Part shown: positions 1-32,387 of the stretch, one piece after another
How the letters are laid out: every line of letters starts with the position of its first letter
Position numbering within the stretch: position 1 is the first letter of the stretch
NCBI GenBank assembly: GCA_017460665.1
Contig: JAFUAO010000094.1
Span: 1 to 32,387 of the forward strand
Direction: 5' to 3'
Source of the DNA: Ruminococcus sp.
Lineage (GTDB): Bacteria; Bacillota; Clostridia; Oscillospirales; Ruminococcaceae
DNA length: 32,387 nucleotides
Notes under the pieces: generated by a model
Seen by the model: only the letters and a program-made list of their open reading frames with translations
Told to the model about the DNA's origin: nothing
The model's database searches: none
Translations under genes and position numbers: made by a program

Positions 1-1758
1 GGCAGCGCTGCTCTCAGCGGCAATGACGGCGAGAACGTAGTTATCCTGACATTCGACATCCCTGAGAATGCATCCGGAGAGTATCCTGTTACATTTGACA
101 GCAGCTTCTTCTATGTATCCTCTATCGACGGTCTGAATATGACGGATAGGATCCTCACCTTCGATGGTAAGATCATCATCGATCCTGAGACAACAACTAC
201 AACAGAGGCTCCTGCTACTACAACAGAGGCTCCTGCAACAACAACTACAGCAGCTCCTGCTACTACAACAGAGGCTCCTGCAACAACTACAACAGAGGCT
301 CCTGCAACAACAACTACAGAGGCTCCTGCAACAACAACTACAGCAGCTCCTGCTACTACAACAGAGGCTCCTGCAACAACAACTACAGAGGCTCCTGCTA
401 CTACAACAACAGAGGCTCCTGCAACAACAGTTGCTACAACAACTGTTACAACCATCGCAGTTCCTGAAGGCAAGATCATTTGGCAGGTAGGCACAGTTAC
501 AGCTACACCCGGCACTCAGGCAGAGCTCCAGATCAAGGTGCTCGATCCTCAGCTTGCTAAGCTGGCTGTATCCGGTGCAAACTTCATCATCGATACAAAT
601 GGTCAGCTCCAGGTAGTTGGTTCTGAGCTCGGCGATGCTTATAACGGTGCAACTCTCATTCCTAACGGCAACGAGATCGCATTCGCTACATCGACAGGTC
701 TCCCTGTAATTGCTGAGGACGGTTCCGTAGTTCTTACGTTCACAGTTGATATCCCTGAGGACATCATTCCTGACGGTGAGAACGAGATCACTATCCCCGT
801 AAGCATCACAGGCCTGAGAGCATCTCAGATCATCGATCCTAACGAGATCGACATCACAGACAACATCATCACTCTGCCCGGTTCTATCACAGTCGTAAGA
901 CCTGTAACAACAGCTGAGCCGCCTGTAACAACAACTACAGAGGCTCCTGCTACAACTACAACGACAGTTACCGAGGCAACTACAACAACAACTCCCGCAA
1001 CAACAGATCCTACAGTTACAACAACTATCATCTACGCTGAGGGCAAACCGATCGACGGTTACTACTTCAGCCATGATTCAAGGACTTACAGCCTTGGCCA
1101 TATCGGTCTGGGTCAGGTCGTAGATCTGACTAAGCTCCTTGAGCTGGGTGCTACTGAGGAGGCTACACCTCTGAAGATCTACTCAACAGACGGTACTAAC
1201 GTAACAGAGATCACTGTTGACGAGAGCAAGATCACATTCCAGTCTGACAATGACGCTAAGTCCGATAATCCTGCCGGCACATTCGAGGACGGCGCTCACA
1301 AGTTCAAGTACGCTATCAACGTACTGTACGACGGAGTACCGCTGACATATGCTGACGGAACACCTGTAACGTTCAATGCTTACATCGGCGTAAAGGGTGA
1401 TACAGACTTCGACCTCATCGCAGACGCTACAGACGCATCAGCAGTTCTGGTATACTACGCTGACATCATGACAGGTAAGAAGCCTGATGAGGTCACACTG
1501 AGCAGCAACGCAGCTATGCTCGCAGAGGATCCTCAGTATGAGGAGCTGGCAGCATTCCTTGCCGATGTTGATACAGATGAGTATTCACCCACGAACTTCA
1601 GAACTAACAAGTTCGGCAGAACGCTCGACGCAACAGATGCATCCGCAATACTCGCAGTTTACTCAGTTGTTATGACAACAGATAACCCCACCGACCAGAC
1701 TCGTCAGGACGCTTGGGATGAGTATTGTCCGTCAAGAAACGCATCAAAGGGTAACTAA
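1..1758 (+). CDS. scaB: Scaffoldin ScaB, C-terminal part (cohesins plus X-dockerin)
   Basis: The frame is open from base 1, so the gene starts upstream of the window and only about 585 C-terminal residues are seen. In order (numbering from base 1): the end of one cohesin (1-60), a linker of TTTTEAPA-type repeats (62-155), a complete cohesin (156-300, starting near WQVGTVTATPGTQAEL), a second Thr linker, an X module (about 343-460) and a dockerin (464-580). Dockerin loop 1 has Asp at 467, 469, 471 and 478, the usual calcium positions. Loop 2 starts D522/D524/D526 but its last Asp is D546, so the loop carries 13 extra residues. In R. flavefaciens the ScaB cohesins hold dockerin-bearing proteins and its C-terminal XDoc docks to ScaE; that role is inferred here from domain order and from the cttA-scaE neighbours. 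A strong terminator follows directly. Confidence 0.88.
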   Translation, partial: GSAALSGNDGENVVILTFDIPENASGEYPVTFDSSFFYVSSIDGLNMTDRILTFDGKIIIDPETTTTTEAPATTTEAPATTTTAAPATTTEAPATTTTEAPATTTTEAPATTTTAAPATTTEAPATTTTEAPATTTTEAPATTVATTTVTTIAVPEGKIIWQVGTVTATPGTQAELQIKVLDPQLAKLAVSGANFIIDTNGQLQVVGSELGDAYNGATLIPNGNEIAFATSTGLPVIAEDGSVVLTFTVDIPEDIIPDGENEITIPVSITGLRASQIIDPNEIDITDNIITLPGSITVVRPVTTAEPPVTTTTEAPATTTTTVTEATTTTTPATTDPTVTTTIIYAEGKPIDGYYFSHDSRTYSLGHIGLGQVVDLTKLLELGATEEATPLKIYSTDGTNVTEITVDESKITFQSDNDAKSDNPAGTFEDGAHKFKYAINVLYDGVPLTYADGTPVTFNAYIGVKGDTDFDLIADATDASAVLVYYADIMTGKKPDEVTLSSNAAMLAEDPQYEELAAFLADVDTDEYSPTNFRTNKFGRTLDATDASAILAVYSVVMTTDNPTDQTRQDAWDEYCPSRNASKGN

Positions 1759-1770
1759 ACCCCAATAAAA

Positions 1771-1798
1771 GGCCGGACCTTCGGGTCCGGTCTTTTTT
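1771..1798 (+). terminator. Rho-independent terminator after scaB
   Basis: A 9-bp GC-rich stem (GGCCGGACC with GGTCCGGTC, one G-U pair) closed by a TTCG tetraloop is followed by TCTTTTTT. It begins 13 bases after the scaB stop, so cttA needs its own promoter, which is visible downstream. Confidence 0.93.
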
Positions 1799-2017
1799 GT
1801 TTGCCAGAGTTTACCGCTTGACAGCAAGGGCAGGTGAGTATATAATATAGATAGTACAAATATTGCGGAGCCCAGAGCAATAAAATTCGCATGAAATATT
1901 ACAGTTAGTGAATGAAATCGCATTTTCAACAGTCTGAATATATCTAAATTGTGAAATACATACAAAAAACATTTTGATTTATCGTCAATAATTTTTGAGA
2001 AAAATACGCTGTTTTTC

Positions 2018-2046
2018 TTGACTTATTGCAATTTGTGTGATAAAAT
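2018..2046 (+). promoter_or_regulatory. SigA-type promoter for cttA(-scaE)
   Basis: TTGACT (2018-2023), a 17-base spacer, then TAAAAT (2041-2046) with an extended -10 TGA directly before it. It lies in the AT-rich 400-base gap between scaB and cttA and predicts a leader of about 105-125 nt. The rest of that gap (1801-2010) shows nothing else recognisable. Confidence 0.8.
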
Positions 2047-2178
2047 GTAGTTATGAATTTTTGGATATGCCGTAGGTATATCTATGCGCAGATCTAAAAA
2101 TTAGCCCCTATAACGTACGCTCTGAACAAAAAGCGTAAGGAGACAGGGCAAAAAAATATGTTAGAGAGGTATAGAACG

Positions 2179-4575
2179 ATGAAGAATTCATTATTCAAGA
2201 GAGTCGTAGCTGCAGCTTCCGCTGTTCCGCTTGCTCTCACACAGTGCTTGACCGTTGCCAACGCTGTATCTGTCAATGATGCTGCTCTTTCGTTGAACGA
2301 CCAGGCTGTTTCAGCTGCGGACGCTAAGGACGTTACCATTGATGTTCTTCTTAACATTGTTCCCGATGAGAGCGATGGCGTTAAGTACGAAGAGATCACC
2401 GGCAGCCAGACGATCATCAGCGGCGAGACTGCTGACGAGCTCATTGCTGAGTACGCAAACGGCAGAGACGATGCAAAGGTCCTGACAAAGGATTCTGAGT
2501 GGAATCTCACAGCTTATTCCTACATCCAGCAGGCTATCCAGTCCGGCAAGACTTCCGGCAAGGTAGATATCTCCGACCTGGTAGACTACGTTGTAAAGAA
2601 CAGCGGCGCCCACAAGGAGATCGTTGAGAGAGCTTTCGGCTTCCTCAGTGACGTTACTTATGAGCTCCAGAGCAACGGCGACGTTGTATTCAAGGCTTCA
2701 CTGGCTGAGCCCGTATTCTACGGCACAGTCGATAAGTCTGTAGGCAAGGTGCTCTACAGCTACGGGGTTTATCCTGTTGATTTCTCATCTGTAGATGTAA
2801 CAGGTGACTTCACACTTACTATCGGTTCTTCTGCTCTGTCTGCTGACACAGAGGTACCTGTAAAGTTCGTGTTCGATTCAAACGCTAAGGGCGCTGTTTA
2901 TGCAGCAGGTCTCCCTGACTTCGCTCTTGATACAGTTGCTCAGATCAAGTCTCTTGCTCTTGATGCTATCGCAAAGTCTGACCTTTCCTCTTCCGATAAG
3001 GAGAAGGCAAGCGCAGAGGTAGCTGCAGAGGCTGATTTCTACACAAAGAAGTTCACTCAGGCTAAGAACGAGATCGCTCGTGACCTGAAGATCAACAGAG
3101 AGGGCGAGTTCGATAACGTTGCTGGTCTCATCGCTGAGATCAACAAGGCTATCCAGAACAGAGGCTACAAGAAGCAGCTCCCTGCTACAGCTTCTGACAT
3201 CGCTGCTAACGAGACAGTTTCTAAGGCCTATGCAAAGGCTCTTGAGCAGATCAATCAGGCTGCCGGCTCTTACACAGTAAGCATCTCCGCTTCTGAGCTG
3301 GGCGCTGCTATCGATGCTATCTACGACATCACTGCTTCTATCAAGAACGGTGTCGCTGAGGCATTCGGCAAGTACGAGGACGCTGAGGCTGGCGATGTTG
3401 CTGCATTCTTCGCTTCTGAGTACGAGATCCCCACAGAGTATGAAGTTCTGGCTGATTTCAAGGCCGGTACTGCTAAGGTAGATGCTACAGGCGTAAACTC
3501 TGAGACAGCTGCTGTTCTTTCCGGCGACTTCCAGAGAGTAGTTGTTATCGCTCCCGTTACTACTACAACAACTACAACAACTACAACTGAGACAACTACT
3601 ACAACTACTGAGACAACAACATCAGCCACAACAGAGGCTACAACTGAGGCCACAACAGAGGCTACTACAGTTGCTACAACTGAGGCTACTACAGTTGCCA
3701 CAACAGAGGCTACTACAGTTGCTACAACAGAGGCAACTACAGAAGCTACAACTGAGGCCACAACAGAGGCTACTACAGCCGCTACAACAGAGGCTACAAC
3801 AACAACTACTGTAACTGCTACAGATCCTTACGGACGTACGATGCACAATGTTGATGTTACAGCCGCTAACGTACACATCGACTCCAACGTTGGCTTCTAC
3901 CTGAACATCGACGAGGAGTTCAACATCGGCCAGATCAACGACATCTACTACAGCCAGGACGTAACTCGTCTTTGGTACTATGACGATGACAATACTCTTG
4001 CAAGCTCCGAGACACTTTCTCAGGGCACAAGATTTGACATCGACGTTGCTGACCTCGACTTCGGCGATCAGAAGCCCGAGAACAGCTACACTCCCGGTTC
4101 AACTCAGTTCGCTTATCCGATCACAGTTTATGCTAAGAACGACATCGACGGTCTTGGCGTAAAGGCTGGCGATCCTCTGAAGTTCGTAGGCGAGAACGAC
4201 GTAACAGTTATCGCTTACATCGGCGTAAAGGGCGACGCTGACTTGGATCACATCGCTGACGCTACAGATGCTACTGCTTGCCTGGTCTACTACGCAAGCA
4301 TGATGACCGGCGGCACACCTGAGACAGTTCAGTTCTCTACCAGCAAGCTGGTAAGCGGTCCTGATGATATCCTGGATCAGTTCGCAGCATTCCTTGCTGA
4401 CGTTGACGCTGAGTACACACCTGAAGAGCGTGTAGCTACAAACTACAAGGATTACAAGCTCGTAAGAAAGATCACAGCAGAGGATGCTACCTTCATCCTG
4501 AAGGCATACGCTGACATCATGACTTCTTCTGAGCCTAACCCCAACAGAGCGTTCTGGAACACAGTGCTCTACTAA
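2179..4575 (+). CDS. cttA: CttA-like cell-surface substrate-binding protein with X-dockerin dyad
   Basis: Secreted protein of 798 residues. The ATG at 2179 is preferred because it gives a normal signal peptide (MKNSLFKRVV...ANA-VS) with GAGAGG upstream; an in-frame ATG at 2158 would add seven residues. Residues 30-455 form a large domain region I do not recognise: beta-type segments first, then long Ala/Lys/Glu-rich helical stretches. A Thr-rich linker (about 460-548) with TTEAT repeats leads to an X module (about 549-680) and a dockerin (683-790). Loop 1 has D686, D688, D690, D697. Loop 2 runs from D741 to D769 and so carries 17 extra residues, similar to but longer than in ScaB. In R. flavefaciens CttA binds cellulose and docks onto ScaE through XDoc. 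Gene order scaB-cttA-scaE is the main reason for the name; substrate binding by this N-terminal region is inference. Confidence 0.82.
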   Translation: MKNSLFKRVVAAASAVPLALTQCLTVANAVSVNDAALSLNDQAVSAADAKDVTIDVLLNIVPDESDGVKYEEITGSQTIISGETADELIAEYANGRDDAKVLTKDSEWNLTAYSYIQQAIQSGKTSGKVDISDLVDYVVKNSGAHKEIVERAFGFLSDVTYELQSNGDVVFKASLAEPVFYGTVDKSVGKVLYSYGVYPVDFSSVDVTGDFTLTIGSSALSADTEVPVKFVFDSNAKGAVYAAGLPDFALDTVAQIKSLALDAIAKSDLSSSDKEKASAEVAAEADFYTKKFTQAKNEIARDLKINREGEFDNVAGLIAEINKAIQNRGYKKQLPATASDIAANETVSKAYAKALEQINQAAGSYTVSISASELGAAIDAIYDITASIKNGVAEAFGKYEDAEAGDVAAFFASEYEIPTEYEVLADFKAGTAKVDATGVNSETAAVLSGDFQRVVVIAPVTTTTTTTTTTETTTTTTETTTSATTEATTEATTEATTVATTEATTVATTEATTVATTEATTEATTEATTEATTAATTEATTTTTVTATDPYGRTMHNVDVTAANVHIDSNVGFYLNIDEEFNIGQINDIYYSQDVTRLWYYDDDNTLASSETLSQGTRFDIDVADLDFGDQKPENSYTPGSTQFAYPITVYAKNDIDGLGVKAGDPLKFVGENDVTVIAYIGVKGDADLDHIADATDATACLVYYASMMTGGTPETVQFSTSKLVSGPDDILDQFAAFLADVDAEYTPEERVATNYKDYKLVRKITAEDATFILKAYADIMTSSEPNPNRAFWNTVLY

Positions 4576-4605
4576 TTGGCAAGACCCTAAAACCGTATAT
4601 ATTGT

Positions 4606-4623
4606 CCGCCGTCTCCTCGGCGG
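4606..4623 (+). other. Hairpin in the cttA-scaE spacer without a U-tract
   Basis: CCGCCG pairs with CGGCGG around a 6-base loop. No T run follows (GCAACAAAAT comes next) and no convincing promoter lies between here and scaE. It therefore looks like an mRNA stability or processing hairpin in a cttA-scaE transcript rather than a full terminator. Confidence 0.5.
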
Positions 4624-4668
4624 CGGGCAACAAAATAAAACAAAATTATCTGAAAGGAAAATACTAAA

Positions 4669-5739
4669 ATGAAGAAGAATTCTTTCAAGAAGGCTCTCGC
4701 TTTAGTAGCTGCAACTGCCGCAGTAGCAGCTATGCCTTCTGTATCTGCATTCGCTATCAATGGCGACGGCGGCTATGACGCAAACACTATCGCTGCTTCT
4801 GCTATCAAGCCTAAGTTCGAGGTAACAAAGGTAGTTATCTCTCAGGAAGATGCTGCAGCTGGCAAGGCTCAGACTATCGAGGTAAAGGTAAACGCTGATC
4901 AGGGCGATACCCCCTACTACGCTTCTACCGGTCTCCACATTTACTACGATGAAAATCTCACTATCGGCGTAGACCGTCTGAAGAACCTCGCTGTAACAAA
5001 GGGCGACGGCTCCGAGCTTCTCAACGGTATCACAGTTAAGGAAGATCCTACAGCTCCTGCTGGATTCAAGGGCTTCTTCGTTGCTACAGGCGCTGACGCC
5101 GACAAGGGCTTCGACGGTGTATTCGTTTCATTCACACTGACTGCTCCTACAACTGCTCAGCCCGGTGATGTATTCCCCATCAACCTGCTCTACATCGAGA
5201 ACGACTTTGGTACTGACCTCTTTGCTAAGGTAAAGAAGGACACAGAAGAGTCCAAGATCATGCAGGCTTACGCTTTCACACAGGGTATCTTTACACCTGA
5301 GCACCTTGTAACTGCTGCTGATGATCCCAACGGCAAGATCGTTGGTACTGAGTACGACGGCTACATCGCTATCGAGGGCGAGACTACTACTACAACTACA
5401 ACTGCAACAACTACTACAACTACTACAACTACAACTACAACAACAGCTACCACAACTGCTGCTCCTGCTACAACAACTACAACTGAGGCTCCTGTAGCTA
5501 CAACTACAACTGAGGCTCCCGTTGTTGTAACAACAACAGAGGCTTCTAAGGTAACTGGTGCTAACACAACTAAGGCTGGCGGCACAACAAAGGCTGCTAC
5601 AACCAAGGCTGGTGCAAAGACAACTGCTAAGGCAACAAATGCTCCTAAGACAGGCGTTGCTGGCGTAGGCGTTGCTGCTGCTGGTCTGGCTATCGCAGTT
5701 GGTACAGCATTCGTTCTCAGAAAGAGAGAGGAAGACTAA
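4669..5739 (+). CDS. scaE: ScaE cell-wall anchoring scaffoldin (single cohesin, sortase-type C terminus)
   Basis: 356 residues, ATG with GAAAGGA about 10 bases upstream. Signal peptide 1-29 (ends SAFA), one cohesin-like domain about 45-238, then a Thr/Ala linker (239-322). The C-terminal anchor is NAPKTG (324-329), an Ala/Gly/Val-rich membrane segment and a basic-acidic RKREED tail. This is the signal-cohesin-linker-anchor layout of ruminococcal ScaE, whose cohesin binds XDoc dyads of ScaB and CttA and which sortase links to the wall. The sorting motif has Ala where LPXTG has Leu. Being directly downstream of cttA and two genes from scaB supports the name. Which XDoc partners this cohesin accepts cannot be read from the sequence. 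Confidence 0.88.
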   Translation: MKKNSFKKALALVAATAAVAAMPSVSAFAINGDGGYDANTIAASAIKPKFEVTKVVISQEDAAAGKAQTIEVKVNADQGDTPYYASTGLHIYYDENLTIGVDRLKNLAVTKGDGSELLNGITVKEDPTAPAGFKGFFVATGADADKGFDGVFVSFTLTAPTTAQPGDVFPINLLYIENDFGTDLFAKVKKDTEESKIMQAYAFTQGIFTPEHLVTAADDPNGKIVGTEYDGYIAIEGETTTTTTTATTTTTTTTTTTTTATTTAAPATTTTTEAPVATTTTEAPVVVTTTEASKVTGANTTKAGGTTKAATTKAGAKTTAKATNAPKTGVAGVGVAAAGLAIAVGTAFVLRKREED

Positions 5740-5773
5740 TTTAGTCTGACTGCTGAACTAAATACGCAATAAG

Positions 5774-5805
5774 AAAGGCTGTGGATCATCCACAGCCTTT
5801 TTTTT
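5774..5805 (+). terminator. Rho-independent terminator after scaE
   Basis: AAAGGCTGTGGA pairs with TCCACAGCCTTT around a 3-base loop, followed by a long T run. It closes the scaffoldin transcript and touches the stop codon of the convergent gene on the minus strand, for which the T tract on the other side is weak. Confidence 0.93.
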
Positions 5806-6514
5806 ACCAGCCGTCCAGACCGCTGCGCCGCATGGCGCCAAAGATTCTGTCCTTGAAACCGTGATCCCGGCGCTCCATTTCCGCAAGGAACTCCTTGGTC
5901 TGCTGGCGGCTGGTGTGGCCGTCAGCAGGACATTTGGACTTCACGATCTGGAGCTCGGAGCTCCGGGCGGCATGGCGGATCTCCTTCTCCGTCGCCAGTA
6001 CCAGGGGCCGGATCAGTGTCAGCTCCTTGCCGTCAAGGTCGTTTTTCGGGGAAAAACAGCCCAGCCGCCCCTCATTGAACAGGTTCATGATGAAGGTCTC
6101 CACGGCGTCGTCGAAGTTGTGGCCAAGAGCGATCTTGTTGCAGCCCAGCCTGACCGCCTCGTTGTGGAGAGCTCCACGCCTCATTCTGGCACATAGGCTG
6201 CACGGGTTAGGCTCCTTCCTCACATCGAAAACGATCTGGCCGATCTGAGTGGGGAGGATATGGTACTCAGCACCCTCCCTCTCGCAGAGCTCCGCCACCG
6301 AGGAGTAGTCCCCGGGCGTGCCGCCGAAATAGGGGTCGATCGTCAGCCCCACCACATCGAAGCCGATCCCGATGAACTTCCTCAGCCTCAAAAGCCCCGT
6401 CAGCAGCACCAAGCTGTCCTTTCCACCGGAAACTCCCACACAGATCCGGTCCCCCTCCGAGATCATCCCGTACTCATTTATCGCCTTTCGCATCTGCCCA
6501 AGAACTCGCTGCAT
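5804..6514 (-). CDS. ttcA: TtcA-family tRNA 2-thiocytidine synthetase-like PP-loop ATPase
   Basis: 236 residues. An adenylating PP-loop motif SGGKDS lies at 29-34, followed by PCSLCARMRRG (C105, C108) and a later lone Cys in KSKCPADG (C195). The E. coli TtcA iron-sulfur cluster uses a Cys pair plus one later Cys, so the three expected ligands are present. LGHNFDDAVETFIMNLF is the conserved downstream block. TtcA thiolates C32 of some tRNAs. The protein is shorter than E. coli TtcA, and clostridial relatives are often annotated only as TtcA-family, so the exact modified base is not certain. The start has AAGGAAGTGGAG upstream and its own promoter; the gene is single and convergent to scaE. Confidence 0.8.
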   Translation of the reverse strand: MQRVLGQMRKAINEYGMISEGDRICVGVSGGKDSLVLLTGLLRLRKFIGIGFDVVGLTIDPYFGGTPGDYSSVAELCEREGAEYHILPTQIGQIVFDVRKEPNPCSLCARMRRGALHNEAVRLGCNKIALGHNFDDAVETFIMNLFNEGRLGCFSPKNDLDGKELTLIRPLVLATEKEIRHAARSSELQIVKSKCPADGHTSRQQTKEFLAEMERRDHGFKDRIFGAMRRSGLDGW

Positions 6515-6543
6515 AGCTCCACTTCCTTTCAGTTTTCAACAAT

Positions 6544-6572
6544 ATTATAACACAATGCTGAAAAAATAGCAA
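6544..6572 (-). promoter_or_regulatory. SigA-type promoter for the ttcA-like gene
   Basis: On the minus strand TTGCTA, 17 bases, TATAAT, about 30 bases upstream of the start codon. Confidence 0.75.
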
Positions 6573-6620
6573 GAAAACTGCCATTTGCTAACAGATCTCA
6601 ATGAAATTTGCAAAAATATC

Positions 6621-6649
6621 TTGCAAAAATTCCCAAAATATTATATAAT
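6621..6649 (+). promoter_or_regulatory. SigA-type promoter for the 6699 gene
   Basis: TTGCAA (6621-6626), 17-base spacer, perfect TATAAT (6644-6649). Its position fixes the downstream start at 6699: an upstream in-frame ATG at 6585 would lie before the promoter. Confidence 0.78.
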
Positions 6650-6698
6650 AGAAGAGTATAAAGCCGAATTGCGGCATTTAACGGAAAGGATCAAACAA

Positions 6699-7169
6699 AT
6701 GACACCACAGCTGAGAAATCTGCTAATTCTTCTTGCAGCTATCGTAATCGTTCTTATCGTGGCGATCCTCCTGTTCGGGGGAAAAAGCCCGTTCATGCGC
6801 TTCATGTCGATCTTCCTTGAAGAGGAGGACAGCGAGGGCGCTCCCCGTGTGAGCTCGGCCCAGCGAATGAGGACTACCCGGCAGGAGCAGCCTGCCCAGA
6901 AAAAGACCTCTGAGCCGATCGTTGAAATGGCCACACTGGTGCAAAAATGCGACGACAGGATGAGGATCATCGAGAGCACCGGTCAGGTCAAGCTGGTGGA
7001 CGAGTACTATGAGCTGGTCTTCGTCACTCGCAAGGGCCAGAAGCTGAAGATCGAGTGCTCACGGGAGGCCTACGACAAGATCCCGTTCAACCAGCAGGGC
7101 TCGCTGACCTACAAGCGCAACACGCTGGTGAAGTTCAAGTACTACGAGGACACGGTATTCAATAGCTGA
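6699..7169 (+). CDS. Small membrane-anchored protein of unknown function (DUF2500-like C terminus)
   Basis: 156 residues from the ATG at 6699, which has GGAAAGGA 8 bases upstream. One N-terminal membrane segment (LLILLAAIVIVLIVAILLF, about 7-25), then a charged Gln/Arg/Glu-rich linker. The C-terminal domain (about 85-156) is beta-rich, with YYELVFVTRKGQKLKIECS and GSLTYKRNTLVKFKYY. This ending recalls the DUF2500 family by eye; no profile search was run. The layout suggests a soluble beta domain held at the membrane. A G/C hairpin at 7174-7191 follows but lacks a U-tract, so some readthrough into ung is possible. Confidence 0.6.
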   Translation: MTPQLRNLLILLAAIVIVLIVAILLFGGKSPFMRFMSIFLEEEDSEGAPRVSSAQRMRTTRQEQPAQKKTSEPIVEMATLVQKCDDRMRIIESTGQVKLVDEYYELVFVTRKGQKLKIECSREAYDKIPFNQQGSLTYKRNTLVKFKYYEDTVFNS

Positions 7170-7239
7170 AAAGGGGCGGCTGCGGTCGCCCTTATCCAAA
7201 GGTCCAAGACCTACTTTTTTTGTAGTTTTAGGAGGCATT

Positions 7240-7926
7240 ATGGTCAACTTCGGCAACGACTGGGACGTCCTGCTAAAGGGCGAATTTGACAAGGAATACT
7301 ACCAAAGGCTCCGGAAGATCCTGATCAATGAGTACCGCACCCAGAGGATCTACCCTGGGATGTACGACATTTTCAATGCGATGAAGCTGACCTCCTACGA
7401 CGACGTGCGCTGCGTGATCCTGGGGCAGGACCCCTACCACGGCGCAGGGCAGGCTCACGGGCTAAGCTTTTCCGTCCGAAAGGGAGTCGCTCCGCCGCCC
7501 TCTCTGGTGAATATTTTCAAGGAGATCCGGGACGACGTGGGCATCGACAATCTGGGCAAACACGGCGACCTGACGAAGTGGTCGGAGAGCGGAGTCCTCC
7601 TGCTGAATTCCGTGCTGACCGTCCGTGCGGATCAGGCCAGGAGCCACCGAGGTCTCGGCTGGGAGCAGTTCACCACCGACGTGATCCGGCTCCTGAACGA
7701 GCGTGAGAAGCCCATGGTGTTCATGCTTTGGGGCGGCGACGCGAAGGCAAAGGCCCAGTTCATCACTAACCCAAACCACCTTGTGCTGAAGGCGGCTCAC
7801 CCCAGCCCCCTTTCAGCCTATAACGGATTTTTCGGCTGCCGGCATTTCTCTCAGGCCAACCGCTTCCTCAGGGACCAGGGCCTGGGCGAGATCGACTGGA
7901 GCATAGATCAAGGAGGCTCACTATGA
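7240..7926 (+). CDS. ung: Uracil-DNA glycosylase, family 1
   Basis: 228 residues, normal family length, with TAGGAGG upstream of the ATG. The active-site block GQDPYHGAGQAHGLSFSV carries catalytic Asp64 within DPYH. The second motif HPSPLSAYNGFFGC contains the catalytic His and the DNA-intercalation region. The enzyme removes uracil from DNA in base-excision repair. Its last codons overlap metF by 4 bases (ATGA), so it is co-transcribed and probably translationally coupled with the folate/methionine genes, an unusual partnership. Confidence 0.96.
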   Translation: MVNFGNDWDVLLKGEFDKEYYQRLRKILINEYRTQRIYPGMYDIFNAMKLTSYDDVRCVILGQDPYHGAGQAHGLSFSVRKGVAPPPSLVNIFKEIRDDVGIDNLGKHGDLTKWSESGVLLLNSVLTVRADQARSHRGLGWEQFTTDVIRLLNEREKPMVFMLWGGDAKAKAQFITNPNHLVLKAAHPSPLSAYNGFFGCRHFSQANRFLRDQGLGEIDWSIDQGGSL

Positions 7927-8783
7927 CTATCAAGGAACTTTTCTCCCAAAAGACCGTCTTCTCCTTCGAGGTCTTCCCCCCGAAGAAGACCAGCTCTATC
8001 AGCGTTATCTACGACACGCTGGACCAGCTCCACGACCTGAAGCCGGACTTCATCAGCGTGACATTCAGCGCAGGCGGCAGCAGCAACAACGCTCTGGCCT
8101 GCGACATCGCCTCTAAGATCAAGGAGAGCGGCGTGACTCCGGTCATGCACCTGCCCTGCATCAACTACACTAAGGAGGAGATCCGTGGCACGGTGGAGGA
8201 GCTAAAGCGCCGTGGGATCGAGAACGTGCTCGCCCTGAGAGGCGACATAAACCCCGATATACCGCCAAAGAACGACTTCCGCTACGCCAGCGACCTCATC
8301 GCCTATCTAAAGACCTTGGGGAGGTTCGACATCGCCGGCGCCTGCTATCCTGAGTGCCACCCGGACTGCGAGAGCATCGAGCAGGACATCGAGAACCTGA
8401 AAAAGAAGGTGGACGCCGGTGCTGAGCACCTGATCACCCAGCTCTTCTTCGACAACGAGAGCTTCTACAGCTTCCGGGAGAAGGTAGCTGCGGCCGGGAT
8501 CGATGTCCCTATCGAGGCCGGTATCATGCCTGTGGTCAACAAAAACCAGATCGAGCGCATGGTCACCACCTGCGGAGCAAGCCTTCCCAGAAAGTTCGTC
8601 AAGATCATGCAGCGCTTCGAGCACGACCAGGAGGCTCTTCGGGACGCCGGGATCGCCTATGCGATCGACCAGATCGTGGATCTGGCGGCCAGCGGAGTCG
8701 ACGGGATCCACCTGTACACCATGAACAACGCCTACGTTGCCCGAAAGATCAGCGAGGCGGTCTCCGGGATCATCGGCCTATGA
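7923..8783 (+). CDS. metF: 5,10-methylenetetrahydrofolate reductase
   Basis: 286 residues, the usual length of the single-domain bacterial enzyme. Recognisable blocks are FSFEVFPPK at the N terminus, ISVTFSAGGS, NVLALRGD and LITQLFFDN, as in the FAD-binding TIM barrel of MetF. It reduces methylene-THF to methyl-THF, the methyl donor for methionine synthase. AAGGAGG lies in the end of ung; the ATG overlaps the ung stop and the metF stop overlaps the next start, giving a tight three-gene unit. Confidence 0.96.
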   Translation: MTIKELFSQKTVFSFEVFPPKKTSSISVIYDTLDQLHDLKPDFISVTFSAGGSSNNALACDIASKIKESGVTPVMHLPCINYTKEEIRGTVEELKRRGIENVLALRGDINPDIPPKNDFRYASDLIAYLKTLGRFDIAGACYPECHPDCESIEQDIENLKKKVDAGAEHLITQLFFDNESFYSFREKVAAAGIDVPIEAGIMPVVNKNQIERMVTTCGASLPRKFVKIMQRFEHDQEALRDAGIAYAIDQIVDLAASGVDGIHLYTMNNAYVARKISEAVSGIIGL

Positions 8784-9463
8784 TCAAGCTAAAGCCGCTG
8801 AACAAGGCCGAGGCTGCCCGGTATATGGGCGTCAGGGGAGAGGCTGGGCCTGCTGTGACGGACATTCTGGACAAATGGGAGCCGATCGTTCGTGAGCGCC
8901 TGAGGCCGGGATCGGTCTACCGGGAGGCCGCCCTGAGACCGGCCGAGGACGGGATCTGGGTGGACGGCATGGACGTGCCGCTGACCGGGAACGATATTCG
9001 GCAGCACCTTGACGGCTGCGACAGAGCGGTCCTTCTTGCGGCAACGGCCTCGGCGGAGGCGGATAAGCTGATCCGTCAGGCCTCGGTGGACGGCATGGCG
9101 GAGGCCTTGGCGGTGGACTGCCTGTGCAGCGCCGCTATCGAGCAGATCTGCGACCGGGCCGAGGAGGAGATCTTCTCCCGGATCGAGGCGCCCTTTAGGA
9201 CGTGGCGGTTCAGCCCCGGGTACGGCGACCTGCCTCTGGACCTGCAAAAGCCCCTCCTACAGGCACTTAACGCTCAGCGCAGGATCGGCCTGACGGTGAC
9301 GGACAGCCTGCTGCTGGTGCCGTCGAAGTCCGTAACAGCGATCATAGGGATCTCCGAGAGAGAGCTCCATTTGAAGGGGAGCTCCGGCTGCGATAACTGC
9401 AATATGCGTGACCGCTGCGCCTTCTCAGCCAGAGGAGGCTGCGGAAAAAGTCAAACTACATAA
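8780..9463 (+). CDS. B12-dependent methionine synthase activation-domain protein
   Basis: 227 residues, overlapping metF by 4 bases. The middle contains the conserved FSPGYGDLPLDLQ block (about 155-167) seen in the reactivation domain of MetH, which there contacts S-adenosylmethionine. The C-terminal tail has Cys residues (CDNCNMRDRCAFSARGGC), typical of the stand-alone clostridial form. The predicted job is reductive remethylation of the cobalamin of a split methionine synthase. The catalytic MetH is not in this window. Coupling to metF, which makes its methyl-folate substrate, supports the role. Confidence 0.88.
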   Translation: MIKLKPLNKAEAARYMGVRGEAGPAVTDILDKWEPIVRERLRPGSVYREAALRPAEDGIWVDGMDVPLTGNDIRQHLDGCDRAVLLAATASAEADKLIRQASVDGMAEALAVDCLCSAAIEQICDRAEEEIFSRIEAPFRTWRFSPGYGDLPLDLQKPLLQALNAQRRIGLTVTDSLLLVPSKSVTAIIGISERELHLKGSSGCDNCNMRDRCAFSARGGCGKSQTT

Positions 9464-9498
9464 GTAAAATACAGCGCCGTTTTAAGATCATCAAAAAT

Positions 9499-9667
9499 GG
9501 GTTTCCAAAGGGATCACATCCCTTTGGCGGAGTCCAGAGGCAGAGCCTCTGGCAGGGTTTGGGGCAGAGCCCCAATGCGTTGAAGCGCCTCGCAAGGGGT
9601 GAATGAAAAAACAGTCCGGCGGACTGTTTTTTCAGAGGGGACGCCTTGCAAGTGAAGGCGTCCCCTT
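9499..9667 (+). repeat. 169-bp multi-hairpin dispersed repeat, copy A
   Basis: Consecutive palindromes: CCAAAGGGAT/ATCCCTTTGG; CCAGAGGC-AGA-GCCTCTGG; TTGGGGC-AGA-GCCCCAA; AAAAAACAGTCC/GGACTGTTTTTT; and GGGGACGCCTT/AAGGCGTCCCC. The reverse complement recurs at 26038-26206 with the same length and about four differences counted by eye. The fourth hairpin ends in TTTTTTC and could terminate the ung-metF operon. No protein is encoded. Confidence 0.9.
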
Positions 9668-9686
9668 AAAAGAAAACGGTCATACG

Positions 9687-9713
9687 GCTCCCCACGGGGA
9701 GCTGTTCTTTTTC
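9687..9713 (+). terminator. Hairpin with T-rich tail downstream of repeat copy A
   Basis: GCTCCCC pairs with GGGGAGC around AC, followed by TGTTCTTTTTC. It is the last structure before the promoter of the next gene and a plausible final terminator of the metF operon. Confidence 0.5.
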
Positions 9714-9794
9714 AGTTTACAATTTGTACATTTTTACACTTATAATACAGCAAAATGACCATAAAACCAGACTTCATTATATGAAAAATGGATA

Positions 9795-9824
9795 TTGACA
9801 TCAACGCTGTAAAAATGTTATAAT
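9795..9824 (+). promoter_or_regulatory. Consensus promoter of the solute-binding protein gene
   Basis: Perfect TTGACA and TATAAT with an 18-base spacer and an extended -10 (TGT). A small TGCCC/GGGCA hairpin lies in the leader at 9843-9857. The strong match predicts high expression. Confidence 0.88.
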
Positions 9825-9879
9825 GAAAAAAATGCGCAATTATGCCCTTTTCGGGCAAATATAAAAAGGAGTTTTAACA

Positions 9880-11295
9880 ATGAAAAAAGCAAGAGCTTTC
9901 ATTTCCGCATTGATCCTCACGGCAATGTCTCTCTCTCTCGTTGCCTGCGGAAGCGGATCCTCGTCCTCCAGCAGCAACCCCTACGAGAACGTAGACGTTG
10001 ACTCTGAGGTCCGTGACAGCGTCAATCAGGCCGCCAACGGCTCTGACCTGTTAGAGGACGTCGAGCTGGAGAACAAGACCATCAAGTGGCTGGCCACTTG
10101 GGACATCAACCCCGACGCCTCCGGTAAGAACAAGCCTACCGAGCTGGTAGTCTTTGAGGAGAAATACGGCGGAAATATCCAGTATTACCAGGTAACTTGG
10201 GACAACCGTTATGAGAAGCTGGCCGAGTATATCAACTCCGGCGAGGGCATCGATTTCTTCTGGGCAGGAGATATGGACGCCTTCCCCAAGGGAGCTGTCA
10301 GCGGCATCTTCAGTCCTATCGACGACTATATCGACTTCTCCTCGCCCCTCTGGGAGGACGTTCAGGACATCAACGACGATATGATGTGGGCAGGCAACCA
10401 CTACTGCGCTATCGTCCAGTCCACAGGCGACGACGTTGCCTGCGTTTACAACAGAAAGACCATGCAGGAGGCCGGCCTCAGTGATCCGGCTGAGCTTTAT
10501 GAGGACGGCGAGTGGGATTGGAACGCATTCCAGTCCATGCTCCAGAAGTTCGTTGACGTTGACAAGCAGCACTACGGTATCGACGGCTGGTGGTTCGAGA
10601 ACGGACTTATCAGAACGACAGGCGTCGCCGCTGTAACTATCGACGACGGCCAGCTCGTCAGCAACCTGAGCGACCCGGCTATGGAGCGTGTACAGAACTG
10701 GCTGTATGACCTGTATTCGACCAATTGCATCGCTATCGGCGTAGGCGACTACGGCTGGAACGCTCACCCTGAGTTCGTGGGCGAGGGCAAGGTGCTGTTC
10801 TATCCCGTTGGCCTTTATGAGTTCTACACAGAGGAGAGCCAGTGGAAGACCAAGTTCGGCGAGGACGCATTCTTCGTTCCCATGCCTAAGGACCCCGAGG
10901 CTGACGACTACTATATCCCCACCCGTATGGAGGCCTATACCTTCGTAAAGGGCGGCGGAAATCCCCAGGGAACAGCTAAGTTCCTGGACTGCAAGCGCTT
11001 CGCAATTCTCGATGAGGACACTAAGGCAGTCGCAGACCAGCAGTTCCAGGAGGACTACGGCTGGACCCAGGAAATGCTGGATATGAAGGACGAGATGCAG
11101 CGTCTTGCTGACGAGAATCCCTGCTACGACCTGTCAGCAGGCGTTTCCAAGGACTGCGGAGACCTTCTTGACCAGCAGCTCAGAGCTGCCGCAAGAGGCA
11201 CACCCTGGAACGAGACCTATGACTCGCTCTATGCAGCCGTTCAGACATTTATCGACGACGTAAATGCCGATCCCCTTAAAAACACCGGGGAATGA
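9880..11295 (+). CDS. Extracellular solute-binding lipoprotein (ABC sugar-type, family 1)
   Basis: 471 residues, ATG with AAGGAG upstream. A lipoprotein signal ends in LVAC (Cys23), followed by a Ser-rich tether. The body resembles family 1 sugar-binding proteins: a first lobe with NPYENV...KWLATWDINPD, then VYNRKTMQEAGLSDPAELYEDGEWDWNAFQSML, the motif in which the ligand-binding lobe follows the hinge. It should capture an oligosaccharide or similar solute at the cell surface for an ABC importer. No permease or ATPase gene is nearby, so the transporter partner must lie elsewhere. It has its own consensus promoter; the next gene also has its own. Confidence 0.82.
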   Translation: MKKARAFISALILTAMSLSLVACGSGSSSSSSNPYENVDVDSEVRDSVNQAANGSDLLEDVELENKTIKWLATWDINPDASGKNKPTELVVFEEKYGGNIQYYQVTWDNRYEKLAEYINSGEGIDFFWAGDMDAFPKGAVSGIFSPIDDYIDFSSPLWEDVQDINDDMMWAGNHYCAIVQSTGDDVACVYNRKTMQEAGLSDPAELYEDGEWDWNAFQSMLQKFVDVDKQHYGIDGWWFENGLIRTTGVAAVTIDDGQLVSNLSDPAMERVQNWLYDLYSTNCIAIGVGDYGWNAHPEFVGEGKVLFYPVGLYEFYTEESQWKTKFGEDAFFVPMPKDPEADDYYIPTRMEAYTFVKGGGNPQGTAKFLDCKRFAILDEDTKAVADQQFQEDYGWTQEMLDMKDEMQRLADENPCYDLSAGVSKDCGDLLDQQLRAAARGTPWNETYDSLYAAVQTFIDDVNADPLKNTGE

Positions 11296-11328
11296 CCTGT
11301 TGCACACAGGAAACTTTTCAAAAGGGTA

Positions 11329-11357
11329 TTGCATAAAACTCAAAAATGTGATATAAT
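11329..11357 (+). promoter_or_regulatory. SigA-type promoter of the epimerase gene
   Basis: TTGCAT (11329-11334), 17-base spacer, TATAAT (11352-11357). Confidence 0.8.
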
Positions 11358-11399
11358 TATCTGATAGGAGAGCAAGTAACCAGAAAGGAGGGTATGAAA

Positions 11400-12356
11400 A
11401 TGCAGACAGTTCTTGTAACCGGAGGCTGCGGTCTCATAGGCCAGCATATTTGCTCCGGACTGCTCAAGAAGGGCTACGCTGTTATCGCTGCGGATAGGGA
11501 GGAGCATGACTACAATACGGGCAAGCTCAACTATACCTTCGTCCAGTGCGACCCTGCCGATAAGAATAAGTACGGCGAGATCTTTGAGCAGAATAAGATC
11601 GATGTTTTGATTCATGCCGCTTGTACTGTAGATAACGACCTTGGACCCATCGTCACCGATAAGGAGATCAGTGAGTCTAAGCAGTGCGATAAATTTATCT
11701 ACCGATATGCTATGACGGAGAACGTTGAGAAGGTGATACTCCTTAGTACCGACCAAGTCTATGAGTTCCCTAAGACTCGTGAGCCTATCAGAGAGGATAA
11801 CGATCTTAAGCCTTCGACGAATTATGCCAACTTGAAGCTGGCCTCTGAGAAGGCGCTGTTCGGCGAGATGCAGCATCATAAGAGCGTTATGTGCTGTATC
11901 GTAAGGTTCTCACCTGTTTATACCCTGAATTTCACGGACAATCTTATTGCCAAGATCACTGACCCCAAGGACGGAACGAAGTTCGTTTACGGAAAGGGCC
12001 AGTACGGCTTCCAGATGTGCTGTGTACATAATCTTGTGGACTTTATCCTGTGCTTCGTGAAGAACGCAGACGATATGAAGTACGCAGGAGTGTACAACGT
12101 CAGCGACAAGCTCCTGACCACGGCGGCTGACATCATCAGCTTCATGCGTGAGCATCACAGCCTGGGAACAGTTATCCAGAAGTCTCCCGGAGGCGCCCTG
12201 AGCAAGATCAAGGGCATTTTCGGAGGCGGAGGCAAGGACGAGAAGACCAACTACCGCTACCTTGATATATCAAAGCTAGAGAACAACAATATGCTCGACA
12301 ACACCAAGGCTGCCAAGCTGACGTCCTTCCGCTGGGACATACACAATACAAAGTAA
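11400..12356 (+). CDS. NAD-dependent epimerase/dehydratase (extended SDR)
   Basis: 318 residues. Two ATGs are possible: AGGAGG at 11386-11391 is only 2 bases from the ATG at 11394 but 8 from the one at 11400, so 11400 is chosen. The N-terminal Rossmann fold shows VTGGCGLIG (GxxGxxG), the catalytic block is STDQVY with YANLK (the YxxxK pair), and RFSPVY follows. These are marks of nucleotide-sugar epimerases/dehydratases. A Gly/Lys-rich insertion (GGALSKIKGIFGGGGKDEK) near the C terminus is unusual. The substrate cannot be named. It is monocistronic, bounded by its own promoter and terminator. Confidence 0.85.
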   Translation: MQTVLVTGGCGLIGQHICSGLLKKGYAVIAADREEHDYNTGKLNYTFVQCDPADKNKYGEIFEQNKIDVLIHAACTVDNDLGPIVTDKEISESKQCDKFIYRYAMTENVEKVILLSTDQVYEFPKTREPIREDNDLKPSTNYANLKLASEKALFGEMQHHKSVMCCIVRFSPVYTLNFTDNLIAKITDPKDGTKFVYGKGQYGFQMCCVHNLVDFILCFVKNADDMKYAGVYNVSDKLLTTAADIISFMREHHSLGTVIQKSPGGALSKIKGIFGGGGKDEKTNYRYLDISKLENNNMLDNTKAAKLTSFRWDIHNTK

Positions 12357-12357
12357 C

Positions 12358-12388
12358 AAAAAGGGACTGCTTATGCAGTCCCTTTTTC
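12358..12388 (+). terminator. Rho-independent terminator after the epimerase gene
   Basis: AAAAAGGGACTGC pairs with GCAGTCCCTTTTT around TTAT. The symmetrical A and T tracts could work in both directions. Confidence 0.92.
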
Positions 12389-12389
12389 A

Positions 12390-12445
12390 ATTCGGAATTC
12401 GGAATTCGGAATTCGTAATTGTGGTATCGCCTTCGGCGACGTATT
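12390..12445 (+). repeat. Composite AT-tail plus hairpin element, variant 1
   Basis: Tandem TTCGGAA units (GGAATTC three times) run into GTAATTGTGGT, then the hairpin TCGCC-TTC-GGCGA and GTATT. Related arrangements with a GTCCGCC hairpin occur at 16110-16200 (reverse orientation) and 31950-32008. Confidence 0.55.
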
Positions 12446-12451
12446 AAAATA

Positions 12452-12512
12452 ATTGCGAGGTGCAGGGAGCCGCTCGCTCCCTGCCGGGAGTCTGAGGGCA
12501 GAGCCCTCAGGA
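12452..12512 (+). repeat. Divergent half copy of the multi-hairpin repeat (copy C)
   Basis: Two hairpins in the order of the left half of copies A and B: GCAGGGAGC/GCTCCCTGC, then CGGGAGTC, then CTGAGGGC-AGA-GCCCTCAG. The stem sequences differ from A and B but pairing and the AGA loop are kept. It lies just past the 3' end of rqcP. Confidence 0.6.
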
Positions 12513-12531
12513 AAATACAGATCCCACCGGA

Positions 12532-12774
12532 TCACTCGATCACGGTATAGTTGTCAGCGGCGGTCTCCTTAGTTGCGTGCTCGGTGACGCTGAGCACCTT
12601 CACCTTCAGGGGACGGGTCCCCATGTTGATCTGGATGATGTCGCCCACCTTCACGTCGTAGGAGGCTCTGGCCACCTTCCCGTTCACCACGATCTTCTCG
12701 GCGTCACAGGCCTCGTTAGCCACGGTGCGGCGCTTGATAAGTCTTGTGACCTTCAGATATTTGTCAAGTCTCAT
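12532..12774 (-). CDS. rqcP: S4-domain RNA-binding protein RqcP (YabO/Hsp15-like)
   Basis: 80 residues, nearly all one S4 domain: MRLDKYLKVTRLIKRRTVANEACDAEKIVVNG, then KVGDIIQINMG. This is the length and opening of RqcP/YabO, which binds the 50S subunit with RqcH during rescue of stalled nascent chains in Firmicutes. TAAGGAGG precedes the ATG. The neighbourhood mazG-hup-rqcP matches the yabN-yabO region of clostridia and bacilli. A terminator-like hairpin sits between hup and this gene. Confidence 0.9.
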   Translation of the reverse strand: MRLDKYLKVTRLIKRRTVANEACDAEKIVVNGKVARASYDVKVGDIIQINMGTRPLKVKVLSVTEHATKETAADNYTVIE

Positions 12775-12791
12775 TTCTTCCTCCTTAAAGC

Positions 12792-12816
12792 AAAAAGGGA
12801 CGGCGGCCCGTCCCTT
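12792..12816 (-). terminator. Terminator-like hairpin between hup and rqcP
   Basis: On the minus strand AAGGGACGG pairs with CCGTCCCTT around a 4-base loop, followed by TTTGC and then the rqcP ribosome-binding site. It begins a few bases after the hup stop. It probably ends much of the HU message while some readthrough feeds rqcP. Confidence 0.75.
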
Positions 12817-12822
12817 CCGGAA

Positions 12823-13098
12823 TTACTTGTTTACGGCATCCTTGAGAGCTCTTCCGGCCTTGAAAGCGGGAGCCTTACAGGGAGCGCATACCATCTTCTC
12901 CTTAGTTCTGGGGTTGATGCAGGTCTTCTCGCCTCTCTCACGGACCTCAAATGTGCCGAAGCCTGTGATGGAGACCTTCTCGCCGTTCTCAAGGGCCTCC
13001 TGGATAGCTGCCAGAGTAGCCTCAAGAGCAGCGCCTGCGTCCTTCTTAGTACAGTTTGCCTTGTCTGCGATAGAGTTGATGAGCTCTGTCTTAGTCAT
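12823..13098 (-). CDS. hup: HU-family histone-like DNA-binding protein
   Basis: 91 residues, standard HU length. MTKTELINSIADKANCTKKDAGAALEA is the helical dimer body, GEKVSITGFGTFEVRER the conserved saddle, and the arm carries NPRTKE. It bends and compacts DNA as a dimer. The arm is followed by an unusual MVCAPCKAPAFKAG with two Cys residues in place of the more common IPASKVPAFKAG. The start overlaps the 3' end of mazG by 8 bases, so the two are co-transcribed. Confidence 0.96.
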   Translation of the reverse strand: MTKTELINSIADKANCTKKDAGAALEATLAAIQEALENGEKVSITGFGTFEVRERGEKTCINPRTKEKMVCAPCKAPAFKAGRALKDAVNK

Positions 13099-13912
13099 TG
13101 TTCAGATCCTCCGATAATATGTTATTCTTAGCCTTTTCCCAGTAGACATCCAGCTTTTCGATAGGGAGCTCCTTCATATCAAGTCCCTCCTCGCTGACCA
13201 GCCTTTCGGTGATCTCGAAGCGGTCTATGAATTTTTCGGTGGAAGCCGTCAGCGCAAGCTCTGCATTCACGCCAAGGTGACGTGCAGCGTTCACGCAGGA
13301 GAACAGCAGGTCGCCCAGCTCCTCTTCGATATTGGCCTGATCGCCGGCAGCCACAGCGGCCTCCAGCTCGGCCTTCTCACGAGTTATGCAGTCCATAGCC
13401 TCCTGAGCGTTGTTGAAGTCCATACCTGCCCGCATAGCACGCTTGCCCACCTTCTGGGCCCGCATAAGAGCCGGCAGGGACTTTGCCACGCTTTTCAGGG
13501 TATCGGTATAGGTCTCCTGACCTTTAGTTTCCTTTTTGATAGCGTCCCAGTTCTTGAGCACCTGGTCCGTTGTGTCAGCCTTGACGTCGCCAAAGACATG
13601 GGGGTGGCGGACTATCAGCTTCTTGCAGATCTCATCACACACCTCGCTGAAGGTAAAGGTACCATTCTCCTCTTCGATCCTGCAATGGAAGACCACCTGG
13701 AGCAGCACGTCGCCCAGCTCCTCACGGAGCAGGTCGCTGTCCTCAAGGTCGATAGCCTCGATAGCCTCACAGGTCTCCTCGATGAAGTCGCTCTTGATAG
13801 ACTTATGGGTCTGTTCTCTGTCCCAGGGACAGCCGCCCTCGCCTCTCAGGAGCCTGACGATGTCGAGAAGATCCCCAATCTCATAACGGTCCTTCTGCTG
13901 ATATTCTACCAT
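13091..13912 (-). CDS. mazG: Nucleoside triphosphate pyrophosphohydrolase MazG
   Basis: 273 residues, two MazG domains. Domain 1 has GGCPWDREQTHKSIKSDFIEETCEAIEAID and REELGDVLLQVVFHCRIEE, giving the ExxE and ExxD metal-binding residues. Domain 2 repeats the pattern with IEEELGDLLFSCVNAARHLG. It hydrolyses NTPs and dNTPs to the monophosphate and pyrophosphate, clearing abnormal nucleotides. AAGGAG precedes the ATG and a promoter lies directly upstream. It heads the mazG-hup-rqcP unit. Confidence 0.95.
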   Translation of the reverse strand: MVEYQQKDRYEIGDLLDIVRLLRGEGGCPWDREQTHKSIKSDFIEETCEAIEAIDLEDSDLLREELGDVLLQVVFHCRIEEENGTFTFSEVCDEICKKLIVRHPHVFGDVKADTTDQVLKNWDAIKKETKGQETYTDTLKSVAKSLPALMRAQKVGKRAMRAGMDFNNAQEAMDCITREKAELEAAVAAGDQANIEEELGDLLFSCVNAARHLGVNAELALTASTEKFIDRFEITERLVSEEGLDMKELPIEKLDVYWEKAKNNILSEDLNND

Positions 13913-13930
13913 AGAAAAAGCACTCCTTCT

Positions 13931-13959
13931 ATAATACCCTAAATTCCGGCAAATTGCAA
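13931..13959 (-). promoter_or_regulatory. Promoter of mazG-hup-rqcP
   Basis: On the minus strand TTGCAA, 17 bases, TATTAT, ending about 20 bases upstream of the mazG start. Confidence 0.7.
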
Positions 13960-14048
13960 CAGTTTTTTACATTTTTGTGAATTATGAAAAATATCCGGAA
14001 AAAGAATAGTTCGATTTGTTAATTATACCAATACAGCAAAGATCATTA

Positions 14049-14073
14049 CAGCGGACGGAAGCTCCGCCCGCTG
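14049..14073. other. Strong GC hairpin between mazG and the 14.2-kb genes
   Basis: CAGCGG-a-CGGA pairs with TCCG-c-CCGCTG around AGC. On the plus strand TTTT follows; on the minus strand TAATGATC follows. It is the only candidate transcript end for the minus-strand aminotransferase unit, but its U-tract is poor. Confidence 0.45.
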
Positions 14074-14086
14074 TTTTGCGGTATCA

Positions 14087-14214
14087 TCATTCTCCCTTTT
14101 TATAGCAGGCGAAGGCATATCCGGCTGCGCCTGCCGCTGTGAGGATCGCCAGGAAGAGCAGGATGATCAGTGCAAAGATACTTTTCTGCTTTTGTAAGGG
14201 AAGATTTTAGCCAT
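14087..14214 (-). pseudogene. Short membrane-segment frame with no start codon in frame
   Basis: A minus-strand frame ending at 14087 encodes about 39 residues with one strongly hydrophobic helix (IFALIILLFLAILTAAGAAGYAFA) and a basic CYKKGE tail. It has no ATG, GTG or TTG. An ATG at 14212-14214, overlapping the stop of the upstream gene, opens MAKIFPYKSRK in another frame; a -1 shift would join the two. Either a frameshifted small membrane protein or a chance hydrophobic frame. Confidence 0.3.
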
Positions 14215-14725
14215 TCTTTCTTCTGTCGGCCTCGTCCTTTAGCTGACAGTTCCTGAGCTCGCCCAGAACACGCTGATACAGCACATAGAAGGTCCTCAGC
14301 TCAGGCTGATCCTCCGGGATAGCACCGGGCAGGAGCGCAGTCTTGTAGATGCCGCCCTTGGTCAGCAGGAAGATATGGTGAGCTCTTCCCTTGGGCAGAT
14401 CGTAGGAGGTAGTCTTCTCGCACTTAGGCAGGATCTCCTTGGCGTTGAGCACCATGATCCTTGTGGCCTGTACCAGATTGCGGTACTTCTGAGAAGCGCC
14501 GGAATACTCGCTGCCGTTGTTGAAATACAGGTTAGCAGCGCCGTTGATGAAGCACACCATAGATGTGAGCACATCGCTGGGCAGGGGCATATCTATAACG
14601 ACGCCGAAAACGTCGTCCTTAGCGAAGTTGGTCTTGAAATACTTATAGGGGAAGTTGATAGCCTGGCCACGGGTCATAAGGTATTTCTGTGTGACAGGGT
14701 ATCTGTCTGTTCTTGGATCTGGCAT
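14207..14725 (-). CDS. Hypothetical protein
   Basis: 172 residues; I do not recognise the family. AAAGGAAA precedes the ATG. There is no signal peptide or membrane helix. The sequence is mixed alpha/beta: VFGVVIDMPLPSDVLTSMVCFINGAANLYFNNGSEYSG, then LVQATRIMVLNAKEIL, then HHIFLLTKGGIYKTALLPG. It starts 27 bases after the aminotransferase stop with no terminator between, so it is probably the second gene of that unit. A cytoplasmic role is inferred only from the lack of export signals. Confidence 0.65.
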   Translation of the reverse strand: MPDPRTDRYPVTQKYLMTRGQAINFPYKYFKTNFAKDDVFGVVIDMPLPSDVLTSMVCFINGAANLYFNNGSEYSGASQKYRNLVQATRIMVLNAKEILPKCEKTTSYDLPKGRAHHIFLLTKGGIYKTALLPGAIPEDQPELRTFYVLYQRVLGELRNCQLKDEADRRKNG

Positions 14726-14752
14726 AATTATTTTCCTTTCGTGATCGATTTT

Positions 14753-15946
14753 TTAGTCCAGCAGCTCTCTTGTCATGCGGGCAAGGATCTCCATGCCCTT
14801 CTTGATCTGCTCGTTCGTAGGTGTGGAGTAGTTCAGTCTGATCGAGTGGCTTACCTCGCCCTCGGTGATGTTGAAGGCATTTCCGGGGACAACGGCCACC
14901 TTGTATTCCTGGACGGCCCTTGTGCAGAAGGCGTTCATGTCCATGGACTCTGGCAGGCTGCACCAGATGAAAAGTCCGCCCTGAGGCTTGATATAGCTGA
15001 TCTTGTCTGAGAAGCCGCCGTCTATGTAGCTGCACATCAGGTCGCACTTCTCCCTGTAGATCGCTCTCAGCTTATTGAAGTGCTCCTCACGGTCGATAGT
15101 GGTCATGAAGCGGTGACAGATGACCTGTGCCCAGATGTTTGAGTGGACGTCGGATACCTGCTTGCAGACCACGATCTTCTGGATGATCTCAGAGGGGGCA
15201 GAAACGAAGCCTGTCCTAAATCCGGGGGAGATCAGCTTTGAGAAGGTGCTCGAGTAGATGACTCTGCCCTCAGTGTCAAGGCTCTTGATCGTGGGGAGGG
15301 TCTCTCCTGCGAACCTGAGCTCGCCGTAGGGGTCGTCCTCAAGGATAACGAAGTCGTACTTGCAGGCTAGCTCATAGACGGCCTTGCGCTTAGCAAGGGA
15401 CATCGTGCGGCCTGTGGGGTTCTGGAAATTGGGGATAAGGTAGAGGATCTTCACGTTGGGCTGAGTTTTCAGCGCCTCCTCCAGCTTATCAAGGTCGATG
15501 CCGTCGTCCTCCATATCCACGCCGACCAGGTTCACGTTGTAGGAGCGGAAGGCGTTCAGTGAGCCGATGAAGCTGGGCGACTCTACCAGGAGGGTGTCGC
15601 CCTCATTGAGGAGCACCTTGCAGGAGAGCTCGTTTGCCTGCTGACCGCCGGAGGTGACGATGATGTCGTCGAATTCCGGGTGGAAGCAGCCCTTTGTGCT
15701 CATCCAGTCCTTAAGGAACTGTCTCAGGGGGCCGTAGCCCTCGGTGACGCTGTACTGAAGAGCAAGGATCGGGTCGTTCTGGAGGAGGTCTGCGGAGATC
15801 TGTGCGATCTTTTCCTTGGGGAAGGCCTCCGGAGCGGGGTTCCCGGCTGCGAAGGAGATGACCTCAGGATCTGCGGTGAACTTGAGGATCTCACGGATAG
15901 CCGAGGCCTTCAGACCGCTGACCTTGTCGGAAAACTTATATTCCAT
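14753..15946 (-). CDS. PLP-dependent aminotransferase, 2-aminoadipate type (class I/II)
   Basis: 397 residues from the ATG at 15946 (MEYKFSDKVSGL). An in-frame ATG at 15982 lies only about 20 bases from the predicted transcript start and has no ribosome-binding site. Typical blocks are VISFAAGNPAPEAFP, TSGGQQANEL, IPNFQNPTGRTMS, LEDDPYGELRF and STFSKLISPGFRTGF, whose Lys binds PLP; RLNYS near the C terminus has the substrate-carboxylate Arg. These match the LysN/2-aminoadipate transaminase group, which also covers aromatic and branched-chain aminotransferases, so the substrate is open. There is no MocR-type winged-helix domain. It has its own promoter and is followed by the 14207 gene. Confidence 0.88.
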   Translation of the reverse strand: MEYKFSDKVSGLKASAIREILKFTADPEVISFAAGNPAPEAFPKEKIAQISADLLQNDPILALQYSVTEGYGPLRQFLKDWMSTKGCFHPEFDDIIVTSGGQQANELSCKVLLNEGDTLLVESPSFIGSLNAFRSYNVNLVGVDMEDDGIDLDKLEEALKTQPNVKILYLIPNFQNPTGRTMSLAKRKAVYELACKYDFVILEDDPYGELRFAGETLPTIKSLDTEGRVIYSSTFSKLISPGFRTGFVSAPSEIIQKIVVCKQVSDVHSNIWAQVICHRFMTTIDREEHFNKLRAIYREKCDLMCSYIDGGFSDKISYIKPQGGLFIWCSLPESMDMNAFCTRAVQEYKVAVVPGNAFNITEGEVSHSIRLNYSTPTNEQIKKGMEILARMTRELLD

Positions 15947-16012
15947 TGTTGATACCAGCCTTTCAAAATAGCTTCGACACATGGTCGATAAAGTGCGATC
16001 AGTCTATCCTCT

Positions 16013-16041
16013 ATTATAACACATATGCGGAGAAATTGCAA
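16013..16041 (-). promoter_or_regulatory. SigA-type promoter of the aminotransferase unit
   Basis: On the minus strand TTGCAA, 17 bases, TATAAT. The predicted transcript start is near 16005, giving a leader of about 60 nt to the chosen ATG. Confidence 0.8.
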
Positions 16042-16080
16042 GGCTTTCGGTATCTATTATTTGTAGTCGGTGCTCGGAAA

Positions 16081-16200
16081 AATGTAGGGGAGGATATTGG
16101 CCGTCTGTCCAATTCGGAATGCGTAATTCGGAATTATACCCCTCCGACCCTACAGATCTCGTCCGCCGTCAGGCGGACACCACAATTATGAATCATGCAT
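16081..16200 (-). repeat. Degenerate REP-like unit plus composite AT-tail/GTCCGCC element, variant 2
   Basis: A worn TGTAGGGG unit (16083 onward, ending GGCCGTCTGTCC) is followed by AATTCGGAAT tracts. Then comes the hairpin GTCCGCC/GGCGGAC with CACCACAATTATGAAT. Read on the minus strand, the hairpin and tail match the order at 31950-32008. Confidence 0.55.
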
Positions 16201-16207
16201 TATGAAT

Positions 16208-16236
16208 TGAAGAGAGCGGCAAAGCCGCTCTCTTCA
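16208..16236. terminator. Long perfect hairpin before the flippase gene
   Basis: TGAAGAGAGCGGC pairs perfectly with GCCGCTCTCTTCA around AAA. No long T run follows on either strand, so it may be a barrier or part of the adjacent repeat rather than a standard terminator. Confidence 0.4.
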
Positions 16237-16295
16237 GATCATTTCTCCTCCGCCCCTTGCATATGATTACATGGATAGGAAAGCGAGGCGGTCAT

Positions 16296-17900
16296 TTGAA
16301 AAAGCAGGATTTCATCAAAGGCTCGGTGATACTCATGGCGTCGGCGGTGGCGGCGAAGGCCCTAGGCGCCCTCTTCAAGATCCCCCTGACCAACCTCCTC
16401 GGAGGCGTGGGCATGAGCTATTTTAGCTGCGCCTACAGCCTATTCATGCCGGTCTACGCCCTGACAGTCACAGGCCTGACCTCCGCAGTTGCCCGAATGA
16501 CGGCCCAAAGCGCCGCTCTGGGTATGTACCGCAACGTCCTCCGGATCCGCCGTGTGGCGCTGGGACTTTTCTTCGCCGCCGGGCTTTTAGGCAGCGCAGC
16601 AGTTGCGCTCCTTGCCGCCCCGTTCAGCCGTTTTTCCGGGAGCCCCCAGGCGTGGCTGGCGGTGGCGATGATAGCTCCGGCGGTGCTTTTCGGCTGTCTG
16701 ACGGCGGTGGAGCGTGGCGTCTGCGAGGGCATGAGCAATATGTATCCCACGGCTCTATCTCAGCTTGCAGAGGGCGTGGTGAAGGTGGCCGCAGGGCTTT
16801 GGCTTTGCAGCTATGTCATGAGGAACAGCAGCCGTTTTCTGGCAATATTGCCGGGAATGACCGACGTCAGGGCCTTGGCAGCCGCTGCCGGGATCTTAGG
16901 TGTGACACTTTCCTCTCTGGGAGCCCTCCTGTTTTTTGCAGTCCTGAGGCTGTTTTCTCCGGCAGCTCCCAAGGGCGGCGAGGCCCACCTAATGAGCCGC
17001 CGGTCGATCGCAGGGGAGCTCCTCCGCACCGCCCTTCCCACAGGCCTTGGCGCCCTGGTCACCAACCTGACCTCCCTGATAGATATGTACACCGTTATCG
17101 GCTGTATCCGGCGCTTTGGAGCCGATATATCGCTGCCGGCAGGAGTCACTGAGGAGGAGCTGCCCCACTTCGTCTACGGATCCTTTGCCGGGATCGCCCT
17201 GACGGTGTTCAACCTTGTGCCGTCGGTGACGAATATGCTGGGGAAGGGCATACTTCCGCCGGTGACAGCGGCATGGGCGGAGCAGGACCGCCCGGCGCTG
17301 CGCCGCCACACCGTCCAGGCTCTCCTTGCCTCGTCAGCGATCGCTCTGCCGGCGGCCGTAGGGATCTTCGTGCTCTCCCGTGAGCTGCTGACGGTGCTCT
17401 TTCCCCGTCAGTCCGACGAGGCAGAGATCTGCGTGGGAGCCCTGCGGCTGCTGATGCCGGGCATGGTCTTCCTGTGCATGGCCTACCCGGTGTTCAGTAT
17501 GCTGCAAGGGATCGGGCGAGCCTCCGGGCCGCTGAAGATCATGGCGATCGGGGCGGTGCTGAAGCTAGCCGGGAACCTGCTGCTGGTCCCTCTTATGGGA
17601 GCCTCAGGCGCCGCCCTCTCCACCACTCTCTGCTACGCCTTCATCTTCGCAGCAGCCCTTCGCAGCTACCTTCGCCGAGGCCGGATCTCCCTCCCGGTCA
17701 GGCCCTTCCTGTCGGTGCTCTATGCCGGGGCGATGTGCGGAGGAGCGGCCTTCGTGGTGAACTGCTCCTGTACCCGTGGGGGAGTCCCGGTGATCTGGCG
17801 GCTGATCCTGTCAGCCCTTGCCGGAGGAGCTGCCTACATCGGCTGTCTTTGGGCAGCAGGAGCCCGAAAGCTCCTCCCCATAAAGGCCCTACACATATAA
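16296..17900 (+). CDS. SpoVB/MOP-family polysaccharide or lipid flippase
   Basis: About 534 residues. The frame opens at 16257, but the family usually starts MKKQ.F.KG, which corresponds here to the TTG at 16296 with GAGGCGG just before it; the ATG at 16263 is the alternative and lacks a ribosome-binding site. Roughly 13-14 hydrophobic segments are visible. SVILMASAVAAKALGALFKIPLTNLLGGVGMSYF is the hallmark opening of SpoVB-like MOP exporters, and ERGVCEGMSNMYPTALSQLAEGVVKV another conserved block. Such proteins flip lipid-linked peptidoglycan or polysaccharide precursors. The gene stands alone between the upstream repeats and a terminator; the cargo cannot be told. Confidence 0.88.
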   Translation: MKKQDFIKGSVILMASAVAAKALGALFKIPLTNLLGGVGMSYFSCAYSLFMPVYALTVTGLTSAVARMTAQSAALGMYRNVLRIRRVALGLFFAAGLLGSAAVALLAAPFSRFSGSPQAWLAVAMIAPAVLFGCLTAVERGVCEGMSNMYPTALSQLAEGVVKVAAGLWLCSYVMRNSSRFLAILPGMTDVRALAAAAGILGVTLSSLGALLFFAVLRLFSPAAPKGGEAHLMSRRSIAGELLRTALPTGLGALVTNLTSLIDMYTVIGCIRRFGADISLPAGVTEEELPHFVYGSFAGIALTVFNLVPSVTNMLGKGILPPVTAAWAEQDRPALRRHTVQALLASSAIALPAAVGIFVLSRELLTVLFPRQSDEAEICVGALRLLMPGMVFLCMAYPVFSMLQGIGRASGPLKIMAIGAVLKLAGNLLLVPLMGASGAALSTTLCYAFIFAAALRSYLRRGRISLPVRPFLSVLYAGAMCGGAAFVVNCSCTRGGVPVIWRLILSALAGGAAYIGCLWAAGARKLLPIKALHI

Positions 17901-17904
17901 ACAA

Positions 17905-17938
17905 TGCCCCAGCGTTCCGAGGGAACACCGGGGCTTTT
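17905..17938 (+). terminator. Rho-independent terminator after the flippase gene
   Basis: GCCCC and GTTCC pair with GGAAC and GGGGC, with small internal mismatches and a GAG loop, followed by TTTTC. It lies between two convergent genes. Confidence 0.8.
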
Positions 17939-17940
17939 CA

Positions 17941-18672
17941 TCATATCCGGAACTTTATGATCCAGAAGATCAGCAGGTGCAGCGGATAAAAAACGTAGAA
18001 CACCCACTTGTTGACAGGGGACCTGCTGCCGGGGCGGCCGTTGTAGCAGAGCAGCACCGGGATCGCCAGGAACATTCCTGCCTGCCAGAGCTCCCCGTAC
18101 CAGTGATAGCCGTTTTTTGCCAGGAAGATCACCGCCGCAGCCACCTGTATGGCGCAGACCACCGAATAGGCCCGGAGCTGAGACCTTCGGTCCTCCCGGA
18201 ATTTGTAGAACAGCCACGCCATGAACGGCCCGATCACTCCCCAGTCGCAGCAGAAGGTGCTCATGATGAGGGCGAAGACCGTGATCCGCCTAAGGGGGAG
18301 GCTGACGATCTTCTCCTCCGCCAGCAGCATCAGGAAGGTGATGAACAGCGTGATGATCATGTTCAGGTCCAGCTTTAGCAGGGTCCCATAGTGGGACAGG
18401 GCGTATGGCACCTGAGAGATCAGGCCGAAGACCAGGAGCCTCACGCCGTATTTTTTCCGGGAGGAGGTGTGGACGAAGCCCTCCACAAGGAAGAAGAGCA
18501 TGATCGGCGCAGTCAGTCTTCCGATCGTTCTCATGAGGGCGTACACCGCTACTCGGCCGGCCGGAGCCTCCGAGATCCCCGGGGACAGCATGAACATTGC
18601 GATGTGGTCGCAAAGCATGGCAGCGATAGCAAGGTACTTGATCTTATTTCGGTCCAATGACAGCTTCTTCAT
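17941..18672 (-). CDS. TraX-family membrane protein
   Basis: About 243 residues from the ATG at 18672 (MKKLSLDRNKIKYLAIAAMLCDHIA); a GTG at 18684 overlapping the upstream stop is an alternative. The opening with the conserved DH inside the first helix, LTAPIMLFFLVEGFVHTSSRKKYGVRLLVFGLISQVPYAL, and about eight membrane segments are typical of the TraX family. F-plasmid TraX N-acetylates pilin, but chromosomal Firmicute relatives have no known substrate and are related to membrane acyltransferases. No conjugation genes are near. It follows the GNAT gene within a few bases, so the two are co-transcribed. Confidence 0.85.
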   Translation of the reverse strand: MKKLSLDRNKIKYLAIAAMLCDHIAMFMLSPGISEAPAGRVAVYALMRTIGRLTAPIMLFFLVEGFVHTSSRKKYGVRLLVFGLISQVPYALSHYGTLLKLDLNMIITLFITFLMLLAEEKIVSLPLRRITVFALIMSTFCCDWGVIGPFMAWLFYKFREDRRSQLRAYSVVCAIQVAAAVIFLAKNGYHWYGELWQAGMFLAIPVLLCYNGRPGSRSPVNKWVFYVFYPLHLLIFWIIKFRI

Positions 18673-18680
18673 GGTCCGCC

Positions 18681-19091
18681 TCACTTAGCCTTGATGAAGA
18701 GCCTCATGCGCTGAGCCTCGTTTGCGGAGAAGCCGAATTTGGCGTAAAATGGCATCTTGTCCGGCATAGCGCAGAGCTCCGCCGAGACAGCCGTCCCGGG
18801 GACGCCGTGGCTCCTCACGAAGCCGATCAGCTCCTCCATAAGGATCCGCCCGATGCCCTTGCCCTGGTATCCCGGCAGAACGATAACGTCCTTTATGTAG
18901 CAGCACAGCCCCAGATCCCCGATCATCCTTGCCATGGCAACGGGCTTGTCGCCGTCAAAGACCGTCACCCGGAAGAGGGAGTTCTTCATTGCCAGCTCTG
19001 CCTGCTCGATCGAGGGAGCTCCGTCCCAGACGCTGCTCCACAGCGTGATAAATTCCTCGGCAGTCAGCCTATCGTGAACTATCCTGAGCAT
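18681..19091 (-). CDS. GNAT-family N-acetyltransferase
   Basis: 136 residues from the ATG at 19091 with AAAGGAG upstream; the frame extends five codons further to a TTG that overlaps this site. The acetyl-CoA signature is clear: CCYIKDVIVLPGYQGKGIGRILMEEL (the Q/R-x-x-G-x-G/A loop is YQGKGIG), and the last part FYAKFGFSAN is the usual final strand. The acceptor is unknown. It is preceded by a terminator and followed closely by the TraX-like gene. Confidence 0.9.
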   Translation of the reverse strand: MLRIVHDRLTAEEFITLWSSVWDGAPSIEQAELAMKNSLFRVTVFDGDKPVAMARMIGDLGLCCYIKDVIVLPGYQGKGIGRILMEELIGFVRSHGVPGTAVSAELCAMPDKMPFYAKFGFSANEAQRMRLFIKAK

Positions 19092-19104
19092 GATCTCTCC
19101 TTTC

Positions 19105-19134
19105 AATAAAAAACGCTCCGGCCTGCGGAGCGTT
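19105..19134 (-). terminator. Rho-independent terminator of the DUF4352-like lipoprotein gene
   Basis: On the minus strand AACGCTCCG pairs with CGGAGCGTT around a 5-base loop, followed by TTTTATTG. It separates the lipoprotein gene from GNAT. No promoter is visible after it, so GNAT-TraX may depend on readthrough. Confidence 0.88.
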
Positions 19135-19139
19135 AGTTT

Positions 19140-19715
19140 TTACAGAGCCACTATGTCGGCAGAGGTAGCGCTGACCTTGATGACGCTGGTCTTGTCGTCG
19201 CCGGTGGTACCGGTGGGGAAGAAGCACACCTTGAAGGAAGTGACCTCGTCCTTGAGGAGGAAGCCTCCCACAAGACCGCTCAGCTCGGAGCCGGGGGCCA
19301 CCTTGAAGGGGTTCGTTACATAGCCGTCGACGTTGTTCTGGCCGTAGAGCTGGGTCCTTACATCGAAGTGGATCTCATTGCCGTCGTCCAGAAGGATATA
19401 GAAGTTGTTCAGGGCGTTGAGGTCGTACTCGGTGTCAGATGTATTCTTGATCGTAACGTCAAGGTAGATGAAGCGCTCGTTGTCCTCGGACCTATGGCCT
19501 GAGTCAACGATCCTGTTCAGTGTGAAGACAGTGTCATGCTTGTCGGTCTGCTCCAGCATAGAGGCCTCGATAGAGTCAGAGGCGATAACGTCCTGAAGGT
19601 TCGACTGAGAGCTCTGAGGCGGGGGCGTATCCTTGCTCTTGCTGCTTGAGCAGCCTGCTGCGGAAACTGCCATAACGACAGCAAGAAGGAGCGCAGCTGA
19701 TCTGTATTTTCTCAT
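19140..19715 (-). CDS. Secreted lipoprotein with DUF4352-like domain
   Basis: 191 residues from the ATG at 19715, which has GGAGG 9 bases upstream; the frame runs open further but passes through the promoter. The lipoprotein signal MRKYRSAALLLAVVMAVSAAGC is followed by a Ser/Lys/Pro tether. The domain (about 60-190) is an immunoglobulin-like beta fold: FTLNRIVDS, ERFIYLDVTIKNTSDTEYDLNALNNFYILLDDGNE, and KVAPGSELSGLVGGFLLKDEVTSFKVCFF. That pattern is typical of DUF4352/telomere-factor-like extracellular domains of Gram-positives. Function unknown; monocistronic with a consensus promoter and terminator. Confidence 0.78.
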   Translation of the reverse strand: MRKYRSAALLLAVVMAVSAAGCSSSKSKDTPPPQSSQSNLQDVIASDSIEASMLEQTDKHDTVFTLNRIVDSGHRSEDNERFIYLDVTIKNTSDTEYDLNALNNFYILLDDGNEIHFDVRTQLYGQNNVDGYVTNPFKVAPGSELSGLVGGFLLKDEVTSFKVCFFPTGTTGDDKTSVIKVSATSADIVAL

Positions 19716-19764
19716 GTTATATTCCTCCGTATACATATAGCCGGGGCCTAGCCCGGACAAATGT

Positions 19765-19793
19765 ATTATATCACAGTTGCCCGGCAATGTCAA
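19765..19793 (-). promoter_or_regulatory. Consensus promoter of the DUF4352-like gene
   Basis: On the minus strand perfect TTGACA, 17 bases, perfect TATAAT with extended TGA. A CCGGGC/CCCCGG hairpin (19741-19756) lies in the leader. Confidence 0.88.
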
Positions 19794-19816
19794 GCCGGAC
19801 TTTTCCCTTAAAAAGG

Positions 19817-19851
19817 CCAAAAAAATACAGCCGCCCGATCTGGACGGCTGT
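19817..19851 (-). terminator. Rho-independent terminator of the ferredoxin gene
   Basis: On the minus strand ACAGCCG pairs with CGGCTGT, followed by ATTTTTTTGG. It starts 14 bases after the ferredoxin stop. Confidence 0.88.
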
Positions 19852-19864
19852 GATCCTTGCTCAA

Positions 19865-20035
19865 TTACTCAGCAGAGGGAGCTCCTACAGGACAGACACC
19901 GGCACAAGCACCGCACTCAACGCAAGCGTCAGCGTCGATCTGGTACTTTCCGTCGCCCTCAGAGATAGCGCCAACGGGGCACTCAGCCTCGCAAGCACCG
20001 CAGCTTACGCACTCATCAGAAATAATATATGCCAT
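19865..20035 (-). CDS. 2[4Fe-4S] ferredoxin
   Basis: 56 residues, read directly on the minus strand: it opens MAYIISDECVSCGACEAECP and ends GAPSAE. Two classical clusters are visible, CVSCGACEAECP and CVECGACAGVCP, each CxxCxxC...CP, as in clostridial ferredoxins. It carries electrons at low potential for fermentation, hydrogenase or reductases. GGAGG precedes the ATG. Length, internal symmetry and its own promoter and terminator make this a real, probably highly expressed gene. Confidence 0.96.
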   Translation of the reverse strand: MAYIISDECVSCGACEAECPVGAISEGDGKYQIDADACVECGACAGVCPVGAPSAE

Positions 20036-20082
20036 AAAACAGCACCTCCGTTAATTATTAAGGACAATGTCCCTTTAAGTAT

Positions 20083-20110
20083 ATTGTAGCATAAACGGGG
20101 AGAAAATCAA
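20083..20110 (-). promoter_or_regulatory. Promoter of the ferredoxin gene with a nearby palindrome
   Basis: On the minus strand TTGATT, 16 bases, TACAAT with extended TGC. Just downstream, at 20059-20079, lies an imperfect palindrome (AAGGACA/TGTCCTT type) that could be an operator or a leader hairpin. From 20111 to 20247 nothing else is recognisable. Confidence 0.65.
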
Positions 20111-20247
20111 GAGATTTTTGTTAGCCTTTCCTTACATCTGTTAGCCTGGAAATGGCTATTCTACGCTGTTTTGTGGAATTCCTACAAATACGGGGTGAAA
20201 TTTTTGTGCAAAAAATTTTGATCAAATCGGCTCCATTCAGTCAGAGC

Positions 20248-21666
20248 TCATCCCTTTTTCGACAGAGCCGCCACAGCTCCTCCTGCACAGCACCAGAGCA
20301 CCGGCGCAAAGGCCATGCTGCTGCAGCAGATCAGGAACAGCAGAGCTCCCCAGATGCTCACGGTCACAAGGCAAACGCTCTGCCAGGCCGGGCGCTTTTT
20401 GGCTCTGACGATGCCACCGGCGATCACTGCGATCAGCAGCACGCCCAGACCGATCGCCGAGGGGATCCCTCGGGTCACTGCCACGTTGAGGTACTCGTTG
20501 TAGACACGGTCGAAGGAGCCCTTGTTCAGGGCGATGACGTCGTTGATGTCCCTTTCGAGGTCGTCGCCGAAGTCGGTCTTGTAGATCTGGGGGAAGATCA
20601 TCTGATCGGGGCCTGTACCGGTGAGGGGGTCCTTGTCGATGAGCTGGACCGCCTTGTCGTTGAGCTTTGAGTAGACGTCGTAGGTGTCGTCGATGTCCAG
20701 ATGATCTGTGTCGATGTCGCCGCTGGCAGAGAGCCTGATGTAGGAGTCTGCCCACCAGAGGATCCTTCCGTCGTAGAGCCGATAGCTGCTGATGTTCCCG
20801 ATAGCACCGCTGTTTATGAGGACTGCTCCCAGCGCAGCCGGGAGAGCGATCCCTGCCGCCATAGCAAGTAGCTTCTTGGGGGCCTTAGCCGCAAGAACTG
20901 CGATGAACAGTGAGATCACCGAGAGCCCCAGTCCGCACCAGCCGATGAAGCTGTAGGTGAAGACCATTACGAATGACATGATGCAGACCGCCGCTGCGGA
21001 GACTGCCTTCCGCCATTTTTCCGGGAAGAAGGCCGTTCCGAAGAGGGCCGCTGTGATCGCAAGGGTCATGAAGAAGGCCAGGAACAGGGGCGAGTGTGAA
21101 AGGCCGGCTGCTGCGTTGATCTTAGTGTGGAGGGCGACGAATGCGAACTGTCCCGGCTTCCCGGTGAATGCCTGTATCACGCCGAATATGCCGTTCAGCA
21201 GGCCGCTGAGGACCATTCCCCAGATCAGCGAGCTGAGAGCTCTTTCACGCTTCACGGCGGCTGCCATAGTGAAGAACGAGAAGTAGAACAGCAGCGCCAG
21301 GAAGCCCTCGCCACGGCCGGTGAACCCGTACAGGCCGATAGCGAAGTCGTAGCCGGCGATCATGGAGACAAGTCCCCATAGCGTCACGAAGCCGAAGGCC
21401 GCCACTGGCAGGATCGCCTTTCCGGATATGTACTTCTTCATTAGTGCGATCAGAGCGAGGATCATCGCAAATACGCCTGCGACCGCCAGACCGCCCATTG
21501 ACAGGGCGTAGGAGGCCTTTCGGGTGATCTCCGGCAGGACAGTGAACAGCGGGACTGCAAAGCAGGCTGCGTACATACCTGCCGAGGCGATCTTTGCGTA
21601 CTGCTCCTCGGTCATATTGAGTATAAAGTTGGACTTTTCGCTGGTGTTAAAAATCTCCTTAGCCAT
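20248..21666 (-). CDS. O-antigen ligase/Wzy-like membrane polymerase
   Basis: 472 residues with about twelve membrane segments. A large extracytoplasmic loop (about 310-400) contains RLYDGRILWWADSYIRL, KDPLTGTGPDQMIFP and VYNEYLNVAVTRGIPS, matching the Wzy_C/RfaL pattern (GxGP then H/Y-N-x-Y-L-x-x-x-x-x-x-G). These enzymes join or polymerise lipid-linked glycans on the outer face of the membrane. GGAAAGG precedes the ATG. It lies 36 bases downstream of the dockerin-peptidase gene with only a hairpin lacking a minus-strand U-tract between, so the two may share a transcript. Confidence 0.82.
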   Translation of the reverse strand: MAKEIFNTSEKSNFILNMTEEQYAKIASAGMYAACFAVPLFTVLPEITRKASYALSMGGLAVAGVFAMILALIALMKKYISGKAILPVAAFGFVTLWGLVSMIAGYDFAIGLYGFTGRGEGFLALLFYFSFFTMAAAVKRERALSSLIWGMVLSGLLNGIFGVIQAFTGKPGQFAFVALHTKINAAAGLSHSPLFLAFFMTLAITAALFGTAFFPEKWRKAVSAAAVCIMSFVMVFTYSFIGWCGLGLSVISLFIAVLAAKAPKKLLAMAAGIALPAALGAVLINSGAIGNISSYRLYDGRILWWADSYIRLSASGDIDTDHLDIDDTYDVYSKLNDKAVQLIDKDPLTGTGPDQMIFPQIYKTDFGDDLERDINDVIALNKGSFDRVYNEYLNVAVTRGIPSAIGLGVLLIAVIAGGIVRAKKRPAWQSVCLVTVSIWGALLFLICCSSMAFAPVLWCCAGGAVAALSKKG

Positions 21667-21679
21667 GATCAGCCTTTCC

Positions 21680-21696
21680 TGCCCGAAAAACGGGCA
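21680..21696. other. Hairpin between the M6 peptidase and polymerase genes
   Basis: TGCCCG pairs with CGGGCA around AAAAA. On the plus strand it is followed by TTTTTATT and looks like a terminator; on the minus strand, the direction of the genes, it runs straight into the GGAAAGG ribosome-binding site. Confidence 0.5.
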
Positions 21697-21702
21697 TTTT
21701 TA

Positions 21703-23409
21703 TTATGCGGCGGGGTGAACTGTCACGGTATAGACGCCGTCGCTGTAGTCGTCTATTGTGATCTTGATGCCGGTCTCGACAGTGGCCAGGCCACTGCTGT
21801 CGTACCAGCGGAAGTCAGGAACTGAGCTGTCGATAGCACTGCCCTGACGGAAGAAGTTGTCGGTCTCGTCGGTGCCTTCGCCGATCAGCCTGATGAAGCG
21901 CCGGCCGGCATCGTAGTTGGTAGCCTCGTCCTCACCGCTGGCGTATTTCCAGTAGGGGTAATACTGGTCGCCGTTGTAGGTGGCCTCAGCGTGGAAGGCA
22001 CGAACGCCCTCGCCCTGAGCCATCCACCAGTAGGTGTTGTTGGACTTTCCGTTGCCGTTCATTGTTGCGAACTCAAGGATCATGAACTCTGAGCGGTACT
22101 TGTCGCCCAGGGTCCCGTTGGGGATGATCAGGCAGTTGCCCTCATCTGAGCAGCTATCGTATAGCTTGAAGGTCTGCTCTCCGGCGGAGGGATCGTAGAT
22201 CTGGATCTGGTCCTGCTTGTACCAGCCCAGCATGAGCTTGCAGAGGGATCCGAAGTCTCCCACAGCGTCGTCCATTATCTCGAAGCCGGCCGAACCGTGG
22301 AGGCCCTCCCAGTCGGAGGTGTTGTTGTACAGGTAGAAGTCCGGAAGGCCCATACAGTGGCCCATTTCGTGGAGGTTGGTCCTTACGAAGTCGCCGTAGT
22401 CGCTCTCGGAGGAGATCTCATGAGCTCCCACGATGACGTGGCCGATCTGCATACCGTCCACACGCTTCCTCCAGTCGCCGCCGTATCCGCCGGCGCAGGA
22501 GTGCCAGAAATCGCTGCCGTTCTTCTCGTTGGCGGCATTGGGGACACAGATCGAGATAGCGTCGATCACGCCGTCGCTGTCGCCGTCGTACTGGGTGAAG
22601 TCCACCTGACTGTCAAGGCTGTCCAGCACCTCGTCGATGAGCTCCACGAACCATGCGTTGGTCTCATAGGCGGAGGCGTTGTTCTTGGTGGTATAGCGGA
22701 AGGCGTCGCCGGTGACGGTGACGGCTCCCTTTGAGGAGCGTGAGTAGAAGGCGTTTATGCTCTCATAGGGATAGGCCGTGGAGGAGCTGTCAGGGCTCCC
22801 GAAGAATATCTGCTCGATGAAGTCGGTGGAGGGATCGAAGGTATACCTCACATCGGGGAAGTCCACATACACTGTCAGGACCCTTGCCTCGCCCTGAGAG
22901 GGGAGAGAGCCGTAGAGGTCGTAGATCGGCGGGTCGATGAACTCGTCCGAGACTGGCTCAGTGACAACAGTGGTGGTGGTCACAGGAGGAGCCGTAGTGA
23001 CCGGGGCGGTGGTGACCTCCGGCTCGGCCACCCACTTATACACGGGAGCTCCCCAGCTCAGCGAGACATATTCTCTGAGCTGGATCAGGTCGAAGACGTT
23101 GACCTTTTTGTTCTGGTCGATGTCAGCCGTTTCCACGAAAGCAGTGGAGAAGCGGTCTGCGCCGTTGATGGAAACGAAGGTATCCTCGCCCAACTGGATA
23201 CCGTTCTCGTACTCCAAGGCCTTAGCACCGTGGAGGTGCCTGGCCAGGACCACAAGGTCTGCGGAATTGACCTCGTTATCGCCGTTGAGGTCGCCCATGA
23301 TCCCGCATTTTTCCCAGTCTGCGCTGGCTGAGAGGGAGGGCAGCGCAGCACTGACAGCTATACCTGCGGCAGCGGCTATCAGTGCGCCTGTGAGTTTTTT
23401 CACGTTCAT
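21703..23409 (-). CDS. Secreted M6-like metallopeptidase with N-terminal dockerin
   Basis: 568 residues, AAAGGAG before the ATG. Signal peptide 1-30 (ends SASA). A dockerin follows directly: loop 1 D40-x-N42-x-D44...D51 (GDLNGDNEVNSADLVVLARHL) and loop 2 D96-x-D98-x-N100...D107 (DIDQNKKVNVFDLIQL). About 20 more residues than usual separate the two loops. After a short Thr/Pro/Val linker comes an immune-inhibitor-A-type peptidase: VLTVYVDFPDVRYTF, YDGDSDGVIDA, and the zinc motif HEMGHCMGLPD (H347, E348, H351, D357). Family M6 enzymes are secreted zinc proteases. The dockerin implies recruitment to a cohesin on the cell surface. Targets are unknown: scaffoldin maturation, feed protein and host protein are all possible. 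Confidence 0.9.
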   Translation of the reverse strand: MNVKKLTGALIAAAAGIAVSAALPSLSASADWEKCGIMGDLNGDNEVNSADLVVLARHLHGAKALEYENGIQLGEDTFVSINGADRFSTAFVETADIDQNKKVNVFDLIQLREYVSLSWGAPVYKWVAEPEVTTAPVTTAPPVTTTTVVTEPVSDEFIDPPIYDLYGSLPSQGEARVLTVYVDFPDVRYTFDPSTDFIEQIFFGSPDSSSTAYPYESINAFYSRSSKGAVTVTGDAFRYTTKNNASAYETNAWFVELIDEVLDSLDSQVDFTQYDGDSDGVIDAISICVPNAANEKNGSDFWHSCAGGYGGDWRKRVDGMQIGHVIVGAHEISSESDYGDFVRTNLHEMGHCMGLPDFYLYNNTSDWEGLHGSAGFEIMDDAVGDFGSLCKLMLGWYKQDQIQIYDPSAGEQTFKLYDSCSDEGNCLIIPNGTLGDKYRSEFMILEFATMNGNGKSNNTYWWMAQGEGVRAFHAEATYNGDQYYPYWKYASGEDEATNYDAGRRFIRLIGEGTDETDNFFRQGSAIDSSVPDFRWYDSSGLATVETGIKITIDDYSDGVYTVTVHPAA

Positions 23410-23465
23410 AGTAAGCTCCTTTCGCCGGAGAGAGGCCCGGCATATTTTGTTGGGGGTACTGCCTA

Positions 23466-23498
23466 TAAAAAAACTGCGGACGTTTTGTGCGTCCGCAG
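23466..23498 (-). terminator. Rho-independent terminator of rny
   Basis: On the minus strand CTGCGGACG pairs with CGTCCGCAG around a 7-base loop, followed by TTTTTTTATAGG. It isolates rny from the peptidase gene downstream. Confidence 0.92.
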
Positions 23499-23506
23499 AG
23501 ATTCGC

Positions 23507-25087
23507 TTATTTTGCGTAGTCAGTCACACGGCTCTCTCTGATGAGGTTGACCTTGATCTGACCGGGATAATCCATGTCATTCTCGATCTGCTGTGCGATC
23601 TGTCTTGCGACGAGCACCATTTTCTCATCATTGATGACTTCGGGAAGGACCATGATCCTGACCTCACGGCCTGCCTGAACGGCGTAGCATTTCTCGACGC
23701 CGTCATAGGAGTTGCAGATCTCCTCCAGCTTCTGGAGCCTCTTGATATAGCTTTCGTAGTTCTCACTTCTTGCGGCAGGTCTTGCAGCGGAGATAGCGTC
23801 GGCAGCCTGAACGATACAGGCGATCACCGTTCTTGGCTCAACGTCGTTGTGGTGAGCCTCTACGGCGTGTATAACAACGGGACTTTCGTTGTATTTCTTA
23901 CATACGTCGACGCCGATCTGAACGTGTGAGCCCTCGATCTCAGAGGTAAGAGCCTTACCTATATCGTGGAGGAGTCCTGCACGTCTAGCCACATTAGCGT
24001 CAACGCCCAGCTCTGAAGCCAGCACACCGCACAGCTTAGCCACCTCGATAGAGTGGTCCAGCACGTTCTGACGGTAGCTGGTGCGGTATTTAAGTCTACC
24101 GATGAGCTTGATGAGCTCATGGTTGAGGCCGTGTACGTTAGTTTCGATGACGGCACGCTCACCCTCCTGCTTGATGCGGTACTCCACCTCACGTCTTGCC
24201 TTGTCCACCATTTCCTCGATGCGGGTGGGGTGGATACGGCCGTCGGCGATGAGCTTCTCTAAGGCGATCCTAGCCACCTCACGGCGGATCTGATCGAAGC
24301 ATGAGAGAGTGATAGCCTCGGGGGTATCGTCGATGATGAGATCGACGCCTGTCAGTGTTTCGAGGGTACGGATATTACGTCCCTCACGGCCGATGATACG
24401 GCCCTTCATCTCGTCATTGGGAAGGGGGACCACTGAAACGGCGGCCTCAGAGACCTGATCTGCGGCCACCTTAGCGATAGCCAGCGAGATATAGCTCCTT
24501 GCCTTCTCATTGCACTCGTCCTTGAGCTGCTGCTCATAGGCTGCGATCTTGACAGCCTTTTCGTGGACGAGGTCGTCCTCCAGCTTGGAGATTATGTACT
24601 CCTTAGCCTGGTCCTTGGTGAATTCAGAGATCCTCTCCAGAATATCCATCTGAGACTTCTTGATAGCGTCGGCCTCCTTGAGTTTTTCGTCGGCTGACTT
24701 GATCTTCTGGTTGAGGGTATCCTCCTTCTTTTCAAGGTTGTCTGTCTTCTTGTCGAGATTTTCTTCCTTCTGCTGCATACGTCTTTCCTGACGTGACAGC
24801 TCTGCTCTGCGGTCCTTGATCTCCTTATCGGCATCTGAACGAAGTCTGTGTATCTCGTCCTTAGCCTCGATAAGGGCACTCTTTTTCTTGTTGTCGGCGT
24901 CCTTTTCAGCGTCCTCGATGATACGGCTGGCCTGCTGCTCGGCAGAACCAACGATAGACTCCGCATCACGCTTGCGCTGTTCTACGCCGGCTGCAACGCC
25001 CTTATTATAGGCGATGAGGCCTGCTGCGACAGCGGCTGCTGCTAAAATGACGGCCACGATGATAAGAATGATAGTGATCAGATCCAT
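23507..25087 (-). CDS. rny: Ribonuclease Y
   Basis: 526 residues, standard length. One N-terminal membrane anchor ([23 protein letters not shown]), a long coiled coil (about 35-200, Lys/Glu/Gln/Ala-rich), a KH domain with [29 protein letters not shown], and an HD phosphohydrolase domain with [14 protein letters not shown] and LLHDIGKA, where His-Asp binds metal. RNase Y starts mRNA decay by endonucleolytic cuts at the membrane. AAAAGGAGG lies 10 bases before the ATG. It is monocistronic with a consensus promoter and an unusually long leader. Confidence 0.97.
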
Positions 25088-25362
25088 CAGTGCATTACCT
25101 CCTTTTCAAATAATAGTTTGTATCATAAAACCTTATTACTCTCAAGGCGGTAAATGCCGCAATATTTTATTCATTTAATATAGGAAGAGCCGCAGTTCAT
25201 GCGGCCCGAAAGCATTCGGACAGCCGGGGCCGTCCGGTGATCGTTCCGGTATCATGATATTGAGCCCCCGGGCCATATATCTTTTGGGCCCAAAGGGATA
25301 ATGATGTAAAACAATGCTGCGATCTACTGCCGTAAAGTAATATTTCTGCAAATAAATACAAC
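25088..25362 (-). ncRNA. Long structured 5' leader of rny
   Basis: About 275 nt lie between the predicted transcript start and the rny start codon. On the minus strand successive pairings are visible: GGGCCC with GGGCCC-type partners around an AU-rich segment, CGGACGGCC/GGCTGTCCG, GGGCCGCA/TGCGGCTC, and TGCGGCA/TGCCGC-type pairing near 25160. No leader peptide stands out. It may be a regulatory RNA region (autoregulation by RNase Y or a riboswitch-like element), but no known class is recognised. Confidence 0.4.
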
Positions 25363-25368
25363 ATAGTT

Positions 25369-25397
25369 ATTATACACTTTTTTGGCGCTTATGTCAA
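25369..25397 (-). promoter_or_regulatory. Consensus promoter of rny
   Basis: On the minus strand perfect TTGACA, 17 bases, perfect TATAAT. Confidence 0.88.
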
Positions 25398-25475
25398 TAG
25401 ATTTTCCGTAATTTATTACAAAAGGGGGAAAACCCGGCACAGAACTCAGAGTAAGGGGATCTTTTCCCTATCCGG

Positions 25476-25504
25476 TTGCTTTATTTTCGGATCTGTGGTA
25501 TAAT
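25476..25504 (+). promoter_or_regulatory. Promoter of the 25538 gene
   Basis: TTGCTT (25476-25481), 17 bases, TATAAT (25499-25504) with extended TGG. Its -35 side lies about 80 bases from the divergent rny promoter. Confidence 0.78.
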
Positions 25505-25537
25505 ATCATTAGTATAAAACAGAAGGGAGGTCTTGCC

Positions 25538-25981
25538 GTGGAGGTGATCTTAGCACTGATCATTATCATAGTCCTGCTGACGATCCTTGGAGTAAAGGGA
25601 GAGATGATCGTTGCCGGGATCATAGGGCTGATCTGTCTCGGGATCGGAGCTATGGGGCTGATGTTTTTGTATATGTGCATAAGGCTCATGCTCTCGAAGA
25701 GGCGCAAGGCTCAGTTCGTCCGCATCGACACCGCCCCGAAGGGCGGGTTCAAGGTGGCTTATTATGCGATCGACGGAGCAGTGTACCCCTGCGTTTTCCC
25801 CAGCGAGATGATCCTCAACGACAAGATGTACCGCCCGGAGCGCACCTACACTGTCATGTACAGCCGGCGCATGGGGAAGGTGTTCGATATATGGACGATA
25901 CTGACCTGCGTCCTGGGACTTATCTGCTCGGCCTTTATGTGCGGAGGGATAGTGTACCTGCTGATCGGTGTATTCAGATAG
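25538..25981 (+). CDS. Hypothetical membrane protein
   Basis: 147 residues starting at GTG with GGGAGG upstream. Two adjoining N-terminal membrane helices (1-20 and 24-50) are followed by a soluble segment (about 53-112) containing FVRIDTAPKGGFKVAYYAIDGAVYPCVFPSEMILNDKMYRPERTYTVMYSRRMGKVF. A C-terminal helix (116-145) closes the protein. The soluble part reads like a small beta domain with a pattern seen in uncharacterised Gram-positive membrane proteins that carry a DUF3592-like domain; this is a weak resemblance. It has its own promoter and no clear partner. Confidence 0.65.
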   Translation: MEVILALIIIIVLLTILGVKGEMIVAGIIGLICLGIGAMGLMFLYMCIRLMLSKRRKAQFVRIDTAPKGGFKVAYYAIDGAVYPCVFPSEMILNDKMYRPERTYTVMYSRRMGKVFDIWTILTCVLGLICSAFMCGGIVYLLIGVFR

Positions 25982-26037
25982 GCGAAAGATCCGGCAAGCC
26001 GGCCAGCGGCTTGCGGCGAGAAATATGTGACTGTGGG

Positions 26038-26206
26038 AAGGGGACGCCTTCACTTGCAAGGCGTCCCCTCTGAAAAAACAGTCCCCCGGACTGTTTTTTC
26101 ATTCACCCCTTGCGAGGCGCTTCAACGCATTGGGGCGCTGCCCCAAGCCCCGCCAGAGGCTCTGCCTCTGGACTCCGCCAAAGGGATGTGATCCCTTTGG
26201 AAACCC
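26038..26206 (-). repeat. 169-bp multi-hairpin dispersed repeat, copy B (inverted)
   Basis: Reverse complement of 9499-9667, same length, with about four differences by eye. One difference (C to G) lies in the small loop of the AAAAAACAGTCC hairpin. It fills almost the whole gap between the 25538 gene and the arsR-type gene, leaving 51 bases for any arsR promoter. Confidence 0.9.
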
Positions 26207-26257
26207 GATCTTTATCTATTTCAGCCAACTTTATCTTTTCCGAAAAGGAGCAAAAAT

Positions 26258-26608
26258 ATGGAAGAACATATCTGCGGAGAGTGTGGGGTCCACCAGGACA
26301 TCGTTGACCGTGTGTCCAAGGTCATGCCCGACGAGTCTCTCCTCTACGACGCCGCCGAGCTGCTGAAGGTCTTCGGCGACTCCACAAGGATACGCATCAT
26401 CTTCGTCCTCTGCCAGAGCGAGATGTGCGTCTGCGACATCGCCGACCTGCTGGGGATGACCCAGTCAGCGATCTCTCACCAGCTCCGTGTGCTGAAGCAG
26501 GCTCGCCTGGTCAGCGCCCGGCGTGAGGGAAAGACCATTTTCTATTCGCTCTGCGACGACCATGTGAAGAAGATCTTCTATGCCGCCATGGAGCACGTTA
26601 TGGAGTGA
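26258..26608 (+). CDS. ArsR/SmtB-family metal-sensing repressor
   Basis: 116 residues, AAAAGGAG upstream. The winged helix is clear: LLKVFGDSTRIRIIFVL, CVCDIADLLGMTQSAISHQLRVLKQARLVSARREGKTIFYSL. Two metal sites can be read. The alpha-3N type has CVC (C57, C59) plus N-terminal Cys6/Cys9. The alpha-5 type fits D-x-H-x10-H-x-x-E exactly (D100, H102, H113, E116). CadC of S. aureus carries both site types, so zinc, cadmium or lead sensing is likely. The usual neighbour, a metal efflux pump, is absent; the next gene, 3 bases on, is an amidohydrolase. No clear operator or promoter is seen in the 51 bases upstream. Confidence 0.93.
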   Translation: MEEHICGECGVHQDIVDRVSKVMPDESLLYDAAELLKVFGDSTRIRIIFVLCQSEMCVCDIADLLGMTQSAISHQLRVLKQARLVSARREGKTIFYSLCDDHVKKIFYAAMEHVME

Positions 26609-26611
26609 GCC

Positions 26612-27421
26612 ATGGAGTACTTTGATTTCCACACCCACGCATTTGTGGACTCGCTGGCTGAGCGTGCTGTGGGAGCTCTGGCCGATACCAGCGGCATAGC
26701 TCCTGCAACTGATGGCACGCTTTCGGGGCTAAAGGCTGTAATGGCGAAGAACGGCATCTCCAGAGCCATGCTGCTGCCCGTTGCCACAAAGCCCTCTCAG
26801 CAGAACACGATCAACAACTGGGCAGCCCAGATCATGGACGGCAGCATTTTCTGCTGCGGCACCGTCCACCCCGACGCCGAGGACGCCGTGGCAGAGGTGG
26901 AGCGCATAGCCTCGCTGGGGCTCTGGGGGCTGAAATTCCACTCAGAATACCAGTACTTCCGGCCCGACGAGGAGCGCATGATGCCGGTCTACCGGAAGGC
27001 GGCGGAGCTGGGGCTCTTTGTGGTCTTCCACGGGGGCTGGGACCCCTTCGGCACGGAGAACGTCCTCGCCACGCCTCAGAGCTTCGCACGGCTGGCGGAG
27101 AGGCTCCCGGAGCTGACCATAGTCGCCGCACATTTGGGCGGCATGAAGCTCTTTGACGATGTGGAGTACTGCCTTGCCGGGAAATTCGGCAACGTCTATC
27201 TGGACACCGGCGTGGTGGCTGACTACATCTCCGATGAGCAGCTCTGGAGGATCATCAGCGCCCATGGTGCGGACCGGGTCCTCTTCGGCAGCGACTGCCC
27301 CTGGGACCACCCTGAAAAAGAGATCGCCATGCTCCGCAGGCTGCCGCTCACCGAGGAGGAGCAGGAGCTGATCTTCCACAAAAATGCAGAGAGGCTGTTG
27401 GGACTGGAAAGCCGCAGTTAA
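26612..27421 (+). CDS. Amidohydrolase-2 family TIM-barrel metal hydrolase
   Basis: 269 residues, 3 bases downstream of the ArsR-type gene. The first metal ligands are in FDFHTHAF (H7, H9). Further typical blocks are LWGLKFHSEYQ, LFVVFHGGWDPFG, IVAAHLGG and VLFGSDCPWDHP, whose Asp is the usual catalytic/metal residue. The family includes ACMSD-type decarboxylases and sugar-lactone or aromatic-acid hydrolases, normally zinc-dependent; the substrate here is unknown. Tight linkage suggests co-transcription with the metal sensor. Confidence 0.85.
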   Translation: MEYFDFHTHAFVDSLAERAVGALADTSGIAPATDGTLSGLKAVMAKNGISRAMLLPVATKPSQQNTINNWAAQIMDGSIFCCGTVHPDAEDAVAEVERIASLGLWGLKFHSEYQYFRPDEERMMPVYRKAAELGLFVVFHGGWDPFGTENVLATPQSFARLAERLPELTIVAAHLGGMKLFDDVEYCLAGKFGNVYLDTGVVADYISDEQLWRIISAHGADRVLFGSDCPWDHPEKEIAMLRRLPLTEEEQELIFHKNAERLLGLESRS

Positions 27422-27515
27422 CAATTCGTTCATACTATATCTCCAAAATTATAACATTAAAAGTCGAAATATATGTTAAAATAGTAAATAAGAGACTTTT
27501 ATGGGAGGTGGTCAG

Positions 27516-28682
27516 ATGAAGAGCACTGCTGATACTGAAGTGAATGAAGTCGTGAGCGTGGTCGATGGATTTGACTACTCCACTCAGAACGATACCTACA
27601 ACAAAGGCTTCAAGAGCTGGCGCAGCAACAAGAACAACCCCTACGGCTTCCGGTTCAAGAAAAACTCCAAGGAGACCGTCTTCATCGACGGCAGAGGCTT
27701 CGTGGACAACTCGATCGCCGAGGCCGAGCAGGAGCGGATCTCCCGGATATTCTACGTCATCGGCATCGCCGCCCTGATCTGGGTGGTGGTGGAGGACGTG
27801 GCCGGAAAGCTGATCATCTCGGCCCTTGGGACCCTTGGCGTCAATGTCAACACCGACTTTTTCAGCTCAGTGATCTACGGCGGAGGGACTGAGATCGTTA
27901 CGGCCCTTCTGGTGATAACTCTGCTGAAGATCCTGCTCCCGGCTTACTATGTCCACAGGAAAATGGCTCTGCCACGAAGAGTTGAGATCATGAGCCGCAT
28001 GAACGATCCCGCTGAGCTGGTGGGAGCTATCGGACTGGCGCTGCTGGTCTGTACGGCGGTGAGCCTGCCGGAGGCCTACTCCAGCGAGACCCGTGAGATC
28101 TACTCATATTTCAGCTCCCTTTACGCCGATGTTTCGGTCTGGGGCCAGACCGAGTTCGTGATCTATACCTTCTTCGACGTGGTGATCGTCTCCATTATCA
28201 CCGAGGCCTTTTTCCGGGGAGCTATGTTCGCCGCCATGAGACAGTTCGGCGACCACTTCGCCCTGGTCATGACATCGCTGACAGCAGCTCTGCTGGCTCA
28301 GGACGTCCGTGAGATCCCGGCAGTGCTGCTGATCTCACTGGTGGCCGGCTTCGGTATGCTCAGGAGCGGCAGTCTCTTCACCGCCGCAGCCGTACAGGTG
28401 ATCTACAAGATGTACCTGCTGGCGCTGGCTATCCTTGAGGTGGATCCCTCCGACAAGATGCTGCTGGTGAGGAACTCCTTCATGCTGGCGGCCGGAGCCG
28501 TCGGATCTGTGGCGCTGCTGTGCGTTTATCTCAGCAAGAAGCGCCGTGGCAGGTCTAAGCTGGCAGTATACCGCTCTGAGCAGAAGGAGAGCGAAAGGAT
28601 CATGGGGGCCTTCAAGACCTTCCCTTATTCCGTGGTCATGGGGCTCTGCCTGCTCTACTCTGTCGTGAGAGCCGTGATATAG
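27516..28682 (+). CDS. CPBP-like intramembrane protein with a worn active site
   Basis: 388 residues from the ATG at 27516, which has GGGAGGTGG upstream; an ATG at 27501 overlaps that site. A polar N-terminal region (1-85) is followed by about eight membrane helices. The block IITEAFFRGAMFAAMRQFG corresponds to the EExxxR motif of CPBP (Abi/CAAX-like) proteases, but the first Glu is Thr, and the later FxxxH/HxxxN motifs are not seen (TAALLAQDV). It may be a non-catalytic relative or use other residues. A possible extended -10 (TGTTAAAAT, 27475-27482) lies upstream without a good -35. The next gene, tadA, starts 8 bases after its stop. Confidence 0.7.
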   Translation: MKSTADTEVNEVVSVVDGFDYSTQNDTYNKGFKSWRSNKNNPYGFRFKKNSKETVFIDGRGFVDNSIAEAEQERISRIFYVIGIAALIWVVVEDVAGKLIISALGTLGVNVNTDFFSSVIYGGGTEIVTALLVITLLKILLPAYYVHRKMALPRRVEIMSRMNDPAELVGAIGLALLVCTAVSLPEAYSSETREIYSYFSSLYADVSVWGQTEFVIYTFFDVVIVSIITEAFFRGAMFAAMRQFGDHFALVMTSLTAALLAQDVREIPAVLLISLVAGFGMLRSGSLFTAAAVQVIYKMYLLALAILEVDPSDKMLLVRNSFMLAAGAVGSVALLCVYLSKKRRGRSKLAVYRSEQKESERIMGAFKTFPYSVVMGLCLLYSVVRAVI

Positions 28683-28690
28683 GAGCGCCT

Positions 28691-29161
28691 ATGGAGAAGT
28701 ACATGATGCGTGCGCTGGAGCTGGCACGGCTGGCCTACGATGAGGGCGAGGTCCCGGTAGGAGCCGTGGTGGTGAAAAAAACTACAGGAGAGATCGTTGG
28801 CGAGGGCCGGAATATGCGTGAAGGCGCAAAAAATGCCCTTGCCCACGCCGAGATACTGGCCATCGACGCCGCCTGCAAAAGGCTGGGCGGCTGGCGGCTG
28901 CCGGAGTGCGCTATCTACGTCACTCTTGAGCCCTGCCCGATGTGCTGCGGAGCGATCATCAACTCCCGGATCGACGACGTGATCTTCGGGGCCTACGACC
29001 CGAAAAGCGGCTCGGCGGTGTCGGTGCAGAGGATGTTCGACCTGCCCTATAACTACAGGCCGGCCCTTACCGGCGGAGTCATGGAGGAGGAGTGCTCGGC
29101 CATACTCTCGGATTTTTTCCGGGATCTGAGGCTGAGGCGGAAGGGGAACTCCGGAGAGTGA
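28691..29161 (+). CDS. tadA: tRNA-specific adenosine deaminase
   Basis: 156 residues, TAGGAG upstream in the end of the preceding gene. The zinc deaminase signature is complete: HAE (H52, E54) and PCPMC (C82, C85). VPVGAVVV near the N terminus and the Arg/Lys-rich tail are typical of TadA. It converts A34 of tRNA-Arg(ACG) to inosine. It is probably transcribed with the CPBP-like gene. No terminator intervenes before the tRNA promoter. Confidence 0.95.
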   Translation: MEKYMMRALELARLAYDEGEVPVGAVVVKKTTGEIVGEGRNMREGAKNALAHAEILAIDAACKRLGGWRLPECAIYVTLEPCPMCCGAIINSRIDDVIFGAYDPKSGSAVSVQRMFDLPYNYRPALTGGVMEEECSAILSDFFRDLRLRRKGNSGE

Positions 29162-29180
29162 AAAATTTTTCGGAAAACCC

Positions 29181-29209
29181 TTGACAGATGAGCTGTTTTT
29201 TGGTATAAT
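29181..29209 (+). promoter_or_regulatory. Consensus promoter of the tRNA-Leu gene
   Basis: Perfect TTGACA, 17 bases, perfect TATAAT with extended TGG, starting 20 bases after the tadA stop. Confidence 0.9.
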
Positions 29210-29236
29210 ATTAAGGCAGTCGGAAGTGACTGCTAT

Positions 29237-29323
29237 GCGAGTGTGCTGGAATAGGCAGACAGGCTAGCTTGAGGTGCTAGTGTTGGAAACGACGTGTGGG
29301 TTCAAGTCCCGTCACTCGCACCA
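29237..29323 (+). tRNA. tRNA-Leu (anticodon GAG)
   Basis: 87 nt with an encoded CCA. The acceptor stem GCGAGTG pairs with CACTCGC. The anticodon stem CTAGC/GCTAG encloses TTGAGGT, giving anticodon GAG, for CUC/CUU leucine codons. A long variable arm (about 29280-29297) marks a class II tRNA, and TTCAAGT is the T loop. Confidence 0.95.
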
Positions 29324-29343
29324 GGCAGCGTGACGCTGCACCC

Positions 29344-29384
29344 AATTTCGCGTCTCAGTTTTTCTGGGGCGCGAAATTTTTTTC
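29344..29384 (+). terminator. Rho-independent terminator after tRNA-Leu
   Basis: TTCGCGTCTCAG pairs with CTGGGGCGCGAA through G-U wobbles, followed by ATTTTTTTT. A small GCAGCGT/ACGCTGC hairpin precedes it at 29325-29339. Confidence 0.85.
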
Positions 29385-29399
29385 GCGCATGAAAGACAT

Positions 29400-29656
29400 C
29401 TATTTAGTATAGATAACACACTCAGCGTAACGCTGGATAAGGGATGCGCTCCTTAGCAAAGGGGCGCATTTTTTTGTCCGGGACTCCCTCTGACAGCAGA
29501 AATGCCGCCCTTTTTCAGGGGTGCCCTGGGCCCGGGCTGAGATGACGATCAGGATCAGGGTGAGCAGGTTCACCGCCGTGGCCGCTGCGGACCACCAATT
29601 GCTGATCTGGCTGAGCTGGCCTCCGACGGCCGCAGGAGGGGCAGTTTGCTTTTCAT
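29400..29656 (-). pseudogene. Broken small membrane-protein frame
   Basis: On the minus strand an ATG at 29656 with a good AAGGAG opens MKSKLPLLRP but stops after 28 codons (29570). In the -1 frame a longer run (QLSQISNWWSAAATAV, then NLLTLILIVISARAQG) encodes one membrane helix and a basic, Cys-containing tail ending at 29400, without its own start codon. A frameshifted gene is the simplest reading, though the tail crosses the plus-strand terminator and may be non-coding. Nothing else is seen on the plus strand from 29480 to 29780. Confidence 0.3.
29444..29477 (+). terminator. Second terminator 60 bases beyond the tRNA terminator
   Basis: ATGCGCtCCTT pairs with AAGGgGCGCAT, followed by TTTTTTG, with a CAGCGTAACGCTG hairpin just before it. 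No gene lies between the two terminators, so this may be a backup or the end of an unseen small transcript. Confidence 0.7.
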
Positions 29657-29787
29657 GACGATCTCTCCTTGAAGTTCAGTAATGCAATATATCTCAAAGC
29701 CGGAGCTTTGTCAAGACTTTGGGCGTTTAGCTGCAAAAAAATTAACAAGTTCTATTATTGTTTGCTTCATCAAATTGCCCGAAACCA

Positions 29788-29816
29788 TTGCAATATGGCC
29801 GAAAATGTGCTATCAT
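29788..29816 (+). promoter_or_regulatory. Promoter of the GH5 gene
   Basis: TTGCAA (29788-29793), 17 bases, TATCAT (29811-29816) with extended TGC. It lies inside the long open frame upstream and so supports the later start at 29850. Confidence 0.65.
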
Positions 29817-29849
29817 AGGGTCAGTATGATGATAATAGAGGGAGAAGCT

Positions 29850-31919
29850 ATGAAAAAATATATCTCAGCGATCTTGGCTGCCGCTGTAATGGCAGTCTCA
29901 TTTGCCGGCTGCGGAGAAAAGTCCTCGCCGGCCCAGAGCAGCTCTCAGGCGCCGTCGGAGAGCTCCGAGGCTGTGACCGACGTCCCGGATGAGGCTCCTC
30001 AGCAGGAAACTGAGCCCCCCACGGAGGCTCCTACCGAGCACATAAGCCCCTTGGAGACCCTCTCCGCTCAGTGTGCGGCTCAGGTGAGCGTTGACAAGAC
30101 GATCGGCCGTGAGGAGGGCAGCAACACGATCCAGCTCCCCTTGGCGGACTTCATCGAGGAGGGCGACAGGATCAGTTCCTTCACCTTCGTGATCTATTCC
30201 GGCGACGGCAGCGACATCGGCACCTTCAAGGGCGGCTGCGGTATCTCAGTGAACGGCGACTGCCCCTCAGCCACCGACGAGGGCTGGTTCCAGTCCGAGG
30301 ACTTCTCGGCCCCCACTCAGGGCACCTACGGTGAGATCCGGTGGGACGTCCCCGGGGATATCGCCGACTACGTTTCCGCCGGAGGAGATGTGCTATTCGG
30401 CTATTGGTGGGGAGGAGCAGGCTCTGTGCGGCTGGACAGCGTGATCTGCACCTTCGACCGCACCCGTCAGATCCCTGTTGACGGCACAGTGACCCAGAAC
30501 GTGGGCAAGAGCGTGAGCTACAGCGATAAAAACCCTTCTCTCAGGGTCCCTACCGCTGACTTCCTTCCCAGCGGATCAGTACCCCAGGCTATCACCTTCA
30601 ACGTGAGCTCCACGGGATCCTTCGGGAAGTTCACGGGAGCCTTCTGCTATCAGTCCGGCGAGGGCTATTATCAGTCCCCGGATACGGCGGTGTTTACCGA
30701 CAGCTCGTCAGTTTCGCTGACATGGTTCGTGCCTGATGAGGCAAAAAAATACGTTGCAGAGGACGGTGAGATAGTGCTGGGATATTGGTGGAGCCAGCAG
30801 CCCGGGGCTACCCTTGATTCCATAACGGTGAAGTACAGCCTCGGCAGCGGCGCAGCGGCAGCAGCTCCGGCTCCTGCAAAGACCGACGACGAGCCGGCTC
30901 AGCCCTCCTCCACAGGCTTTAGGAGCGCCAAGGAGATCGCAGGGGAGCTGAAGGTGGGCTGGAATTTGGGCAACACCCTCGACAGCTATGATACGAATAA
31001 GTCAGGGATCTCCACCGAGACCGGCTGGGGAAATCCCAAGACCACCGAGGAGATGCTCCTGAGCGTGAAGAACGCCGGGTTCAACGCAGTCCGGATCCCT
31101 GTGACCTGGGGCGAGCACATGGACGGCGATACGATCCAGACCGAGTGGCTGGACCGTGTGCAGGAGGTGGTAGACTACGCCTATAACAACGGCCTGTACG
31201 TTATCCTGAATATGCACCACGACGACTATATCTGGTTCGTGCCGGATGATGGGCAGTACGCCGCCAACAGCGCCAAGCTGAAAAAGATCTGGGAGCAGAT
31301 CTGCGCCCGTTTCGGCGATTACGGCGACAGGCTCCTCTTTGAGGGTATGAACGAGCCCCGTACCGTTGGCAGCGCCAACGAGTGGATGGGCGGCACCGCT
31401 GCTGAGAGGGCAGTAGTGAACAAGTACGAGCAGGACTTCGTGGACACCGTGAGGGCTTCCGGCGGAAACAACGCCGACAGGACCCTGATCGTCACCACCT
31501 ACGGGGCCTCTGCTGAGGCCGCCGCCATGAACGACCTTGTGATCCCGGACGACGGCAACATCATACTTTCGCTGCACTATTATGCTCCGTGGAGGTTCGC
31601 AAACGGCGATACTACCAGCTTTGGGGACAGCGAGAAGTCTGAGCTGGACGGGAAGTTCTCTGACATAAACTCACGGTTCGTCAGCAAGGGCGTGCCGGTG
31701 ATCATTGGCGAGTTCGGCTGTGTTGCGAAGGCAGACGACGCAACGAGGGCGGACTACTACAGGTATTACATCTCGTCGGCGCTCTCACACGGGATAAGCT
31801 GCTGCTTTATCTGGGACAACGGCGTGGCGGCCGGCAAGGACGGCTACGCTATGCTGAACAGGTACACGCTGACGTGGAACGACACGATCCTTCCTGCGAT
31901 CATGGAGGGAGCGAAGTGA
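29850..31919 (+). CDS. GH5 endoglucanase lipoprotein with two tandem carbohydrate-binding-like modules
   Basis: 689 residues from the ATG at 29850 (GAGGGAG upstream); the frame is open from 29682 but that stretch contains the promoter. Lipoprotein signal ends SFAGC (Cys21), then a Ser/Pro/Glu tether. Two related beta modules follow (about 64-205 and 208-331), sharing VLFGYWWGGAGSVRLDS and IVLGYWWSQQPGATLDS; they look like ruminococcal carbohydrate-binding modules. The GH5 domain (about 358-688) has WNLGNTLDSYDT, TGWGNPKTTEEML, NAVRIPVTW, LNMHHDD, the acid/base Glu502 in NEP and the nucleophile Glu621 in GEFG, most like subfamily GH5_4 (beta-glucanase/xyloglucanase/cellulase). It has no dockerin and so is predicted to act on the membrane surface rather than in the cellulosome. 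Confidence 0.92.
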   Translation: MKKYISAILAAAVMAVSFAGCGEKSSPAQSSSQAPSESSEAVTDVPDEAPQQETEPPTEAPTEHISPLETLSAQCAAQVSVDKTIGREEGSNTIQLPLADFIEEGDRISSFTFVIYSGDGSDIGTFKGGCGISVNGDCPSATDEGWFQSEDFSAPTQGTYGEIRWDVPGDIADYVSAGGDVLFGYWWGGAGSVRLDSVICTFDRTRQIPVDGTVTQNVGKSVSYSDKNPSLRVPTADFLPSGSVPQAITFNVSSTGSFGKFTGAFCYQSGEGYYQSPDTAVFTDSSSVSLTWFVPDEAKKYVAEDGEIVLGYWWSQQPGATLDSITVKYSLGSGAAAAAPAPAKTDDEPAQPSSTGFRSAKEIAGELKVGWNLGNTLDSYDTNKSGISTETGWGNPKTTEEMLLSVKNAGFNAVRIPVTWGEHMDGDTIQTEWLDRVQEVVDYAYNNGLYVILNMHHDDYIWFVPDDGQYAANSAKLKKIWEQICARFGDYGDRLLFEGMNEPRTVGSANEWMGGTAAERAVVNKYEQDFVDTVRASGGNNADRTLIVTTYGASAEAAAMNDLVIPDDGNIILSLHYYAPWRFANGDTTSFGDSEKSELDGKFSDINSRFVSKGVPVIIGEFGCVAKADDATRADYYRYYISSALSHGISCCFIWDNGVAAGKDGYAMLNRYTLTWNDTILPAIMEGAK

Positions 31920-31948
31920 AAAAGGGACGGCTCATGCCGTCCCTTTTT
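31919..31948 (+). terminator. Rho-independent terminator after the GH5 gene
   Basis: AAAAAGGGACGGC pairs with GCCGTCCCTTTTT around TCAT, starting at the stop codon. Confidence 0.93.
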
Positions 31949-31949
31949 A

Positions 31950-32008
31950 GTTGCGAGTTATTAGTGCGTAGTTATTAGTTGTTGTGTCCGCCTGACGGCG
32001 GACGTATT
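31950..32008 (+). repeat. Composite AT-tail/GTCCGCC hairpin element, variant 3
   Basis: TTATTAGT-type repeats (GAGTTATTAGT, GTAGTTATTAGT) lead into TTGTTGT, the hairpin GTCCGCC/GGCGGAC (31986-32003) and GTATT. The hairpin matches that at 16110-16200 in reverse orientation. Confidence 0.6.
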
Positions 32009-32127
32009 TGTAGGGGCGAACATCGTTCGCCCGTGCCTCCAGAAAAACTGTAGGGACGGCCATTGGCCGTCCGGCGGCTTGCTATAACGTACCGGCGAAA
32101 ATTGTAGGGGCGAATTCCGTTCGCCCG
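32009..32127 (+). repeat. Three REP-like TGTAGGG hairpins
   Basis: Units of 25 bases start at 32009, 32049 and 32103. Each begins TGTAGGGRCG and ends CGYCCG, with a perfect stem: GGGCGAAC/GTTCGCCC, GGACGGCC/GGCCGTCC and GGGCGAA/TTCGCCC. The stem bases change in pairs between units. Spacer sequences between them are unrelated. Confidence 0.8.
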
Positions 32128-32210
32128 GCCGTTTTTGAAACACCGCCTCGTTCAACGAAACATACCTCGTTGCTGCTGAGCGGCAAGGCCCACCTAATGG
32201 ACCGGTGGAA

Positions 32211-32387
32211 GGGGACGCTCTCTGCTAAAGCATATAGCATCGCCAGCCAGATCAAAGATCTGGGGCGCTGCTTAACTTGCAGAGCGTCCCCAGCTAAAGC
32301 ATATAGCATCGCCAGCCAGATCAAAGATCTGGGGCGCTGCTTAACTTGCAGAGCGTCCCCAGCTAAAGCATATAGCATCGCCAGCCA
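32211..32387 (+). repeat. 69-bp structured tandem repeat, cut by the window end
   Basis: Units start at 32224, 32293 and 32362 (the last incomplete) and look identical. The first unit is enclosed by an 11-bp inverted repeat, GGGGACGCTCT (32211-32221) and AGAGCGTCCCC (32281-32291). Inside, CGCC-AG-CCAGATC-AAA-GATCTGG-GGCG (32241-32267) forms a hairpin flanked by AGCA/TGCT. There are no unique spacers. The array continues beyond the window. Confidence 0.9.

Follow-up and report, generated by a model that had tools for sequence, protein, structure and literature searches.

A probably mobile hairpin module nested in palindromic host repeats, with 69-bp tandem units at a contig end of a Ruminococcus draft genome

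The right-hand end of a 32,387-nucleotide contig from Ruminococcus sp. carries a short and highly regular repeat, which raises two questions: what the repeated unit is, and how it came to stand in tandem. The window analysed here is the whole of this contig (C78, 32,387 nucleotides), one of 104 in a 2.87-Mb draft genome (G000, the source genome). As the last base of the window, 32387, is the contig end, the array runs into an assembly break. An initial annotation had described a structured 69-bp tandem array at this position, and TRF indeed returned one array, at 32224-32387, with a period of 69, 2.4 copies and units that match at 100%; a second repeat search was concordant. Its full extent may be no more than two or three units. 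Its units abut without spacers and thus lack the unique spacers between repeats that define a CRISPR.

Each 69-bp unit is composed of a 51-nt module (GCTAAAGCATATAGC...GCTTA) and the 18-nt ACTTGCAGAGCGTCCCCA. The module is laid out as CATATAGC...CCAGATC-AAA-GATCTGG...GCTTA, and the rest of the unit is the 3' arm of an enclosing hairpin. On the plus strand, the left part of a host element, termed E (GTTGC.GCTGAGCGGCAAGG...GGACCGGTGGAA), occupies 32165-32210. The same genome has 13 other E-type copies, and 10 of them are preceded on the left by similar sequence; the exceptions are L010, where a contig end cuts it, L021, where it has diverged, and L017, which is without it. The 5' arm of the enclosing hairpin, GGGGACGCTCT (32211-32221), follows and forms an 11-bp inverted repeat with AGAGCGTCCCC (32281-32291), enclosing the first module. 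Module copy 1 (32224-32274) lies in the hairpin loop, at site i of E; it is covered by a match to covariance model R1, which comprises the long hairpin of the module and its flanks (32218-32275, 71.9 bits), and has an exact 13+13 bp empty site. Next come the 3' arm ACTTGCAGAGCGTCCCC and the A preceding the following module (32275-32292). Module copy 2 (32293-32343; R1 match 32287-32344, 71.9 bits) is the same as copy 1 at 49/49 compared bases. It is flanked on the left as at site ii of E and on the right as at site i, and a second copy of the 3' arm and its A stands at 32344-32361. Module copy 3 is cut by the contig end after its first 26 bases (32362-32387), just before the base that separates the GATC from the AATC module types of this genome. 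When folded as DNA, the segment 32208-32361 reaches -41.7 kcal/mol against a shuffle mean of -23.4 (z -7.16; 0/200 shuffles equally good), which, with the 11-bp inverted repeat, bears out the initial description of hairpin-forming units with an 11-bp closing stem.

The gene neighbouring the array encodes a GH5 cellulase (29682-31919), with a tRNA gene (29237-29320) upstream of it. Between the cellulase gene and the array, three GTAG-headed small palindromes stand in a row at 32008-32127 on the plus strand (32008-32033, 32048-32073 and 32102-32127), recognised from the repeat search and from loci of relatives, where similar palindromes are module hosts. Elsewhere in the window, tandem repeats at 191-443, 3559-3822 and 5383-5544 lie in ORFs encoding Thr-rich TTTEAPA-like linkers, and a dockerin match falls in 21703-23409.

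The initial annotation had further proposed kinship between the array and a 169-bp repeat. We take this repeat to be the pair 9490-9667 (minus strand) and 26038-26215 (plus strand), which are 96% identical over 178 bp (98% over 169 bp), and 26038-26215 to be its copy B. Sequence comparison identifies both as host element E without a module, copy B with sites i and ii empty, and the kinship is confirmed: the 169-bp repeat is the same element lacking the insert. E is a dispersed repeat, of which GGGGACGC...GCGTCCCC forms a part, and a search of the genome with copy B yielded 65 matching pieces, several of which may belong to one copy. Its two module sites are the loop of the GGGGACGC hairpin (site i) and the position just after that hairpin (site ii).

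Model R1 finds 22 matches in the source genome, of which two lie in the window, 13 in E and seven in an unrelated palindrome, GGGCGGA...GGTCCGCC (L022-L026, L259, L260). All 20 matches outside the window array are single modules, not arrayed. Site i is occupied in L009-L017 and in L020 (cut), and site ii in L018, L019 and L021; the loop reads TCGAAG in the three site-ii modules and TCAAAG or TCATAG in the site-i modules. The initial annotation had named an absence of copies elsewhere as an observation that would speak against it; many module copies exist. It had also considered an origin-like locus, which a unit with 22 matches around the genome does not suggest.

In many subfamilies, the module has a small 5' hairpin followed by CATATA and by a long hairpin whose loop is three bases; its end is TTA. 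We assembled 143 module copies, 78 of them distinct, and aligned 49 of these 78; the consensus structure was chosen from folds of single modules. On the alignment, 19 pairs are paired in 91.5% of cells, with a covariation score of 0.275 compared to 0.114 for shuffled and at most 0.060 for slid alignments. The long hairpin is 97% paired and has six pairs in which both sides have changed, whereas pairing in the small 5' hairpin is only 71%, because several subfamilies do not form this hairpin in the register used. In two of the five covariation measures, the alignment does not rise above the shuffles, namely both-side changes (9 vs 7.7; 119/500) and further pair types (16 vs 19.1; 494/500). Among 258 fetched overlapping loci, the left part leads into the long hairpin in 117/117 cases, and the long hairpin is preceded by the left part in 243/243. 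Modules are also mostly intergenic, with 10/123 midpoints in ORFs of at least 150 aa against 4150/5040 random points.

These features bear on two alternative natures of the unit. The initial annotation had remarked that the 69-base period is a whole number of codons (23), and a minus-strand frame of 101 aa does run off the contig end. Yet a coding minisatellite with a 23-residue repeat is extremely improbable, given that substitutions preserve base pairs, that modules are mostly intergenic and that other close module spacings are 74, 56, 118 and 172; the codon multiple looks like coincidence. Base-pair covariation and intergenic location would suit a functional RNA element, such as a regulator, an sRNA or part of a terminator, that was selected and spread without being a parasite. 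We consider such an element very unlikely: the module is not found in 92/125 genomes of the genus, it sits within other repeats of several kinds, no Rfam family covers it at gathering score in the window and nine loci, and no promoter- or terminator-like match lies over the array or at the empty copy B. The suggestion of an sRNA-producing locus likewise found no backing, in that over the window only the tRNA at 29237-29320 reaches the Rfam gathering score, with 13 sub-threshold matches in 31900-32387.

Known RNA families were also considered as identities of the module, and Rfam returned only the tRNA and an S10 leader (L105) from the window and nine loci, none for the module. Two of the 13 weak matches, Twister-sister (14.8 bits) and HIV_GSL3 (15.2 bits), overlap the array region far under their cut-offs and are taken as chance matches (E up to 10). 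As for a terminator, none was predicted at 25900-26300, and the one site at 32108-32126, against 0.5 expected, lies outside the array.

The module is restricted in its distribution. R1 matches occur in 33/125 genomes of the genus, where searches over more than 40 genomes ran with stricter filters; seven genomes have at least 10 matches and 16 have one. The richest carrier, G008, has at least 44, a lower bound because no more than 44 candidates were scored. Among 100 genomes sampled from the family, R1 gave no match in 98 genomes of 98 other genera. A pattern scan of species genomes returned 90 stretches, and the 80 listed titles are all Ruminococcus or MC2020 records filed as Anaerotruncus; a search of phage records, plasmid records and viral contigs gave no match. 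As found, the module family is carried by some Ruminococcus, in the R. flavefaciens group, and represents a new family within a general kind that is already known. No description of it was found among the literature matches listed, which covered few subscription papers.

Comparison of occupied and empty loci indicates that the module is inserted as a discrete piece. Of the 143 copies, 44 have an exact 13+13 bp module-free counterpart in the fetched loci, and after removal of two that are head-to-tail neighbours (L079), 42 exact empty sites were retained, at none of which a target-site duplication was seen beyond one ambiguous base. In 69/138 flank pairs, the module is enclosed by a perfect stem with 7 or more bp, compared to 41/3000 random positions. 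The other 69/138 fail this 7-bp test, and site ii lies outside the hairpin loop. When flanks are re-paired at random among modules, 384/2760 still pass, because the hosts are related. In terms of labels, 116/139 flank pairs are the matching halves of one host, either at one of the two E sites or under one of eight further palindrome labels; some of these eight labels possibly denote one palindrome in opposite orientations. Nine of the 139 bear no label on either side. The 14 rows with unequal flanks divide into the window's own array, six hybrids, and seven that are label failures or unclear (L017, L065, L078, L142, L201, L205, L218). The six hybrids, identified by eye, join halves of two host types (L067, L073, L094, L096, L187, L194). 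No module split by a gene, as an autonomous parent would be, was present in the 258 fetched loci.

On this comparative evidence, the module is probably a small mobile, hairpin-forming DNA unit. We infer that it moves actively and that its insertion is directed by loops or single strands. The module is 51-58 nt long, gene-free and dispersed in many copies, as is characteristic of MITEs; terminal inverted repeats and target-site duplications, also characteristic of MITEs, were not seen. As to the former, six folded modules form one or two separate hairpins with unpaired ends, and by eye the two ends in alignment A1 show no inverted repeat. A broader proposal, which we put forward tentatively, holds that the modules are mobile hairpins of minimal size that have specialised in the loops of several palindromic host types, moved by an enzyme via single-stranded hairpin targets, reshuffling their hosts by recombination and growing arrays from two sites in one host.

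Which enzyme might act on such a unit was addressed in the window and across genomes. The initial annotation had suggested a check for a reverse transcriptase or transposase gene next to the array and had considered a retron-like locus, in which a reverse transcriptase would accompany the msr-msd; neither found support: the 10 window proteins tested, from 19140 rightwards, match no reverse transcriptase or transposase family, and the sole RVT_1 match of the genome lies on contig C94, which has no module match. A Y1 transposase of the IS200/IS605 or RAYT type could move the module as its minimal non-autonomous relative, an idea compatible with an origin of the array by recombination. We searched 24 genomes for PF01797 (Y1_Tnp), the IS200-like family. 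The absence of target duplication and the hairpins near the module ends favour this candidate, as do Y1_Tnp matches of at least 76 bits in the carriers G000, G019, G038 (whose best match has an in-frame stop), G043 and G050; a weaker match (31 bits) occurs in G035 and one below the cut-off in G058. However, no Y1_Tnp was detected at E<=1e-3 in the carriers G008 (99% complete), G004, G033, G044, G006, G048 and G005, the genomes G032 and G010 have strong matches although the module was not detected in them, and the RAYT gene flanked by its repeat that is typical of GTAG REPs was not encountered, the fetched flanks of seven of the best Y1 genes (two also inspected by eye) and the loci L224, L226 and L227 being without a module. 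A Y1 transposase is rather unlikely as the mover, and is rejected as an obligatory partner, not being consistently present in carriers.

How the tandem units arose can be approached through the occupancy of E. The module number seen in this host is 0, 1 (at i or ii) or 2, and more than two occur only at the contig end of the window. In relatives, both sites are filled in eight distinct elements with a spacing of 74 (L063, L073, L154, L187, L190, L214, L219, L223). In 8/8 of these, the second module belongs to a different subtype (36-43/49 identical), and E continues as usual to its right. The second unit of the window differs in being a hybrid, with the position of site ii, the sequence of site i and a site-i right arm next to it, and this fits what recombination between site-i and site-ii modules predicts.

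We therefore favour, with a probability of roughly 60%, a recombination-derived local duplication of the nested hairpin module, in which the second unit is real. A non-autonomous module of 51-58 nt would insert as one unit, without target duplication and often into palindrome loops. Once sites i and ii of one E were both filled, the 3' hairpin arm would stand between two modules, and these modules, by recombining unequally or through replication slippage, would yield tandem units of module plus arm, 69 bp in length. The initial proposal that the array grew from a member of the 169-bp repeat family is upheld in this form, with recombination as the presumed source. Exchanges and duplications of this kind seem to happen, as six further hybrids exist and L079 is a head-to-tail module dimer (48/49 identical) inside a 432-kb contig. 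Against recombination count the differing subtypes and the usual continuation of E in the eight two-site elements, and that no second array of the 69-bp type was found in the loci examined.

Alternatively, and somewhat less probably, the array is an assembly artefact: the locus would in truth hold two modules, at sites i and ii, and the assembler would have traversed a 69-bp graph loop a single time before it halted at a fork. The window ends where the contig ends, and 12/21 module loci of the source genome are no more than 250 bp away from a contig end (C78, C71, C97, C102, C46, C12, C7, C104, C1, C83, C14, C10), so that many breaks of the draft fall at the module or its hosts. The GATC and AATC module types share their sequence up to the final base of the window, none of the eight two-site elements of relatives has a third unit, and the start of contig C26, ACTTGCAGAGCGTCCCCTCTGAAAAAAC, could be the right edge of the locus, or part of an empty E copy. 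On the other hand, none of the other contigs examined shows the junction TTAACTTGCAGAGCGTCCCCA-GCTAAAGC, and two consecutive modules are therefore probably real. The AATC type occurs both at site i (C81, C83) and at site ii (C85, C104), and the break point is accordingly not a clean fork between the two sites; a break at this base is also what an unequal crossover would leave. Contig ends overlap the fetched loci by 0 to 119 bases, and these values reveal no assembler word length.

Among known systems, the module appears by analogy to work most like the pneumococcal BOX element, and also resembles BrickBuilt. In BOX of Streptococcus pneumoniae (boxA-boxB-boxC), the tandem number of boxB varies and repeats insert into one another (PMC3049150). 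The likeness, one of organisation and not of compared sequences, lies in a dispersed, structured composite repeat with nested repeats and possibly with an inner module of variable tandem number (PMC3049150). In contrast, that account gives terminal inverted repeats and target duplications for BOX, whereas neither was seen for the module, which also occurs alone in many other palindromes (PMC3049150). BrickBuilt of Porphyromonas gingivalis is likewise an intergenic, MITE-like element with a head-to-tail array, a minisatellite, as presented in its abstract (PMC4596501); its units are 23 nt long, and the abstract mentions no module nested in hairpin loops (PMC4596501). GTAG REPs are, like the module, small and structured, and several module hosts are themselves GTAG-headed small palindromes (PMC3733652). 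The module differs in its length of 51-58 nt and in having no GTAG head, and Ruminococcus is absent from the main text of the paper (PMC3733652). Within alignment A1, GTAG at the hairpin foot is absent from the modules; it is found in several hosts. Insertion sequences that target REPs share insertion into palindromic repeats (PMC1525189), but are described there as full insertion sequences, whereas the module is gene-free (PMC1525189).

The module has clean empty sites and a defined structure, and one of its hosts holds two fixed sites for it. As a mobile unit it would be very small, and it lends itself to a simple test of hairpin loops as targets of transposition. If module number varies between strains, such loci could serve for typing, as BOX does in pneumococcus. 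A larger array with this module is seen in the richest carrier, where three tandem 172-bp units at L097 (G008:C2, about 735-1130) each contain one nested module together with neighbouring GTAG palindromes.
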